A stretch of 64,000 bases of DNA from assembly GCF_027111355.2 (NCBI RefSeq), contig NZ_CP114291.2, positions 2,914,001-2,978,000 on the forward strand. The letters run 5' to 3'. The number at the start of each line of letters is the position of its first letter. The first letter of the stretch is position 1. The notes under the pieces were generated by a model. It was not told the origin of the DNA. It searched no databases and saw only the letters and a list, made by a program, of their open reading frames with translations. The stretch comes from Flavobacterium eburneipallidum (GTDB taxonomy: Bacteria; Bacteroidota; Bacteroidia; Flavobacteriales; Flavobacteriaceae). Position numbers and translations under genes: made by a program. This document shows, piece by piece, positions 1-64,000 of this stretch.

Positions 1-87
1 GCTATTGTCAATAAGTTCTTTATCGGAGCTACAGGCCGATAAAAACAGGAAACCGACAAAAACGGCAATTAATTTTAAATGTTTCAT
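1..87 (-). CDS. lipoprotein, N-terminal part only
   Basis: This is the start of a minus-strand gene that runs off the left edge of the window. The visible 29 codons give a signal peptide with a hydrophobic core and a lipobox (LSAC-SS), so the mature protein should be lipidated on cysteine about residue 19. It lies 54 bp downstream of the PL11 lyase on the same strand, so it probably belongs to the same pectin-utilisation transcript. The mature domain is out of view and its function cannot be told. Confidence 0.7.
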   Translation of the reverse strand, partial: MKHLKLIAVFVGFLFLSACSSDKELIDNS

Positions 88-141
88 AATAAATTTAGTT
101 TTATTAATAGTTAGTTAGTTTAAATTTGAATTACACGAATT

Positions 142-2352
142 TTATTCCTTAATCAATTTAATAGATGAAGTTCCTTTTTCTGATTTTACAGTAATAATAT
201 ATAAACCTAATGCTGTGGATATTTGTCCAACTTCAACCTGATTTTCTCCTTTTCCAGATCCTACTTCTGAACCTAAAGTGTTGTGAATAGTGTAAGTAAA
301 CTGTCCTTCCGCTTTAATTGTAAAAGTTTGACTGGTAGGATTCGGATAGAGAATAGCGTTAGCTGAAGATTTTGAATTTGAAAAATCTTGGTTCGATAAA
401 TTTGCACCTGCAGTAACTACATTTGGTTTTGTTTGGGCATCCATATCTACTCCCAAATAAAAACTTGGATGAGGCGGTTGGTTGTAAGCAGAGTTTTGCC
501 AAGCAATAGCAGTTCTGTATTGTGTATCGTGCATTAAAGTGTATAATTTATGGGTAGTAGGAATATTGGTCGTGTAAATTCGGATAGAAGTATTGTCGTC
601 CTTTCGGAAGATAACTTCTTCTCTCCAATCTCCAAAGAGGTCGGCACTCAAGCTAGGGGTTGCTTTGGTGGTGTTGTTTGAAGAATACCCAGTCGCAGTT
701 AACATATTACTAGTTCTGCCATTTATGTAATCCCATTTGTCTATTTTGTTTGAATCTAATAATTCTCTATTCAAATCAGCATCCCACCAAATTGAAAAAT
801 TCTGCGTAGGCTTTTTATTGCTGATAAGGTTTCCTTTACAGTCCATTAAATAGTTTGTTGTAGTAGTAACGCCAGCAGCATCCTTTACACCAGCGCTACC
901 AAAACATTCATATCCTTTGTAGCGTGGGTCAATATCTGCTGCATTGCAACGACCTACATCTGTATTTGCGGGTATGCCCCAAATTGTTGCTCCTGTTTGG
1001 GCGTCTAAGAAAACCAGACCATTCGTTTTGTATTTAGCAGGTTCTTCCAGACATTGCCATATTTCTTGTCCAGGACGATCCGGATCCATATCACTCATAT
1101 GTAACGCATCTCCATGACCCAAGGTGTTGGCAAATAATTTTGTACCATCGTCATTAATACCGCTCGAGCCATTGAATATCTCGTCTTTGCCGTCTCCATC
1201 TACATCACCTACTGTCATTTGATGATTTCCCATACCTGCATAAGTCGAATTCCCTGAAGTACTGCTGTCAAAAATCCATCTTTGGGAAAGGGTATTGTTT
1301 CGCCAATCCCAAGCAACGCGTACCAATCTGGTGTAATAGCCACGACCCATTACTAGACTAGGTTTTGACCCGTCAAGATAAGCGATGGCAGCAACAAAAC
1401 GTTCCGAACGACCACCATAACTATCACCCCAAGAGGATACCGTTCCGCGTGCAGGCAAATAATTAGTTGAAGCCATTGCTTTTCCCGTTAGTCCGTTAAA
1501 AACAGTCAAAAATTCAGGACCTGATATGACAGCTCCATAAGGGCTTCCAGATGTAGTTGTACTGCCAGTAGCGTTTCTGTAATCTGCTGATGCATCGCCA
1601 ATAACTATCCCAGCTCCATCTATGGATCCATCTGCTGTTCTGCAAGCCATTTCAGCTTTACCGTCCGAATCCAGATCGTACACCATAAATTGGGTGTAAT
1701 GTGCACCAGCACGGATATTTTTTCCCAAGTCAATTCTCCATAGACGAGTTCCGTCCAACCGGTAGCAATCGATATAGACATTGCCCGTAAAGCCAGGTTG
1801 GGAATTGTCTTTTGAGTTGGATGGATCCCATTTTACGAAGATTTCATATTGTCCATCACCATCTACGTCACCCACGCTGCAATCATTTACGCTATAGGTG
1901 TAAGATCCACTTACGTTGGTTCCTCCAGGGGGTACTTGCATAGCTATGTCCAAATACTGGTTGGTCCATACTGTGGCAGTTTCTGATTCAGGTTGTTCGA
2001 CTCCATTAATAATTGCACGAATAGTATAAGCTCCATTAGTATTGATGTTGTGAGTAAAATTGGTGCTTGTTATAAAAGGACTTCCTGTTACTTTTACTCC
2101 GTCACAATATAAATTATAACTTACATCGGTGGGTTCAGTTCCCAGCATTCTCCATCCAACATAGACTTGATTAGTATTTAAGCGTATGACTACTAAACCA
2201 CGATTGAGCTTTTCAACAGTTCGCTGAGCTTGCATCTGAGTTGTAATTCCTAATAGGAACAATAGAATAATTGATATTTTTTTGAGTGAATTCTGGGTAG
2301 TTTTTTTCTGTTTTTTTAGTTCTGAATACATAATTGTCGGTTTATTGGTCAT
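142..2352 (-). CDS. rhamnogalacturonan lyase, PL11 family, T9SS tail
   Basis: This is a 736-residue secreted polysaccharide lyase expected to cleave the rhamnosyl-galacturonate backbone of rhamnogalacturonan I by beta-elimination. Residues about 20-43 form a signal peptide ending in MQAQ. The mature protein begins with the family-typical VEKLNRGLVV segment and then shows many DxDxDG-type calcium-binding loops (DVDGDGQYE, DLDSDGKAE, DVDGDGKDE) spaced along a beta-propeller, as in PL11. The last ~70 residues (LYPNPTSQTF onward, ending in SIKLIKE) are a type IX secretion sorting domain, so the enzyme is probably exported to the cell surface. It follows the GH95 gene by 124 bp in the same direction. 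A start at M8 (MYSEL) is also possible. Confidence 0.9.
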   Translation of the reverse strand: MTNKPTIMYSELKKQKKTTQNSLKKISIILLFLLGITTQMQAQRTVEKLNRGLVVIRLNTNQVYVGWRMLGTEPTDVSYNLYCDGVKVTGSPFITSTNFTHNINTNGAYTIRAIINGVEQPESETATVWTNQYLDIAMQVPPGGTNVSGSYTYSVNDCSVGDVDGDGQYEIFVKWDPSNSKDNSQPGFTGNVYIDCYRLDGTRLWRIDLGKNIRAGAHYTQFMVYDLDSDGKAEMACRTADGSIDGAGIVIGDASADYRNATGSTTTSGSPYGAVISGPEFLTVFNGLTGKAMASTNYLPARGTVSSWGDSYGGRSERFVAAIAYLDGSKPSLVMGRGYYTRLVRVAWDWRNNTLSQRWIFDSSTSGNSTYAGMGNHQMTVGDVDGDGKDEIFNGSSGINDDGTKLFANTLGHGDALHMSDMDPDRPGQEIWQCLEEPAKYKTNGLVFLDAQTGATIWGIPANTDVGRCNAADIDPRYKGYECFGSAGVKDAAGVTTTTNYLMDCKGNLISNKKPTQNFSIWWDADLNRELLDSNKIDKWDYINGRTSNMLTATGYSSNNTTKATPSLSADLFGDWREEVIFRKDDNTSIRIYTTNIPTTHKLYTLMHDTQYRTAIAWQNSAYNQPPHPSFYLGVDMDAQTKPNVVTAGANLSNQDFSNSKSSANAILYPNPTSQTFTIKAEGQFTYTIHNTLGSEVGSGKGENQVEVGQISTALGLYIITVKSEKGTSSIKLIKE

Positions 2353-2476
2353 AAATTAAAAGTGGCTAGTTAATTTGTTGTCTGTGCTGATTCATTCATT
2401 TTCGTACATATACTTCATGAACAAAAAGTCAGAAAATTTCTACTATATAAAATATTTAAATTCGGAATAAAATAAA

Positions 2477-5008
2477 TTATTCTGCTAAAGTGAAAGTATA
2501 TGAACTTCCTTCTTGTGTATCAGCATCATATTCAAAAACTATTGGAACATTAGCCCCATTAAAAGCGGCCTGTGGAGAAATTACGGGCTTTTCCACAGGT
2601 TGGAATTTAAAGAAATGATTAGGATTCTCCCCCTTTGCTTTCAAGATTGAATTCCCGCCTAATTTATCATAGCTTCTCAATCTAAGATTTCCTCCCAAAT
2701 TTGATTTTATGGTCAAGGACTTTATCTTCCCATTCTTCCATTCCATATTTTCTATTTCAAAACCACCCCGAGCTCTTAAACCAGATATGGAACCTTTTGA
2801 CCAAGCATCTGGTAATGCTGGCAATAAAAATACCGCTCCGTCATGGCTTTGCAACAACATTTCGGCTATCCCTGCAGTACATCCAAAATTACCATCAATT
2901 TGAAATGGCGGATGAGCATCAAACATATTTGTGTAAGTACCTCCATCTGGATCCTTTATGGTAGCGTTTGCAGGTTTCAAATTAAGTTGATTTTTAATCA
3001 ATTGATAAGCATGATTGCCATCTAGATAACGCGCCCATAAACAAACTTTCCACCCCATTGACCAACCACGACTTGCATCACCTTTTCCAACAAGTGTATT
3101 CCTGGAAGCTTCAAAAAGTTCAGGAGTTTTGAATGGAGAAATTTCTCTTCCGGGAAAAACACCCCAAAGATGTGATACATGACGATGGGCATCATTTTTT
3201 TTATCCCAATCTTCTAGCCATTCTTGTAACTGGGTAAACTTCCCTATATGCATTGGAGGCAATTGAGATCGTATGTCTTTCAGTTGAACAGAAAAATAAC
3301 TATCTATTTCTAAAATTTTGGCAGCATCAATCGTGTTGGACAACAAATCAAAAATCATTTGATTATCCATTGTTACTCCAGAAAAAACATTACATCTTTC
3401 TTTACCGATAGTTCCGTCAGCATTTACAACTTCATAAGATTGCAAACCTGGAGTATGTTCAGGAGAAATTGAGGGTGAGGCTACAAGATAACCGGTTTTT
3501 TTATCCTTAACTAAAAAGTCCTGATAAAATTCACAAGCACTTTTCAAAATTGGATATATCTCATTTAGGTATTTCTTGTCTCCAGAAAAAAGAAACTTTT
3601 CCCATAAATGCGCAGCAAACCACGCATTACAAGTCGGCCATATCCCAGCGGTTTTATCTACAGCACCAGTCATACGCCACAAATCCGTATTGTGATGAAG
3701 TGTCCACCCCCTGCTGCCATACATCTCAGAAGCAGATTGTTTTCCAGTAACGCTTACATCTTTAATTAACTGAATGAATGGGTCATGGCATTCGCTTAGG
3801 TTCGTTACTTCAGCAGGCCAATAGTTCATTTCCACATTTATATTGGTGGTATATTTACTATCCCAAGCAGGATATTGACCTGCGTTAGGGTTCCATATTC
3901 CTTGCAAGTTAGCTGGTTGTGTTCCAGGTTGCGAAGAGGATATCAATAAATAGCGACCAAACTGAAAGTACATTGCCGCTAATGCTGGGTCATCACTTTT
4001 GGAAAATTCTGCAATTCGTTGATCAGTAGGTTTTAACACTTGATCAGTCTTACCCAGATTAAATTGAACTCTATTGAATTGTTTTTGGTATGCAAAAATA
4101 TGATCGGCTTTGGCCTTTTCGTATTTTTTTGAAAATTTAGACATATACTCTTTTGCCTGTTTTTCAGCATCACCCGAAATATCCTTGTAATTCTTGAAAT
4201 TTGTTGCCACAGAAATGTAAATAGTTACCTCGTCTGCATTTTTAACAGAAATACTTTTTGAGTCTGTTAGTCGAGTCCCACCTTCAGATTCAACTTTGAC
4301 CTGCGCATTAAAATTCAATAAATTAGGAATATTTTCCTCTTTATCTTTTGTGCATTTTCCATTAACCAAGAGGAATTTATCTTGACCAAGAGGAACTTCT
4401 GTAACCACTTTGACCATTTGTGTTTTTAATGGCCCAACAAAAGAGGTGTTTAAGGAAATTTTTCCTTTTTGATTTGATGTTAAGCGAATAATAATTAATT
4501 GGTCAGGATAGGAAGTAAACACTTCTCGTTGGTATTCAACTCCATCAACTTTATATTTGGTTTTTGCGATAGCAGTTTTCAAATCCAATTCCCTGTAATA
4601 ATCGGTAAATTTCTCATGATCTGGAACAGTTAAAATTAGATTTCCTATTGATTGATAAGCCTGGCCATGAGATGTAATTTTACGATCGGCAATAATATCA
4701 TTAAGAGACAGTTTCTGGGCATCTATATAATTCTCGTCTTCAATATATTTTTGAATTTTTTTTAAACTATTTTTTGAATTTGGATTGACATTTTGATAAG
4801 GGCTTCCTGACCAAAAAGTATCTTCATTAATTTGGATGGTATCGCACTGGGGCACACCATAAAACATAGCACCTAATCTACCATTACCTAGTGGTAAAGC
4901 ATCCGTCCAAGCTTTTGATGGTTTATTATACCAAAGTTTTAGATTTTCTTGCGCAAATGAATTCAAAAATGTTAGGGTACATATTGATACTAGCAATAGT
5001 TTTTTCAT
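2477..5008 (-). CDS. GH95 glycoside hydrolase (alpha-L-fucosidase/L-galactosidase type)
   Basis: This 843-residue enzyme has a signal peptide (residues 1-19, ending SFAQ) and the full GH95 layout: an N-terminal beta-sandwich opening with [12 protein letters not shown] and [10 protein letters not shown], an (alpha/alpha)6 barrel with the [12 protein letters not shown] segment that carries the catalytic asparagines of the family, PSISPEH around the expected catalytic acid, and [13 protein letters not shown] with the conserved aspartate. GH95 enzymes remove terminal alpha-L-fucose or alpha-L-galactose. With pectin enzymes around it, side chains of rhamnogalacturonan are likely substrates, but this is inference. 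There is no T9SS tail, so the enzyme is probably periplasmic. A paralogue lies at 9440-11917. Confidence 0.9.
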
Positions 5009-5163
5009 GATTCTTTTTATAAAAATTTTATTAGTTAAAGGGTTCCCAATGTTCTGCTCTTTAAGAACACTTTTTAATAAATGAGCTTACTTCAGTAAGA
5101 AGTAAGCCCATATATTGCTGATCAATTAGCCAATTTGACATGCCAATATTCTCAAGATTTATT

Positions 5164-8100
5164 TTAAAGTTTTAAAAATTTGACCACTTTTTTATCCAAC
5201 CCATTTTGATAGATTAAAATATATGCACCAACGCTCAAATCTGAAATATCGATGGCAGACTGCAATGATCCCGAAACTGGAGATACCTGTTTAAGAATTC
5301 GACCATCATAACTGATGATACTCAAACTTGCACCTTTTTGTGAGGTTGAATAATTAACCATTATTTTTCCATTGATGGATGGGTTTGGGAATACAGTAAG
5401 CGTTTTTTTATCGGAATTAAACGAAAGTAAATCTAGATTAATGGAATTTCCGCTCATGACACTGATAGCACCAAAGGAAGTGATTCCTGACGCACTTGCA
5501 GTATAAGGACTGACTTCAGTTCCGCTTCCTCCAAGAACCGCTGCATTACTTTCCCATGCGTTAGCTCCCGTTTTGTTTATCAAAGAGAATGAGGCATCTG
5601 AAGTATTAAATGTGCCATTGTCCGCACCAAGCCATTGTGTTTTCACTGAAAGATTGGCTCCAGCTGTTTCTGCATTGACTGTCCATTGTTTGTTTATTGC
5701 CTTGTCAACAGGAACATCCAACATATTTTTAACCGAAACAGAAAAATTACCTGCTACCCCTGAATTATTCAAAATTATTGGATTTGCAATGATTGAACCA
5801 ACTGATCCAACTGGAAATTTTACATCTGTAGCTCCTACTTTTCGTTTTAAAACACCACTGCCTGTGGTAATAAAAAATTTATTTCCAGTATCAAAAGTAG
5901 TAGCTCTGGTTGCATCTACAATTCCACCATCAGCAATAGTAAGATATACTTTTCCAATCTCTGGAGTACCAGAGGTTGTTGTTATGGCCTTAAAACCTCC
6001 TGTTCCTAGTATTAAAGCTCCATTTACGGTCAAGCTTACTGTTGGGTCTGTAGATCCTGTAGCTTCATAAGGTATAAATGAACTGGTACTGGTGCTTGCG
6101 CTCATATCTAAAGTACCATTAACAACATAAGTATATTTACCATATTTTGGATAATTAGTGGATGTGGCTGTAGATCCTGAACTATGCAAGGCTTTGGCGA
6201 CAACTGTTTTTCCTGCATTGATGATAAAAGTAATATTATTGACATTTTGGTTGCTTGAATTACCGTAAAGAGCATTTATATTGTTGGTAACATTCATGTT
6301 CTGGTCAATATTCAAAGTCGCATTTTGTAACTCGGCTAATGTATTTAAGCTGTTAAGCAAATATGTACCTGTACCTGATATCGTTGCAACAGCAGTCGCT
6401 GCAGTATTTGAGTAGGTAAGACTAATTCTATCTGTTGTATTGGTTCCTATGCTCCCGTTGTTGACAATATCGGAAAGAAAACGCAAACTCGAATTTGCCG
6501 TGGCGTTCAATATGGCATTTGTTTCAACAACTAATGCGTTTACACTAGAAAGAGAAGTAATGGTAACGGTATGCCCGCTTTTGATGGTAACATTTGAATT
6601 GGAGTGTGAAGTTCCAAATGGTACATTTTCCCATGTACTGTTTGAAGCATTATATTTTTCCCAAATGGAAGCAGGCAGAGTCGGATAATTAGTATTCGTC
6701 GCAACAGCCACCGTCGGATTTCCACTATAACCTGTACCTCCGTTGGTTACTGTAATAGACGTTATTTTTCCTCCTGATACTACAGCAGTAGCAGTAGCTC
6801 CAGAACCTGACCCTCCACTAATTATTATACTTGGCGGATTGGCATCATCAAAACCTGATGGACTACCTGTAACAGTTATGCCTGTTATCACATTGCTAGC
6901 CTTGACAACAGAGTAAGTAATATTGTTAGCCCAAATACCGGAACCTTTTGATCGATAATCACCATTTAAAGGAATAGCAGGATCTACTGTTACCACATCA
7001 CTTTTATTGACCTCTGAACCTTTTGATGCTTCAACATAATAATGATAGGCACTTCCAACTGGAGGTAATACATCCGAAAACTGATTTGCTATCGTTACAT
7101 CACTATTGATTGTATAATTTTTTATCGGAGTATAAGAAGCCTTGTTGTCAGTACTTCTGTAAAGGGTGTAGGTAACACCACTTACTGGCCAAGCTAAATT
7201 GAACAGAAATGCAACTTGAGAAGTGGTTCTTTTAGCTCTGAAGTTAGTGAGCGCAATCACTGGAGTGAAATTGTTTCCAGCAGGAAGATCTGACCAAACT
7301 GCATAGGGATCCCAGCTTCCAAAGAAATTAGAATTCACATAATAAGGAGCGGCTTCAGCATCTGATAATTGTTTTGACCACGAAAGTCTTTTACTTACAT
7401 CAATAAGAGAACCATCAAATCCTACGCTTTTGTATTCAGCATAAGTTATAGTACTGGTATTTGTTCCAGCATCCCAAACAGACCAACCTGTAGGAGCAAC
7501 AGAAGTACTCATCTTGGTGTTCAAGAAAACGGTTTTGTTACCCGCCCTATTGGCTTCTAAAGTCCCAGCATCATTCTGCCAAGGACGGCCAAGACTATAA
7601 ACAGTCACTCCATTATTAGCGGGTATGATACAATCCCTAAATATCTGTCCATAAGCTTGTGATTGAGGAGTGTTGGCCGCTGTGACAATTCCCCCACTTG
7701 ATCCATCTACTCGGTCTCTTCCATAAATCACGCAATAGTCAAAAACTGCAATCGCTGATCCATAAATAAAATCAGTATTACCATCAATGTAACAATTTTT
7801 GTAATATACACGTTTCCCATTTCCTGGATGATATACTGTATCTTGACCACTTATAAACCTGCAATTATAAAATACAGCTCTATCTCCAATCGTTTTTATT
7901 GCCAAAGACTGGGGACCGTCTGATAAATAACCTTGAGAATTTTCAAGAGTCAGCCCCATCAGCATACAATCGTTAGAATTGATAGTAAGAGTTGTTGTTC
8001 CTCCTAGACCATCTCCATAACTCAAAATAGTGTTTGCTGGGTTTTCACCAATTAATTCAATAAAAGGTTTTGTTGAAGGTATATTAAGCTGTCCGATATA

Positions 8101-8304
8101 TTTTCCATTCTTAATATATATCTTATATGGAGTTGTACGCCCAGTAGGTGCAGCATCAATGGCTGCCTGAACATTGGTATAATCTCCGCTTCCATCTTTT
8201 GATACAATTTTATCATATTGGGCAAAAACGGAAAGATTTAACATCATAAAAAAGAGGATAAATAATCCTATTTTACATTTTGGTTTTTTTAATAATTTTT
8301 TCAT
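5164..8304 (-). CDS. multidomain pectin methylesterase (CE8) with T9SS tail
   Basis: This is a 1046-residue secreted protein. After a signal peptide (about 1-28), residues about 30-345 form a CE8 beta-helix esterase. It has the family sites QDTVY (Asp155), GNTDFIYG (Asp178) and LGRPWQ, so hydrolysis of methyl esters on homogalacturonan is expected. Residues about 350-440 look like an FN3-type sandwich. A glycine-rich stretch follows (ISGGSGSGATATAVV, NGGTGYSGNP). Residues about 550-950 are Ser/Thr/Asn-rich beta repeats resembling adhesin-like spacers. The C-terminus (VFPNPSINGK ... VVKFLKL) is a type IX sorting domain. It sits between GH95 and the short CE8 gene on one strand. The length is about three times that of an ordinary CE8. 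Confidence 0.88.
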   Translation of the reverse strand: MKKLLKKPKCKIGLFILFFMMLNLSVFAQYDKIVSKDGSGDYTNVQAAIDAAPTGRTTPYKIYIKNGKYIGQLNIPSTKPFIELIGENPANTILSYGDGLGGTTTLTINSNDCMLMGLTLENSQGYLSDGPQSLAIKTIGDRAVFYNCRFISGQDTVYHPGNGKRVYYKNCYIDGNTDFIYGSAIAVFDYCVIYGRDRVDGSSGGIVTAANTPQSQAYGQIFRDCIIPANNGVTVYSLGRPWQNDAGTLEANRAGNKTVFLNTKMSTSVAPTGWSVWDAGTNTSTITYAEYKSVGFDGSLIDVSKRLSWSKQLSDAEAAPYYVNSNFFGSWDPYAVWSDLPAGNNFTPVIALTNFRAKRTTSQVAFLFNLAWPVSGVTYTLYRSTDNKASYTPIKNYTINSDVTIANQFSDVLPPVGSAYHYYVEASKGSEVNKSDVVTVDPAIPLNGDYRSKGSGIWANNITYSVVKASNVITGITVTGSPSGFDDANPPSIIISGGSGSGATATAVVSGGKITSITVTNGGTGYSGNPTVAVATNTNYPTLPASIWEKYNASNSTWENVPFGTSHSNSNVTIKSGHTVTITSLSSVNALVVETNAILNATANSSLRFLSDIVNNGSIGTNTTDRISLTYSNTAATAVATISGTGTYLLNSLNTLAELQNATLNIDQNMNVTNNINALYGNSSNQNVNNITFIINAGKTVVAKALHSSGSTATSTNYPKYGKYTYVVNGTLDMSASTSTSSFIPYEATGSTDPTVSLTVNGALILGTGGFKAITTTSGTPEIGKVYLTIADGGIVDATRATTFDTGNKFFITTGSGVLKRKVGATDVKFPVGSVGSIIANPIILNNSGVAGNFSVSVKNMLDVPVDKAINKQWTVNAETAGANLSVKTQWLGADNGTFNTSDASFSLINKTGANAWESNAAVLGGSGTEVSPYTASASGITSFGAISVMSGNSINLDLLSFNSDKKTLTVFPNPSINGKIMVNYSTSQKGASLSIISYDGRILKQVSPVSGSLQSAIDISDLSVGAYILIYQNGLDKKVVKFLKL

Positions 8305-8374
8305 TTTAGGTTTGTTTTTTGGTTAAATATGCATTACTGTTAATAGTTTTTTCTTTTATAAATTTATCAAGACT

Positions 8375-9412
8375 TTAGTCCATAGGCTGCCAATTATCTT
8401 GCCCTTTGAGCACACTTTTTAATGAATATCGATTTACTTCTTCCGAATTAAGTTCTCGTATTCCTACCCAATTTGCACGTTTGGACATATCCGCTCCAGT
8501 TCCAGTATTTTTATACTCAAACAAATGCAAATCTTTACTTGTAGAGGCATACTGCATATTCCAAATAGTAGGCCAACCTACAGTATTAATTTCTTTTCCC
8601 ATTTCGCATTTAATCCAAGTTACTTTTGGAAAATTATGCCACGGACGACCCAAACTAACGGATTGATTATTGTCATTTTCCTTTGGACTTTTTTCAGAAA
8701 ACGTTAGTTTACATTTAAAAAAAACAAAACCATAATCTTGTTCTTTTGGTGTACTTGGTGCCGTAATCCAACCGCCACCAAAACTTCGTATTTCACAGGA
8801 ATCAAAATACCCAATACCTCCTCCATAGATATAATCAGTCCTTCCTAAAATGAGACAGCCTTTAAAGTAACTTCTTGTATGGTCTTTGGCTAAAAAAACA
8901 GTGTCTTGATACCCTAAAAAATTACAATTGACAAAAACATTTTTATCAGAAGTAATATAAATTGCTAAAGCTTGACCTACAGGACCCGCTGTATTTTGAA
9001 AAGTAATATCTTCTGCACGAAACCCATCACCTTGAATGGAAACCGTGGCCGATGTTCGAATAGCTTGTCCAGTCCATTTTGCAACATCTTCTGCTGGACA
9101 TTTATTATTTAAACCCTCTTTGCAATCATATATATGATAGGTTATTATTGTTTTTTCTCTGCTTTCACCTTTAAAAGTGATATTCTTTTTATCACTTGAC
9201 ACCAATAATTTCTCTGAATTGTATAATCCATTTTTGATAAAAATGATTGTTTGTTTTTCCTGATTCGACTCAACCGAATTAATAGCTTGTTGAATGCTTG
9301 TATAGTCACCACTTCCGTCAAGAGCAACAATTTTTGTATCTTTGGAATGAGCCACTAAAGGAGATAAAATTCCGATAATTGCGATTAAAATAAATTTGTA
9401 TATAGTTTTCAT
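8375..9412 (-). CDS. pectinesterase (CE8), single domain
   Basis: This 345-residue enzyme has a signal peptide (1-23) and a single CE8 beta-helix. The catalytic region is intact: QDTVF (Asp170), GRTDYIYGG (Asp193) and SLGRPWH for the conserved arginine and tryptophan. It should de-esterify methylated galacturonan or its fragments. Unlike its neighbour at 5164-8304 it has no spacer and no T9SS tail, so it is likely periplasmic and may act on imported oligosaccharides. Gaps of 70 bp and 27 bp to its neighbours suggest one transcript with both. Confidence 0.9.
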   Translation of the reverse strand: MKTIYKFILIAIIGILSPLVAHSKDTKIVALDGSGDYTSIQQAINSVESNQEKQTIIFIKNGLYNSEKLLVSSDKKNITFKGESREKTIITYHIYDCKEGLNNKCPAEDVAKWTGQAIRTSATVSIQGDGFRAEDITFQNTAGPVGQALAIYITSDKNVFVNCNFLGYQDTVFLAKDHTRSYFKGCLILGRTDYIYGGGIGYFDSCEIRSFGGGWITAPSTPKEQDYGFVFFKCKLTFSEKSPKENDNNQSVSLGRPWHNFPKVTWIKCEMGKEINTVGWPTIWNMQYASTSKDLHLFEYKNTGTGADMSKRANWVGIRELNSEEVNRYSLKSVLKGQDNWQPMD

Positions 9413-9439
9413 GAATTATATTAATAGAGATTTATGTAT

Positions 9440-11917
9440 TTATTTTGATTTAAAATGATATACTTTATTGGCTTGGGTATCAAAATCAAATAACTGTGTT
9501 TTACCTAATAAGAGTGATTTTAATTCAGCCTTTTCATTAATGAGAGGCTCTTTAATAATATTACGTTTGTATAATGGATTTGGATTTTCTATAGTTTCAG
9601 ACACCTTGGTTAATGCAACCTCACTATGCAATTCGTTAGCCAATCTTAAACGACAGTTACCCCCTAGACTAGAATATACCGTTAATTCTACAATCTTGCT
9701 ATTCTCCCATTTAAAGTCTAATGTAAAACCCCCACGAGCGCACAATCCTTTTATTTCTCCTTTAGACCATTTTGTGGGCAGGGCGGGAAGCAAATAAATT
9801 GAACCGTCTTGACTTTGTAACAACATTTCTGCGATACCCGCTGTGCATCCAAAATTACCGTCAATTTGAAACGGTGGATGTGCGTCAAACAAATTCGGGT
9901 AAGTCCCACCTTTCTCTCCTTTTTTTTCTAATGGGGAAGGAGACAATTGATCTTCAATAAGTTTATAAGCTCTATCACCGTTAAGCAATCGAGCCCAAAA
10001 ATTAACTTTCCATCCCATAGACCAGCCTGTTGATTTATCACCACGATATTCGAGTGTGTGCTGTGCCGCTTGAAACAACTCCGGATGAACAAAAGGAGAA
10101 ATCTGGTTGCTTGGATAAAGACCGTACAAGTGGGAAATATGACGGTGTGTATCCTCTTTACGATCCCAATCCTCTAGCCATTCCTGCAATTGAGTATGTT
10201 GGCCAACTTGCATTGGAGCCAATCGCTGCTTCATTGTCTTTAATGTATCAGCAAAAGTTCCATCAACCTTTAAAATCGAAGAAGCTTCAATAAAATTAGA
10301 AAAAACATCAAATACGAGCTGATTATCCATAGTTGTTCCTGCCGTCATTGAAGTCCCTTTTGGGTGAGTATTCTCTGGAGACATTGAAGGCGTTACCACC
10401 AGCCATTTATATTTAGGATGCTCCTGTAACACATCTGAATAATACATGGCCGCTCCTTTTAGAATTGGATATACTTGAGATAAAAATTTCTTGTCACCAC
10501 TGTATAAATAATGTTGCCACAAGTGTTGGCTCAACCAAGCTCCTCCCATAGGCCACATACCATAGAAGGCTCCATCAACTGGTCCGGTAATTCGCCATAT
10601 ATCCGTGTTATGATGCATCATCCACCCACCAGCTCCATACATTTCTGTAGCTGTCTGCTTCCCCGTTTCAGACAAATCTTTTAACATCGCAAATAATGGT
10701 TCATGCATCTCGGGCAAATTGGTGACTTCTGCTGGCCAATAATTCATCTCCGTATTAATGTTTACGGTATATTTACTATCCCATGGCGGAGAATTTGAAC
10801 CATTCCAAATCCCTTGTAAATTGGCTGGTTGCGTTCCGGGACGGGATGAAGAAATAAGTAAATAACGTCCAAACTGAAAATACAACGACACTAATTGAGG
10901 GTCATTCTCTTTGGCAAATTCTGCAATTCTCTGATCAGTTGGTTTATTTACTGAATTGGTAACCCCTAGATCAAGTGAAACTCTATTGAAATATTTTTGA
11001 TAATCTGCTACGTGTTCTCTTTTAATTAAATTGTAACTTTTGTTTTTAGCTTTTAACAGGTAATTTGCTGCAATTTCTTTGGCATTTCCAGTCAGGTCTT
11101 TGTAGTTTTGGAAATTTGTTGCAATTGAAATTAAAATGGTAGCTGAATCTGCATTTGAAACAACTAACGAAGAATCCGTTTTAGCTAATTTTCCACCATC
11201 AATAACTGGAAAAAACCTAGCATTGAACTCAATTTTACCTTCTTTATTATCTACAGATTCACCTTTTCCGCTTAAAACAAGTTGATTAGCTTCTACTTGA
11301 AGTTGATTGGTTGTATGTGGACTAGTTGCTTTTAAGTCGAAGGTTATTTTTCCTTTTTTTGATGCCGTTAACCGAACTACAATTACTTGATCAATGGCAC
11401 TTGCATAATATTCGCGCTTATAAGTTACTCCGTCTTTCTGAAATGTTACAGTGCTAATCGCAGTTTTTAAATCGAGTTCCCTATAATAATTATTCACATT
11501 TTTTAAAGTCGGGAAATTCATCCACAAATCGCCTACAGTTTGATAAGACATCCCGTAATTGTTGTCGGCAAATGCTTTGCGTGGCACTTTGGACATTGTC
11601 AAAGTTTCTGCTTCTTTATATTTTTCTTCAAAAATTAATTTCCTAACCTGTGGTAAAATTTCACCAAACCCTTTTGGAATATTATTTCCTGGCTCACCTG
11701 CCCAAACGGTTTCCTCGTTTAATTGCAAATGCTCTAATTCAGGCGAACCAAAAACCATGGCTCCTAGTCTGCCATTACCTAGAGGCAAAGCTTCTTCCCA
11801 TCTTTCGGCTGGAGTATTATACCATAATTTTAGTAAATTATCACTTTTGATTTTTTCAACAGTAAAAGAAGCGGTTGTACACGCCAATAATAACAAACAA
11901 ATAATTTTACGAAACAT
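9440..11917 (-). CDS. GH95 glycoside hydrolase, second paralogue
   Basis: This is an 825-residue GH95 enzyme and the first gene of the minus-strand pectin operon. A short signal peptide (1-20) precedes LLKLWYNTPAERW and [10 protein letters not shown]. The [21 protein letters not shown] and [13 protein letters not shown] segments hold the conserved asparagine, acid and aspartate positions of the family. It differs from the 2477-5008 paralogue at many positions between these motifs, so the pair probably prefers different linkages or sugars (alpha-L-fucose versus alpha-L-galactose); this is inference. No T9SS tail is present, so a periplasmic location is likely. It is transcribed away from the HTCS regulator at 12356. 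Confidence 0.9.
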   Translation of the reverse strand: MFRKIICLLLLACTTASFTVEKIKSDNLLKLWYNTPAERWEEALPLGNGRLGAMVFGSPELEHLQLNEETVWAGEPGNNIPKGFGEILPQVRKLIFEEKYKEAETLTMSKVPRKAFADNNYGMSYQTVGDLWMNFPTLKNVNNYYRELDLKTAISTVTFQKDGVTYKREYYASAIDQVIVVRLTASKKGKITFDLKATSPHTTNQLQVEANQLVLSGKGESVDNKEGKIEFNARFFPVIDGGKLAKTDSSLVVSNADSATILISIATNFQNYKDLTGNAKEIAANYLLKAKNKSYNLIKREHVADYQKYFNRVSLDLGVTNSVNKPTDQRIAEFAKENDPQLVSLYFQFGRYLLISSSRPGTQPANLQGIWNGSNSPPWDSKYTVNINTEMNYWPAEVTNLPEMHEPLFAMLKDLSETGKQTATEMYGAGGWMMHHNTDIWRITGPVDGAFYGMWPMGGAWLSQHLWQHYLYSGDKKFLSQVYPILKGAAMYYSDVLQEHPKYKWLVVTPSMSPENTHPKGTSMTAGTTMDNQLVFDVFSNFIEASSILKVDGTFADTLKTMKQRLAPMQVGQHTQLQEWLEDWDRKEDTHRHISHLYGLYPSNQISPFVHPELFQAAQHTLEYRGDKSTGWSMGWKVNFWARLLNGDRAYKLIEDQLSPSPLEKKGEKGGTYPNLFDAHPPFQIDGNFGCTAGIAEMLLQSQDGSIYLLPALPTKWSKGEIKGLCARGGFTLDFKWENSKIVELTVYSSLGGNCRLRLANELHSEVALTKVSETIENPNPLYKRNIIKEPLINEKAELKSLLLGKTQLFDFDTQANKVYHFKSK

Positions 11918-12355
11918 CTTTATATTTTAAGCTACAAAACTAACGGCATTAACAAAGAAGTGTGTGGGCAATTCACATTATATTAGGGGGTATTTCACAG
12001 CACTATTTTGTAAATTGATTATTTTTAGGCTATTTAACAATAACTAAAATGTATGGAATGATTAAGAAAAAAAACACTTTAAAAAACATAAAATACTACT
12101 ATACAAACCATTAACATCTTACTATTTATAAAACAGTAATTAATTTTGTGAATTGATACATAAAAAGTATTTTGAGGATAGATAAAATTTATAAGTTTTA
12201 GAGTCAGTACCCCAACTACATATTTGTAAAAATCATTTATCTTTGAATTAATCAACTAAAACATCCCCAGAAAAAATTCAATTCAGTTTGAAGATAAATT
12301 AGAATACGAAGATTTCAAATCATTGAAATTTTTCTAAAATTATTAATGCAATTCA
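11918..12355. promoter_or_regulatory. divergent regulatory region of the pectin locus
   Basis: This 438 bp AT-rich gap separates the pectin operon from its HTCS regulator, so it should hold both promoters and the regulator's operator. On the plus strand TATCTTTG (12238-12245) fits the Bacteroidota -7 box TAnnTTTG, about 110 nt before the HTCS start, but no good -33 TTTG stands 17-20 bp upstream. On the minus strand TAGTTTTG (complement of 11935-11942) lies about 18 nt from the GH95 start. No clear direct repeat that would mark an AraC-type operator was seen. No open reading frame of note is present. Confidence 0.45.
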
Positions 12356-15300
12356 ATGAAATTATTCACAAAATTTTTTTTTTTATTTTTCATGGCACTT
12401 CAATCCTTAATGGGAATAAGAGCGCAGCAAAATTATTCATACGAACATTTTTTGGTTGAAAATGGTCTTCCGCACAATAGAATTAATCAAATAATCCAAG
12501 ATAAAAAAGGCTTTATTTGGTTGGCAACATACAATGGCATTAGTAAATATGATGGCTATTCTTTCAAAAATTACAAGCCTACATCTATTAACAAAGTATT
12601 TATAAAAAGTAATCGGATAAATCAAATTGTTGAAGATTCAAATAATCGAATTTGGATAAAAACCAACTCTGATAAATCAAACACATACTGCTTTAATCCT
12701 GAAACTGAAACTTTTTGGAGTACCGATCTAATCGCAAATACTTCTAAAGAAGGATTTCCTTTAAACAAAATCAAAGTAAATAAATCTGGATATGTTTGGT
12801 TATTGTCTAAAACTGAAGGATGTATTCTTGTGTATGATTTATTATTTTCAACCAAAGTTTATAATAAAAAACATAAAAATCTTGATGCATCGACCGTTAA
12901 TTCCGTATATGAAGACAGCAAAAAAAATTCCTGGCTGTTAACAAACAATGGGATAACTTTGGTAAAAAAAAATAATCTTGACAGGACTGTAAATTACTTC
13001 TCCAGTCACAATCAACAAAAAAAATCTTTTTACACAGCTATTGAATTAGATGATGAAATTTGGTTCAGTGGTTCAAATGGCATAATTGCTAAATATTCAA
13101 AAGTAAGCAATACCTTCAAAACACAAAAATTAGAATTGAATTCTGATATAATTAGTCTAGAAAAACTAAACGAGAATACAATTCTTGCTGTAACAAACCA
13201 ACAAGGTTTTTGTACCATTAATATATATACTGGTAACATACAAATTTATAATTCAAGATCAAATCCACAGATAAAAACGTCTAATCTTGTCCCAATTGCC
13301 ATAACTAAAAACAATCAATTTTGGTTTGCAAATGATAACCAAAAAGGAATTTATCTATTTGATTTTATAGTACAAAAACTTTTCTATTTCAATTCAAATC
13401 AAAAAAATAAAGAGAAATATGCTATTTCTACAGCAGCTCGGGTGGTTACTAATAAAAAAGGTGAAATCTGGGTTCAACCCAATGAAGGTGATTTTTCAAA
13501 ATACGATCCAATTAAGCATCAACTAATCTCCTTTATACCTCCACCACTTTCATTTTTTGGAAATTTCACTAATAATTTTAATGCTCCTTTTTTTGACAAA
13601 CAAGATAACTTATGGTATAGTTTTCAATCATCAGGTCTTATTAAAGTGGTCTTTATCGATAATAACTTCAAACCATACCAAAACCAAAAAAACACTAATT
13701 CATCACACTCAACAATAAAAGACGTAAGATGTATTATTCAAAAAAAAGATGGAAATATTTTGGTTAGTACCAAGCAAAATCAATTTTTTATTCTGGATAA
13801 AAATTTGAATAAAATTGGATGTCTTTCTCCTTCTGGTCAATTAAAAGAAAACTCGGTATGGAATAAGGCAGGCTATAACATAATTGAAGATTCACAGTCT
13901 AACATCTGGATTGGTACCAGAGGAGATGGACTATACAAATTAATCCCGCAAAGCAAACCCTTTACATACAAAGTCCTGCATTTTAAAAATGAAGTATCAA
14001 ACCCATATAGTCTGACAAACAATGATATCTATTCTGTTTTTCAAGACATAAACAACCGAATCTGGATTGGAACCCTAGATGGACTGAATCTCGTTGCATC
14101 AAATCCATCCGAAACCACACGATTTATAAGTTATAAGAACGAATGGAAAACCTACCCTATAGACAATTTTAACAAAATTCGCTGCATAAAACAATCTGGT
14201 GATGGGATAATATATATTGGTACTACTAATGGATTGCTTACATTTGACCCTAGTACTATAACAAATAATCTTTCTAAAATAAAAAGTAATGTAAATAGCT
14301 TAAAATTACATAAAAACTTAATTTCCAATGACATAATTGACCTTTGCATTAATAAACAAAATGTATTTATTGCTACAACAGATGGAGGCATCAACAAAGT
14401 GATCAAAAAGGATGATTTTGGTTTTCCGCTTGCATTCAAAAATTATGGGCAGCAAGATGGATTACCAACTGAAAATATACTTTCTCTATTAAAAGACCTA
14501 GATGGTAATATCTGGATAACTTCGGATAATAGTCTCACCCGCTTTTATCCTGGTAAAGAATTGTTCGAAGTATATCCAGAAATAAAATGGATTATGGATG
14601 GGCATAATTTTTCTGAAGCAACCAGATTCTGTTTAAATAGTGGCGAGCTACTTTTGGGGTATTCAGGAGGTATATTACATTTCTTCCCTGATCAAATCAA
14701 AACCAACAATTTTTCACCGTATTTGGCAATTACCAAATTCAAGCTTCTAAACCAAAAAAGTACTGAAAATAAAGAATCTAACATTAATTTGTCTATTGAC
14801 AACAGTAAAAATTTAATCCTGAAATATGACCAAAATTTCTTCTCTATCGAATTTGCTGCATTGGATTTTAAAAATCCCTCAAACATTAAATATGCCTATA
14901 AGCTCGAAGGATTTGACAGAAATTGGAACTATATTCAAAATCAAAGAACAGCAATTTATACCAATGTTCCCAAAGGCGATTATGTTTTTAAAGTAAAATC
15001 AACTAATAGCCAAGGAATTTGGGCTTCGAATGAAAGACAACTTCCTATCACCATCAAACCATCTATCTGGAACACTACCTTTTTCCAGATATTATATGTA
15101 ATACTAGCAGTAGCAATACTCCTGCTTATTAATTATACCTTGAATACAATATATCGTTTAAAGACTAATGTAAAATTAGAAAAGAAAATGTCTGATATGA
15201 AACAAAAGTTTTTTATTGATATATCTCATGAAATACGTACTCCACTTACCCTTATTACAGCTCCAATTGATTATCTTATCCATGACATCAGGACACCCGA

Positions 15301-16738
15301 ATCTGTTAAGAATCAACTCACTTATATAGCACAAAGTTCAAATCGATTATTGAGATTAGTCAATCAAGTTTTAGACTATCGTAAATTTCAAGATGTTAAT
15401 ATTAGAGTTTCTGAAATAAATGTAGCAGAATTTACAAGAGATATTTATAATGATTTTTTTGAAATAGCAAAAGAACAAGAAATAAACTTTACTTTCAATG
15501 AGGAGATTGGCAATACTAAAATATGGGCAGATCGTAATGGATTTGAAATGATACTTATGAACCTGTTGTCAAATGCCTTCAAATACACTCCAAAAGGAAA
15601 GTCTATTGCCGTAAGTATCACTAAAAACGAAAAACAAATTGGCATCCATATTAATGATCAAGGAATAGGAATATCTAAAGAGAAACAGCACAATATTTTT
15701 ACAAGATTTGTTTCCTTTAATGATAAAAGAAGTAATCCAAGTACTGGTATTGGACTATCATTGGTCAAAGAACTTGTCGAAAAGCATAATGCTAGGTTAG
15801 ATTTAATTAGCGAGCCCGACAAAGGGAGTATTTTTTCTGTGTACTTTAATCTTGGAAAAGAACATTTTTCTAATGATGTGATTTTCGAATTAGAGGAAAG
15901 TAAACAAGAACCATTAAATAATAGTGACCTAACACAAAAACTACCTTCTAAAAAACAAAAGGAACAAATTAAAATTTTAGTGGTTGAAGATGATGCTAAA
16001 TTACGAGCATTTATAAAAAATATTCTCGAAAGTGATTACCACGTCCTAGAAGCAGATAATGGAGAAATGGGCTTTCAATTGACGATTGAAGAATCTCCTG
16101 ATTTCATAATTAGCGACATAATGATGCCAAAACTAAATGGTATTGATCTTTTGAAAAAAATTAGAAAAAACATTGAAACCAGTCATGTTCCAGTTATTCT
16201 ACTCACGGCAAAAACTAATATTGAAAGTAAACTTGAAGGCTTGACTTATGGCGCTGACGATTACATAACCAAACCTTTTAGCGTTTCTTATTTTAAAGCA
16301 CGAATAGAAAACCTGCTTAATCAAAGAAAAAGACTACAAGATATTTTTGGTGCCATTGACCCGAATCAGGCTGACGAATTTAATCCTAAACCACATTTAA
16401 TAACCGATCAGGATGAAGAAATAATGAAAAAAGTAATGGTAATTATTGAACAAAATATTGATAACAACAAATTTTCGGCTGAAAGTTTAGGACCATTGAT
16501 TGGACTCAATCGAACTACTTTCTTCTACAAAATTAAGAGCCTTACAGGCTATTCCCCAGTTGAATTTATACGTGATATTAGACTAAAAAGAGCTGCACAA
16601 TTAATAATCAGCAGCCAACTGCTCATAAAAGAAATTGCTTATATGAGCGGTTTTTCAGATATGAAATATTTTAGTAAATCCTTCAAAAATAAATATTTGG
16701 TAACTCCATTAGAATACCGTAAACAAAACAAACAGTAG
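12356..16738 (+). CDS. hybrid two-component system regulator (HTCS)
   Basis: This 1460-residue protein joins sensor, kinase, receiver and DNA-binding parts in one chain. A signal peptide (1-24) is followed by about 14 reg_prop-type beta-propeller repeats (DKKGFIWLATYNG, DSQSNIWIGTRGDG, DINNRIWIGTLDG) and a Y_Y_Y domain (about 830-900), all periplasmic. A membrane helix spans about 905-930. HisKA carries the phospho-acceptor in DISHEIRTPL (His958), with HATPase motifs NLLSNAFKYT and GIGLSLVKEL. The receiver (about 1205-1320) has its phosphorylated aspartate in SDIMMP (Asp1254). An AraC-type HTH closes the protein (about 1355-1455, ending YRKQNK). Such proteins bind an oligosaccharide in the periplasm and switch on the adjacent locus; here the divergent pectin genes are the obvious target. 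Confidence 0.95.
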   Translation: MKLFTKFFFLFFMALQSLMGIRAQQNYSYEHFLVENGLPHNRINQIIQDKKGFIWLATYNGISKYDGYSFKNYKPTSINKVFIKSNRINQIVEDSNNRIWIKTNSDKSNTYCFNPETETFWSTDLIANTSKEGFPLNKIKVNKSGYVWLLSKTEGCILVYDLLFSTKVYNKKHKNLDASTVNSVYEDSKKNSWLLTNNGITLVKKNNLDRTVNYFSSHNQQKKSFYTAIELDDEIWFSGSNGIIAKYSKVSNTFKTQKLELNSDIISLEKLNENTILAVTNQQGFCTINIYTGNIQIYNSRSNPQIKTSNLVPIAITKNNQFWFANDNQKGIYLFDFIVQKLFYFNSNQKNKEKYAISTAARVVTNKKGEIWVQPNEGDFSKYDPIKHQLISFIPPPLSFFGNFTNNFNAPFFDKQDNLWYSFQSSGLIKVVFIDNNFKPYQNQKNTNSSHSTIKDVRCIIQKKDGNILVSTKQNQFFILDKNLNKIGCLSPSGQLKENSVWNKAGYNIIEDSQSNIWIGTRGDGLYKLIPQSKPFTYKVLHFKNEVSNPYSLTNNDIYSVFQDINNRIWIGTLDGLNLVASNPSETTRFISYKNEWKTYPIDNFNKIRCIKQSGDGIIYIGTTNGLLTFDPSTITNNLSKIKSNVNSLKLHKNLISNDIIDLCINKQNVFIATTDGGINKVIKKDDFGFPLAFKNYGQQDGLPTENILSLLKDLDGNIWITSDNSLTRFYPGKELFEVYPEIKWIMDGHNFSEATRFCLNSGELLLGYSGGILHFFPDQIKTNNFSPYLAITKFKLLNQKSTENKESNINLSIDNSKNLILKYDQNFFSIEFAALDFKNPSNIKYAYKLEGFDRNWNYIQNQRTAIYTNVPKGDYVFKVKSTNSQGIWASNERQLPITIKPSIWNTTFFQILYVILAVAILLLINYTLNTIYRLKTNVKLEKKMSDMKQKFFIDISHEIRTPLTLITAPIDYLIHDIRTPESVKNQLTYIAQSSNRLLRLVNQVLDYRKFQDVNIRVSEINVAEFTRDIYNDFFEIAKEQEINFTFNEEIGNTKIWADRNGFEMILMNLLSNAFKYTPKGKSIAVSITKNEKQIGIHINDQGIGISKEKQHNIFTRFVSFNDKRSNPSTGIGLSLVKELVEKHNARLDLISEPDKGSIFSVYFNLGKEHFSNDVIFELEESKQEPLNNSDLTQKLPSKKQKEQIKILVVEDDAKLRAFIKNILESDYHVLEADNGEMGFQLTIEESPDFIISDIMMPKLNGIDLLKKIRKNIETSHVPVILLTAKTNIESKLEGLTYGADDYITKPFSVSYFKARIENLLNQRKRLQDIFGAIDPNQADEFNPKPHLITDQDEEIMKKVMVIIEQNIDNNKFSAESLGPLIGLNRTTFFYKIKSLTGYSPVEFIRDIRLKRAAQLIISSQLLIKEIAYMSGFSDMKYFSKSFKNKYLVTPLEYRKQNKQ

Positions 16739-16791
16739 CTTTTAGCTAATAGAACCATTTTATCTAACAAATATTAACAACAAAAATAGAT

Positions 16792-17589
16792 ATGGATTTA
16801 AAATTAAAAAATAAAGTTGTAGTTGTATCAGGTTCAGCTGGTAAAAAAGGAAGCATTGGCGAAACCATCATTAGGCGATTGGCAGATGAAGGTGCAATAC
16901 CAGTACTTGTGGACAGAAACAACAGAGGATATGACTACGCAGAAGAACTCCAAAAAAGAGGAGTCGACGCCTTGTTTGTCCCGTCCGATGTAACCAATCC
17001 AGAGGCAATGGAAAATGCTGTAAAAAAGATTGTTGAAAAATATGAAAGAATCGATGCAGTCATCAACAATGTCGGCGTAAATGACGGCGCTGGTTTGGAA
17101 TCCAGCTACGAAGACTTCATGAATTCTTTGAAACTAAACGTAGTCAGCTATTTTTTATTGGCCAAATATTCACTTCCCTATCTAAAAGAATCAAAAGGGA
17201 ATATCCTAAACATAGGTTCCAAAGTGGCTTTAACAGGACAAGGAGGAACTTCGGGTTATGCTGCCGCAAAAGGTGGAGTGCTCGGATTGACCAGAGAATG
17301 GGCAGTCGATTTGATTCAGTATGGAATTCGCTCCAATGCTATTATTATTGCCGAAAGTTATACACCAGCATACGAAGATTGGATTAAAACACTAACGGAC
17401 GGAAAAACCGTTTTGAAAAAAATAAATAAAAGCATTCCGCTTGAGGGAAGAATGACCAAAACGGAAGAAATAGCAGATACCGCTCTTTTTATTATTTCAG
17501 ACCGTTCTTCGCACACTACTGGGCAATTTGTATTCGTTGATGGAGGATACGTTCATTTAGATCGAGCTTTAATCAATGATATAAATTAG
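16792..17589 (+). CDS. SDR-family sugar dehydrogenase-like oxidoreductase
   Basis: This 265-residue Rossmann-fold short-chain dehydrogenase starts 53 bp after the HTCS gene. The nucleotide loop reads SGSAGKKGSIGE, a looser form of the classical TGxxxGxG. NNVG matches the NNAG motif; serine in NIGSK and the YxxxK pair in GYAAAKG complete the catalytic set. The C-terminal FVDGGY is typical. The overall look resembles L-fucose dehydrogenase-type enzymes. With two GH95 enzymes in the locus, oxidation of a released L-sugar is a reasonable guess, but the substrate is not shown by the sequence. It is cytosolic, with no signal peptide. Confidence 0.75.
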   Translation: MDLKLKNKVVVVSGSAGKKGSIGETIIRRLADEGAIPVLVDRNNRGYDYAEELQKRGVDALFVPSDVTNPEAMENAVKKIVEKYERIDAVINNVGVNDGAGLESSYEDFMNSLKLNVVSYFLLAKYSLPYLKESKGNILNIGSKVALTGQGGTSGYAAAKGGVLGLTREWAVDLIQYGIRSNAIIIAESYTPAYEDWIKTLTDGKTVLKKINKSIPLEGRMTKTEEIADTALFIISDRSSHTTGQFVFVDGGYVHLDRALINDIN

Positions 17590-18198
17590 AAAAAAATGTG
17601 GCAACCGAATTAATGTTTATAGCATTTGAAATTGATTTGAGCATAATTAAACATGTTTAAAAAACAAAAGATTGTTATATTTAGAAGATATAATTAACAC
17701 CTGAACACTATTCATAACAATCGCTCCAAATTCTCTTTAAGATAGTCCAAGTACTATTTCAAAGATAAATTTGAGTTCTAATCTACTCCCATTCACTTTT
17801 AAATTTCATAATTTATCATTAAATTTTATTTTATTTATGTTAATTATTTCAAATTAAAATTTTGAATTTAACATTGAATTTATTGTTAAAAACCTAGTCT
17901 AAATGTAATGCTAAAACGACAGAACAAAAACACAAAAATACATACTATTAAATAAATACACTTAAAACTTAAGTCTATCAAAAAAAGTTAAAATTAGAAT
18001 TAGGTTTTCGATTAAAGCCTCATCCAGTCCACTAAAATAGTTCAAATCCACATTTTTTAAAAATGAATAATAATTTCCTATTGTCTTACGATTAGTAATA
18101 GTTAGAAATTAAAAGACAAAGTATTCCTTTTAAGGACATCTTTTATTCCTAAAATTGGTAATGTATACTTTTAAGTTAAATTTAAAGAACAAATTACC
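17590..18198. other. gene-free AT-rich gap
   Basis: This 609 bp stretch has no convincing reading frame on either strand and is very AT-rich. No tRNA, clear terminator hairpin or long repeat was recognised. It lies between the end of the pectin locus and an excisionase-like HTH gene, so it could be decayed remnant of a mobile element, but no remnant protein could be read. Confidence 0.4.
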
Positions 18199-18522
18199 AT
18201 GAAGCCATTTACTTTTGACCAAATACCTATTTTGATGAACAAACTTCATGAAAAATTAGAGCATTTGGAAAAACTTATTGTAAAAATCTCTATTAAAACA
18301 GAAGATAAAGAAGATATTCTAAATATTGAAGAAGCATCTAAACTTTTAAATCTATCGATATCAACTATCTATAGTAAAGTAAGTAAGAGAGAAATTCCAG
18401 TTAATAAACAAGGTAAACGTATTTATTTCTACAAGCATGAGTTAATGCAATGGATTAAATCAGGTCGAATAAAGACTTATTTAGAAATCGAAAATGAAAT
18501 TGATAAAAGGTCCAAAATCTAG
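18199..18522 (+). CDS. helix-turn-helix (excisionase-family) DNA-binding protein
   Basis: This 107-residue protein has a short coiled N-terminus (LHEKLEHLEKLIVKI) followed by a HTH_17/excisionase-type domain (about residues 40-90). The motif NIEEASKLLNLSISTIYSKV gives the helix-turn-helix, and GKRIYFYKHELMQWI gives the wing. Such proteins are common in integrative elements of Bacteroidota as excisionases or small regulators, but no integrase gene is in view here. It stands alone between long gaps. A role in phage or island biology is possible but not shown. Confidence 0.75.
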   Translation: MKPFTFDQIPILMNKLHEKLEHLEKLIVKISIKTEDKEDILNIEEASKLLNLSISTIYSKVSKREIPVNKQGKRIYFYKHELMQWIKSGRIKTYLEIENEIDKRSKI

Positions 18523-18719
18523 TATTAACTTTAGATTTTTGACCTTTTTACTTTTTAACCTTCATTGCCAAAAATTCTGATCATAAATGATTTAGATTTT
18601 TTATGTTAGCGATATAATCAATATTTAAAGTTTATAACTATTTTTGTACAAACAACTCCCATGAGTTATGTTATTCTTAATAAGGATACTTTGCTTTATT
18701 TTGTGATAGTTTGCTTTAA

Positions 18720-18739
18720 ATTGTACCATAATTGTACCA
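18720..18739. repeat. paired 9-bp direct repeat ATTGTACCA
   Basis: ATTGTACCA occurs at 18720-18728 and again at 18731-18739, separated by two bases. It lies between the excisionase-like gene and the 18796 gene, in a 273 bp gap otherwise free of genes. The pair could be a binding site for a dimeric protein or a recombinase core; neither is established. Confidence 0.5.
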
Positions 18740-18795
18740 CTAAAGTTGAAAATTCTATTAAAATAAGGAATGTTATTTTCTGTATTGGGAAGTAA

Positions 18796-19155
<360 letters not shown>

Positions 19156-19243
19156 ATTTATTTGCTATCAAAACTGTCATCAATTTTGCAGTATCAAAAA
19201 ATGATTGTAGCTTTGAAAAAATCGATTAGACAGCCCCTTTTTT

Positions 19244-19978
19244 ATGAAAAAATACTATCTACACAACGGAACTGAAAGCAGCGGTCCTTTTGATATAGAA
19301 GAATTGAAAGCTAAAAACATCACTACCAAAACACCCGTGTGGTTCGATGGTATGGAACGCTGGAAAACAGCTGGTGAAATCGATGAATTGGTAAACATTT
19401 TTATCAGTATTCCTCCTATTGAAACTCTCATAACAGAAAAATCAATAACTCTAACACAAAAAACAGAAGGAGACGAAGACACTAAAGAAAAAACCATCTT
19501 GGGGCTTTCTAAAACTAGTTTTTGGGTGGTATCGGTTATCTTAATTGTAGCCATTGGAACTGTTGTATTCAATACTTTACAAGAAAACCGAAGACGTGAA
19601 TTAGAACTAAAAAACCATAAAACAGAAATTGAAAATCATCAATACGAATTGAAGCAAAAAGAAATAGAAGAGCAAAAAATTCAGATGGAAATTCAAGAAA
19701 AATTAGAAGCGGAACGAATAATCAAAGAAAAAAAGGAAAATACCAACCATAGACTTTCAGAAATAGCACAGTTAGTAACCCAATACCAAACAAATATTGT
19801 TGAGTTTGAAAAAAAACTGAAAGAAACTGCTGGTTTCAAATTATTAAGAACTGCTTCGGAGAAAAAAGAACAAATGAGTTTGTTGCAAAAAAATATTGAT
19901 TCACTCAAAACTGAAATCAACCACCTAAAAAGCGAATCCGACCAACTGAAACTAGAACTAGAAAAACTGCCTAAATAA
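19244..19978 (+). CDS. GYF_2-domain membrane protein with coiled coil
   Basis: This 244-residue protein begins with a GYF_2 domain (about residues 1-55: YYLHNGTESSGPFDIEEL, then TPVWFDGMERWKTAGE), a module thought to bind proline-rich peptides. A linker leads to one membrane helix (about 88-108, SFWVVSVILIVAIGTVVF), then a long Glu/Lys-rich coiled coil to the C-terminus. The GYF_2 domain is probably cytosolic and the coiled coil on the other side of the membrane, though topology is inferred. No partner is evident from the neighbours. Confidence 0.8.
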   Translation: MKKYYLHNGTESSGPFDIEELKAKNITTKTPVWFDGMERWKTAGEIDELVNIFISIPPIETLITEKSITLTQKTEGDEDTKEKTILGLSKTSFWVVSVILIVAIGTVVFNTLQENRRRELELKNHKTEIENHQYELKQKEIEEQKIQMEIQEKLEAERIIKEKKENTNHRLSEIAQLVTQYQTNIVEFEKKLKETAGFKLLRTASEKKEQMSLLQKNIDSLKTEINHLKSESDQLKLELEKLPK

Positions 19979-20192
19979 TTGCAAAAAAAACGTGAAATGC
20001 TATTTAGCTTTTTCTTCAATTTGTTCCGATTTCAGCTTGATTTGCATTATTCTTAATATAAAAAACCAAAATTACCAACTTTTAGCTATTTTTAAATAAA
20101 ACAGATTAATTATTATCATATAAATTCGATAAATTGTGTTTTTTTTTCAATATTTGTATAACATCAAATAACGTTATAAAAAACACTTCCCT

Positions 20193-23100
20193 ATGTCCAT
20201 AAAAATAGCCATTTCACACAAAACAGCTTACAAATTTGATAGAAGTGTAAAACTTTTTCCGCACATTTTCAGATTAAGACCTGCAGCTCATTCCCGAACG
20301 TCTATTGAAGGTTACTCCTTCAAAATATACCCCGAAAATCATTTCATCAACTGGCAACAAGATCCTTTTGGAAATTATCAAGCGAGAGTAGTTTTTAACG
20401 AACCCACAACCGAATTAAGAGTTGAAGTAGAAGTAATTGCCAAACTAGAAGTCATCAACCCATTTGATTTCTTTATTGAAGAATATGCTGAAAAATTTCC
20501 TTTCCTATACGACAATAAATTACACAAAGAATTATGGCCGTATTTGGAAGTAAGCCAAAAAGAACGAGGATTGCGCTTTGATAATTTTGTGGCAAAATTA
20601 GCCGAGAAAAAAGACTTAATCACTGTTGATTTTTTAGTATTTGCTAATCAATTGGTTTTTCAAACCTTAAATTACAACATTCGTCTAGAAGCAGGAGTAC
20701 AAACCTGTGAGGAAACACTCGAAATAGAAAGCGGCTCTTGTCGTGATTTTGCTTGGCTTTTGGTTCAGGCTCTACGTAGTATTGGATTGGCTGCCCGATT
20801 TGTATCTGGTTATTTGGTGCAATTAACTGCTGATGTAAAATCACTAGATGGTCCATCTGGTCCAGAGAATGATTTTACTGACTTACACGCTTGGGTAGAA
20901 GTGTATTTACCCGGAGCTGGCTGGGTAGGACTTGATCCTACCTCTGGACTTTTTGCTGGCGAAGGACACATTCCATTGTGCTGTACCCCTGATTATGAAA
21001 GTGCTGCTCCCGTAACTGGTGCTACCGAAATTTGTCAGGTGGATTTTGAATTTGATAATACTGTAACCCGTATTCACGAAGACCCAAGAGTTACAAAACC
21101 TTATACAGAACAGCAATGGGAAAACATTATGGAAGTGGGTAATGTTGTCGAAAAAGACTTAATTGAAGGCGATGTTCGTTTGACAATGGGTGGCGAACCC
21201 ACTTTTGTTTCCATCGATGATTTTGAATCTCCTGAATGGAATTCTACTGCCGACGGTCCGTTGAAACGTAAACTCGCTTATGACTTGGCACTGCGTTTGA
21301 AAGGTCGTTTTGCGCACGGAGGATTACTTCATTTTGGACAAGGAAAATGGTATCCAGGCGAATTATTTCCGCGTTGGCAATATGCTTTATACTGGAGAAA
21401 AGACGGATTGCCTTTATGGAAAAATGATAATTTAATTGCCAAAGAAGACGGAGAAAAATTTACTTTTCACGATGCCGAACGCTTTGCCATAGAACTCACA
21501 AAATACTTGGGTATTGATACCAAAAATATAAATCCAACTTACGAAGACCCAATATACTGGGCTTTGGAAGAAGGAAAATTACCCGTTAATCTGGATCCGC
21601 TGGCTGTAAATCTTAAAGATTCTATTCAGCGTCATACCTTGGCTAAACTATTAGAAAAAGGGTTGAACAATCCTTCTGGTTTTGTTGTGCCTCTAAAATG
21701 GATTCACGAAACCAAAAATTGGGTAAGCTGTGTATGGGAATTCCGAAGAGGACAATGCTATCTGATTCCTGGGAACTCCCCTATTGGCTTGCGTTTGCCG
21801 TTGGAATCTTTGCCAAAAGTTTCTAAAAATAAAAGAGAGCAACCCGTTTCTCGTAGTTTATTTGAAGAATTACCACCTTTAGGAGATTATTATCAATCTG
21901 TAGAAGAACGTTACGGTAGTACTTCTCAAGCTTACAAAGCAAATGTTACTCCAAAACTAGAAGAAGAAAAAGAAGAAAAGGAATCTTTACTATTTGAAGT
22001 AGAAACTTTTTCGACAGCCATGTGTGTAGAAGAGCGCGATGGAATTATCTATGTTTTCCTTCCTCCTACTGATTATTTGGAAACTTATTTAGACCTGATT
22101 GCTTCGGTAGAGACAACTGCCGAAAAATTACAAATACCTGTTCGAATTGAAGGCTACCAACCGCAATCGGATTATCGCATCGAAAAAATGATGGTTACTC
22201 CCGATCCTGGCGTTATTGAAGTCAATGTTCATCCTGCAAAATCGTGGCAAGAAATTGTGGACAACACCACTGCTTTATACGAAGAAGCTTTTCTTTCTCG
22301 TTTAGGAACTGATAAATTTATGGTCGATGGTCGCCATACGGGAACTGGCGGAGGAAATCACGTGACGCTTGGCGCTTCAAAACCTGAAGATAGTCCGCTC
22401 TTGCGAAGACCTGATTTGTTGCGAAGTCTGATTACCTATTGGCAACATCATCCTGTTTTGAGTTATCTTTTTGCAGGCCCTTTTATTGGCCCAACCAGTC
22501 AGGCTCCACGTATTGACGAAGGTCGTGACGAACGTTTGTATGAAATGGAAATTGCCTTCGAACAAATTCCAAAAGACAAAGACATTCCGTTTTGGATGGT
22601 GGATCGTATTTTTAGAAATTTACTAACCGATATCACAGGAAATACGCATAGAACTGAATTTTGCATAGACAAATTATACTCACCTGATTCGCCAACCGGA
22701 CGTTTGGGAATATTAGAATTGCGAGCTTTTGATATGCCACCGCACAAACACATGAATCTGGTTCAAAACTTATTAGTTCGTGCTTTGGTAGCCAAGTTTT
22801 GGAAAAATCCCTACGAGAAAAAATTAGTACGTTGGGGAACCGAATTGCACGATAAATTTTTATTGCCACACTTCGCTTATCTGGATATGATTGATGTTGT
22901 AAATGATTTGAAAGATGCTGGTTATAACTTTGATATTTCGTGGTTTGACCCATTCTTCGAGTTTCGATTTCCGCACCACGGAGGTATTACTGTAGATAAT
23001 ATTCAATTGGAAATTCGTTTAGGAATAGAACCTTGGCACGTTTTAGGCGAAGAATTATCCAGCAATGGAACGGCTCGTTTTGTAGATTCATCATTAGAAA

Positions 23101-23600
23101 GATTACAGGTAAAAATTTCAGGCATCATTCCAGAGCGTCATATTTTATTGTGCAAAGGCTGTAGAATTCCTTTGAGAAGTACGGGAACTAAAGGCGAATA
23201 TGTAGCTGGAATTCGTTATAAAGCCTGGAATCCACCATCCGCATTGCATCCTAATATTGGAGTGGATGTACCATTGGTTTTTGATATTGTAGATACTTGG
23301 AACAACAAATCCATTGGTGGTTGTACTTATTTTGTTTCGCATCCCGGAGGACGAAGTTATGAAACAGTACCCGTTAATAGTTATGAAGCCGAGTCAAGAA
23401 AAATCAGTCGTTTTTGGGATTTTGGTCACACGCCGTCTGCTACTTCTGAACAAAGTGCACCAGTAATTGACACGCCAACAGTTTCGAGATTTGTGGCCGA
23501 AAATAAAACCAATCTAAAACCAGATACACCAATAGAATTAGTCAATCCAGAATATCCAAATACGCTGGATTTGAGGCATTTTTGGGTAGCTAAAAAATAA
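20193..23600 (+). CDS. transglutaminase-like protein with DUF2126 domain
   Basis: This 1135-residue cytosolic protein opens with a bacterial transglutaminase N-terminal beta domain (about 1-95), followed by a transglutaminase core. Its triad is complete: Cys183 in GSCRDFAW, His232 in LHAWVEV and Asp248 in LDPTSG. From about residue 310 the large DUF2126 domain begins (LTMGGEPTFVSIDD) and runs nearly to the end; it includes GRHTGTGGGNHV and a conserved HPGGRSYE near the C-terminus. DUF2126 is often found with ATP-grasp and alpha-E proteins, as here (gene at 23775). The reaction is unknown; peptide-bond or isopeptide chemistry on a protein or peptide is the family expectation. Confidence 0.9.
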   Translation: MSIKIAISHKTAYKFDRSVKLFPHIFRLRPAAHSRTSIEGYSFKIYPENHFINWQQDPFGNYQARVVFNEPTTELRVEVEVIAKLEVINPFDFFIEEYAEKFPFLYDNKLHKELWPYLEVSQKERGLRFDNFVAKLAEKKDLITVDFLVFANQLVFQTLNYNIRLEAGVQTCEETLEIESGSCRDFAWLLVQALRSIGLAARFVSGYLVQLTADVKSLDGPSGPENDFTDLHAWVEVYLPGAGWVGLDPTSGLFAGEGHIPLCCTPDYESAAPVTGATEICQVDFEFDNTVTRIHEDPRVTKPYTEQQWENIMEVGNVVEKDLIEGDVRLTMGGEPTFVSIDDFESPEWNSTADGPLKRKLAYDLALRLKGRFAHGGLLHFGQGKWYPGELFPRWQYALYWRKDGLPLWKNDNLIAKEDGEKFTFHDAERFAIELTKYLGIDTKNINPTYEDPIYWALEEGKLPVNLDPLAVNLKDSIQRHTLAKLLEKGLNNPSGFVVPLKWIHETKNWVSCVWEFRRGQCYLIPGNSPIGLRLPLESLPKVSKNKREQPVSRSLFEELPPLGDYYQSVEERYGSTSQAYKANVTPKLEEEKEEKESLLFEVETFSTAMCVEERDGIIYVFLPPTDYLETYLDLIASVETTAEKLQIPVRIEGYQPQSDYRIEKMMVTPDPGVIEVNVHPAKSWQEIVDNTTALYEEAFLSRLGTDKFMVDGRHTGTGGGNHVTLGASKPEDSPLLRRPDLLRSLITYWQHHPVLSYLFAGPFIGPTSQAPRIDEGRDERLYEMEIAFEQIPKDKDIPFWMVDRIFRNLLTDITGNTHRTEFCIDKLYSPDSPTGRLGILELRAFDMPPHKHMNLVQNLLVRALVAKFWKNPYEKKLVRWGTELHDKFLLPHFAYLDMIDVVNDLKDAGYNFDISWFDPFFEFRFPHHGGITVDNIQLEIRLGIEPWHVLGEELSSNGTARFVDSSLERLQVKISGIIPERHILLCKGCRIPLRSTGTKGEYVAGIRYKAWNPPSALHPNIGVDVPLVFDIVDTWNNKSIGGCTYFVSHPGGRSYETVPVNSYEAESRKISRFWDFGHTPSATSEQSAPVIDTPTVSRFVAENKTNLKPDTPIELVNPEYPNTLDLRHFWVAKK

Positions 23601-23613
23601 TTTTATAGACACC

Positions 23614-23684
23614 TATTAGCACAGATTAAAAACTAAATCATAAATTAGAAAATCTATGGAAATATTTTAAATCTGTGGCTAATA
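23614..23684. repeat. imperfect intergenic inverted repeat
   Basis: TATTAGCACAGATT (from 23614) is mirrored by AATCTGTGGCTAATA (to 23684), with one extra base in the right arm. The arms lie in the 174 bp gap between the two protein-modification genes. The element belongs to the set of arm-paired intergenic repeats seen elsewhere in this window, although its sequence differs. Confidence 0.6.
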
Positions 23685-23774
23685 AAAAATATATTTTGAA
23701 TAATAATATTGCTGTTCCTTTTAAAAGCTATTATTTTGCAGAATAATAAAACGTAATTCATTCAAGATTAAAAA

Positions 23775-26366
23775 ATGATTCAAGATATATCCTTGGGACT
23801 ACTCCAAACCTATAAAGAAAAAATCAATTCTTATGACGAAGTACTTGACCAAAATGGTGAAGTAAAACCTTATTGGCAGGGGCTTTTTGATACGTTAGAA
23901 TCTATCGGAATTAATGAATTAGAATTACGCAATCAGGAGATTATAAAAAAATTAAAAGAAAACGGAGTTACTTATAATGTTTATGATTCCAATAAAGAAT
24001 CAAATCGTGCTTGGAAACTGGATCCTATTCCGTTTTTAATTCACGAATCAGAATGGAAAGCCATCGAAAAAGGATTGTTACAAAGAGCCCGCTTGCTCGA
24101 TTTAATTCTCAAGGATTTTTATGGCGAACAATTACTAATTAAAAATGGTATTATCCCTCCTGAACTGGTTTTTGATAATTCAGGTTTTCTATTGCCTTGT
24201 TTTGACATTAGACAAAAACACAACAATCAATTATTGAATTATGCGGTTGATTTAGCTCGCGGTCCTGATGGCAAAATGTGGTTGTTAGACAATAGAACCC
24301 AAGCACCTTCGGGTGCAGGATATACATTGGAAAACAGAATTGTAATGAGTAAGGTAATTCCTGAACTCAATAAAAAAACCTATCGAAAAAGACTTTCACC
24401 TTATTTTACTCAACTTCAAAAAACAGTTGATACTCTTGGAAATAATAACAACGAAAATCCAAATGTAGTTTTTCTTACTCCAGGACCTGGAAACGAAACC
24501 TACTTTGAACACGTTTATCTTTCTTCTTACTTGGGTTATACTTTAGTACAAGGAAATGATTTGGTGGTTCGAGATGGATTTTTATGGTTAAAATCAATCG
24601 ATCGATTGGAACGTGTTGATGTCATTATCAAACGATTGGATGATGAATGGTGCGATCCACTTGAATTACGAAGAGATTCTTTACTAGGAATTCCTGGCCT
24701 ACTGCAAGTAATCCGTCTAGGAAATGTTACAGTTGTAAATCCACCAGGCACTAGTGTTCTAGAAAATTATGGTTTAATGGCTTTTATGCAAAATGCTTGT
24801 AAATTTCTACTTAACGAACCCTTGTTATTAAACTCTGTAGCTACTTGGTGGTGTGGACAAACCAAAGAATTGAACTTTGTTTTAACCAATTTACCTAAAT
24901 TAATCATCAAGAAAACCAATAGAAAACAAGGGTTTAGATCCATTTACGGGCGTTTGTTAAACCAAGATGAATTAGAAAATTTAAAAAATCTGATTCTAAA
25001 CAATCCAAAAGATTATGTTGCTCAAGAAGAAGTGAGTTTATCAACCACGCCAGCTTTTATTAACGGAACGATAGAGCCACGATATGCTGCCATTCGTGCC
25101 TTTTTAGTAGCAACAGCCGATGGATATAAAGTAATGCAAGGTGGTTTGACTCGTAGCTCTGCGGTTAAAGACAAGTTTGAAATTTCGAATCAATTGGGAG
25201 GAATTTCAAAAGACACTTGGATAATAACCGATGCGCCATCTGAATATGTGGAACGATCGGTTGAACGAAAAAACAGCAACAATCAACTCAATAATTCGCT
25301 AACAAGTCGCAATGCCGAAAACTTATTTTGGCTAGGACGTTTGTGCGAAAGAACAATGGCATTGCGCAGTTTCCTTAAAATAATTTTGAGCAGCCTTAAC
25401 GAAAACGTAACCAAACACCACAATAAACAACCTGAATTTTTAGTCGTTTTACTAAAATCATTAACTCATCTCACACAAACCTATCCGGGATTTGTGGGAA
25501 AAGAAGCCAAAGATGGAGAAGAATTTGATAACGAAGCCATTTTTGAAAATCCACTTGCTGAATTATTACTTTTGATCAATGATCCAACAAAAGTAGGTTC
25601 AGTGGTTTATAACATTCAATCCTTACTTCGAACTATTAATCAGGTAAGTGAAAAATGGAATCACGATACACGCCGAATTATCAATTTATTGGAAGACAGC
25701 CTTTTTGTTCTCAAAAAAACAGATACCGCCAATATTAATTATGTAAACCACGCTCTGGATAAATTGCACATTCGTCTTTTTTCTTTTTATGGAAATATCA
25801 ACGAAACTTTACCTCGAGATAATGGGTTTTATTTATTGGAAACAGGAAAAAACATCGAGCGAATTTTATCTTTAATTTCGGTTTTCCGTTCTACTTTCAA
25901 TTTCAAAAAAATTGAGGAAGAAGAAGCATTATTAATGGAAGCTATTTTAGAAAACCACCATTTATTAGCACAATATAGAAATATTTACAAATCGCATTTG
26001 AGTTTGAAAGCCGTAATCAATATGGTCTTTTTAGAAACAAATTTACCTTATACGCTTGCTTATTTATTAGACACTTTAGTAGATTATTTATCAAAATTAC
26101 CCAAAACCAATGAGCCAAATAGATTGAGTATTGCCGAAAAATCAGCTCTTGAAGCCAGCACTATTGTTAAATTAATCGATGCTGAAACTTTAGTACAAAT
26201 TGATGAAGACACCCAATTTCGTCCTCAATTAGACGAAACCCTTTCTAAAGTTTTTGAACTGATTTGTAATGTATCTACCAATTTGGCCAGTTTGTATTTT
26301 AATCATTCTGTAATGCAACATTCCGTTTTAGACACCCTTGAAAATAGAGATACAGATGAAATATAA
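23775..26366 (+). CDS. circularly permuted ATP-grasp / alpha-E fusion protein
   Basis: This 863-residue protein fuses two families that are often separate genes. Residues about 1-480 form a circularly permuted type 2 ATP-grasp ligase: ILKDFYGEQ, LDNRTQAPSGAGYTLENR, LTPGPGNETYFEH, VVNPPGTSVLENYG and WWCGQ are family landmarks. Residues about 500-830 are an alpha-helical alpha-E (DUF403) domain starting LTSRNAENLFWLGR. ATP-grasp enzymes of this type are expected to make amide bonds by an acyl-phosphate. Its last 11 bases overlap the start of the next transglutaminase gene, so the two are probably translated together. Confidence 0.9.
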   Translation: MIQDISLGLLQTYKEKINSYDEVLDQNGEVKPYWQGLFDTLESIGINELELRNQEIIKKLKENGVTYNVYDSNKESNRAWKLDPIPFLIHESEWKAIEKGLLQRARLLDLILKDFYGEQLLIKNGIIPPELVFDNSGFLLPCFDIRQKHNNQLLNYAVDLARGPDGKMWLLDNRTQAPSGAGYTLENRIVMSKVIPELNKKTYRKRLSPYFTQLQKTVDTLGNNNNENPNVVFLTPGPGNETYFEHVYLSSYLGYTLVQGNDLVVRDGFLWLKSIDRLERVDVIIKRLDDEWCDPLELRRDSLLGIPGLLQVIRLGNVTVVNPPGTSVLENYGLMAFMQNACKFLLNEPLLLNSVATWWCGQTKELNFVLTNLPKLIIKKTNRKQGFRSIYGRLLNQDELENLKNLILNNPKDYVAQEEVSLSTTPAFINGTIEPRYAAIRAFLVATADGYKVMQGGLTRSSAVKDKFEISNQLGGISKDTWIITDAPSEYVERSVERKNSNNQLNNSLTSRNAENLFWLGRLCERTMALRSFLKIILSSLNENVTKHHNKQPEFLVVLLKSLTHLTQTYPGFVGKEAKDGEEFDNEAIFENPLAELLLLINDPTKVGSVVYNIQSLLRTINQVSEKWNHDTRRIINLLEDSLFVLKKTDTANINYVNHALDKLHIRLFSFYGNINETLPRDNGFYLLETGKNIERILSLISVFRSTFNFKKIEEEEALLMEAILENHHLLAQYRNIYKSHLSLKAVINMVFLETNLPYTLAYLLDTLVDYLSKLPKTNEPNRLSIAEKSALEASTIVKLIDAETLVQIDEDTQFRPQLDETLSKVFELICNVSTNLASLYFNHSVMQHSVLDTLENRDTDEI

Positions 26367-27225
26367 GTTAAAACATAAGACTCTTTATACCTACGTAAAT
26401 GAGGTGCACAATTACCAAAGTATTTTGTGTTTGCAACCACAAAATTCTGCCAAACAAATATGCACCAATTTCAAATTAGAGATTGAACCTAAACCTTCTA
26501 AAATATACTCTCGCACGGATTTTTTTGGAAACATTCAGCATTATTTTTCGCTTCATGAATCGCATAAATCATTAAAAGTAATTGTTTCTAGTGAAGTTGA
26601 AGTCTTGAACAATGTAGTTCTACCTTTAAATCCAATTACTTGCGAAGAAGCCCGAGAAAAATTCAAAACCGATCTTGCGCTTAAAATTGAGGTTTTGCAA
26701 TACCTATTACCAAGTCAATTCATTACTTGGGATGAAGATATTGAAGCTTTTGCAAAAACTTGCCTGCTCCCTGAAGCCTCTCTTTTTGAAGCCATTTTGG
26801 ATTTAATTAAAAAAATATATACCGAATTTCAATTCAAGTCAGGTTCTACTAATGTCAATACGCCACTAAAAACAGTGCTTAAGGAACGAAAAGGTGTTTG
26901 TCAGGATTTCTCGCATTTGGCGATTGCCAGTTTGCGTAGCGTTGGAATTCCAGCCAAATACGTTAGCGGTTATATTGAAACTTTACCTCCCAAAGGAAAA
27001 CCAAAACTAGAAGGTTCTGATGCTTCACACGCTTGGATTTCAGTTTATATTCCAGAAATGGGCTGGTGCGAATTTGATCCGACTAACAATATGATTCCGC
27101 AACAGCGCCATATTGTAACAGCTTACGGAAGAGATTTTGCGGATGTTTCGCCACTTAAAGGAATTATTTTTAGTTCTGGTGAACACAAAGTAAAAGTGGA
27201 GGTGGATGTTATACCGCTGGTTTAA
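26356..27225 (+). CDS. transglutaminase-like cysteine protease family protein
   Basis: This 289-residue protein has a bacterial transglutaminase N-terminal domain (about 1-90) and a core with a complete triad: Cys182 in GVCQDFSH, His225 in SHAWISV and Asp241 in EFDPTNN. I place the start at the ATG 26356, which overlaps the upstream stop in the usual coupled arrangement; an in-frame TTG at 26338 would add six residues. No signal peptide is present. It resembles the N-terminal third of the 20193 gene without DUF2126, so the operon carries two transglutaminase cores around one ATP-grasp ligase. Confidence 0.9.
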   Translation: MKYKLKHKTLYTYVNEVHNYQSILCLQPQNSAKQICTNFKLEIEPKPSKIYSRTDFFGNIQHYFSLHESHKSLKVIVSSEVEVLNNVVLPLNPITCEEAREKFKTDLALKIEVLQYLLPSQFITWDEDIEAFAKTCLLPEASLFEAILDLIKKIYTEFQFKSGSTNVNTPLKTVLKERKGVCQDFSHLAIASLRSVGIPAKYVSGYIETLPPKGKPKLEGSDASHAWISVYIPEMGWCEFDPTNNMIPQQRHIVTAYGRDFADVSPLKGIIFSSGEHKVKVEVDVIPLV

Positions 27226-27296
27226 TTTCGATTTTAAAACAGAAATAAACATTCAGTATCCTTTAAATTTTACAACAATTTATCATTTTGTTATAA

Positions 27297-27325
27297 TTTG
27301 ACCATCAATAGTTTACATAACTTTG
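27297..27325 (+). promoter_or_regulatory. promoter of the glutaminase-like gene
   Basis: TTTG (27297-27300), a 17-base gap and TAACTTTG (27318-27325) match the Bacteroidota -33/-7 consensus TTTG-N17..19-TAnnTTTG. The gene start lies 25 nt downstream. This suggests that the deamidase can be transcribed apart from the transglutaminase operon. Confidence 0.5.
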
Positions 27326-27350
27326 TTATCAACAATAGCAAAACATCACA

Positions 27351-28265
27351 TTGGAAACAGCTAATAACAACACCATCAAAAAGCATCCACTATTAACGCC
27401 TCGAAAAGCTTCTGTACTCGATTTAGATACAGCAAATGCTTTATTTTCCGAAATTCTACAAACTGGGCTTCCTTTTGGGTATCAGCAAGCTAATTGTCAT
27501 AACATTTCGCATTATACTCGGGCATTCTTAAAATCAAAAGGGGTTGAATGTGCCAAAATTTGGGCATTTGCACCCATGGTTTATTCTAGTACAAACAGTA
27601 AGTTAATTACGCTTACCGACAAAAAAAACATTTCTCCTACTGGAAAAATAGATTGGGGGTATCATGTGGCTCCAGTGCTACAAGTACGAATTGGAAATAA
27701 AGTGCGTAAAATGGTTATTGATCCGGGATTATTCCCTAAAGGTATTGTGCGCTATAGAACTTGGCTTGCCAAATTAAGAACCAGAAAACTCATTTATTTA
27801 ATTATGGATTCTGAATGGTATTTGTATAACTCTTCCATGGTTCCGAATTCGGAATTGCAATACGAGTCGGATGATTTTCAACCCAACATAAAACTACCTG
27901 AATGGTTTGCGGATAAACACATTACCGATTTTTTTAGATACGATCAGGATGCTCTAAACCAACATTGGATCGAACAAGGATTAGCAGTAAATGAAACCGC
28001 CATCGCTTTCTATGATGCAGAAATCAAGCCTATACTTAATTCCGCTCAATGCGAGGATTTAGTTTATGATTACAAAATGTTAGTGGGGAATGTATTCAAT
28101 TTCGAAACCGTGATTAGAGACGGAAATTGGAACTATGAAATGACCACTGATTTTCAAATCAAGCATCAAGAAATTATTGCGAAATACCGCCAAATTTACT
28201 GGGCTAATCTTGACAAGTGGAAAGAATCTATGGCATTTTTAAACGATGCAACAAATAAAATTTAA
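27351..28265 (+). CDS. protein-glutaminase-like deamidase, cytosolic
   Basis: This 304-residue protein resembles protein-glutamine glutaminases, which turn glutamine side chains of proteins into glutamate. The Cys-His-Asp set of the fold is present: Cys49 in QANCHNISHYTRAF, His105 in WGYHVAPV and Asp124 in VIDPGLFP. The start is the TTG 27351, because the next in-frame ATG (about residue 77) lies after the catalytic cysteine. Known secreted glutaminases have a pre-pro region; none is visible here, so an intracellular role is inferred. It follows the transglutaminase gene by 125 bp, and a terminator (28269-28302) closes the unit. Papain-like transglutaminases use similar chemistry on glutamine, which makes the pairing suggestive. 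Confidence 0.72.
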   Translation: METANNNTIKKHPLLTPRKASVLDLDTANALFSEILQTGLPFGYQQANCHNISHYTRAFLKSKGVECAKIWAFAPMVYSSTNSKLITLTDKKNISPTGKIDWGYHVAPVLQVRIGNKVRKMVIDPGLFPKGIVRYRTWLAKLRTRKLIYLIMDSEWYLYNSSMVPNSELQYESDDFQPNIKLPEWFADKHITDFFRYDQDALNQHWIEQGLAVNETAIAFYDAEIKPILNSAQCEDLVYDYKMLVGNVFNFETVIRDGNWNYEMTTDFQIKHQEIIAKYRQIYWANLDKWKESMAFLNDATNKI

Positions 28266-28268
28266 AAA

Positions 28269-28302
28269 AAAAGAGTTTAACATTTATAAAGTTAAACTCT
28301 TT
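28269..28302. terminator. bidirectional terminator
   Basis: AAAGAGTTTAAC (28270-28281) pairs perfectly with GTTAAACTCTTT (28291-28302), flanked by A-runs and T-runs on the two sides. It lies between two convergent genes and can serve both. Confidence 0.8.
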
Positions 28303-28309
28303 CTTTTTT

Positions 28310-29767
28310 TTATAATTTGCTGATATAACTGCCGTATAAATCCTTGAACTGATATCCTTCGGAAAGGCGGTCTTTGCTCAATTTTTTATATTCTACCAAT
28401 CCCCAAAGAATAAACTCTTTCATAAAATAGCTGTCTTCTTTTTCTAATTGAGGCTGGTATTTTTTGACCAAAACTTCCAATGGAGCGATGCTGTCTAAAA
28501 TAGTTTTGTATTCTTCATCCGAACAATCGTCTAATAATTCGAAACCGCTTTCTGCAAAAAACCATTCTAAAGTATCGGTATAAGGTGTTTTTTCGCCTTG
28601 CTTTTCCAATTTTTCAATTTTAGGAAAATAACCGGGGAAGAAAGTACGAATCGCATCACCAATTAAGTGTTGCGCTACAATAGCTGCTCCCTCCTGCTCA
28701 CCTTCGTAAACCAATTCTACTTTTCCTGTAATCGCTGGAATGATTCCCATAAAGTCAGACAATCGTAAAGTCGTTTTATCCACTCCCGATTTCAAGGCAC
28801 GACGTTCGGCTGTACTTAATAAATTTTCAAAAGCCGTTATGCTCAATCGAGCACTTACACCACTTTTGTTATCGATAAATTCACTTTCTCTGGCTTCAAA
28901 ACTGATTTGTTCCAATAAATCTCTGGCTAATGAAGGAACGTAAACCAAATCACTTTGAGCAACATCCAATTTAGCTTCCTGCTCTGTAATGGTTCTGGCA
29001 ATTTTGATCGTTTCCGGATAATGCGTCAGGATTTGGGAACCAATTCTGTCTTTTAAAGGTGTTACAATACTGCCACGATTGGTATAATCTTCTGGATTGG
29101 CGGTAAAGATAAATTGCATATCCAAAGGCATTCTTAATTTGAATCCACGAATCTGAATGTCGCCTTCCTGCAAAATATTAAATAATGCCACCTGAATTCT
29201 GGCCTGTAAATCGGGTAATTCGTTGATGACGAAAATAGAACGATTCGCTCTTGGTATCATCCCAAAATGAATCACACGATCGTCAGCATACGATAATTTC
29301 AAATTGGCCGCTTTTATCGGATCAACATCACCAATTAAATCGGCAACCGTAACATCTGGAGTAGCGAGTTTTTCGAAGAAACGTTCGCTTCGGTGTAACC
29401 AGGATATTGGAGTTGCATCTCCTTTTTCGGCAATTAGATCTTTAGCAAAACGTGAAATCGGGTTCAAAGGATCATCATTAATTTCTGAACCGGTCACAAA
29501 CGGAATGTATTCGTCTAATAGTTCAATCATTTTGCGAGCTAATCTTGTTTTTGCCTGACCGCGAAGTCCCAATAAATTAATATTATGACGCGATAAAATG
29601 GCGCGTTCCAATTCTGGAATAACAGTGTTTTCAAAACCGTGAACACCTTCAAAAGTTGGTTGTCCCGATTTTATTTTCTCTCGTAAGTTATGACGTAATT
29701 CGTCTTTGATACTTTTAGTTTCGTATCCTGATTTTTTTAATTCGCCTAGTGTGTTTATGTTGTTCAT
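28310..29767 (-). CDS. AAA+ ATPase of the MoxR/magnesium-chelatase type
   Basis: This 485-residue cytosolic AAA+ protein has a Walker A loop at GLRGQAKT, sensor-type NPEDY after FIFTAN, and arginine finger candidates in LKDRIGSQ. The Walker B stretch reads IFVINELPD, with asparagine where the family usually has aspartate; the glutamate is kept. Such ATPases work with von Willebrand factor A (VWA) proteins to remodel or load metal into partner enzymes. The gene for a VWA protein lies 132 bp upstream on the same strand, so the two form a pair. The ATPase is convergent with the protein-modification cluster. Confidence 0.85.
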   Translation of the reverse strand: MNNINTLGELKKSGYETKSIKDELRHNLREKIKSGQPTFEGVHGFENTVIPELERAILSRHNINLLGLRGQAKTRLARKMIELLDEYIPFVTGSEINDDPLNPISRFAKDLIAEKGDATPISWLHRSERFFEKLATPDVTVADLIGDVDPIKAANLKLSYADDRVIHFGMIPRANRSIFVINELPDLQARIQVALFNILQEGDIQIRGFKLRMPLDMQFIFTANPEDYTNRGSIVTPLKDRIGSQILTHYPETIKIARTITEQEAKLDVAQSDLVYVPSLARDLLEQISFEARESEFIDNKSGVSARLSITAFENLLSTAERRALKSGVDKTTLRLSDFMGIIPAITGKVELVYEGEQEGAAIVAQHLIGDAIRTFFPGYFPKIEKLEKQGEKTPYTDTLEWFFAESGFELLDDCSDEEYKTILDSIAPLEVLVKKYQPQLEKEDSYFMKEFILWGLVEYKKLSKDRLSEGYQFKDLYGSYISKL

Positions 29768-29899
29768 TTGTTCTTTATTGAAATTGAAATTCGTTTAGTA
29801 ATGCGGTTTGCGTTAGGGATAGAAGCGACATCATTTTGTGAAGCGATAGCGGAACAAAAGATATAGTGGATAGCCCGACCCTTGTGGTAACGCCCAAAA

Positions 29900-31018
29900 T
29901 TATTTTATTCTTTTTTTACGATTGGTTTCATAATCTTCGAAAATCATTTCGCCCAAACCTTTTAATCCTGTGTAAAAAGCTTTTCCCTGATTGGCTTCGG
30001 TAAAATGATTCACGAATTGCTGTAAATACGGATCATTGGCAATCATAAAAGTGGTTATGGGAATGTGTAATTTTCGGGCTTGCTGTGCCTGATTGTAGCA
30101 TTTATCGACAATATATTCGTCGAGTCCGTTGCTGTTCATATAATACGTACCGTCTTTTTCCCGAACACAGCTTGGTTTTCCGTCGGTAATCATAAAAATC
30201 TGCTTGTTGGTATTTCGTTTTCTGCGGAGTAAATCCATTGCCAATTGCAATCCCGCAACGGTATTCGTGTGATACGGACCAACTTTCAAATACGGTAAAT
30301 CACGAATGGCAATCGTCCAGGCATCGTTTCCGAAAACCAAAATATCTAGTGTATCTTTGGGATAGCGTGTTGTGATTAATTCAGCCAAAGCCATCGCCAC
30401 TTTTTTGGCAGGCGTAATTCGGTCTTCGCCGTACAAAATCATACTGTGGCTGATGTCGATCATCAAAACGGTACTCATTTGGGATTTATACTGGGTTTCT
30501 TCGACCACCAAATCGTTTTCGGTTAGCATAAAATCGGCTACTCCGTTGTTGATTTGAGCGTTACGTAAACTTTCGGTCAAGGAAATGCGTTCCAATCCGT
30601 CGCCGAAATGAAATTCCCGAAATTCTCCCGTATGTTCGTCGCCATTTCCGGCGTGTTTGGTTTTGTGATTTCCGCTTCCGCTACGTTTTAAATTTCCGAA
30701 GATATTATCCAGCGCTTGTTGACGAATAGCTCTTTCGGTTTTGGCAGTAATTCCGGTTCCTGTAGTTCCATCGTCTTTAAGTTCGTCGCGGATGTATCCT
30801 TTTTTCTTTAAATCTTCGATAAAATCATCAATGGTATAAGCGGAATCCGTGAGTTTGTATTCTTTATCCAATTCCCGTAGCCAATCGATAGCTTCGTCAA
30901 AATCGCCCGAAGTATGCGTGATTAACTCCTTAAAAATTGTAAAGAGTTTATCAAACGGAGACTGAAATGGCGCTTCGTACGTCTTGAAATAAAATCCTTT
31001 TTTAATGGTATCTTTCAT
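29900..31018 (-). CDS. VWA-domain protein, partner of the AAA+ ATPase
   Basis: This 372-residue cytosolic protein has a helical N-terminal half (about 1-170) and a C-terminal von Willebrand A domain. The metal site shows as MIDISHSMI (DxSxS), with a distal threonine and aspartate in MITDGKPSC. It is the likely adaptor that presents a substrate to the ATPase encoded just downstream at 28310-29767. The substrate is unknown. Both genes use slightly more G and C than the neighbours, without other signs of transfer. Confidence 0.85.
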   Translation of the reverse strand: MKDTIKKGFYFKTYEAPFQSPFDKLFTIFKELITHTSGDFDEAIDWLRELDKEYKLTDSAYTIDDFIEDLKKKGYIRDELKDDGTTGTGITAKTERAIRQQALDNIFGNLKRSGSGNHKTKHAGNGDEHTGEFREFHFGDGLERISLTESLRNAQINNGVADFMLTENDLVVEETQYKSQMSTVLMIDISHSMILYGEDRITPAKKVAMALAELITTRYPKDTLDILVFGNDAWTIAIRDLPYLKVGPYHTNTVAGLQLAMDLLRRKRNTNKQIFMITDGKPSCVREKDGTYYMNSNGLDEYIVDKCYNQAQQARKLHIPITTFMIANDPYLQQFVNHFTEANQGKAFYTGLKGLGEMIFEDYETNRKKRIK

Positions 31019-31104
31019 ATTTTTTAAAATTACATTATTTTAAAAAGAACAGAAGCCAAACATTTATTAATTTTTAGTTAAAAGGAAATGATTGCAGGTT
31101 TTGG

Positions 31105-31488
31105 TCATTCGAACTTTCCATCTACATAAAACCAACTGCCATTTTCCTGTTTGAAAGTAGAAAACTCATAATGCACTTGGTTTACTTTATTTTTATCCAG
31201 AAAATAAGCTTTGAACTCGACTGTGTTTTCTGTTGAAGAAATGATTTCCAGTTTTTGCCATTCATTGGCTGTAGCCCAATTCAAAATTTCTTCTTTCGAA
31301 TAGTATTTCCTTTCTGAACTATGTGTTGTAGCCAATAAATAATCTGCCTGATGTGTAGCATAAGCAGAATATCTTGATTTCATCAATGCAAAAGCCGTTG
31401 GAGCTTTTTCCATTCCATCAATATACTTTTGGCAACAATCCTTTAAAGGAATTGCCGACCCGCAAAAACATAGACCCAAATTACTCAC
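31105..31488 (-). CDS. YchJ-family protein with SEC-C-like zinc motif
   Basis: This 127-residue protein has the YchJ/UPF0225 layout: an N-terminal CFCGSAIPLKDCC motif that probably binds zinc, then an NTF2-like alpha/beta domain with LMKSRYSAYATHQADYLLATTH. Its biochemical function is not established. The start overlaps the stop of the upstream gene by eight bases, which suggests coupled translation. Confidence 0.85.
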   Translation of the reverse strand: MSNLGLCFCGSAIPLKDCCQKYIDGMEKAPTAFALMKSRYSAYATHQADYLLATTHSSERKYYSKEEILNWATANEWQKLEIISSTENTVEFKAYFLDKNKVNQVHYEFSTFKQENGSWFYVDGKFE

Positions 31489-31708
31489 TTTCTTCTGGAT
31501 TGATCTTTTGAAACAACTGATTTAGCAATACCTGGTATTTACTGATTTCAATTAAATCCTCATCTTCGTCCGTATGATCTAAAAATTCATCCAGTTTATC
31601 ACTTACTTCCAATAGTTTATTGTTTGCCGATTTATTGTTTTTAGCAGCCATTAAATCGATGATTTCCTGAACACCAATTCTTAATTCCTCAAATTGACTC
31701 TTTTCCAT
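31481..31708 (-). CDS. small helical protein of unknown function
   Basis: This 75-residue acidic protein is predicted to be all-helical (EELRIGVQEIIDLMAAK, SANNKLLEVSDKLDEFL) with no signal peptide. It sits in a tight minus-strand group: the 50-residue gene ends just upstream, and its own end overlaps the YchJ-like gene by eight bases. No family is recognised. Confidence 0.65.
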   Translation of the reverse strand: MEKSQFEELRIGVQEIIDLMAAKNNKSANNKLLEVSDKLDEFLDHTDEDEDLIEISKYQVLLNQLFQKINPEESE

Positions 31709-31711
31709 AAT

Positions 31712-31864
31712 TTATTTGTTTTCTGAAGATTTATCTTCGTTGAATTTTTTCACAATTAGTTTTAACTTTTCTTTACGTAAAGCTTTGGCAGCTTTCGCTT
31801 TATCCTGTTCTTTGTGCAGCTTATCGTTGTGAATCTTGATATTTCTTTCGTTATTCCTTCCCAT
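31712..31864 (-). CDS. 50-residue lysine-rich small protein
   Basis: This very short reading frame encodes 50 residues (MGRNNERNIKIHND ... DKSSENK), strongly basic and helical. Its start codon shares one base with the stop of the upstream gene (TAATG), and it ends three bases before the next start codon (31708). This tight packing between genes on the same strand is the main reason to believe it is translated. The function is unknown; a nucleic-acid-binding role would fit the charge, but that is a guess. Confidence 0.6.
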   Translation of the reverse strand: MGRNNERNIKIHNDKLHKEQDKAKAAKALRKEKLKLIVKKFNEDKSSENK

Positions 31865-32406
31865 TATAGTTCTCTTTTTATTTCTTCCAATGTCTTATTA
31901 GTGAAAATTAATTGTTCGATTATTTCCTTTCGCAATTCATCCAAATCATCATACTCAAAATACTTTGCCCAAGAAGTTAACGCAAATAAATTCCTGATTT
32001 GTTTGATCTTTTTAGTTGTCTCAAAACTCGTTCGCAGTATGGCTTTATGATCGTAATTCGGATTATTTTTGTGTTGATAGTTGACCGTATTTTTAGTGTA
32101 ATTTGCTTCCAGATAATACAATTCCTCTTCAGTATTATCAGGATAAAATTCATTCCAAGCTGCAAAACCTAATTTTGTTTTGGATGCTGTTTCAGGTTCC
32201 ATGGGTTCTAATCGCCATTTGCTGTTGGCTAATCTTCCCCAATGATTCGACAAGCGATACATTCCTTCTTCGGTGTAAAAATACTTACTTCCCGATTTAC
32301 TGTCATACTGCACAGGCATTCCTTCTATTTTTTCAGAAAGTACTTCTTGAAAAACACAAAACGTTTTTTTGAAAGAATTAGGACTGGGACGAAATGATGT
32401 TTTCAT
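31864..32406 (-). CDS. conserved hypothetical protein, 180 residues
   Basis: The protein reads MKTSFRPSPNSFKKTF, then GSKYFYTEEGMYRLSNHWGR, followed by a helical C-terminus. I chose the ATG at 32406 and not the upstream 32478, because a promoter-like TATCTTTG (complement of 32411-32418) lies only four bases before it, within the longer frame. No signal peptide or membrane segment is seen. It is the first gene of a minus-strand group with three small genes. No function is recognised. Confidence 0.65.
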   Translation of the reverse strand: MKTSFRPSPNSFKKTFCVFQEVLSEKIEGMPVQYDSKSGSKYFYTEEGMYRLSNHWGRLANSKWRLEPMEPETASKTKLGFAAWNEFYPDNTEEELYYLEANYTKNTVNYQHKNNPNYDHKAILRTSFETTKKIKQIRNLFALTSWAKYFEYDDLDELRKEIIEQLIFTNKTLEEIKREL

Positions 32407-32410
32407 CGTA

Positions 32411-32418
32411 CAAAGATA
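32411..32418 (-). promoter_or_regulatory. -7 box close to a start codon
   Basis: On the minus strand TATCTTTG matches the -7 consensus TAnnTTTG and ends four bases before the ATG at 32406. A CAA that could serve as the -33 TTG complement lies 21 bases away (32440-32442). If used, the transcript would start at or near the A of the ATG and be almost leaderless. Confidence 0.45.
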
Positions 32419-32497
32419 ATCAGAATGTGCAGAACTACGCAAGGCAAACAATATTTGACTAACTTTGCACTTTAGCATCCATTAAAACAAATTGATT

Positions 32498-32743
32498 ATG
32501 ACCAAGCCTTCAGAAGAAAAAATGCTCCAAAAAGGAGTTTACACCGGAATAATAGAGCAAGACGACAACAATAATTTTTTTTGTGGTGAATATTTATTGG
32601 ATTATAAAATGGCTCAAAAATTTACTTTAGGCGATATGGTAACTATAAAGTCTATTATAGAAAATCCAAGCGACATCAGCTACAATCAATATCCAAAAAA
32701 GTCAAAAAACTTTGACAAAGCCAATAATAAGCCACAACAATAG
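32498..32743 (+). CDS. small protein of unknown function
   Basis: This 81-residue protein (MTKPSEEKMLQKGVYTG ...) has no signal peptide. It shows a beta-rich middle (GIIEQDDNNNFFCGEYLL, FTLGDMVTIKSII) and a disordered Lys/Asn/Gln tail. The ATG at 32498 is preferred over the TTG six bases upstream. It diverges from the 31864-32406 gene. No family is recognised. Confidence 0.6.
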   Translation: MTKPSEEKMLQKGVYTGIIEQDDNNNFFCGEYLLDYKMAQKFTLGDMVTIKSIIENPSDISYNQYPKKSKNFDKANNKPQQ

Positions 32744-32775
32744 TTGTTTTTTAAGATTTTTTTTAAAGTCGGAAA

Positions 32776-32804
32776 TTGAAAACTTAAAAAAAAGTGTACC
32801 TTTG
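32776..32804 (+). promoter_or_regulatory. promoter of the KTSC/J-domain gene
   Basis: TTG (32776-32778), an 18-base gap and TACCTTTG (32797-32804) match the Bacteroidota promoter consensus. The gene start is 73 nt further on, giving a leader of about 65-70 nt. Confidence 0.6.
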
Positions 32805-32877
32805 CAAAAAATTGTCGTTTTTGAAACCAAATTGTATTGATTTCATACTAAAAGACAAATAGTTACCTTAATAATTT

Positions 32878-33318
32878 ATGAAAAAAATAGTTGAATACCG
32901 CAAGTTACTTAATGTTGACAAAACTGTAGAATTAAAAGAATTAAAAACCATTTATCGCAATGCGATGAAAGAATCGCATCCTGATAAATTTCAAGGAGAC
33001 GAAGCTGGTTTGAAAGCTGCTGAAGAGAACAGTACAAAAATTATTGAAGCTTACCACTTTTTGGTAAGTATCAATCCAGAAACTATTAAACAAATGTTGC
33101 CAGAATATACAGAAACAATCTCTACATCAACAATTACAGATTATAAATTTGTTGAAGGAAGATTAATCATCAATTTTTCTAATGGAAGTGTTTACGAATA
33201 CATCAGTGTTCCTAAAGCGACTTACGTGAAAATGGTAAACGCTGATTCGCCAGGAAGATTTGCAAAAAGACATATTTTAAATAATTTTACTTGGAGAAAA
33301 ACAACAAACCAAGACTAA
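32878..33318 (+). CDS. J-domain / KTSC-domain fusion protein
   Basis: This 146-residue cytosolic protein joins a DnaJ-type J domain (about 1-65) with the diagnostic HPD tripeptide in ESHPDKF to a C-terminal KTSC domain (about 80-140, with LIINFSNGSVYEYISVP and SPGRFAKRHI). J domains stimulate Hsp70 ATPase; KTSC is a small domain of uncertain role found with nucleic-acid-related proteins. The gene has its own promoter and terminator, so it is a single-gene unit. Confidence 0.85.
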   Translation: MKKIVEYRKLLNVDKTVELKELKTIYRNAMKESHPDKFQGDEAGLKAAEENSTKIIEAYHFLVSINPETIKQMLPEYTETISTSTITDYKFVEGRLIINFSNGSVYEYISVPKATYVKMVNADSPGRFAKRHILNNFTWRKTTNQD

Positions 33319-33341
33319 TTATTCAATCCAATTCACATATC

Positions 33342-33370
33342 AAAACACTCCTTTTAGGGGTGTTTTTTTG
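33342..33370 (+). terminator. rho-independent terminator
   Basis: ACACTCC pairs with GGGGTGT (one G-T pair) around a TTTTA loop, followed by a T-run. It lies 24 bp after the KTSC gene. Confidence 0.75.
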
Positions 33371-33455
33371 TCTTGTATCGAAAAAATTAAATTTACTAAT
33401 AAAATAGTATAAATTTTAAGTAAGTTAGCAACTCAAACCGTTTAAAACCAAATCA

Positions 33456-33695
33456 ATGGAAGACCCTTGCAAACTATACAGATCACAATACAAGAAAGCC
33501 AAAGAAACACTCGACAATTTATTAATAGCAAAGGCAGAATTAAATCGTAAACTAGAATCTGATTATTCAAACGCATATCTGCAAAAAGATTTGAGAACCC
33601 TAAATATGGACATAAGAATAACCGAAAATGAAATAGAACACGCAGAATTTCGCATAAGAGAGTGTGAAACAAAACAAGATTCGTTTGCAAACTAA
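33456..33695 (+). CDS. small coiled-coil protein
   Basis: This 79-residue protein is almost wholly helical with heptad spacing (YRSQYKKAKETLDNLL, LNMDIRITENEIEHAEFRI) and two cysteines near the ends. It has no signal peptide. It stands alone between a terminator and the TlpA-like gene. The function is not recognised, and coding status rests on the codon pattern and the clean frame. Confidence 0.5.
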   Translation: MEDPCKLYRSQYKKAKETLDNLLIAKAELNRKLESDYSNAYLQKDLRTLNMDIRITENEIEHAEFRIRECETKQDSFAN

Positions 33696-33839
33696 ACATG
33701 CTAAATGAATAGACTTCATAAATTTTATTTTCATCCCAAAAAAACTGCATAAAATCACAAAACTTGGCTCACTTTCAGTCATCTACTCCTATGATGTCTA
33801 AATAAATAAACTATAACAAAAATTTAAGTCCCAAAACTA

Positions 33840-33868
33840 TTGATATTTTATAAATTTAGATACTTTTG
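33840..33868 (+). promoter_or_regulatory. promoter of the TlpA-like gene
   Basis: TTG (33840-33842), 18 bases, then TACTTTTG (33861-33868) fit the -33/-7 consensus. The ATG at 33898 follows 29 nt after the -7 box. Confidence 0.6.
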
Positions 33869-33897
33869 CAGACTTAACTTAATTAACAAACTTAATA

Positions 33898-34674
33898 ATG
33901 AAAAAAATAATTTTATTACTTTCGGCTACTGTATTTTTAGTTTCCTGTAGCAAAGACAAATATGTAATTTCAGGTACTGTAACAGGTGTTGAAGATGGTA
34001 AAACCATTATTCTAGAAGCGCAAGATGAAGCTGGTATGGGATTAGTTCCAATTGATACCGTTAAAGTAAAAGATGGTAAATTTGAAATCGAAGGAAAAGC
34101 TTTAGAGCCTGCTTTCCACATGCTACAAGTTGAAGGGTTACAAGGAAAAGTACCATTTATATTAGAAAATGGAGACATTACTATAAAAATAAACAAAGAC
34201 AGTCTTAACAAATCTAAAATATCAGGAACTTATAACAATGATGAGTTTTCTGCTTTTAACGATGAGCTTGGAAAAATTCAGAAAAGTTTAATTGATTTTC
34301 AAACGAAAAATACGCAGTTGATGAACACTGCTCAACAAACAAAAGATACAGCTACAATCAATAGATTGATGATGGAATTTGGTAAATTACAACAATCTGT
34401 TGGCGAAGAATCAAAGAAAAAATACATCACTTATGCTGAAACTCACCCAAAATCATTCATTACCGCTTTGATTATTCAAGGTATGACTGGTGACCCTGCT
34501 GTTGATGTTAAAAAAGTAGAAAAATTATACGCTGGTCTTGACGAGTCTTTAAAAACAACCAAACCAGGAAAAGATATTTCTTTGAAAATCAAACAAATCA
34601 AATCAGGTCCTACAGCTGGTCCTGCTCCTACAGGCCCTGCTCCGGCACCTGCAGCACAAGCACCTGCTAACTGA
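33898..34674 (+). CDS. DUF4369 lipoprotein, N-terminal part of a TlpA-like protein
   Basis: This 258-residue open frame starts with a lipoprotein signal (LVSC at about residue 17) and a DUF4369 beta domain (about 24-115: KYVISGTVTGVEDGKTIILE). A helical region and a proline/alanine linker (PTAGPAPTGPAPAPAAQAP) follow, and the frame stops at TGA 34672-34674. In this family a thioredoxin domain normally follows, and here it does follow in the same frame after the TGA. The gene therefore looks like a two-domain membrane-anchored thiol-disulfide protein interrupted by a nonsense codon. If the stop is real, only a thioredoxin-less lipoprotein is made. Confidence 0.8.
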   Translation: MKKIILLLSATVFLVSCSKDKYVISGTVTGVEDGKTIILEAQDEAGMGLVPIDTVKVKDGKFEIEGKALEPAFHMLQVEGLQGKVPFILENGDITIKINKDSLNKSKISGTYNNDEFSAFNDELGKIQKSLIDFQTKNTQLMNTAQQTKDTATINRLMMEFGKLQQSVGEESKKKYITYAETHPKSFITALIIQGMTGDPAVDVKKVEKLYAGLDESLKTTKPGKDISLKIKQIKSGPTAGPAPTGPAPAPAAQAPAN

Positions 34675-35079
34675 AGATCAGATTTCTCTGCTCCTAATCC
34701 TCAAGGCAAAATAGTTTCCTTGAAAGAAAGTTTAGGAAAAGTAACAATTGTTGATTTTTGGGCTTCATGGTGTGGTCCTTGTAGAGCAGAAAACCCTAAT
34801 GTAGTAGCCATTTACAAAGAATTTCATGCCAAAGGATTAAATATCGTTGGAGTTTCTTTAGACAAAGATGCTGCTAAATGGAAAGAAGCCATTGCAAAAG
34901 ACAACTTGACTTGGACTCATGTTTCAAATCTAAAATTCTGGGACGAACCAATAGCTGCACAATATAAAGTGCAATCTATTCCCGCTACTTTTATTCTTGA
35001 TGCTTCGGGGAAAGTAGTTGCAAAGGACTTAAGAGGTGAAGAACTCAAAGCTAAAGTTCAAGAACTATTAGCAAAATAA
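34675..35079 (+). pseudogene. TlpA/AhpC-TSA thioredoxin domain, cut off by in-frame TGA
   Basis: Directly after the TGA the same frame runs on for 134 codons: SDFSAPNPQGK, then the thioredoxin active site WASWCGPC, GVSLDKDAAKW and the cis-proline segment SIPATF. This is a full thioredoxin-like domain that would reduce or shuffle disulfides outside the cytosol, but it has no export signal of its own and no good start (a TTG at 34720 is the first candidate). The usual lead-in before DFSAPN (a short Gly/Ala/Pro stretch) also appears shortened, so a small deletion may accompany the stop. A genuine broken gene or a sequence error are both possible. Confidence 0.7.
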
Positions 35080-35100
35080 GCTAAAAAATCCAAACTTATA

Positions 35101-35127
35101 AAAAATCTCCCTAGTGGAGATTTTTTT
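35101..35127 (+). terminator. rho-independent terminator
   Basis: AAATCTCC (35103-35110) pairs with GGAGATTT (35116-35123) around CTAGT, followed by a T-run. It closes the TlpA-like gene. Confidence 0.8.
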
Positions 35128-35182
35128 ATTTTATTCAATACCAACATATTGCAAATAATATAAAAATTAAGCTCTTATTTAA

Positions 35183-35213
35183 TTTGGAAACATCAAAACA
35201 GTTGCTATATTTG
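35183..35213 (+). promoter_or_regulatory. promoter of tRNA-Tyr
   Basis: TTTG (35183-35186), a 19-base gap and TATATTTG (35206-35213) give a near-perfect Bacteroidota promoter. The mature tRNA begins 37 nt after the -7 box. Confidence 0.7.
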
Positions 35214-35250
35214 CAACCGCAATAACAAAACAATGTTAGTGTAGGGTATC

Positions 35251-35331
35251 GGGGAGATACTCAAGCGGCCAACGAGGGCAGACTGTAAATCTGCTGTGTG
35301 AACTTCGCAGGTTCGAATCCTGCTCTCCCCA
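35251..35331 (+). tRNA. tRNA-Tyr (anticodon GTA)
   Basis: GGGGAGA (35251-35257) pairs with TCTCCCC (35324-35330), with A as the discriminator base. The anticodon arm GCAGA-CTGTAAA-TCTGC places GTA at 35285-35287. The T arm GCAGGTTCGAATCCTGC is standard, and the long variable arm fits a class II tRNA-Tyr. CCA is not encoded. Confidence 0.95.
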
Positions 35332-35339
35332 CAAAACAA

Positions 35340-35368
35340 AAAAGTCCTGAAATTTTCAGGACTTTTTT
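35340..35368. terminator. terminator after tRNA-Tyr
   Basis: AAAAGTCCTGAAA pairs with TTTCAGGACTTTT, followed by a T-run. It lies between tRNA-Tyr and the convergent SIMPL gene and can serve both strands. Confidence 0.85.
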
Positions 35369-35388
35369 CGTTTACATAATTCTTGTTT

Positions 35389-36078
35389 TTATTCTAAAAT
35401 AAAATTCACATTTACATTCACTATAATTTCTATTTCGCCAATAGCCAATGTTTCTCTTGTTGCTGATTCATCCATAGCCATTGATGCTTTCATAGCGTAC
35501 ATTCGAGGTTGCGGATTGTATGATTGTGAATTATCCGAAATCAATATTGCCTTTCCTACTTTTTGCCCTAAAACTGAAACAAAATCTTCAGCCTTTGCCT
35601 TTGCATCTTTTATGGCTAATTTTCGAGCATCGGATTGCAATTGCAACATTTTAGATGATTTGAATTCTACATTGTCAATTCTATTAATTCCTTCACTTAC
35701 CAAGCCTTCCATTAAAGAATCATATTTAGACAAATCTTTCAATAAAATCTGAACAGATTGTGTCGCTACATAACTGTATTTCTTTTTTTCGTAATCGTAA
35801 TTAGGATTTAAAGAAATGCGTTGGGTTTGAAAATCTTCAGAAGCAATGTTTGATTTTTTGATAAATTTCAAAATTGCATCCATTTTTTTGTCGTTCTCTC
35901 GCTTTACCTCATCCGCCTTTGTTCCTTTTGTTTCAATAGAAATGGATATTGAGGCTTGGTCTGGCGCTACTTTTACCTTTCCTTCTCCTGAAACATTAAT
36001 AGTTGGCACTTGTTTTTGTTCTTGTGCATAAGATAGCGTCATGAATAAAAATCCGAATAGTAATAATGCTTTTTTCAT
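35389..36078 (-). CDS. SIMPL (DUF541) domain protein
   Basis: This 229-residue protein has a signal peptide (1-18, ending LSYAQ) and one SIMPL domain (about 25-225): PTINVSGEGKVKVAPDQASISI at the start and DAKAKAEDFVSVLGQKVGK in the middle. Such envelope proteins form oligomeric beta-alpha assemblies of poorly known function. It is exported to the periplasm or outer membrane and ends 20 bp from the bidirectional terminator. Confidence 0.88.
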   Translation of the reverse strand: MKKALLLFGFLFMTLSYAQEQKQVPTINVSGEGKVKVAPDQASISISIETKGTKADEVKRENDKKMDAILKFIKKSNIASEDFQTQRISLNPNYDYEKKKYSYVATQSVQILLKDLSKYDSLMEGLVSEGINRIDNVEFKSSKMLQLQSDARKLAIKDAKAKAEDFVSVLGQKVGKAILISDNSQSYNPQPRMYAMKASMAMDESATRETLAIGEIEIIVNVNVNFILE

Positions 36079-36133
36079 TTTTAAAATAATTTAATTTGTT
36101 TGTTAAAAATTAGTAGTCAAATCTTATGCCAGT

Positions 36134-36772
36134 TTATAGTTTACCCAATTTAGACATCACAAAAAGAATTATAATTGGAATTGCCAAAAGCACAACCATA
36201 GCGGTATTATTTACGAACATATCGGGTTCTTTAAGTAAAGTAATCAAATATCCACCAATAGCACCTCCAAAATGAGCCGTATGACCAATGTTATCATTCT
36301 TGGCTTTCATTCCATAAATAGAATACAACAAATAACCTATTCCAAAAAGATAAGCTGGAATTGGAATGACATAAAATAAACCCAACATCATATCAGGTTC
36401 TAATAAAATCGCCGAATAAATAATTCCTGTTACCGCTCCAGATGCTCCAATAGCTCTATAATTATAATCATTTTTATGTAGCAACAAGGTCAATAAACTT
36501 CCAAAAACAAGACTTACTATGTAAATCAACAAAAAAGAAACTTCACCAAAATAAGCAACCACTACAGGAGCAAACATATATAGGGTAAACATATTGAAAA
36601 ACAAATGTCCCACATCGGCGTGCAAAAATCCGGAACTAATCATCCTAATTTGATCTCCTGCACGAATACTTCCGATATGAAATTCGAATTTTATGAAAAA
36701 AGCCACATCATTAAATCCTTTGAAACTAAATAAAATGGTTACAGCAATAATTACAATTAAAATAGTACTCAT
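36134..36772 (-). CDS. rhomboid-family intramembrane serine protease
   Basis: This 212-residue membrane protein has six predicted helices. The catalytic serine is in GASGAVTG and the histidine in HTAHFGGAIGG, with the HxxxN motif HLFFNMF in the second helix. It should cleave membrane proteins within the bilayer. It lies 55 bp upstream of the SIMPL gene on the same strand, and divergent from the acyltransferase-like gene. Confidence 0.9.
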   Translation of the reverse strand: MSTILIVIIAVTILFSFKGFNDVAFFIKFEFHIGSIRAGDQIRMISSGFLHADVGHLFFNMFTLYMFAPVVVAYFGEVSFLLIYIVSLVFGSLLTLLLHKNDYNYRAIGASGAVTGIIYSAILLEPDMMLGLFYVIPIPAYLFGIGYLLYSIYGMKAKNDNIGHTAHFGGAIGGYLITLLKEPDMFVNNTAMVVLLAIPIIILFVMSKLGKL

Positions 36773-36886
36773 ATTGGGCTAGTTTTATTAAAGCGTAAAT
36801 GTAATGCTTATAAAATTAAGTTTAAGAACTGTACATTTTCATTCAAAAGATTTTTTTGAATTATATTTGTTGAAATATTTTAGCGA

Positions 36887-37756
36887 ATGCGTTTTATAAT
36901 TTACTACCTAACCTACCCTCTTTTATGGTGCATATCAATGCTTCCATTTTCATTATTGTATTTATTTTCTGATTTCGTTTACCTGATTGTTTATTATATC
37001 ATTGGTTACCGAAAAAAAACTGTTCGAGAAAATTTAGCATTGGCTTTACCCCATTTATCAAGTAAAGAAAGATTAAAAATCGAAAAAAAATCGTTCCGTC
37101 ATTTGTGTGATATGTTTCTAGAAATGATTAAGACCATGACTATTTCTAAAAAAGAGATTGACGAGCGTTTTGTTTTTACTAATTTAGAAGTTTACAAAAA
37201 ACTTGAAGAACAAGACAAAAGTATCGCAATGATGCTGGCACATTATGCGAGCTATGAGTGGGTAATTTCGATGAATGCTCATGTTGATTTTAGTGCTTTT
37301 GCCATTTACAAAAAAATTAAAAACCCCTATTTTGACCAATTAGTTAGAGATATTCGTTCTAAATTCAAAGCTTCATTAATCACAACGAAAGAATCAATCC
37401 CAACTATTATTAGAAACAACAGAGCAAAAAAAATGTCTATTTACGGCTTTGCTAGCGATCAGTCTCCGAGAGCAAATTCAGCACATCATCATCAAAATTT
37501 TATGGGAATTCATGTCCCAGTTCATACAGGAGCTGAAATGCTTTCTAAAAAATTTAATATGAATGTTGTATTCTTGAAAGTAAAAAAAGTAAAACGTGGT
37601 TTTTATGAAGCTAGTTTTGAAATACTTTCTGAAAATGCAGCAGCAGTTCCTAATTATGAAATCACTGATAAATTTATAAAATTGGTGGAACAACAAATAC
37701 ACGAAGCTCCAGAATATTATCTATGGACTCACAAACGATGGAAACACATGAACTAG
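36887..37756 (+). CDS. lipid A biosynthesis-type (LpxL/HtrB-like) acyltransferase
   Basis: This 289-residue protein has an N-terminal membrane anchor (about 5-35) and the LpxL-type acyltransferase fold. The HX4E site is in AHYASYEW, and SIYGFASDQSPR and HTGAEMLSKKFN are family landmarks. It should transfer an acyl chain to lipid A precursors at the inner membrane, although related proteins acylate other lipids. A -7-like TATATTTG (36862-36869) stands 17 nt before the ATG, without a clear -33 box. Confidence 0.85.
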   Translation: MRFIIYYLTYPLLWCISMLPFSLLYLFSDFVYLIVYYIIGYRKKTVRENLALALPHLSSKERLKIEKKSFRHLCDMFLEMIKTMTISKKEIDERFVFTNLEVYKKLEEQDKSIAMMLAHYASYEWVISMNAHVDFSAFAIYKKIKNPYFDQLVRDIRSKFKASLITTKESIPTIIRNNRAKKMSIYGFASDQSPRANSAHHHQNFMGIHVPVHTGAEMLSKKFNMNVVFLKVKKVKRGFYEASFEILSENAAAVPNYEITDKFIKLVEQQIHEAPEYYLWTHKRWKHMN

Positions 37757-38067
37757 TCAGCAAATTCCAGTAATCAGTTGACAGTTAAAACTTAAACCAA
37801 TCTTTAGTATAAATTCACAAACAATATACTAATCAATCTAACTGATTCATTTTTATGGATTTTTAATGTCCTTTATCTATAAAAGAGCTGTTTTTTTTAT
37901 TTTTTTTGAAGTAAAATATTTTTTTATTGCTTCATAAAAAAAGCCATGACAAAACAAGAATATATCGATAAACAACATTCAACTTGCAATTTAAAGAGTA
38001 TTTTTTCCTTTAAACGATTTTTACTTATTTACTTACAAATAGTTAATAGTTTTGTATTCAAATCAAA
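37757..38067. other. gap without recognised gene
   Basis: This 311 bp AT-rich gap contains TAGTTTTG (38047-38054), a possible -7 box 13 nt before the next gene, but no good -33 box. A 41-codon frame (37946-38071) is present but not convincing. No RNA gene or repeat was recognised. Confidence 0.4.
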
Positions 38068-38463
38068 ATGAATTATTTTATGAGCACCAAAAACATATTT
38101 AACTCTGCCTATAGACAAGAATATTTTGAAGGATATGCTTTTGGATTGAATCCTACACCCGAAGTGATTTGCAAAAAAAGCAGCAAAGCTTTTACAGATG
38201 GATTTGATTCAGGACGAATGGATTATGAAGAAATGAATGGTAATATCAAGGATGGCATTCCTCCAAAGATAGTAACCAACAAAATTTTGGAAGAGTTCCT
38301 ATTGTCAGGATTATTGGGTTTAAGTATTGACACTGACGATTATACACCACACCAATTGAATGTAATTGCCAAATGGTATCAAAGTGGTGTCGAAAAATAT
38401 GACCCCAATCAAAGTATTTATCTTTTTGAAATTCTGGAAGAAAACGGAATTTTATTGAGTTGA
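38068..38463 (+). CDS. conserved hypothetical protein, 131 residues
   Basis: This cytosolic protein has an N-terminal part rich in Gly and aromatic residues (YRQEYFEGYAFGLNPTP, KAFTDGFDSGRMDY) and a helical C-terminus (FLLSGLLGLSIDTDDYTP, ENGILL). The early motif recalls short repeat-like helices around FxxGFxxGR. An internal ATG at 38080 (MSTKN) is an alternative start. It is a single-gene unit ended by the terminator at 38473. No function is recognised. Confidence 0.6.
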   Translation: MNYFMSTKNIFNSAYRQEYFEGYAFGLNPTPEVICKKSSKAFTDGFDSGRMDYEEMNGNIKDGIPPKIVTNKILEEFLLSGLLGLSIDTDDYTPHQLNVIAKWYQSGVEKYDPNQSIYLFEILEENGILLS

Positions 38464-38472
38464 TTTCATATA

Positions 38473-38508
38473 AAAAAACCTCGTTTCAATGGAACGAGGT
38501 TTTTTTTT
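38473..38508. terminator. bidirectional terminator
   Basis: AAAAAACCTCGTT pairs with AACGAGGTTTTTT around TCAATGG. It lies between two convergent genes. Confidence 0.9.
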
Positions 38509-38520
38509 CGGCAAAAATTA

Positions 38521-40761
38521 TTAATCGTGAACTAAATCAGCCAATAATTTTTTCTCTCCTACAATCCACAAAATATCATCTTTTTCAAGAATAACAGATG
38601 ATTCTGGATTTAAGGTTCGTTTTCCTCTTTTTTCGATTCCTACTATCAATCCTTTTGTTTTTTCTCGCAATTTAGATTCTAAAATACTTTTGCCATGAAA
38701 AACATGATTCTTAAGCTCAATTTGACGTAAAACAATTTCTGGATCATTAACCTCTGGAGAAACATCTATTTCATGTTGATCTAAATATTTATTAAACTTC
38801 TGTACTTGTTCGTCAGTACCAATAACACAAACTTCATCTCCTGGAAAGATTCGTTCATTAGCTTGAGGGATATGAATGGTAATTTCTCCCCTCTTGATAG
38901 ATACAATATTTACTCCTAACAACTCTCTTAACCGCAGGTTCTTCAAAGTTTTTCCAGCAATATTAGATTCCGCAGCAATGTCAAAAACAGCCATGTGTCC
39001 GTCCCAAGGTGTTAAATCACTTCGACTTCTTTTAGCTCTATCTAACTCTCTACCATTCAAATTAGCTAAAAAATGATTTTCGATTTTGTGATACTGAATG
39101 TGTAATTTCTTTTGAAAAATCAAATAAATTACAACGGCTACAATCAAGGCAATTAATGCTATTATTGGAGAGAAAAAAGTATTTAATAATAATCCAATAA
39201 AAAATATAGACAAGACGATGCGTACAAAAAATAACATAGTCAAAGGACCTCGAGACTTTCTATCTAACATTAATTGTTCGACTTCGGCTGTAGCTACTCG
39301 TCGAAACGCAAGCGCCCACAAAAAAGGAGCAATTATACTCAATGTAATCAAGGCTCCCATGGCATTACCAAAATGATAATCATCAACCAACGGCAAAATA
39401 TATTTAGAAGAAAGCAATATTATTCCTAAAATAATTACCACAAGTGCCACCACTTGAATCAAATAAGCATTAATAACTGTTTGCCACAAACTCACCGTAC
39501 GTATGGCTTGAGTACTAGCCGAATAACGTTCAATTCTTTTGGTCAATTTACGAGGTAAATTGTGTGCTAAATATTCCGAAAAAGGCAACGAATATTTAAT
39601 CATAAAAGGAGTAGTAAACACCGTTACTGCCGAAACCGCTACTACAATTGGATACAAAAAAGTATTAGTAGCTTTTAATGTCACTCCCAAAGTGGCTATA
39701 ATAAAAGAAAATTCACCTATTTGTGACAAACTCATTCCTGTTCGTATCGAATCCTTCAATGGCTGACCTGATAATATTGCTCCAAAAGTAGAACTAATCG
39801 ATTGCCCGAAAATAGTAACAAACGAGAGGATAAGAACTGGAATAGCGTGCTCATATAGTGCTTCGGGAGCAATTAACATTCCGACAGAAACAAAAAAGAC
39901 TGCTCCAAATAAATCTTTTACTGGTTTTACTAAATGTTCGATATGTTCTGCCTGCGTGGTTTCTGCAATGATAGAACCCATTATAAAAGCTCCGAGAGCT
40001 GGCGAAAAACCAACATTAGCTGCCAAGCTAACCATGGTCAAACATAAGGCCAATGAAATAATGAGTAACATTTCATCTGTCAATAAATGTTTGGTTTTTT
40101 TGAGCACTGTCGGAATAATGAAAATACCTCCCAAGAACCAAATGACAAGAAAAAACACGAGTTTTAAAACCGACATCACTAATTCGGTTCCAGAAAACTG
40201 ATTACTTACCGCAACCGTTGACAACAAAACCATCATCAAAATCGCCAAAATATCTTGTACAATTAGGGAACCAATAACGATTCCTGCAAATTTTTGAGTT
40301 TTGACACCTAATTCTTCAAAGGACTTTAATATTATGGTGGTTGAAGATATAGAAAGAATTACGCCCAAAAAGATACTATCCATTTTTGACCAATCCATCC
40401 ATTGACCAACACCATAACCCAAAACACACATACTGACAATTTGAACTCCTGCAGTAACCGAAGCTGTTCCTCCTACTTTCATCAATTTTTTGAAACTGAA
40501 TTCGAGTCCTAAACTAAACAATAAGAAAATAACGCCAATTTCTGCCCAAACTTCTACACTCTTCATTTCTTTAACAGAAGGAAAAAAGTCAAAATGGTTT
40601 CCTGCCAAAAAACCAGCAATTAAATAACCTAAAACTAAAGGCTGCTTTAATTTTTTAAAGATTAAAACGGCAATTCCCGCAGTCATAAGAATCAATCCTA
40701 AATCGCTAATTAATGGTTCTAAATGATGTGCAACATCTGTAGCTTTTTCTATTGGATTCAT
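38521..40761 (-). CDS. Kef-type cation:proton antiporter with RCK_C domains
   Basis: This is a CPA2-family monovalent cation/proton antiporter of about 746 residues. About twelve membrane helices (roughly 15-400) carry the family segments AGFLAGNHFDF, LLFSLGLEF, GSLIVQDILA and GAFIMGSIIAET. A second helical block follows (about 430-570). The C-terminus holds two RCK_C (TrkA_C) ligand-binding domains (AGKTLKNLRLRELLGV and FHGKSILESKLREK). No TrkA_N nucleotide-binding domain is seen, which differs from KefB/KefC. I chose MNPIEK at 40761; a start at 40812 would add 17 residues. Potassium or sodium/proton exchange is the family expectation. Confidence 0.88.
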   Translation of the reverse strand: MNPIEKATDVAHHLEPLISDLGLILMTAGIAVLIFKKLKQPLVLGYLIAGFLAGNHFDFFPSVKEMKSVEVWAEIGVIFLLFSLGLEFSFKKLMKVGGTASVTAGVQIVSMCVLGYGVGQWMDWSKMDSIFLGVILSISSTTIILKSFEELGVKTQKFAGIVIGSLIVQDILAILMMVLLSTVAVSNQFSGTELVMSVLKLVFFLVIWFLGGIFIIPTVLKKTKHLLTDEMLLIISLALCLTMVSLAANVGFSPALGAFIMGSIIAETTQAEHIEHLVKPVKDLFGAVFFVSVGMLIAPEALYEHAIPVLILSFVTIFGQSISSTFGAILSGQPLKDSIRTGMSLSQIGEFSFIIATLGVTLKATNTFLYPIVVAVSAVTVFTTPFMIKYSLPFSEYLAHNLPRKLTKRIERYSASTQAIRTVSLWQTVINAYLIQVVALVVIILGIILLSSKYILPLVDDYHFGNAMGALITLSIIAPFLWALAFRRVATAEVEQLMLDRKSRGPLTMLFFVRIVLSIFFIGLLLNTFFSPIIALIALIVAVVIYLIFQKKLHIQYHKIENHFLANLNGRELDRAKRSRSDLTPWDGHMAVFDIAAESNIAGKTLKNLRLRELLGVNIVSIKRGEITIHIPQANERIFPGDEVCVIGTDEQVQKFNKYLDQHEIDVSPEVNDPEIVLRQIELKNHVFHGKSILESKLREKTKGLIVGIEKRGKRTLNPESSVILEKDDILWIVGEKKLLADLVHD

Positions 40762-40875
40762 AGGGCTTGTACTTGTATTTTTCTGTTTTCTTTGTATTTT
40801 GGTAAGATACAAAAAAACTTTATTTGAATAGTTAAACTTTGTTAAAAAGCTTTATTAACGGTCTATTTTGAATAA

Positions 40876-40921
40876 AAAAATCCCCTTGAAAAGATATTTT
40901 AAGTCTTTTTAAAAGGGAATT
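40876..40921 (-). terminator. terminator of the deacetylase gene
   Basis: Read on the minus strand, CCCTTTTAAAAAGA can pair with TCTTTTCAAGGGG around a short loop, followed by a run of T. It lies 22 bp after the stop of the deacetylase gene. Confidence 0.6.
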
Positions 40922-40942
40922 ATAAATAATTTTAAGTTTTTA

Positions 40943-41719
40943 TTATTGGAACTTATTCAAGTCAGATACAGTGTAAAATCTCAACTTATTGCGTTTGACA
41001 TATTGGCAAACATACTCTAATGTTTTATTTTCCGTTTGATAATCTCCCGTTACCTCATTCACCGTTTTATGACTATTCAGAATCAGAATTTTGTTGTGCT
41101 TTTTGGCAAAATCCAACAATTTTAAAAGATGTGGAATATTAAAGTCATTGTGAGTATCATCAATACTAAAGCTGAATATTAAATTTGAATGATTGAAATA
41201 ACAACCTTGTTTATCAGCCACTTCTTCGTTAAATGCTCTTCCTCGGACTACTTTAAATTTTTTCAATAAAGCGGCATCCAGTTTTTGAGTTCTTCCGCCA
41301 TAAGGATAGGCAAATGAACTAACTTTTAAACCATAAAAGTGCATCAAATGCAACATCGGATTGATTTCATCCTTCATGTATTCATTAATGGTATGAACAC
41401 GGGTATAATCGGCAGCATTTAAGTGATTCAATCCGTGACCGCCTATTTCGTGGCCTTCATTTTGCAACTCAAGAAGTTTCTTAATTTGATAATGCTTCAA
41501 ATTATGTATTCTGCAAACAAAAAAAGTGCCTTTCCAACCATACTTTTTTAATTGCTGATTCGTTGCAAACCATTCATTTATATATGCGTCGTCAAAGGAT
41601 AAAATGACTCCTGCAATCTTGGGTTTTGCTTTTGATTTCGGTATTGGCTGCTCTTTTTCGCAAGAAATGAAAACAAAAAAAGTACAAAGCAATAGGATTT
41701 TTAGAATAGAAATCTTCAT
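40943..41719 (-). CDS. polysaccharide deacetylase family lipoprotein
   Basis: This 258-residue protein has a lipoprotein signal (FISC at about residue 20) and a NodB-type domain. The metal site appears as SFDDAY and HEIGGHGLNH (HxxxH type), with FAYPYGG following. It should remove acetyl groups from a carbohydrate in the envelope, perhaps peptidoglycan or an exopolysaccharide; the target is not shown. It is 34 bp downstream of purB on the same strand and could be co-transcribed. Confidence 0.85.
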   Translation of the reverse strand: MKISILKILLLCTFFVFISCEKEQPIPKSKAKPKIAGVILSFDDAYINEWFATNQQLKKYGWKGTFFVCRIHNLKHYQIKKLLELQNEGHEIGGHGLNHLNAADYTRVHTINEYMKDEINPMLHLMHFYGLKVSSFAYPYGGRTQKLDAALLKKFKVVRGRAFNEEVADKQGCYFNHSNLIFSFSIDDTHNDFNIPHLLKLLDFAKKHNKILILNSHKTVNEVTGDYQTENKTLEYVCQYVKRNKLRFYTVSDLNKFQ

Positions 41720-41753
41720 AATTGCTTTGTACTTTTAAAAGAGTTTGGTTTTA

Positions 41754-43100
41754 TTAAATTCCCAAGAAATTACTTGGCGTGATTTGCATTAATTCGGTTT
41801 TAATTTCAGCTGAAACTTCCAAAGTTCCAATAAATTCGTGAATCGAATCCTTGGTTATTGCTTCATTAGTTCTAGTCAAGCCTTTTAAGGCTTCGTAAGG
41901 ATTTGGATAAGCTTCACGACGCAAAATAGTTTGAATAGCTTCGGCTACAACAGCCCAATTTTTCTCTAAATCTTCGGCAAATTTTGATTCGTTCAACAAT
42001 AGTTTGTTCAATCCTTTTAAAGTAGCTTCGAATGCGATTAAAGTATGTCCGATTGGTACGCCAATGTTTCTCAAAACCGTACTGTCGGTCAAATCACGTT
42101 GCAATCTTGAAACAGGTAATTTAGCCGAAAGATGTTCGAAAATAGCATTGGCTATTCCTAAATTCCCTTCTGAATTTTCAAAATCAATTGGGTTTACTTT
42201 GTGTGGCATTGCCGATGAGCCAATTTCTCCTGCTTTGATTTTTTGTTTGAAATATTCCATCGAAACATACGTCCAAATATCTCTGTCTAAATCAATTATG
42301 ATAGTATTGATTCTTTTCAACGCATCAAAAAAGGCAGCAAAATGATCGTAATGTTCAATTTGGGTAGTTGGAAAAGAGTGATGCAAACCTAAATTTTCCT
42401 GTACAAATTGAGTACCAAATTGCTTCCAGTCAATTTGTGGATAAGCCACGTGATGGGCGTTATAATTTCCTGTTGCTCCACCAAATTTGGCTGCAAACGG
42501 AATGTTGAACAACAAACGCATTTGCTCTTCTAATCGCTCCACAAAAACACCAATTTCTTTACCTAAACGGGTTGGCGAAGCGGGTTGTCCGTGTGTTTTG
42601 GCAAGCATTGGAATAGACTTCCATTCAACACTTAATTCTTTTAATTTTGAAGTCAAAGCAATTAAGGATGGCATATATACTTTTTCGAAAGCTTCTTTTG
42701 TCGAAAGCGGAATTGCAGTATTATTTATATCCTGTGAAGTTAAACCAAAATGGATGAATTCTTTATATTGTGATAATCCTAATTTTTCGAAAGCGTCTTT
42801 GATGAAATATTCCACGGCTTTTACATCGTGGTTCGTCACTTTTTCAGTTTCTTTTATCCAAAGTGCATCTTCGGTAGAAAAATTTCTGTAAATGTCACGC
42901 AAACTTTCGAAAACATTCGGGTTTACGTCTTTTAGTTGTGGTAAAGGAATTTCGCAAAGCGTAATAAAATATTCAATTTCAACTAATACACGGTATTTGA
43001 TTAATGCTTCTTCAGAGAAATATTTTGAAAGTGAACTGGTTTTGCTTCTGTATCTTCCATCGATTGGCGATACTGCGTTTAATTCGTTTAAGGTTGTCAT
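41754..43100 (-). CDS. purB: adenylosuccinate lyase
   Basis: This 448-residue cytosolic enzyme splits fumarate from SAICAR and adenylosuccinate in purine synthesis. The N-terminal ELNAVSPIDGRY, the KTHGQPASPT stretch and the fumarase/aspartase signature SSAMPHKVNPIDFEN are all intact, and the length is normal. Just before its start lies a run of heptamer repeats (43134-43168). Confidence 0.95.
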   Translation of the reverse strand: MTTLNELNAVSPIDGRYRSKTSSLSKYFSEEALIKYRVLVEIEYFITLCEIPLPQLKDVNPNVFESLRDIYRNFSTEDALWIKETEKVTNHDVKAVEYFIKDAFEKLGLSQYKEFIHFGLTSQDINNTAIPLSTKEAFEKVYMPSLIALTSKLKELSVEWKSIPMLAKTHGQPASPTRLGKEIGVFVERLEEQMRLLFNIPFAAKFGGATGNYNAHHVAYPQIDWKQFGTQFVQENLGLHHSFPTTQIEHYDHFAAFFDALKRINTIIIDLDRDIWTYVSMEYFKQKIKAGEIGSSAMPHKVNPIDFENSEGNLGIANAIFEHLSAKLPVSRLQRDLTDSTVLRNIGVPIGHTLIAFEATLKGLNKLLLNESKFAEDLEKNWAVVAEAIQTILRREAYPNPYEALKGLTRTNEAITKDSIHEFIGTLEVSAEIKTELMQITPSNFLGI

Positions 43101-43133
43101 TGTTAGCTGTTTTTAAGAAAGCGCAAAGATATA

Positions 43134-43168
43134 GATTTCAGATTTTAGATTTCAGATTTCAGATTTAA
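43134..43168. repeat. tandem heptamer repeat GATTTNA
   Basis: Five 7-bp units follow directly on one another: GATTTCA, GATTTTA, GATTTCA, GATTTCA, GATTTAA. They fill the gap between purB and the sirtuin gene. The same heptamer occurs at 58767-58794 and, inverted, at 58861-58893. Confidence 0.75.
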
Positions 43169-43193
43169 AAATTGCAATTGATTTTTGAAATTG

Positions 43194-43886
43194 TTATTTC
43201 AGTTTTTCAAGGTCTTTTCGAACCGTTTTCATTCCTTCTGAACCTGTTTTAGCAATAATTTTAATATCATTTGGCAAGTCATAAATTGCTGCCGGTTTTG
43301 GATCGATATAATAAACAGGAATATTAGGATCAGCAAAATTCATCAAGCTTGCAGCAGGATAAACTTGGAGCGAAGTCCCAATTATAATCAGAATATCCGC
43401 TTTTTGCACAATGTTTACTGCTTCTTCCAAGGCTGGAACTTCTTCGCCAAACCAAACAATGTGTGGTCGTAATTGATGTCCATTATCATCAACATCGGTG
43501 GAATTTAAATCGGTTTCCCAGTCCAGAATGTAATTTTTGTTTTTGGTACTTCTTACTTTTAACAATTCGCCGTGAAGGTGCAAAACTTTTGTGCTTCCCG
43601 CTCTTTCGTGTAAATTATCTACGTTTTGAGTAATAATATGCACCTCGAAATCATTTTCTAATTCCGCCAAGATTCGATGTCCAAGATTGGGTTGTACTTC
43701 GTGTAATTGTTTGCGTCTTTGGTTGTAAAAATCAAGCACTAATTCAGGATTTTTATTCCAACCTTCAGGCGTTGCCACATCCATTACATTATGACCTTCC
43801 CAAAGTCCATCGGCATCACGAAAGGTTTTGATTCCGCTTTCGGCACTGATTCCTGCTCCGGTCAAGACGACTAATTTCTTTTTCAT
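43194..43886 (-). CDS. Sir2-family NAD-dependent deacylase without zinc cysteines
   Basis: This 230-residue sirtuin should remove acyl groups from lysines using NAD. The NAD sites are GAGISAESGIKTFRD and TQNVDNLH, and the catalytic histidine is in LHLHGEL. FYNQRR has the tyrosine and arginine seen in desuccinylases such as CobB and SIRT5, so acidic acyl groups may be substrates. The zinc ribbon normally found after the catalytic histidine is missing: that stretch reads LKVRSTKNKNYILDWET, and the whole protein has no cysteine. The length is otherwise normal. Confidence 0.88.
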   Translation of the reverse strand: MKKKLVVLTGAGISAESGIKTFRDADGLWEGHNVMDVATPEGWNKNPELVLDFYNQRRKQLHEVQPNLGHRILAELENDFEVHIITQNVDNLHERAGSTKVLHLHGELLKVRSTKNKNYILDWETDLNSTDVDDNGHQLRPHIVWFGEEVPALEEAVNIVQKADILIIIGTSLQVYPAASLMNFADPNIPVYYIDPKPAAIYDLPNDIKIIAKTGSEGMKTVRKDLEKLK

Positions 43887-43901
43887 ATTTAAAATGCTTT
43901 T

Positions 43902-43958
43902 ACCGCAGATTCGCAGATTATTAAAAAATAATTCAAAAAAAATCTGCGAATCTGCGGT
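43902..43958. repeat. long inverted repeat (ACCGCAGATTCGCAGATT type)
   Basis: Two perfect 18-bp arms (43902-43919 and 43941-43958) flank a 21-base AT-rich loop. Each arm contains a tandem CGCAGATT unit. A closely related element with AAATT instead of AGATT lies at 56198-56259. It sits between divergent genes, so a terminator role is unlikely. Confidence 0.8.
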
Positions 43959-44039
43959 TAATTTTTTGTTTTAATCTGAATTTTAATTCGAAATAAAACT
44001 ACTCCTTTTTACTATTTTTACCAAAAATAATTCCATAAT

Positions 44040-44699
44040 ATGATTGATTTAGACTATCTCGCTTTTCTCGAAAACATTCTGACCGACAATAGAAAATCCA
44101 AGTTTCTGAAAGTATTAGAAAACCGTACCAAACATTTTACAGTAGTTGTAGAGGATGTTTTTCAAATGCACAATGCCAGTGCGGTAATGCGTAGTTGTGA
44201 GGTTTTTGGAATTCAGGAACTGAATGTCATTGAACAACGTTATGGTAAAAGTATCGACAAGGAAATTGCGATGGGGGCACAAAAATGGGTTGATATTAAT
44301 AAATTCGATAATGTGACTAATTGTTTGGATACACTGAAAAATCAAGGCTACCAAATTATTGCAACCACACCACACGAGAATGATTGTCTTTTAGATGATT
44401 TTGATATTTCTAAACCCAGTGCTTTGTTTTTCGGAACAGAAAGAGATGGATTATCAGAGGAAATTATGCAAAATGCAGATGGTTTCCTTAAAATTCCGAT
44501 GGTGGGTTTTACGGAAAGTTTAAATATCTCGGTTTCCGCAGCAATTATTATTCAAAATCTCACCAATAGATTAAGGCAATCTGATGTGAATTGGCATTTA
44601 ACTGAAACTGAAATTTTAGAAAAACGATTGGCTTGGGCAAGGAGTTCTATAAAAGATATTAAGCGAATTGAGCAAAGGTATTTTTCTGAAAACGCCTAA
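44040..44699 (+). CDS. trmH: tRNA (guanosine-2'-O-)-methyltransferase TrmH-type
   Basis: This 219-residue SpoU-family methyltransferase should 2'-O-methylate G18 in the D-loop of tRNAs. The three SPOUT motifs are visible: N-AS-VMRSCE near residue 45, LFFGTERDGLSEE in the middle, and IPMVGFTESLNISVSAA near the C-terminus. A single-gene unit with its own terminator follows. Confidence 0.9.
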   Translation: MIDLDYLAFLENILTDNRKSKFLKVLENRTKHFTVVVEDVFQMHNASAVMRSCEVFGIQELNVIEQRYGKSIDKEIAMGAQKWVDINKFDNVTNCLDTLKNQGYQIIATTPHENDCLLDDFDISKPSALFFGTERDGLSEEIMQNADGFLKIPMVGFTESLNISVSAAIIIQNLTNRLRQSDVNWHLTETEILEKRLAWARSSIKDIKRIEQRYFSENA

Positions 44700-44704
44700 A
44701 AAGC

Positions 44705-44738
44705 AAAAAACTCATTCCTTTTACAGAATGAGTTTTTT
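44705..44738. terminator. bidirectional terminator
   Basis: AAAAAACTCATTC pairs with GAATGAGTTTTTT around CTTTTACA, with a T-run. It lies between trmH and the convergent gapN-type gene. Confidence 0.85.
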
Positions 44739-44762
44739 TTTTTATAAATTCAAATTTGATTT

Positions 44763-46343
44763 TTACAAAATATAATCGGTATTGATAAAATTCGATTCTT
44801 TGCTATTCAATAATTCCTGCAAAATAGCATTGTTATAATCATTGTCTTTCGAAGCTACAAAAGTTCTGATTGAGAACGAACGCAAAGCATCAAAAATACT
44901 CAATGTTCCCACAGCCGAATCTTTACGCCCTGTGAAAGGATATAAATCTGGTCCTCTTTGACAAGAACTGTTCAAGTTTACTCTACAAACTAAATTCACT
45001 AAAGCATCAATAAGCGGTGCAATGGTTTTGATATTTTGTCCAAACAAACTCACTTGTTGTCCGTAATTAGACTCTGCCATATCATTCAATGGTTCCTGAA
45101 TATCTTTGAAAGTCATAATAGGGACAATTGGTCCAAATTGCTCTTCGTGATACAAACGCATTTCTTTGTTTATAGGGAACATCACTGGAGGAAAAATATA
45201 ATTTTCTGAAAGTTCTCCTCCTTTTGCATTGATGATTTTGGCTCCTTTGCTAGTAGCATCGTCAATCAATTCTTGAATATAAGCTGGTTTGTCTTTCTCT
45301 GGTAATGGCGTAAGCGAAACGGATTTATCCCAAGGATTTCCAAAAACAAGTGCATCTACTTTTGCAGAAAATCTTTTGTTGAATTCTTCCGCAATTGATT
45401 CGTGAACGTATAATAATTTCAAAGCAGTACAACGTTGTCCATTAAAAGACAAAGTTCCCACGATACATTCGTTGATAGCCAAATCTAAATCGGCATCTGG
45501 TAAAATAATTGCTGGATTTTTTGCTTCTAAACCTAAAACCAAACGCAATCTGTTTTTGTTTGGATGTTGATCTTGCAAAGCTATTGCTGATTTACTGTTT
45601 CCAATCAAAGCTAGAACATCCACTTTTCCAGATTTCATTATAGGCGAAGCCACTTCACGACCTCTTCCGTAGATTACATTAATAGCTCCTTTTGGAAAAC
45701 TGTTTTGAAAAGCTTCTAATAAAGGAGAAATCAATAAAACACCGTGCTTTGCTGGCTTGAAAATCACAGGATTTCCCATTATCAATGCTGGAATAAGCAA
45801 AGAGAAGGTTTCATTCAAAGGATAATTATAAGGTCCCAGACACAAAACAACTCCAAGTGGTCCACGACGAATCATTGCATTTACGCCTTGGCTTTTTTTG
45901 AAATGAGCACTACTTCTATCCAATTGTTTGTAATGTTCGATGGTATCATAAATATATTCTACCGTTCTGTCGAATTCTTTTTCTGAATCGCCTAATGATT
46001 TTCCGATTTCCCACATCAAAAGTTTAACAACTTCTGTTCTTGTGGTTTTCATTTGTGCAACGAATTTCTCCATGCACTTGATGCGATCCGCTACTTTCAT
46101 TGTTGGCCACAAACCTTGACCATTATTATAAGCAGACGAAGCTGATTCTAAAACTTCTAATGCCTCTTTTTCTCCCATAGCTGGAATACTTCCTAACAAA
46201 GTAGGTTCGTATTTTTCTGTAGAAGATATTGTAGAAAAAACAGGTGTTATTTGACCTGTCCATTTTTTTAATTCTCCATCAACTAAATAAGTGTCTTGAA
46301 CTAGTATTGAGTCAATTTGAAATTCTTTTGGTATTGTATTCAT
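44763..46343 (-). CDS. gapN: NADP-dependent glyceraldehyde-3-phosphate dehydrogenase (non-phosphorylating)
   Basis: This 526-residue aldehyde dehydrogenase should oxidise glyceraldehyde-3-phosphate straight to 3-phosphoglycerate with NADP. The catalytic cysteine is in NGQRCTALK and the general-base glutamate in [18 protein letters not shown] and EEQFGPIVP are family landmarks. I place the start at 46343 (MNTIPKEF), because an upstream in-frame ATG at 46397 would add a basic 18-residue leader unlike the family. A phosphorylating GAPDH is encoded at 59874, so both routes exist in this genome. Confidence 0.88.
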
Positions 46344-46414
46344 TATAATTGTGTTGTGCTTTCTTTTCGAAAGCGTGAATAAAAATGAAGATTTCACTTC
46401 ATATTTAGGTTAGA

Positions 46415-46720
46415 CTATTCTACTTCTCCATTCCATTCTAAAAATCCACCTAATAAGTTATAGGCGTTTTCAAAACCAAGTTCGTTCATTACCTCACAAG
46501 CCTTGGCACTTCTAGCACCAGAGCGGCAATACACATAATAATTTTTCGATTTATCTAAAGCTTCCAATTTATCTATAAAAGCTTGACCTTCATAAATATC
46601 GATATTGATAGCATTAGGAATCATCCCTTCGTTAACCTCTGCTTCGGTTCTTACATCCAGAATTACTGAATTATCGTCGGCTTCAAATTGAGAAACCCAA
46701 TCTTCTTGTGTTAAGTTCAT
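46415..46720 (-). CDS. rhodanese-like domain protein
   Basis: This 101-residue protein is a single rhodanese domain with the active-site cysteine in VYCRSGARS and the conserved VILDVRTEAEV near the start. It can probably carry a sulfane sulfur as a persulfide. It lies upstream of the gapN-type gene on the same strand with a 71-bp gap. No signal peptide is seen, so it acts in the cytosol. Confidence 0.88.
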   Translation of the reverse strand: MNLTQEDWVSQFEADDNSVILDVRTEAEVNEGMIPNAINIDIYEGQAFIDKLEALDKSKNYYVYCRSGARSAKACEVMNELGFENAYNLLGGFLEWNGEVE

Positions 46721-47081
46721 AGTATTGTTTTTGGTAAAATTACAAAGTTTTTACCTAAAAGTAAGTGTGCTTATTGTTAATTAGATAATTATTCCAAGAA
46801 AACGTTTTCGGACAAACATAAAACAAGTCAAATTACGAATTTATCAAATAAACTGTAAAAAAATACATTAAAACACATCCTGTACTATCTTTATCTACCT
46901 TATATTCACATTTACTCTAAAAACTCATCTTACAGAATCGAAACAAATCACACCAAAAACAAACCTACAAACCAATCATTTGAACCAAAAAAATATTTCT
47001 TAACTAAAATTTAACAATACATTTGTATATACAAATAAAAAACATACTACATTTGTACCAACATATAACATATATACAAAT
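46721..47081 (+). promoter_or_regulatory. promoters and palindromic operator of the marR operon
   Basis: This gap holds two -7 boxes, TACATTTG at 47018-47025 and 47048-47055. The first overlaps a perfect 16-bp palindrome, ATTTGTATATACAAAT (47021-47036). Half-sites ATTTGTA (47051-47057) and TACAAAT (47075-47081) follow just before the marR start. MarR proteins bind such palindromes as dimers, so autoregulation by the adjacent gene is the simple reading. The left part of the gap (46721-46980) has no gene. Confidence 0.65.
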
Positions 47082-47540
47082 ATGAAAATTGAAGAAGTAA
47101 TAAAATCAACCGTTCCTCTGGATAATTCAAAAAAAATTATTCTGAACGTTTTGTATACTCAAAATGTTATTACTGATAATTTTAATGAAATCCTAAAACC
47201 TTACGACATATCAGGAGAGCAATACAATGTGCTACGGATATTAAGAGGTCAAAAAGGTTGCCCTGCCAATATGTGTGTGATTCAGGAACGAATGCTAGCC
47301 AAGACAAGTAATACCACTCGATTAGTGGATAAATTATTGCTAAAAGAACTAGTAACCCGAGAAGTATGCCCAGAAAACAGACGTAAAATTGAAGTTAAAA
47401 TTACACAAAAAGGTTTAGATGTTTTGAAAGACCTTGATCCAAAAGTAAATGCTCACGAACAATATTTCTCAAATAATTTAGATTCTGATGAAGTAATTGA
47501 ATTGAATAGACTGTTAGAAAAATATAGAAATCACAATTAA
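47082..47540 (+). CDS. MarR-family transcriptional regulator
   Basis: This 152-residue winged-helix regulator has a dimerisation helix, then the DNA-binding region (about 45-110: GEQYNVLRILRGQKG, AKTSNTTRLVDKLLLKELV, and the wing REVCPENRRKIEVKITQKG). Cysteines near the recognition region (KGCPANMC) could sense oxidants, though this is inference. It is the first gene of an operon with a nitroreductase and a YceI-like protein, and a matching palindrome lies upstream. Regulation of that operon is the likely job. Confidence 0.88.
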   Translation: MKIEEVIKSTVPLDNSKKIILNVLYTQNVITDNFNEILKPYDISGEQYNVLRILRGQKGCPANMCVIQERMLAKTSNTTRLVDKLLLKELVTREVCPENRRKIEVKITQKGLDVLKDLDPKVNAHEQYFSNNLDSDEVIELNRLLEKYRNHN

Positions 47541-47560
47541 AAAATAAATACAAACATAAT

Positions 47561-48193
47561 ATGAGTACTTTTTTAGAAAATCAAAATTGGAGATACGCTA
47601 CAAAAAAATTTGATGCAACCAAAAAAATTAGACCCGAAGATTTTAACACTTTGAAAGAAGCTATCCGTTTGAGTTCTTCTTCTTATGGATTACAACCTTA
47701 CAAAATATTAATCATCGAAAGCCCAGAATTAAGAGCCAAAATTCAACCTGCTGCTTGGGGACAAACTCAAATTGTTGATGCTTCACACTTAATCGTTTTT
47801 GCCAACAGAACCACTATCGACGAAGCTGAAGTAGATGCTTATTTCGACAACATCAGCAACACAAGAGAAATCCCATTAGAAGCATTGGCAGGATACCAAG
47901 GTTTTATGAAAGGAAAAATCAATGAATTATCAGCAGATGCTCAAAATATTTGGAACTCTAAACAAACTTATTTGGCACTTGGAAATTTACTAAACGCTGC
48001 AGCTGAATTGAAAATCGATGTGACTCCAATGGAAGGTTTCTCGCCTGCTGCTGTAAACGAAATATTAGGCCTAGATGCTTTAGGTTTAAATGCTAGTTTA
48101 ATTGCAACTGTTGGATACCGTAGCGAAGAAGATGATACCCAACATTACGCAAAAGTTAGAAAATCAAACGAAGAATTATTTATCACACTTTAA
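47561..48193 (+). CDS. NAD(P)H-dependent nitroreductase family protein
   Basis: This 210-residue FMN enzyme resembles NfsB-type nitroreductases. RYATKKFD and SSSSYGLQPYKILI form the flavin site near the start, and MEGFSPAAVNEILGL is typical of the C-terminal part. It should reduce quinones or nitro compounds with NAD(P)H. It follows marR by 20 bp and precedes the YceI-like gene by 30 bp, so all three are one operon. Confidence 0.9.
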   Translation: MSTFLENQNWRYATKKFDATKKIRPEDFNTLKEAIRLSSSSYGLQPYKILIIESPELRAKIQPAAWGQTQIVDASHLIVFANRTTIDEAEVDAYFDNISNTREIPLEALAGYQGFMKGKINELSADAQNIWNSKQTYLALGNLLNAAAELKIDVTPMEGFSPAAVNEILGLDALGLNASLIATVGYRSEEDDTQHYAKVRKSNEELFITL

Positions 48194-48223
48194 TTATATA
48201 CAAACAATCAAAATTTAAACACA

Positions 48224-48787
48224 ATGAAAAATTTAAAATCAATTGCATTAGCATTCGTAGCATTCGCTACCATTTCAGTAACAGCTCAAACAAAGAAAAT
48301 TGACGCAAAAACAAGTACTATCGAATGGGTAGGAAAAAAAGTAACAGGACAACACAATGGAACTGTTAACTTCAAAGACGGTTATGTAGTTTTCAAATCA
48401 AAAAAATTAGTTGGTGGAACATTTACTGTAAACATGACTTCATTAACAGCAACTGATCTTACTGGAGAATACAAAGACAAATTAGACGGTCACTTAAAAG
48501 CAGATGACTTTTTTGGAACAGCTAAATACCCAACAGCTACTTTAGTAATCAAAAAAATCGGAGCTAAATCAACAAATGTTTACACTGCTACTGCTGATTT
48601 AACTATCAAAGGAATCACTAAACCTGTAACTTTTGATTTGACTGTTGCTGGCAACACCGCAACAACAACATTCAATGTAAACAGAACAGTTTACGATATT
48701 AAATACGGTTCAAAATCATTCTTCGAAAGCATTGGAGACAAAGCAATTTCTGACGAATTCGAATTGAAAGTGACTTTGAAATTCTAA
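48224..48787 (+). CDS. YceI-family protein
   Basis: This 187-residue exported protein has a signal peptide (1-21, ending VTAQ) and a lipocalin-like YceI beta barrel (KIDAKTSTIEWVGKKVTG, HLKADDFFGTAKYP, DLTIKGITKPVTFDL). YceI proteins bind long isoprenoid or fatty chains. Its place behind marR and a quinone-type reductase suggests stress on the envelope or quinone pool, but that is inference. Confidence 0.9.
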   Translation: MKNLKSIALAFVAFATISVTAQTKKIDAKTSTIEWVGKKVTGQHNGTVNFKDGYVVFKSKKLVGGTFTVNMTSLTATDLTGEYKDKLDGHLKADDFFGTAKYPTATLVIKKIGAKSTNVYTATADLTIKGITKPVTFDLTVAGNTATTTFNVNRTVYDIKYGSKSFFESIGDKAISDEFELKVTLKF

Positions 48788-48809
48788 TTTTAGAATATAA
48801 AATAGTAGC

Positions 48810-48840
48810 AAACCCTGATAAGAAATTGTCAGGGTTTCTT
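48810..48840 (+). terminator. rho-independent terminator of the marR operon
   Basis: AAACCCTGA pairs with TCAGGGTTT around TAAGAAATTG, followed by a short T-rich stretch. It closes the marR operon before the trp promoter. Confidence 0.75.
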
Positions 48841-48885
48841 ATTTCAAATAAAATCAAAAAAAATAGTGTTTTTTATTCAATACTA

Positions 48886-48916
48886 TTTGAATAATCAAAT
48901 TTGATTTATATATTTG
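48886..48916 (+). promoter_or_regulatory. trp operon promoter
   Basis: TTTG (48886-48889), a 19-base gap and TATATTTG (48909-48916) match the Bacteroidota promoter consensus well. The leader-peptide ATG follows only four bases after the -7 box, so transcription should start at or beside that ATG. Confidence 0.7.
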
Positions 48917-48920
48917 TCAA

Positions 48921-48977
48921 ATGAAAACGATTTTAAACAATACTTGGTGGTGGAACAATTTACGTCAATCGTCGTGA
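48921..48977 (+). CDS. trpL: trp operon leader peptide
   Basis: This 18-codon frame reads MKTILNNTWWWNNLRQSS and contains three tandem tryptophan codons (48945-48953). Three TGG codons in so short a frame, just before an anthranilate synthase gene and an intrinsic terminator, is the classic mark of attenuation by ribosome stalling. The stop codon at 48975-48977 falls inside the strand that would form the antiterminator. The peptide itself probably has no other function. Confidence 0.85.
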   Translation: MKTILNNTWWWNNLRQSS

Positions 48978-49040
48978 ACAAAGCACCTATAGTATAAACT
49001 ATAAATATAAAAGGCTTGTCATCACGACAAGCCTTTTTCT
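48971..49040 (+). promoter_or_regulatory. trp attenuator (antiterminator/terminator pair)
   Basis: The terminator stem pairs AAAAGGCTTGTC (49009-49020) with GACAAGCCTTTT (49026-49037), loop ATCAC, then T-rich sequence. The alternative fold pairs GTCGTGA (48971-48977) with TCACGAC (49022-49028), extended by ACAAAGC (48978-48984) with GCTTGT (49014-49019). A ribosome stalled at the TGG codons leaves the first strand free and favours antitermination; one that reaches the stop codon covers it and permits termination. Confidence 0.82.
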
Positions 49041-49088
49041 ATTTCAAAAATACTGGAGCTAAAACTCTCCATTAAATAATAAAACAAA

Positions 49089-50489
49089 ATGAAAACATTT
49101 ACTTTAAATACTCATTACAAGCAAATCCTTGCCGACACCATTACTCCGGTAAGCGTATATTTTAAAATTCGTGACAAATTCCCAAACAGCCTTCTTTTGG
49201 AAAGTAGCGATTATCATGGTAACGACAACAGTTTCTCTTACATCTGTTGCAACCCGATTGCTTCTATTAAAATCGAAAATGAAACTATTTTCAAAAACTT
49301 TCCTGACGGAACTACAGAAACGATTTCGATAGATTCAAAAACAGATATTCCACAAGTAATTCAGGAATTTTCAGGACAGTTCAATTCCGAGAAAAACGAT
49401 TTCAAATTCATCAATAATGGATTGTTTGGATACATTTCTTATGATGCCGTTCGTTATTTCGAAAAAGTAACCATCGCCAAAAAAGACGCAGCAACTACCA
49501 TTCCGGATGTGTATTATGCAGTCTATCAAAACATCATTGCTATTAACCATTTCAAAAATGAAGCGTATATATTCTGTCACAGTCTGGATGGAAAAAATAA
49601 TATTTCAGAAATCGAACAATTATTACAATCTAGAAATATTGCTTCTTATAAATTTACCAGAGACGGCGAAGGCAGTTCCAACTTAACCGACGAAGAATTC
49701 AAACACAATGTGGCTTTAGCCAAAAAACATTGCCACAGAGGTGATGTGTTTCAATTGGTTTTATCAAGAAGATTTACACAAGGTTTCAAAGGCGATGAAT
49801 TCAATGTTTATAGAGCATTAAGAAGTATCAACCCTTCTCCTTACCTATTCTTTTTTGATTATGGTGATTTCAAGATATTTGGTTCTTCACCAGAAGCCCA
49901 AATTATTGTCAAAAACCGCAAAGCCGAAATTCACCCAATCGCAGGAACTTTCAGAAGAACTGGCGATGACGAAAAAGATGCCGTTCTTGCCAAAAAACTA
50001 TCCGAAGACAAAAAAGAAAATAGTGAACACGTGATGTTAGTTGATTTGGCTCGAAACGATTTAAGCCGTCACGGACACGGTGTGGAAGTAGAAAAATACA
50101 GAGAAGTTCAATTTTTCTCTCACGTAATCCATTTGGTTTCTAAAGTAACAGGGCATTTACACGAAAAAGCCACAACAATGCAAGTCGTTGCCGATACCTT
50201 CCCGGCAGGAACTTTAAGCGGAGCTCCAAAACACAGAGCGATGCAATTGATAGAAGATTACGAAAAAACAAATCGTAATTTCTACGGAGGCGCTATCGGT
50301 TTTATGGATTTCGAAGGCAACTTCAATCACGCGATTATGATTCGAACTTTCTTAAGTAAGAATCACAAATTACATTCGCAAGCAGGTGCTGGAATTGTGG
50401 CAAGTTCTGACGAAGAAAGCGAAATGCAGGAAGTGTACAATAAATTATTGGCATTGAATAAAGCATTGGATTTAGCAGAAACAATTTAA
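49089..50489 (+). CDS. trpE: anthranilate synthase component I
   Basis: This 466-residue enzyme makes anthranilate from chorismate using ammonia from TrpG. LLESSDYHGNDNSF near the start is the tryptophan feedback site region; the chorismate-binding C-terminal half has GSSPEAQI, HPIAGTFRR, EHVMLVDLARNDL and FPAGTLSGAPKHRAM. The length is typical. It is the first structural gene of the operon and starts 51 nt after the attenuator. Confidence 0.96.
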   Translation: MKTFTLNTHYKQILADTITPVSVYFKIRDKFPNSLLLESSDYHGNDNSFSYICCNPIASIKIENETIFKNFPDGTTETISIDSKTDIPQVIQEFSGQFNSEKNDFKFINNGLFGYISYDAVRYFEKVTIAKKDAATTIPDVYYAVYQNIIAINHFKNEAYIFCHSLDGKNNISEIEQLLQSRNIASYKFTRDGEGSSNLTDEEFKHNVALAKKHCHRGDVFQLVLSRRFTQGFKGDEFNVYRALRSINPSPYLFFFDYGDFKIFGSSPEAQIIVKNRKAEIHPIAGTFRRTGDDEKDAVLAKKLSEDKKENSEHVMLVDLARNDLSRHGHGVEVEKYREVQFFSHVIHLVSKVTGHLHEKATTMQVVADTFPAGTLSGAPKHRAMQLIEDYEKTNRNFYGGAIGFMDFEGNFNHAIMIRTFLSKNHKLHSQAGAGIVASSDEESEMQEVYNKLLALNKALDLAETI

Positions 50490-50499
50490 AAAAGTAATC

Positions 50500-50549
50500 A
50501 GTGTTCAGACCCGAGCGAGAGCGAACTGGCGAAGCATTTTAGTGTTCAG
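50500..50549. repeat. repeated AGTGTTCAG in the trpE-trpG gap
   Basis: AGTGTTCAG occurs at 50500-50508 and 50541-50549, with a G+C-rich stretch (CCCGAGCGAGAGCGAACTGG) between that is unlike the surrounding AT-rich DNA. The 100 bp gap contains no gene. It looks like an inserted repeat of the kind seen in other gaps of this operon. Confidence 0.55.
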
Positions 50550-50589
50550 TCGCAACAGCAAGAACCTAAAAGTTTAAATAAAAAACAAA

Positions 50590-51156
50590 ATGAAAAAAAT
50601 ACTAGTCATAGACAATTACGATAGCTTCACTTACAACTTAGTGCATTATCTGGAAGATTTAGATTGTGAAGTTACCGTTTACAGAAACGATGAATTTGAT
50701 ATCGATGAAATCTCTGGTTTCGACAAAATATTACTTTCTCCTGGACCTGGAATTCCTGATGAAGCAGGTTTATTGAAAGCGGTAATTGCTAAATATGCTC
50801 CAACCAAAAGCATTCTTGGCGTTTGCCTTGGTCAACAAGCTATTGGAGAAGTTTTTGGTGGAACGCTCTCTAATTTAGATAAAGTGTATCACGGCGTTTC
50901 TTCCATGGTAAAAACATCTGTTGATGACGAACTTTTATTTGAAGGTTTAGGAAACGAATTCGAAGTAGGACGTTACCATTCTTGGGTTGTTGATGCCAAT
51001 TTACCTGATGTTTTGGAAGCCACATCATTCGACGAAAACGGACAGGTAATGTCTTTGCGTCACAAAACATTTGATGTTCGAGGTGTACAATTCCATCCAG
51101 AAAGTGTGTTGACACCAAACGGGAAGAAGATTTTAGAAAATTGGTTAAAATCGTAG
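50590..51156 (+). CDS. trpG: anthranilate synthase component II (glutamine amidotransferase)
   Basis: This 188-residue class I amidotransferase supplies ammonia to TrpE. The catalytic cysteine is in GVCLGQQAIGE and the histidine/glutamate pair in VQFHPESVLT; IDNYDSFTYNLVHYL opens the protein. Its TAG stop codon (51154-51156) lies inside the left arm of a palindromic repeat (51152-51182), so the repeat defines the end of the protein. Confidence 0.95.
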   Translation: MKKILVIDNYDSFTYNLVHYLEDLDCEVTVYRNDEFDIDEISGFDKILLSPGPGIPDEAGLLKAVIAKYAPTKSILGVCLGQQAIGEVFGGTLSNLDKVYHGVSSMVKTSVDDELLFEGLGNEFEVGRYHSWVVDANLPDVLEATSFDENGQVMSLRHKTFDVRGVQFHPESVLTPNGKKILENWLKS

Positions 51157-51182
51157 AGACGTTGTAGTGCAACGTCTCTACG
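51152..51182. repeat. palindromic repeat CGTAGAGACGTTG, copy 1
   Basis: Perfect 13-bp arms, CGTAGAGACGTTG (51152-51164) and CAACGTCTCTACG (51170-51182), surround TAGTG. The left arm supplies the trpG stop codon. A second copy with one mismatch lies at 53676-53704 between trpF and trpB. Confidence 0.9.
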
Positions 51183-51204
51183 TTGTAATCAAAATAAAAA
51201 CAAT

Positions 51205-52197
51205 ATGAAAAACATATTAAACAGGCTTATCAACCACGAACTACTTTCGAAAGAAGAAGCAAAAAACGTATTAGTCAACATTTCCAACGGAGGTTATAAT
51301 CCAAGCCAAATCGCATCCTTTCTTACCGTTTATATGATGAGAAGTATCAGCATTGATGAATTGGCAGGCTTTCGTGAAGCCTTGTTAGAATTGTGCATTC
51401 GTGTTGATTTATCAGCCTACAACACCATCGATTTATGCGGAACTGGTGGCGATGGCAAAGACACTTTTAACATTTCCACGTTGGCATCCTTTGTTTCAGC
51501 TGGAGCAGGAATAAAAGTTGCCAAACATGGTAATTACGGGGTTTCCTCTATTTCAGGCTCAAGCAATGTAATGGAAAAACTGGGAGTAAAATTCAGCAAT
51601 GACAATGACTTTCTGGAAAAATGTATTGATCAGGCGGGAATTTGCATTTTGCACGCACCGTTATTTCACCCTGCAATGAAAAACGTCGGTCCCATCCGAA
51701 AAGAATTAGGCGTAAGAACCTTTTTTAATATGCTGGGACCAATGATAAATCCATCATTTCCTAAAAACCAATTGGTAGGCGTTTTCAATTTGGAACTCGC
51801 AAGAATGTATGCGTATTTATACCAAAACACCGATATAAATTTCACCATTTTACATTCGTTAGACGGTTATGATGAAGTATCTTTGACCTGTGCAACGAAG
51901 ACCATTACAAAAAGAATGGAAGGCGTAATAAAACCCAAAGATTTTGGTGTTCGACAATTGTCACAAAGTGAAATCGAAGGCGGAAAAACCATCGAAGAAT
52001 CGGCAGCAATGTTTATGAACATCATTTCCGGAAAAGGAACTGAAGCTCAAAATAACGTGGTTTGTGCCAATGCCGCAATGGCAATTTCAACTGTAAAAGG
52101 ATGTTCACCAAAAGAAGGATTTGAATTAGCAAAAGAAAGTTTGCTTTCTGGAAAAGGACTTTTGGCTTTAAATAAATTACAAGAATTAAGTAGATAA
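51205..52197 (+). CDS. trpD: anthranilate phosphoribosyltransferase
   Basis: This 330-residue enzyme attaches phosphoribosyl to anthranilate. The family signature DLCGTGGDGKDTFNIST binds the pyrophosphate, KHGNYGVSSISGSSNVMEKLG follows, and HPAMKNVGPIRKELGVRTFFN completes the active site. It is four bases from trpC, so the two are tightly coupled. Confidence 0.95.
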   Translation: MKNILNRLINHELLSKEEAKNVLVNISNGGYNPSQIASFLTVYMMRSISIDELAGFREALLELCIRVDLSAYNTIDLCGTGGDGKDTFNISTLASFVSAGAGIKVAKHGNYGVSSISGSSNVMEKLGVKFSNDNDFLEKCIDQAGICILHAPLFHPAMKNVGPIRKELGVRTFFNMLGPMINPSFPKNQLVGVFNLELARMYAYLYQNTDINFTILHSLDGYDEVSLTCATKTITKRMEGVIKPKDFGVRQLSQSEIEGGKTIEESAAMFMNIISGKGTEAQNNVVCANAAMAISTVKGCSPKEGFELAKESLLSGKGLLALNKLQELSR

Positions 52198-52200
52198 ATA

Positions 52201-52983
52201 ATGAATATTTTAGATAGAATCATAGTTGACAAAAAACAAGAAGTAGTATTAAAGAAATCAATCATTCCGGTTTCACAATTGGAAGCCTCGGTTTTCTTTG
52301 GAAAAAAGACGATTTCTTTAAGTCAAAATTTAAGAAATAGTAACTCCGGAATTATTGCCGAACACAAACGCCGTTCGCCATCCAAAGCTGAAATTAATTA
52401 TAGTTTCACAGTTGAAGAAGTGGTAAAAGGATACGAAAGTGCTGGTGCATGTGGAATTTCAGTCCTTACAGATGGCAAATATTTTGGTGGCTCTTTAGAT
52501 GATTTATTATTAGCAAGAGCTTCGGTAAACATTCCGTTATTGAGAAAAGAATTCATTGTTGACGAATACCAAATCTTGGAAGCCAAAGCCCACGGAGCTG
52601 ATTTAATTTTATTAATCGCAGCGGTTTTAACTCGTGAAGAAATCAGATCTTTATCTGAATTTGCCAAAGGTTTAGGATTGGAAGTATTATTGGAAGTGCA
52701 TAATTTGGAAGAATTAGAAAAATCAATTATGCCTACTTTGGATATGATTGGTGTAAACAACAGAAACCTAAAAACATTCGAAGTAAGTCTGGATTTCAGT
52801 AAGGAATTAGCTGCCCAAATTCCAAATGATTTCGTGAAAGTTTCTGAAAGCGGTATTTCATCCATCGAAGCCATAAACGAATTAAAACCTTTTGGCTATA
52901 AAGGTTTTTTAATTGGTGAAAACTTTATGAAAACAGACAATGCTGGAAAAGCAGCAACGGAATTTATCTCAAAATTAATTTAA
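52201..52983 (+). CDS. trpC: indole-3-glycerol phosphate synthase
   Basis: This 260-residue (beta/alpha)8 enzyme closes the indole ring. EHKRRSPSKAEI carries the phosphate-site lysine, LRKEFIVDEYQ the second lysine, LLEVHNLEEL the glutamate, and GVNNRNLKTFEV and SESGIS complete the site. The start is three bases after the trpD stop. The gap after it holds a CTTTGTG-type repeat. Confidence 0.95.
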   Translation: MNILDRIIVDKKQEVVLKKSIIPVSQLEASVFFGKKTISLSQNLRNSNSGIIAEHKRRSPSKAEINYSFTVEEVVKGYESAGACGISVLTDGKYFGGSLDDLLLARASVNIPLLRKEFIVDEYQILEAKAHGADLILLIAAVLTREEIRSLSEFAKGLGLEVLLEVHNLEELEKSIMPTLDMIGVNNRNLKTFEVSLDFSKELAAQIPNDFVKVSESGISSIEAINELKPFGYKGFLIGENFMKTDNAGKAATEFISKLI

Positions 52984-52984
52984 A

Positions 52985-53060
52985 CACAAAGAACACGGAG
53001 TAAGCACAAAGCACACAAAGCTTTGTGAACTTTGCGCCTTCTTTGCGAACTTTGTGGTTA
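52985..53060. repeat. CTTTGTG/CTTTGCG repeat in the trpC-trpF gap
   Basis: The sequence is built of short units, ACACAAAG, GCACAAAG and ACACAAAG on the left and CTTTGTGAA, CTTTGCG, CTTTGCGAA, CTTTGTGG on the right, so the two halves are largely inverted copies. It fills the gap between trpC and trpF. Confidence 0.7.
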
Positions 53061-53072
53061 AAACAACATACT

Positions 53073-54908
53073 ATGAAACTCAAAATCTGCGGAATGAAAT
53101 ACCCCGACAATATTCTCGAAGTAGCTTCGCTTCTACCTGATTATATGGGCTTTATATTTTGGGAGAAATCAACTCGCTATTTTGATGGAATCATTCCAAC
53201 ATTACCAACATCAATTAAGAAAACGGGAGTGTTTGTAGATGAAACCGTAGCCATAATTGTGGAAAAAGTATTGAAACACGATTTACAGGCTGTTCAGTTA
53301 CACGGTCACGAATCAGTAGAATTTTGTGAAACTTTGAAAAAAAGTCTGCCAAAAGAAACTGAAATCATTAAAGTTTTCTCCATTTTAGATACCTTTGACT
53401 TTCAGGTCTTAAAACCTTTCGAATCGGTTTGTGATTATTTCCTTTTTGATACCAAAGGAAAATTACCCGGCGGAAACGGAACTACTTTCGACTGGAAAGT
53501 ATTAGAAAAATACCCTTCAACAAAACCATTTTTCCTGAGCGGAGGAATTGGAATTGAAGAAGTAGAAGCCGTAAATGAAATTTCGAAAACCAATTTACCC
53601 GTTTATGCCATTGATGTAAACAGTAAATTTGAAATAGAACCTGGATTAAAAAACATAGAATTGTGTAAAATTGCAGTAAAGACGTTGCAATGCAACGTCT
53701 CTACGCCAAATAAAACAAATAAAACAATGTCATACAACGTAAACGAAAAAGGCTATTATGGTCAGTTTGGAGGAGCTTACATTCCTGAAATGTTATATCC
53801 AAATGTAGAAGAATTGCGTCAAAAATACTTGGAAATTACTGCCCAACCTGAATTCAAGGCAGAATTTGACCAATTATTAAAAGATTATGTCGGCCGTCCG
53901 AGTCCGTTGTATTTTGCAAAAAGACTTTCTGAAAAATACAATACTAAAATCTATCTAAAAAGAGAAGATTTGAACCACACAGGAGCGCATAAAATCAATA
54001 ACACTATTGGACAGATTTTAGTTGCCAAAAAACTAGGCAAAAAACGTATTATTGCCGAAACAGGTGCAGGTCAGCACGGAGTTGCTACTGCTACCGTTTG
54101 CGCCTTAATGGGATTAGAATGTATTGTGTATATGGGCGAAATCGACATTGCACGTCAGGCACCAAACGTTGCCCGCATGAAAATGCTGGGTGCTGAAGTT
54201 CGCCCAGCACTTTCAGGTTCAAGAACATTAAAAGATGCCACTAACGAAGCCATCCGCGATTGGATCAACAATCCAGTTGACACTCATTATATCATTGGAT
54301 CAGCGATTGGACCACATCCTTATCCAGATATGGTTACCCGTTTTCAATCTGTTATTTCCGAAGAAATTAAATGGCAGTTGAAAGAAAAAGAAGGTCGTGA
54401 AAACCCTGATTATGTAGTGGCTTGTATTGGTGGTGGTAGTAATGCTGCAGGAACCTATTATCACTTTTTACACGAACCTGAAGTAGGTATCATTGCTGTT
54501 GAAGCTGCTGGAAAAGGAGTAAATTCTGGACACAGTGCAGCCACTAGTAAACTTGGAAAAGTAGGTGTTATTCATGGTTGTAAAACCTTATTGATGCAAA
54601 CCCCAGACGGTCAAATCACGGAACCATATTCAATATCGGCTGGTTTAGATTATCCTGGAGTTGGTCCCATGCACGCTCATTTAGCAGAAACAGGACGTGC
54701 CGAATTTTTCTCTGTGACCGATGACGATGCTATGCAATCGGGTCTTGAATTATCCAAACTAGAAGGGATTATTCCAGCCATCGAATCCTCGCACGCATTA
54801 GCAATTTTTAAAGAAAAAAAATTCAAAACAACCGATATTGTTGTAATCAGCCTTTCGGGTCGTGGTGACAAAGATTTGAATAATTACATAGAATATTTTA
54901 AAATATAA
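53073..54908 (+). CDS. trpF: phosphoribosylanthranilate isomerase, in one frame with TrpB
   Basis: From ATG 53073 the frame encodes Trp[55 protein letters not shown] and FFLSGGIG are intact. TrpF homologues end about residue 200, but here no stop follows IELCKIA. The frame passes through a palindromic repeat ([10 protein letters not shown], 53676-53704) and PNKTNKT into the trpB start at 53727, giving a continuous 611-residue frame. Either a TrpF-TrpB fusion is made, or trpB also starts internally. A GTG at 53025 inside the upstream repeat is an unlikely start. TrpF catalyses the Amadori step of tryptophan synthesis. Confidence 0.85.
53676..53704. repeat. palindromic repeat, copy 2, at the trpF/trpB junction
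   Basis: GTAAAGACGTTGCA (53676-53689) pairs with TGCAACGTCTCTAC (53691-53704) with one mismatch around a single A. The sequence is the same element as at 51152-51182. In the trpF frame it is read without a stop codon. Confidence 0.9.
53727..54908 (+). CDS. trpB: tryptophan synthase beta subunit
   Basis: From ATG 53727 the frame gives a normal 393-residue TrpB that joins indole with serine. [14 protein letters not shown] opens the protein, [14 protein letters not shown] holds the pyridoxal-phosphate lysine, [12 protein letters not shown] and [14 protein letters not shown] bind the cofactor phosphate, and SLSGRGDKD closes it. The start codon lies in the same frame as trpF with no stop between them, so the protein could be produced alone by internal initiation or as the C-terminal part of a TrpF-TrpB fusion. 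Confidence 0.92.
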
Positions 54909-55007
54909 TTTATACGTTTTTGCTTTTTTAAAGCCTTTGATTACACCTCTGGTATTTCAAAAAAATCCAATAACGTAAAATAAGAATCATTAAAACCCTG
55001 CAAAAAA

Positions 55008-55322
55008 ATGGAAAATTTATTCGCATACGGAACTTTAAAAGACAAACGCATTCAGGAGACTGTATTTGGAAAAGTCCTGACAGGAACTCCCGATTCAGTA
55101 ACTGGTTTTGTAACTAAAGAAATCAAAATTGAAGAAGAATTTGGAGTAACTCCTTATCCTATTATTGTAGAAACCAAAAATCCAGAAGATGTAGTTACTG
55201 GAATGCTTTATCAATTGACAGAGTTTCAACTCCAACAAGCTGATACTTACGAGGGTATTCATTACAAACGCATTCAAGTGCAATTGGAATCGAATGAGAT
55301 TGCTTGGACGTATTTGAGATAA
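55008..55322 (+). CDS. gamma-glutamylcyclotransferase-like (AIG2) protein in the trp operon
   Basis: This 104-residue protein has the AIG2/GGCT fold: LFAYGTLKDKRIQ is the substrate-binding YGTL loop, and a glutamate in ADTYEGIHYKR fits the catalytic acid position. Such enzymes release 5-oxoproline from gamma-glutamyl compounds. It sits between trpB and trpA, 99 bp after trpB and followed by a repeat; nothing links it to tryptophan synthesis, so it may simply ride along in the operon. Confidence 0.8.
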   Translation: MENLFAYGTLKDKRIQETVFGKVLTGTPDSVTGFVTKEIKIEEEFGVTPYPIIVETKNPEDVVTGMLYQLTEFQLQQADTYEGIHYKRIQVQLESNEIAWTYLR

Positions 55323-55393
55323 AAATTGAAAGATTGAAGAATTAAAAGATTGAAAAATTATTGATATACAAATCATTAAATCTTTCAATTTTT
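55321..55393. repeat. inverted repeat before trpA
   Basis: AAAAATTGAAAGATT (55321-55335) pairs perfectly with AATCTTTCAATTTTT (55379-55393). Between and after them are further AAAGATTGAA and AATCATTAAAT units. It fills the gap between the GGCT-like gene and trpA, and its left arm includes the last two bases of the GGCT-like stop codon. Confidence 0.75.
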
Positions 55394-55411
55394 AAATCAT
55401 TAAATAAAAAA

Positions 55412-56173
55412 ATGAACAGAATAAATCAAAAGTTACAAGAAAACAAAAAGATACTTTCCATCTATTTTTCGGCGGGATATCCGAGTTTAAACGATACCGT
55501 ACAAATCATTCAGGATTTAGAAAAAAATGGCGTTGATATGATAGAAATCGGATTACCTTTCAGTGATCCATTGGCTGATGGTCCAACCATTCAAGCTAGT
55601 TCTACCACCGCATTGCAAAACGGAATGACTACTCAAGTTTTGTTTGATCAACTCAAAGACATTCGAAAAAGCGTAACCATTCCATTAGTGATTATGGGCT
55701 ATTTCAATCCTATGTTGCAATATGGTGTAGAAGCTTTTTGTCAAAAATGTGCCGAGATTGGCATCGATGGTTTAATCATTCCTGACCTACCTGTGGATGT
55801 GTATGCTTATGAATACAAAGCCACTTTCGACAAATATGGCCTTAAAAACATCTTCCTTATTACACCACAAACTTCAGAAGAGCGTATTCGTTTTATAGAC
55901 AGCGTTTCGGATGGATTCATTTATATGGTGAGTTCAGCAAGTGTTACAGGATCAAGTGCTGGTTTTGGAAACACACAAGAAACTTATTTCAAACGCATCG
56001 CCGATATGAATCTGAAAAACCCTCAAATTATTGGTTTTGGAATTAATAATGCGGAGACTTTTAACCAAGCGACACAATTTGCCAAAGGTGCTATTATTGG
56101 TAGTGCTTTCATCACTCATTTGAAAGAAAACGGAAGCGGAAAAATTGAAAGCTTTGTGAAAGGAATTCGATAA
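55412..56173 (+). CDS. trpA: tryptophan synthase alpha subunit
   Basis: This 253-residue (beta/alpha)8 enzyme splits indole-glycerol phosphate and passes indole to TrpB. The catalytic glutamate is in DMIEIGLPFSDPLADGP with the second acid a little later, and YMVSSASVTGSS binds the phosphate. I place the start at 55412 (MNRINQK), because the longer frame from 55361 begins inside the upstream repeat. It is the last gene of the operon. Confidence 0.94.
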   Translation: MNRINQKLQENKKILSIYFSAGYPSLNDTVQIIQDLEKNGVDMIEIGLPFSDPLADGPTIQASSTTALQNGMTTQVLFDQLKDIRKSVTIPLVIMGYFNPMLQYGVEAFCQKCAEIGIDGLIIPDLPVDVYAYEYKATFDKYGLKNIFLITPQTSEERIRFIDSVSDGFIYMVSSASVTGSSAGFGNTQETYFKRIADMNLKNPQIIGFGINNAETFNQATQFAKGAIIGSAFITHLKENGSGKIESFVKGIR

Positions 56174-56197
56174 AAGCAACTTTTTAAATAAATTATT

Positions 56198-56259
56198 AAA
56201 CCGCAAATTCGCAAATTATTGAGCATCAAAGCTTGATTTGATTTGCGAATTTGCGGTTT
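56198..56259. repeat. long inverted repeat (ACCGCAAATTCGCAAAT type)
   Basis: Perfect 19-bp arms (56198-56216 and 56241-56259) surround a loop that contains a further small hairpin (ATCAAAGCTTGAT). Each arm is a tandem of CGCAAATT. It closely resembles the element at 43902-43958. Placed after trpA and followed by a T-rich stretch, it could act as the operon terminator. Confidence 0.8.
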
Positions 56260-56426
56260 ATTTTTTAAATAAAAAATTTAAAATTCCTGGAATAAAAAAA
56301 ATTTAAGAATACTTCATTTATATTTTAAAACTAAATTTTACTATATTCACATCCTAATCAACAATAAACCAAACCAATAAGCTTTTTTAAAACACGTTTT
56401 ATAGGTGTAATAACGATAAATAGTAA

Positions 56427-57365
56427 ATGAAAAAATCAATTTCTCTAATTCTAATAGTGGTAATTTCCACAATTTCTTATGCTCAAGTAAAAACGGTTCA
56501 TTGGCGTATAGACAACCTTACTCAAATTGGCGGAAATGCGGTAACTGTAAGCGGAAATCCTAAAGTGATTCAAACAGATCTGGGAAATGCCATTGAATTT
56601 GACGGAATAAAAGATGGTCTTCTGGTAAACAATAATCCGATGAACGAAGCCACTGAATTTACTATTGAAATTATTTTAAAACCCTATTCAGGCGGAGCAG
56701 TGGAACAGCGTTATCTTCATTTTCAACAAGACGAGAATAATAGAATACTGGCAGAACTGCGCAACAATAATAATTTGAATTGGAGTCTGGACACCTTTAT
56801 TAAATCTGGAGCTTCTAATCAAACTTTATTGGATTATTCTTTAGTACACAGTCTGAATAATTGGGTTCATGTAGCCTTGACTTACAAAAATGGCGTAATG
56901 ACAAATTATGTAAATGGAGTTCAGGAGTTAATAGGATCCGTTGCTTATCAGGTGGTAAATTCTGGTCAAACCTCAATAGGTGTCCGAATGAATCAAGTAG
57001 CGTGGTTCAAGGGAGCTATTCATTCTGTAAAAATTACCCACGCAGCACTTAATCCTGCAAATTTCATAAAAACGACCGACTATCTAGCCATTCAAAATTT
57101 TAAAAAACAACAATTATCAACTCAAATTTCGCCTAATCCGGTTACTGCTTCTGCTATTTTAAAATACCAATTAGACGAGTCATCAAATATTTCAATCAAA
57201 CTCTTCACTTCTGAAGGAAAAGAAATAGCTACCTTTTTTGATGGATATAAAAATGCGGGAACTCATGAATTAGAAATTAATCGTGCTAATTTGGATGCCA
57301 ATATATACTTTGTAGTAATAAGTTCTGGAAAATTGAAATCTACTCAAAAACTTATAATTAAATAA
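56427..57365 (+). CDS. secreted LamG-domain protein with T9SS tail
   Basis: This 312-residue protein has a signal peptide (1-19, ending SYAQ), a concanavalin/LamG-type beta sandwich (about 25-215: NAIEFDGIKDGLLV, EFTIEIILKPYSGG, NNWVHVALTYKNGVMTNYVNG) and a type IX sorting domain at the end (ISPNPVTASAILK ... STQKLIIK). It is probably displayed on the surface and binds a carbohydrate; no catalytic residues are evident. It stands alone after the trp operon. Confidence 0.85.
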   Translation: MKKSISLILIVVISTISYAQVKTVHWRIDNLTQIGGNAVTVSGNPKVIQTDLGNAIEFDGIKDGLLVNNNPMNEATEFTIEIILKPYSGGAVEQRYLHFQQDENNRILAELRNNNNLNWSLDTFIKSGASNQTLLDYSLVHSLNNWVHVALTYKNGVMTNYVNGVQELIGSVAYQVVNSGQTSIGVRMNQVAWFKGAIHSVKITHAALNPANFIKTTDYLAIQNFKKQQLSTQISPNPVTASAILKYQLDESSNISIKLFTSEGKEIATFFDGYKNAGTHELEINRANLDANIYFVVISSGKLKSTQKLIIK

Positions 57366-57397
57366 AAACTTATGATCTACATACTAATCGGAATGAG

Positions 57398-57408
57398 TTT
57401 TTTTTTTT
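57398..57408 (+). repeat. run of 11 T at a frameshift point
   Basis: An upstream frame from ATG 57372 (MIYILIGMSFFF) runs into 11 T and then out of frame to a stop. With 10 T it would continue as IAIGFIVTENNAKYLLSGYNT into the 57472 frame. The tract therefore either broke the gene, allows slippage, or is a sequencing miscount. Confidence 0.7.
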
Positions 57409-57471
57409 ATTGCAATAGGATTTATTGTAACCGAAAATAATGCCAAATACCTACTTTCAGGATACAATACC

Positions 57472-58104
57472 ATGAAAGAAGAAGACAGACAAAAGTTTGA
57501 TATTAAAAGTTATATTCCTTATTTCAGAAAGTTTCATCTCTTTTTGGGAATTTCTTATTTGGTATTGGGTTTACTCATCACTTATTTAATCAATGAAGAA
57601 GTTGGAGGGATTTTTCTAGGTATCTATCCTATTCTTGCTTACGGCTATTTTATGTGGAGCAGTCGTAAATTCTCTAAAAATATAAATACCAAATGGAATA
57701 AATTAGGCATTTATATTCTTATTGCTGCTTTGATTTTTGTGATTGGAATGATGTATTCTGGAGTTAAAGAAGATAAATTAATTGTCCATCCACAATCTAT
57801 TGAATTTACAGGCAGTTATTCGGAAACGCTGAATCAAAACGAAATTCAAAACATTGCATTAGTCAAAGCATTGCCCAATATTGTTCGTAAGACTCACGGA
57901 TTTGCGGTTGGAAAAATACGAAAAGGCTATTTCAAAACCGACCAAGATGAAGTAATCAAGTTAATCATCAATGAAGATAAGGGTTCTTATATTCTTTTCA
58001 CCAAAACTAATGGGAAGAAAGTGTACTTTTCATCCAAAGAAAAATCAAACGAATCCATCTTGAATGAAATAAAGAAAAAATTACCTGAAATTGAGTATCA
58101 ATAA
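57472..58104 (+). CDS. DUF3784-like membrane protein, 5' part frameshifted
   Basis: The open frame gives 210 residues with two or three membrane helices (about 24-42, 45-62, 77-95) and a soluble C-terminal domain (KLIVHPQSIEFTGSYSE onward) resembling a bacterial PH-like fold. The opening of DUF3784 proteins, a first membrane helix followed by TENNAKYLLSGYNTM, is present upstream but in another frame, separated by the T-run at 57398-57408. The intact gene would start at 57372. Translation from ATG 57472 would lack the first helix. Confidence 0.7.
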   Translation: MKEEDRQKFDIKSYIPYFRKFHLFLGISYLVLGLLITYLINEEVGGIFLGIYPILAYGYFMWSSRKFSKNINTKWNKLGIYILIAALIFVIGMMYSGVKEDKLIVHPQSIEFTGSYSETLNQNEIQNIALVKALPNIVRKTHGFAVGKIRKGYFKTDQDEVIKLIINEDKGSYILFTKTNGKKVYFSSKEKSNESILNEIKKKLPEIEYQ

Positions 58105-58118
58105 TAGTTTTCATTAAC

Positions 58119-58149
58119 AAAAAAGAGACTCTAGCAAGTCTCTTTTTTT
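58119..58149. terminator. bidirectional terminator
   Basis: AAAAAAGAGACT pairs with AGTCTCTTTTTT around CTAGCA, with A- and T-runs on both sides. It lies between two convergent genes. Confidence 0.85.
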
Positions 58150-58169
58150 GTTTATAAATGCTAATCCAA

Positions 58170-58724
58170 TTAATAGCTTTCAGCCACAACTTCAGCATCA
58201 AATTCCATTGTATCTTCTGTTTCTGAAACAATTTCAGGTTTAGAAGCTTTAAGCGCATTGAACTTTTCTAATTGTTCCAATTCGTCTTCTTCCCCACTAA
58301 AATAAGGAAAAACATCCATAATAGGCGATTCGGAAATAGCAGGAATACTGTAATCTCCCATAGTGTCTTTCATTGTCAAAACAGTATTGTCAAATGCTTC
58401 CTTGACATCATTCGCCTGTACTAAAAAGTACCAATTAGTCTTGCGTTCTTTGCCACTTTCTTCGTCATAAGCAACTAATGCTATTTTGGATTTAAACCAG
58501 CGATCCGCATTTTCAAACGGATGAATCTCGGCATAATTCGCCACTTTTATATTTGTGATTTTAAATTCTTCACTAATATAAGCCTTCATTTCTTCGTTAA
58601 TTCTAGATTCTGCTTCTGTATAAGAAATGGCATCAACTAAATACGGTTCGGTGGTAACTTTTTGGTTTCCAGCGTCGTCTGTTTTTCTATATTTTACTTT
58701 GCATTCGTACCAGGTTGCGCTCAT
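58170..58724 (-). CDS. DUF4494 domain-containing protein
   Basis: This 184-residue cytosolic protein matches DUF4494, a family common in Bacteroidota: TWYECKVKYRKTDDAG at the start, YLVDAISYTEAESRI and KTNWYFLVQANDVKEA in the middle. The C-terminus is acidic. No function is known. It is a single-gene unit, convergent with the DUF3784-like gene. Confidence 0.85.
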   Translation of the reverse strand: MSATWYECKVKYRKTDDAGNQKVTTEPYLVDAISYTEAESRINEEMKAYISEEFKITNIKVANYAEIHPFENADRWFKSKIALVAYDEESGKERKTNWYFLVQANDVKEAFDNTVLTMKDTMGDYSIPAISESPIMDVFPYFSGEEDELEQLEKFNALKASKPEIVSETEDTMEFDAEVVAESY

Positions 58725-58766
58725 ATTTATTTTTTTAAGGAAGCCAAAGATAGAAGAAAGATTTAT

Positions 58767-58893
58767 GACTTTAGACTTCGGATTTTAGATTTTTTAAACC
58801 TATATTTTGACTTTGAATAACAAAAAACAGAAATCACACAATCTTGCATTTTTTGCAACGAAATCTAAAATCTAAAATCTGCAATCTACAATC
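58767..58893. repeat. inverted pair of tandem heptamer arrays
   Basis: Four units GACTTTA, GACTTCG, GATTTTA, GATTTTT (58767-58794) face an inverted array of TAAAATC, TAAAATC, TGCAATC, TACAATC (58861-58893, preceded by AAATC). The heptamer is the same as that at 43134-43168. The element lies between DUF4494 and lipA. Confidence 0.7.
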
Positions 58894-58902
58894 AACTTTG
58901 CT

Positions 58903-58910
58903 TATCTTTG
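58903..58910 (+). promoter_or_regulatory. -7 box of lipA
   Basis: TATCTTTG fits the TAnnTTTG -7 consensus and stands 19 nt before the lipA ATG. No TTTG is seen at the right distance upstream, where the heptamer array ends. Confidence 0.45.
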
Positions 58911-58929
58911 CACTTTCAAAATTTGATTT

Positions 58930-59799
58930 ATGGAAACTGTTGTAGAAAACGCATTACCTGTTGGAAAGCCAAAATGGTTGAGAGTAAAACTCCCAATTGG
59001 TCAAAAATATACAGAACTTCGTGGCTTGGTTGACAATTACAAATTGAACACCATTTGCACCTCTGGAAGTTGTCCGAATATGGGCGAATGCTGGGGAGAA
59101 GGAACTGCAACCTTTATGATTTTGGGAAATACCTGTACCCGTTCTTGTGGATTTTGTGGTGTAAAAACCGGAAGACCCGAAACGGTAGATTGGGATGAAC
59201 CTGAAAAAGTAGCGCGTTCTATCAAAATCATGAAAATCAAACACGCTGTAATTACCAGTGTGGACAGAGATGATTTGAAAGATGGAGGTTCAATTATTTG
59301 GATAGAAACAGTAAAAGCGATTCGCAGAATGAATCCAACTACCACTTTGGAAACCTTAATTCCAGATTTTCAAGGTATCGAAAGAAACATAGACCGAATT
59401 GTAGAAGCCAATCCAGAAGTGGTTTCACACAATATGGAAACCGTTCGAAGATTGACTCGTGAAGTGCGTATTCAAGCTAAATACGACAGAAGTCTTGAGG
59501 TTTTAAGATACCTGAAAGAAAAAGGAATCAACAGAACCAAATCTGGAATTATGCTAGGTCTTGGCGAATTAGAAGAAGAAGTTTTCCAAACGATGAGAGA
59601 TTTACGCAATGCCAATGTGGATGTGGTTACTATTGGCCAATATTTGCAACCCAGTAAAAAACATTTACCTGTAAAAGAATTTATCACTCCAGAACAATTC
59701 GCTAAATACGAAGCTTTCGGATTAGAATTAGGATTCCGCCATGTAGAAAGTGGTCCATTGGTACGTTCTTCTTATAAAGCACAAAAACATATTTTATAA
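58930..59799 (+). CDS. lipA: lipoyl synthase
   Basis: This 289-residue radical SAM enzyme inserts two sulfurs into octanoyl groups on lipoyl domains. The auxiliary cluster site [12 protein letters not shown] and the radical SAM motif CTRSCGFC are both intact, followed by [10 protein letters not shown]; the C-terminal RSSYKA completes the auxiliary cluster ligation. It acts in the cytosol on pyruvate and oxoglutarate dehydrogenase complexes. The length is normal. Confidence 0.95.
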
Positions 59800-59803
59800 A
59801 AAA

Positions 59804-59866
59804 GTTTATTTGGTTATTCGGTTATTTGTTTAACGAATAACCGAATAACCGAATAACCAAATAAAC
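59804..59866. repeat. long inverted repeat in the lipA-gap gap
   Basis: Perfect 23-bp arms (59804-59826 and 59844-59866) are made of tandem GGTTATTC-type octamers; the loop contains a further CGAATAAC copy. It fills the whole gap and ends seven bases before the gap start codon. Confidence 0.85.
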
Positions 59867-59873
59867 GATTCCC

Positions 59874-60866
59874 TTGAAAACAAGAATTGCCATAAATGGT
59901 TTTGGAAGAATTGGACGAAATTTATTCCGCTTGCTTTTGAACCACCCTACTATTGAAGTTATTGCCATTAATGACATCGCCGACAAAAAAACGATGGCTC
60001 ATTTGATTAAATACGATAGTATTCACGGTGTTTTACCTTCGATAGTTTCACACGATGAAAAAGGAATTATTATCGATGGAAAACACTTCCTTTTCTTCCA
60101 CGAAAAAAATATTTCAAAACTAGATTGGAAATCTGCCAATATAGACATTGTAGTAGAATCGACTGGAAAATATAAAACTTTCGACGAAATCAATGCTCAT
60201 ATTTTGGCTGGAGCCAAAAAAGTAATTCTCTCTGCTCCTTCTGAAGTTGACACCATAAAAACAGTAGTTCTTGGTGTGAACGAACACATTCTAGACGGAA
60301 CAGAAACCATTATTTCTAACGCCAGTTGCACTACAAACAATGCTGCTCCGATGCTAAAAATAATCAGCGAATTGTGCGGAATTGAGCAAGCATATATCAC
60401 TACAATTCACTCTTTTACCACTGATCAAAGTTTACACGATCAACCGCACAAAGATTTGCGTCGTGCTCGTGGAGCAAGTCAATCTATTGTTCCAACAACA
60501 ACTGGTGCTGCTAAAGCATTGACTAAAATTTTTCCAGAATTTGAGGGCAAAATTGGTGGTTGTGGTATTCGAGTTCCCGTTCCTGATGGTTCATTGACCG
60601 ATATTACTTTCAATGTAAAACGAGCTGTGACCATTGAGGAAATCAATGCTGCTTTTAAAATTGCTTCGCAAACAAATTTGAAAGGAATCCTAGATTATAC
60701 GGAAGACCCTATCGTTTCTGTTGATATTATTGGAAACCAAAATTCTTGTTTATTTGATGCTCAACTAACTTCTGTAATCGATAAAATGGTTAAAGTAGTA
60801 GGCTGGTATGACAATGAAATTGGTTATTCTTCACGAATTATTGACTTAATTATTTTAATAACTTAA
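59874..60866 (+). CDS. gap: glyceraldehyde-3-phosphate dehydrogenase, phosphorylating
   Basis: This 330-residue glycolytic enzyme has the NAD site INGFGRIGRN, the catalytic cysteine in SNASCTTNNAAP, the phosphate-site threonine region TTTGAAKAL and WYDNEIGYS at the end. The start is a TTG at 59874, the only codon that gives the usual MKTRIAINGFG opening; it lies seven bases after the 59804-59866 repeat, so the leader is largely that hairpin. A gapN-type enzyme is encoded at 44763. Confidence 0.93.
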   Translation: MKTRIAINGFGRIGRNLFRLLLNHPTIEVIAINDIADKKTMAHLIKYDSIHGVLPSIVSHDEKGIIIDGKHFLFFHEKNISKLDWKSANIDIVVESTGKYKTFDEINAHILAGAKKVILSAPSEVDTIKTVVLGVNEHILDGTETIISNASCTTNNAAPMLKIISELCGIEQAYITTIHSFTTDQSLHDQPHKDLRRARGASQSIVPTTTGAAKALTKIFPEFEGKIGGCGIRVPVPDGSLTDITFNVKRAVTIEEINAAFKIASQTNLKGILDYTEDPIVSVDIIGNQNSCLFDAQLTSVIDKMVKVVGWYDNEIGYSSRIIDLIILIT

Positions 60867-60908
60867 CAAATAATTTAGTACCTTTATCTCTTTTTTACAA
60901 ATCATAAA

Positions 60909-63086
60909 ATGAGATTCTTCCTAGCCTATTTTATTTTGATAAGTACTCTTTCATTTTCACAAAAAAAGAATTTGAATGAGAAAATAGACAGTGTTGCCTA
61001 TTACAGTAATTTAAGTAAAAATAACACCGTTGAAAACAAGTACAAAAATGCCTTATATTACACTCAAAAAGGCATTCATTTTGCTAAATCAAACAATCGA
61101 ATTGATGATCAAGCAATACAAACATTTAATTTAGGCAAACTATATTATGACGTAAAAAAATACGATGACGCCATAAACGCTTTTAATAAAAGTTTATCAC
61201 TCACTGACCTTTCACAAGCCTCCAACACACAAGCCTATAATTTTTATTATTTGGGAATGTGTTACATGCAGAAAAAGAATTTTTCGACTGCTAAAATTAA
61301 TTTTGACAAAGCTGAATCACTTTATAAAACCCTAAAAATAAATACTACTACCGATTTAATTAATCTTCAAAGAGGAATTATCTATCAAGCTAACGGAAAA
61401 ATTGATTTAGCCGCCTATATCTTTAGAAAAATTGTAGCCAAACCAGATTATCCAGCAATTTTAAACACCAAAGCATGGGCATTGTACCAAATGGGAACTA
61501 TAGAAATGTTGCATAACAGAAATAATTTGGCTTTAAATTATTTCAACAAAGCTTTGGAATTGAATACAAAAACTAAAAATTTAGAGCAAAAATCTGAAAT
61601 TTTACTAGCCTTGAGTACTGTTCATGAAAAAATGCTAGACAGAAACAAGGCTTATTCTTTCTTAAAATTGCATACCAACTTAAAAGAAAGCATAGCCCTT
61701 TTAGACAATGAAAAACTAGGAGTAGATGATTACGAAAAATTCAAGGAATCCGAACGGTTAATTGAAGCTGCTAAAAAGAACAAAGAAATTCAACAGCAAG
61801 AAAAAACAAGTAAATTCTCCAAATTAATCAGCATTCTTGCAATAGCCTTAATTTCTATATTATCCCTATTGAGTTTATCGTTGTACAAAAACAATATCAT
61901 CAGAACTCGATCCAATCAATTATTAGAAGAAAAAAATAAGGAACTAATTTTAGCCAAAGAAAAGGCTGAAAAAGCATCGAATGCAAGAACTGAATTTCTT
62001 TCGACAGTAAGTCATGAACTTCGAACACCACTCAACGCCATCAACGGAATTACCCACTTGCTCTTGGAAGAAAAACCAAAGAAATCCCAAATGCATTATC
62101 TGGAATCTTTACAATTTTCTGGAAACTACCTAACGAATTTTATCAATGATATTCTCGAAATCAACAAAATAGATTCCAGTAAGGCACAAGTAGAAAACAC
62201 AAATTTTAACCTCAAATTATTAATAGAGAATATCCAAAATTCTTTAAAAGAATTGGCTTCAGAAAACAATAACTATTTTCATCTCGAAATTGACGAAAAT
62301 ATTCCAGACTATTTGATAGGTGACCCTACCAAATTATCACAAATATTAATGAATTTGATTAATAACGCCTTAAAGTTTACACATGACGGAAGTGTTTGTG
62401 TGACTACAAAACTCATTTCGCTAGAAGATAAAAAAACCCTCATATACTTTGAAGTTAAAGACAGCGGAATAGGAATTCCAGAAGACAAACTAGTCAGTGT
62501 CTTTGATAGTTTCTCTCAAGGATCGGTAGATATTAACAGAAAATATGGCGGAACAGGTTTAGGACTAACTATCGTGAGAAAACTTGTAAATATTTTGGGG
62601 GGCGAAATACAACTCGAAAGCATCGTTAACAAAGGCTCTACTTTTAAATTTGAATTACCATTTGAAGAAACTGAAAAACCAGTTAAAAAAGTGGATAAAA
62701 AAATCAAACTAGATAATGATTTAAGCCTAATCAATAAAAAGATATTAGTAGTTGAAGACAACAAAATCAACCAAATGATTTCTAAAAAAATGCTGGAGAA
62801 CAAAGGTGTTTCTTGCGAAATTATTGATAATGGTGAGGACGCAATAGAAGCAATCCGAAACAACAAATTTGATATGATTTTGATGGACGTACATCTTCCT
62901 GGAATAAACGGAACAATAGCTACTGAAAAAATAAGAAAATTCAATACAAAAACTCCAATTATTGCTCTTACGGCAATTTCTTTGAACGAAAATAGAGAAA
63001 TGCTGCTGTCTTATGGAATGAACGATGTGATCACAAAACCTTTTGTACCTGATGATTTTTATTCTATTATTTCAAAACACATATAA
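60909..63086 (+). CDS. TPR-containing hybrid histidine kinase
   Basis: This 725-residue protein has a signal peptide (1-18), about five tetratricopeptide repeats (about 35-260), a membrane helix (about 300-322) and a coiled linker. HisKA has His369 in TVSHELRTPL, HATPase the NLINNALKFT and GGTGLGLTIV motifs, and a C-terminal receiver ILVVEDNKINQM with its aspartate in LMDVHLPG (Asp660). No DNA-binding domain is attached, so output must pass to another protein. It is convergent with lpxK and 42 bp after gap. Confidence 0.92.
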   Translation: MRFFLAYFILISTLSFSQKKNLNEKIDSVAYYSNLSKNNTVENKYKNALYYTQKGIHFAKSNNRIDDQAIQTFNLGKLYYDVKKYDDAINAFNKSLSLTDLSQASNTQAYNFYYLGMCYMQKKNFSTAKINFDKAESLYKTLKINTTTDLINLQRGIIYQANGKIDLAAYIFRKIVAKPDYPAILNTKAWALYQMGTIEMLHNRNNLALNYFNKALELNTKTKNLEQKSEILLALSTVHEKMLDRNKAYSFLKLHTNLKESIALLDNEKLGVDDYEKFKESERLIEAAKKNKEIQQQEKTSKFSKLISILAIALISILSLLSLSLYKNNIIRTRSNQLLEEKNKELILAKEKAEKASNARTEFLSTVSHELRTPLNAINGITHLLLEEKPKKSQMHYLESLQFSGNYLTNFINDILEINKIDSSKAQVENTNFNLKLLIENIQNSLKELASENNNYFHLEIDENIPDYLIGDPTKLSQILMNLINNALKFTHDGSVCVTTKLISLEDKKTLIYFEVKDSGIGIPEDKLVSVFDSFSQGSVDINRKYGGTGLGLTIVRKLVNILGGEIQLESIVNKGSTFKFELPFEETEKPVKKVDKKIKLDNDLSLINKKILVVEDNKINQMISKKMLENKGVSCEIIDNGEDAIEAIRNNKFDMILMDVHLPGINGTIATEKIRKFNTKTPIIALTAISLNENREMLLSYGMNDVITKPFVPDDFYSIISKHI

Positions 63087-63109
63087 AACTAAAAATCACT
63101 TTCGTTTCA

Positions 63110-64000
63110 TTATACCTTTTCCACAAAATTTAAAATCGTTTTATCCAATTTTTCATTTAACGAAAGGAAGGAACTTTTTATTGGCAAATAATACAATTGT
63201 TCGCTAAAAATACTATCTTTTAATCGAACAAAATCTTTTTCAGTAGTTATAATTATCTTATTTTGAGCTTTATTTTTAATCTCCAATAAATCATTTTCTG
63301 CAAAATGATGGTGATCTGGATAAACCAATTTTTCATCGTTTTCATTCTGCAAATGAGCAAAAAACGGATCTGGTTTTGCAATTCCTGCCAAAAGTAATTT
63401 ATCTAACGTTTTGATTTCACTAACAGGAATAGATTTTTCTACTGAATAAATCGATTCATCATAATCAATATAAGAAAAATACAATTCTTGACTAGAAGCC
63501 AATTGCAATTGGGTTGCAATTTTACTTTGTTCAATCAACGAAAGATTGGGCGGACATTTAGTAACAATCACAACATTGGCTCTTTTGGCTCCGCTCCTGC
63601 TCTCCCGCAAATTTCCCGTTGGTAACATAAAATCATCCGAATATAAATCGCCATAAGAAGTTAGCAGAATATAAAAACCTGCCTTAACTTTTCGGTGTTG
63701 AAAAGCATCGTCAAGCAAAATAACGTCTGGTTTAGCTTCGCTCTGTTCGGCTATGCCTCGGGTTTGAGGTTGAGAAAGCAGTTTTTCTATACCGTTTTTT
63801 CTATCGGCATCAACAGCTACTTGAATATTTTTGAATTTTTGATAAAACTGAAAAGGTTCATCACCTAGAATTCTGGCATTAGAATTGGAATCAGCCAAAA
63901 CAAAACCTTCGGATTGTCTTTTATATCCACGGCTTAAAGTAGCCACTTTGTATTTTGGTGAAAGCAACCGAATTAAATATTCAATTTGGGGAGTTTTGCC
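63110..64000 (-). CDS. lpxK: tetraacyldisaccharide 4'-kinase, N-terminus cut by window edge
   Basis: The frame runs to the right edge, so about the first 40-50 residues are missing. The edge carries the end of the Walker A loop (GKTPQIEYLIRLL), followed by VATLSRGYKR, LGDEPFQFYQK, LLDDAFQHRKV (catalytic acid region) and RESRSGAKRANVVIVTKCP. LpxK phosphorylates the 4' position of the lipid A disaccharide at the inner membrane. The C-terminus is complete. Confidence 0.92.
   Translation of the reverse strand, partial: GKTPQIEYLIRLLSPKYKVATLSRGYKRQSEGFVLADSNSNARILGDEPFQFYQKFKNIQVAVDADRKNGIEKLLSQPQTRGIAEQSEAKPDVILLDDAFQHRKVKAGFYILLTSYGDLYSDDFMLPTGNLRESRSGAKRANVVIVTKCPPNLSLIEQSKIATQLQLASSQELYFSYIDYDESIYSVEKSIPVSEIKTLDKLLLAGIAKPDPFFAHLQNENDEKLVYPDHHHFAENDLLEIKNKAQNKIIITTEKDFVRLKDSIFSEQLYYLPIKSSFLSLNEKLDKTILNFVEKV

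Follow-up and report, generated by a model that had tools for sequence, protein, structure and literature searches.

The trpL leader of Escherichia coli exemplifies ribosome-mediated attenuation, a short frame with Trp codons being combined with alternative antiterminator and terminator structures. Elsewhere, trp genes are regulated by T-boxes and TRAP, and TnaC-type leader peptides sense free tryptophan inside the ribosome. In other phyla, lysine genes are controlled by the lysine riboswitch.

A Trp attenuator whose RNA begins with the trpL ATG has been described in an alphaproteobacterium, Sinorhizobium meliloti (trpL/rnTrpL; PMC7298713), where trans functions are also known; a start of this kind is predicted below for a flavobacterial leader. 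In Bacteroidota, the Bacteroid-trp family (RF01692) was published in 2010 by Weinberg et al. (PMC2864571) and appears once in the main text of that paper, in a table, as probable cis-regulatory. According to PMC6414381, the element is conserved upstream of the trp operon of F. psychrophilum. On account of this family and this statement, attenuation in Bacteroidota can be said to have been proposed already. In addition, PMC9723704 refers to strong clues, in a supplementary table, for leader-peptide attenuation ahead of amino-acid biosynthesis operons.

A Bacteroid-trp leader precedes the trp genes

The leader described here lies in a 64-kb stretch of the Flavobacterium eburneipallidum chromosome, hereafter the window. 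A match to RF01692 spans positions 48901..49020 (+), upstream of the tryptophan biosynthesis gene trpE, which starts at 49089; it covers the full model (1-131), scores 70 bits against a gathering cut-off of 49 and is the sole match genome-wide at E 0.001. The element is a further member of this catalogued family, and thus a known kind of attenuator, with which it shares the basic layout of a Bacteroidota Trp leader ahead of trp genes. The Rfam model includes neither the leaderless form nor the variant with Lys codons presented below. The first-pass annotation of the window had singled the site out as a tryptophan attenuator in a phylum where transcription-translation coupling is less studied. 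Its parts are confirmed, but RF01692 already covers the element and it is not new. Because the model stops in the 5' arm of the terminator, it does not include the complete terminator or the antiterminator pair. RF01692 matches are present in 141 of 199 genomes of the family (58 having no match under strict filters), in 78 of 121 of the genus and in 42 of 395 drawn from the phylum.

The trp genes follow on the plus strand in the order trpE-G-D-C-(F-B)-A (49089-56173). The first structural gene, trpE (49089..50489), has trpE_most as its best match, with 440 bits under a cut-off of 517.7; trpG (50590..51156), trpD (51205..52197), trpC (52201..52983) and trpA (55412..56173, from a query that began at 55409) were assigned by NCBIfam. 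The trpF-trpB segment is a single open frame of 627 aa (53025..54908) that matches the bifunctional PRK13803.1 model over nearly its entire length (771 bits, just under the cut-off of 819). A 104-aa frame without NCBIfam match is found ahead of trpA (55008-55322), and just 3' of the trp genes lies a non-trp gene whose protein has a T9SS sorting domain (56427-57365). On the upstream side, the neighbour is a YceI-like gene (48224-48787; best match under its cut-off), 3' of which a terminator-like hairpin of 12 pairs, 4 of them GC (48810..48837, +), would insulate the trp unit.

Given that T-boxes and TRAP control trp genes in other bacteria, one might suspect a leader that responds to a ligand or a protein (T-box, TRAP-like or riboswitch) rather than to the ribosome. 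However, only RF01692 and a tRNA reach Rfam cut-offs in the window, with no T-box match at this level, and such a leader would have no role for the conserved frame, for its Trp codons or for their fixed distance to the antiterminator. We regard this as the least likely of the alternatives considered, and retain a leader that senses the ribosome.

Components of the leader

The leader peptide ORF (MKTILNNTWWWNNLRQSS) occupies positions 48921..48977 (+) and ends with a TGA at 48975-48977. Three tandem TGG codons at 48945..48953 (+), recognised from the sequence and from relatives, form the putative sensor. The 5' strand of the antiterminator (48971..48984, +), equally apparent in the sequence and in relatives, includes the core GTCGTGA (48971-48977), which overlaps the stop codon and is perfectly complementary to TCACGAC at 49022-49028; the helix is extended by pairing of 48978-48984 with 49014-49019. 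Its 3' strand (49014..49028, +) consists of the 5' arm of the terminator, the loop and the first bases of the 3' arm. The intrinsic terminator, detected by a terminator scan and by hairpin search in relatives, occupies 49009..49038 (+): the hairpin AAAAGGCTTGTC-atcac-GACAAGCCTTTT forms 12 pairs between 49009 and 49037, and the T run reaches 49038. All three elements put forward in the first pass, namely the frame with its tandem Trp codons, the terminator and the alternative pairing with its extension, hold up on direct reading at the same positions. That annotation did not include the assignment to RF01692, the location of the promoter or the competing hairpin given below.

A scan of 1.1 kb gave four terminator-like sites where 0.4 would be expected, two of them being the leader hairpin (one per strand) and one the terminator of the upstream gene. 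Two copies of the sequence TGGTGGTGG are present in the 64 kb, where 0.08 would be expected, the second one lying within the trpF-trpB ORF (54428-54436). Folding of the leader region beats 200 of 200 shuffles (z -4.75). The minimum-energy fold also contains a possible protector hairpin (48940..48995, +), in which 48940-48964 pair with 48973-48995 and GGUG of the Trp codons is matched to CACC at 48984-48987. Pairing of the sensor with the downstream segment is weakly better than in shuffled sequences in the window, 45 of 1000 shuffles being equally low, and it falls in the lowest 5% of shuffles for 26 of 174 leaders (7 of the 181 leaders of the conservation set were dropped for a missing motif).

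The leader would work like E. coli trpL, from which it differs in having three tandem Trp codons, a stop codon inside the antiterminator strand and a 5' end predicted to coincide with the ATG.

A putative leaderless start

According to PMC6847099, this phylum is without Shine-Dalgarno sequences, in contrast to the E. coli trp leader. The -7 box of a Bacteroidota sigma-A promoter, TATATTTG, is found at 48909..48916 (+); it conforms to the consensus TAnnTTTG, whose reported position in F. psychrophilum is -12 to -5 (PMC9723704). A -33-like TTG lies 19 nt ahead of the box (48887..48889, +), a motif described as far less evident than the others (PMC6847099). Of 434 candidate promoters in F. johnsoniae, the 241 that were taken as probable are those with a box-to-start distance of 4 or 5 nt (PMC6847099). 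Because the box in the window ends 4 nt before the leader ATG, transcription is predicted to start at the A of this codon (48921..48921, +), or one base later, and the leader mRNA is probably leaderless. For comparison, a strict box within 60 nt is present for 9 of the 43 window ORFs that reach 120 aa, always at a distance of 13 nt or more. No leaderless Bacteroid-trp start was found in the literature searched.

Among 88 leaders of the genus, the distance from box to ATG is 4 nt in 12, 7 nt in 1 and 15-24 nt in 71, with no strict box in 4. Outside the genus, where the classes are less clean, the distance in the 87 leaders with one clear box is 4-6 nt in 18, of which 15 have 5 nt, and 7-12 nt in 16. 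A TTG at the 19-nt spacer is present in 24 of the 30 leaders with short spacing, in 12 of the 17 with intermediate and in 45 of the 124 with long spacing. As read from a weakly supported tree of partial proteins, short spacing implies at least 7 state changes within the genus (mean with shuffled labels, 11.4), where it is thus partly clustered, and 5 outside the genus.

The tree was built from partial first-gene proteins, and 15 of its 176 inner branches are starred. A TrpE motif is present in 169 of the 179 rows; L033 and L064, which have no long frame, were excluded. The long-branch rows L091, L096, L114, L182 and L183 may not be trpE, L182 being trpB. For 8 of the 179 rows there is no single clear box from which to derive a spacing.

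The prevalence of the 15-24 nt class in the genus could be taken to mean that the attenuator is correctly identified while its mRNA is not leaderless, transcription starting farther upstream from another promoter and translation being initiated in the usual, leadered manner. Other promoter-like sites do occur upstream, as scored with a sigma-70 pattern that is not meant for this phylum, and leaderless mRNAs make up 5.5% of the 890 mapped in F. psychrophilum (PMC9723704). Yet the box located 4 nt ahead of the leader ATG is the sole TAnnTTTG within 70 nt of it in the window and has its TTG at the 19-nt distance, and the exact 4-nt spacing recurs on several branches of the genus (the 7 state changes above, with the weak support of the tree). 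Altogether, we judge a leadered start unlikely and favour a transcription start at the leader ATG.

Conservation of the switch in relatives

The set used to assess conservation comprises 181 distinct Trp leaders, two duplicates having been removed beforehand. Loci were taken from RF01692-positive genomes, 90 of 141 in the family (window included) and 73 of 78 in the genus, with genus genomes G593, G644, G655, G664 and G679 left out; L184 and L185 were not caught by the Trp-leader filter. The first-pass annotation had named relatives without the Trp codons, or without the two pairings, as an outcome that would speak against it. Instead, the leaders have WWW in 178 of 181 cases and WW in the remaining 3, UCGUGA 3' of the Trp codons in 175 of 181, and a terminator hairpin, as recovered by hairpin search, in 181 of 181. 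By pattern, GGCYUGUC of the terminator 5' arm is present in 178, with TCACG thereafter in 169; UCGUGA and TCACG occur together in 165.

In all 175 leaders having UCGUGA, this motif follows the last Trp codon by 17-21 nt, and in 151 of them by 18 nt. The position of the stop codon is less regular. It lies within the antiterminator strand in the window, as originally noted, and inside UCGUGA in 127 of 175 leaders; in the 48 others it is found before or after the motif, either 3 to 11 nt ahead (27) or at least 7 nt past its first base (21), so it is not the constant part. What is conserved is thus the distance from sensor to antiterminator, the stop wandering within the ribosome's reach.

Residues of the peptide outside NTWWW vary among leaders. 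This variation bears on the suggestion that the terminated leader RNA, or the peptide, also acts in trans in the manner of rnTrpL/peTrpL from S. meliloti, whose trpL RNA begins at its ATG and has trans functions (PMC7298713): with a peptide that is not well conserved outside NTWWW, we find an additional role of this kind very improbable, and continue with a leader acting in cis.

In the terminator, 7 of the 8 inner pairs counted are paired in all 181 Trp leaders and in the 18 Lys leaders described below; the eighth is paired in 180 of 181 Trp and 18 of 18 Lys leaders. Terminator pairs show changes on both sides, in hairpins that had been picked for good pairing. Within the family, covariation as a test of the helices was set aside: it is slight, and the pair counts say little, the terminator and the antiterminator core being nearly invariant. 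Likewise, the base 3' of UCGUGA shows no clear co-variation with the loop base in the 181 leaders.

Of 25 distant or low-scoring loci, which are not mutually independent, 22 were analysed; the set does not include L187, for which a wrong frame had been chosen, L192, which was truncated, or L197, in which the script detected no terminator. In 20 of the 22 loci, the strongest helix joining the post-Trp segment to the terminator has its start 17-22 nt past the last Trp codon, against 1.9 expected from shuffles; in 20 of 22, the best helix at this position ranks in the top 5% of 300 shuffles. Exceptions are L202, from the same order, with a pairing 11 nt past the Trp codons, and L096, with its best helix at 29 nt and a weaker one at 21. 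In several loci both partners have changed and still match: UUGUGAG:CUCACAA in L198, ACCGUGAGU:ACUUACGGU in L200, UUCGG:CCGAA in L194, and GGCAGCCU:GGGUUGCC in L203 and L204. The compensatory changes that the first pass proposed to look for in both helices are thus seen for the antiterminator in distant relatives and, as changes on both sides, for the terminator, but they are slight within the family. As judged from these comparisons, an antiterminator that excludes the terminator is preserved in relatives.

Lysine codons on the same backbone

A second, sub-threshold RF01692 match (46 bits) in one genome of the genus provided the lead to a variant of the leader. At this locus, L184, the leader MNTWIIKKGKKQYLRRTS lies upstream of genes best matching aspartokinase and diaminopimelate decarboxylase. 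A covariance model (R1), made from 56 Trp leaders and beginning 3' of the Trp codons, was used to search the own genome and the family, genus and phylum sets. Matches not given by RF01692 included 12 more Lys leaders, plus additional Trp leaders before trpE; a search by LysC proteins contributed 5 further Lys leaders and one duplicate. The 18 distinct Lys leaders before lysC (L184, L211, L213, L230-L237, L272, L273, L275, L277, L278, L280 and L352; L184 and L280 nearly identical) carry KKGKK-like codon runs in place of the Trp codons. In 18 of 18, the last Lys codon is 18 nt from UCGUGA and the stop begins 3 nt into this motif. The next gene starts with the aspartokinase motif KFGG in the first 13, at whose loci no Rfam family scores above its cut-off; the remaining 5 come from the LysC search.

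In the LysC-protein search, 6 of 79 usable lysC loci, drawn from the best 80 of at least 585 relatives, have a Lys-rich frame and UCGUGA within 420 nt upstream (Paenimyroides 2, Chryseobacterium 3, Flavobacterium 1), while one or both are missing from the remaining 73. The lysine riboswitch (RF00168) was found in 0 of 149 family genomes at E 0.001, with 4 of 14 control genomes positive under the same strict filters. Where other phyla use this riboswitch, the lysC leaders presented here have Lys codons on the Bacteroid-trp backbone instead.

The two forms also differ in the segment opposite the sensor codons. Lys sensors pair with their own downstream segments at a mean of -6.6 kcal/mol, against -4.1 with the segments of Trp leaders; for Trp sensors the values are -8.0 with their own and -5.0 with those of Lys leaders. 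Shuffling the own segments gave -3.5 (Lys) and -6.0 (Trp) kcal/mol, and exchanging partners within each group -5.6 (Lys) and -7.8 (Trp). These computed energies suggest that a protector helix changed together with the sensor codons, the effect being modest in single leaders.

Since the Trp and Lys forms are closely alike outside the codons, we infer their common descent; and since the exchange of Trp and Lys codons keeps the backbone, nature thereby provides strong evidence for the codons as the sensor. This has a bearing on whether the WWW peptide might, in the manner of TnaC, sense free tryptophan within the ribosome rather than charged tRNA. The sign of the response would fit, as a ribosome held at the stop by free tryptophan would mask the antiterminator too. 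Against this, the residues outside NTWWW are variable, the stop codon moves, and the codon swap before lysC preserves the other parts and the spacing, as expected from codon sensing. A free-tryptophan sensor is, in our view, more improbable still than an action in trans, and codon sensing is the reading we adopt.

No leader-peptide attenuator with Lys codons in Bacteroidota was found in the literature, as far as titles and the opening parts of abstracts go; the lysine case may already be covered by the supplement of PMC9723704 or in a paper of Lopatovskaya, Seliverstov and Lyubetsky. Only Trp and Lys leaders, and none for other amino acids, were present among the R1 loci fetched, which for matches of the genus at E of about 0.001 or weaker were L238 and L239 only, and for the family were those listed down to about 2e-5. 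L238 and L239, both weak matches, resemble ordinary terminators and were discarded. No second copy was found in the own genome: of the 3 R1 matches at E up to 1, two are the trp site, read on either strand, and the third is a terminator 3' of an S1-like gene (named by eye). Inspection by eye revealed no Lys cassette at its aspartokinase genes (L240-L242).

Other loci deserve mention. In two genomes of the genus that carry a Lys leader before lysC, a Trp leader precedes trpB (L182, G647) or a trpB-like frame, as named by eye (L185, G635). Similar Lys-rich short frames, such as MTHFFTYKKLYKRNKRS, lie upstream of lysC in Labilibaculum and Marinifilum (L324, L328, L334, L340), and are possibly a separate lysine leader; in L328 and L340 the frame is accompanied by a terminator-like hairpin, without UCGUGA. 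In Sphingobacterium or near relatives (L291, L296, L300, L306, L310), a common strong terminator-like hairpin, GCGGCACAAA..., is found shortly before lysC, again without UCGUGA. In the own genome, a 33-aa frame rich in Thr codons (MAHNNTTYQSSITAPSRVASVVTATSTTITTTL; L240, just before C1:3051522) lies upstream of an 816-aa aspartokinase-like frame and looks like a threonine leader peptide of different layout.

Ribosome position and choice of structure

We consider it very probable, from the sequence data as a whole, that the window leader is a ribosome-mediated transcription attenuator sensing charged tRNA-Trp. RNA polymerase would start at this ATG, or about one base from it, and a ribosome would load on the 5' AUG. 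When Trp-tRNA is scarce, the ribosome would stall on the three Trp codons, its 3' edge, by the usual footprint, falling short of 48971; this would leave 48971-48984 free to pair with 49014-49028 once the latter is made, so that the terminator would be blocked and the trp genes transcribed. When Trp-tRNA is ample, the ribosome would reach the stop codon and cover the antiterminator strand, allowing the terminator (49009-49037) to form. If no ribosome is present, the antiterminator strand may be partly masked by the hairpin containing the Trp codons. The start site, ribosome stalling and altered readthrough are what we infer here; the parts, their conservation, the spacing and the Trp/Lys swap rest on sequence and comparison.

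Occlusion was evaluated with a folding model using assumed ribosome footprints, in 173 leaders (8 of 181 dropped for a missing motif). With a ribosome on any Trp codon, the antiterminator core forms before the 3' arm of the terminator is made in 170 of 173 leaders; it does so in 1 of 173 when a ribosome occupies the stop codon, a result largely set by the assumed footprint, and in 83 of 173 without ribosome. For the 18 Lys leaders, the corresponding numbers are 18 for a ribosome occupying the Lys codons, 0 for one at the stop and 8 without ribosome. The informative part is that, in this model, the geometry fits nearly everywhere. In full-length folding the terminator is favoured in every ribosome state (medians), and the switch therefore depends on the antiterminator forming first. 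In the window RNA the antiterminator also forms before the 3' arm is made when no ribosome is present (0.92), and ribosome-free termination is therefore not clearly explained.

Discussion

Taken jointly, the data incline us, with some reserve, to a modular view of Bacteroid-trp. In this view, the element would be a Flavobacteriales backbone in which Trp and Lys codons are exchanged and the rest (the 18-nt spacing, the antiterminator, the position of the stop and the terminator) stays fixed; the Lys form would stand before lysC, with lysA as the next gene in the single operon examined; and the Trp form would have become leaderless repeatedly, through placement of the -7 box 4 or 5 nt ahead of the ATG.

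If this is true, one attenuator serves two modes of translation initiation in sister species, and lysine control is exerted in bacteria that lack the lysine riboswitch. The replacement of Trp by Lys codons before lysC amounts to a natural experiment that separates the sensor from the switch. Because an attenuator needs a ribosome close behind the polymerase, the leaderless form poses the question of transcription-translation coupling in a phylum without Shine-Dalgarno initiation. The Lys leaders, for their part, suggest how lysine synthesis is controlled where no lysine riboswitch was found.
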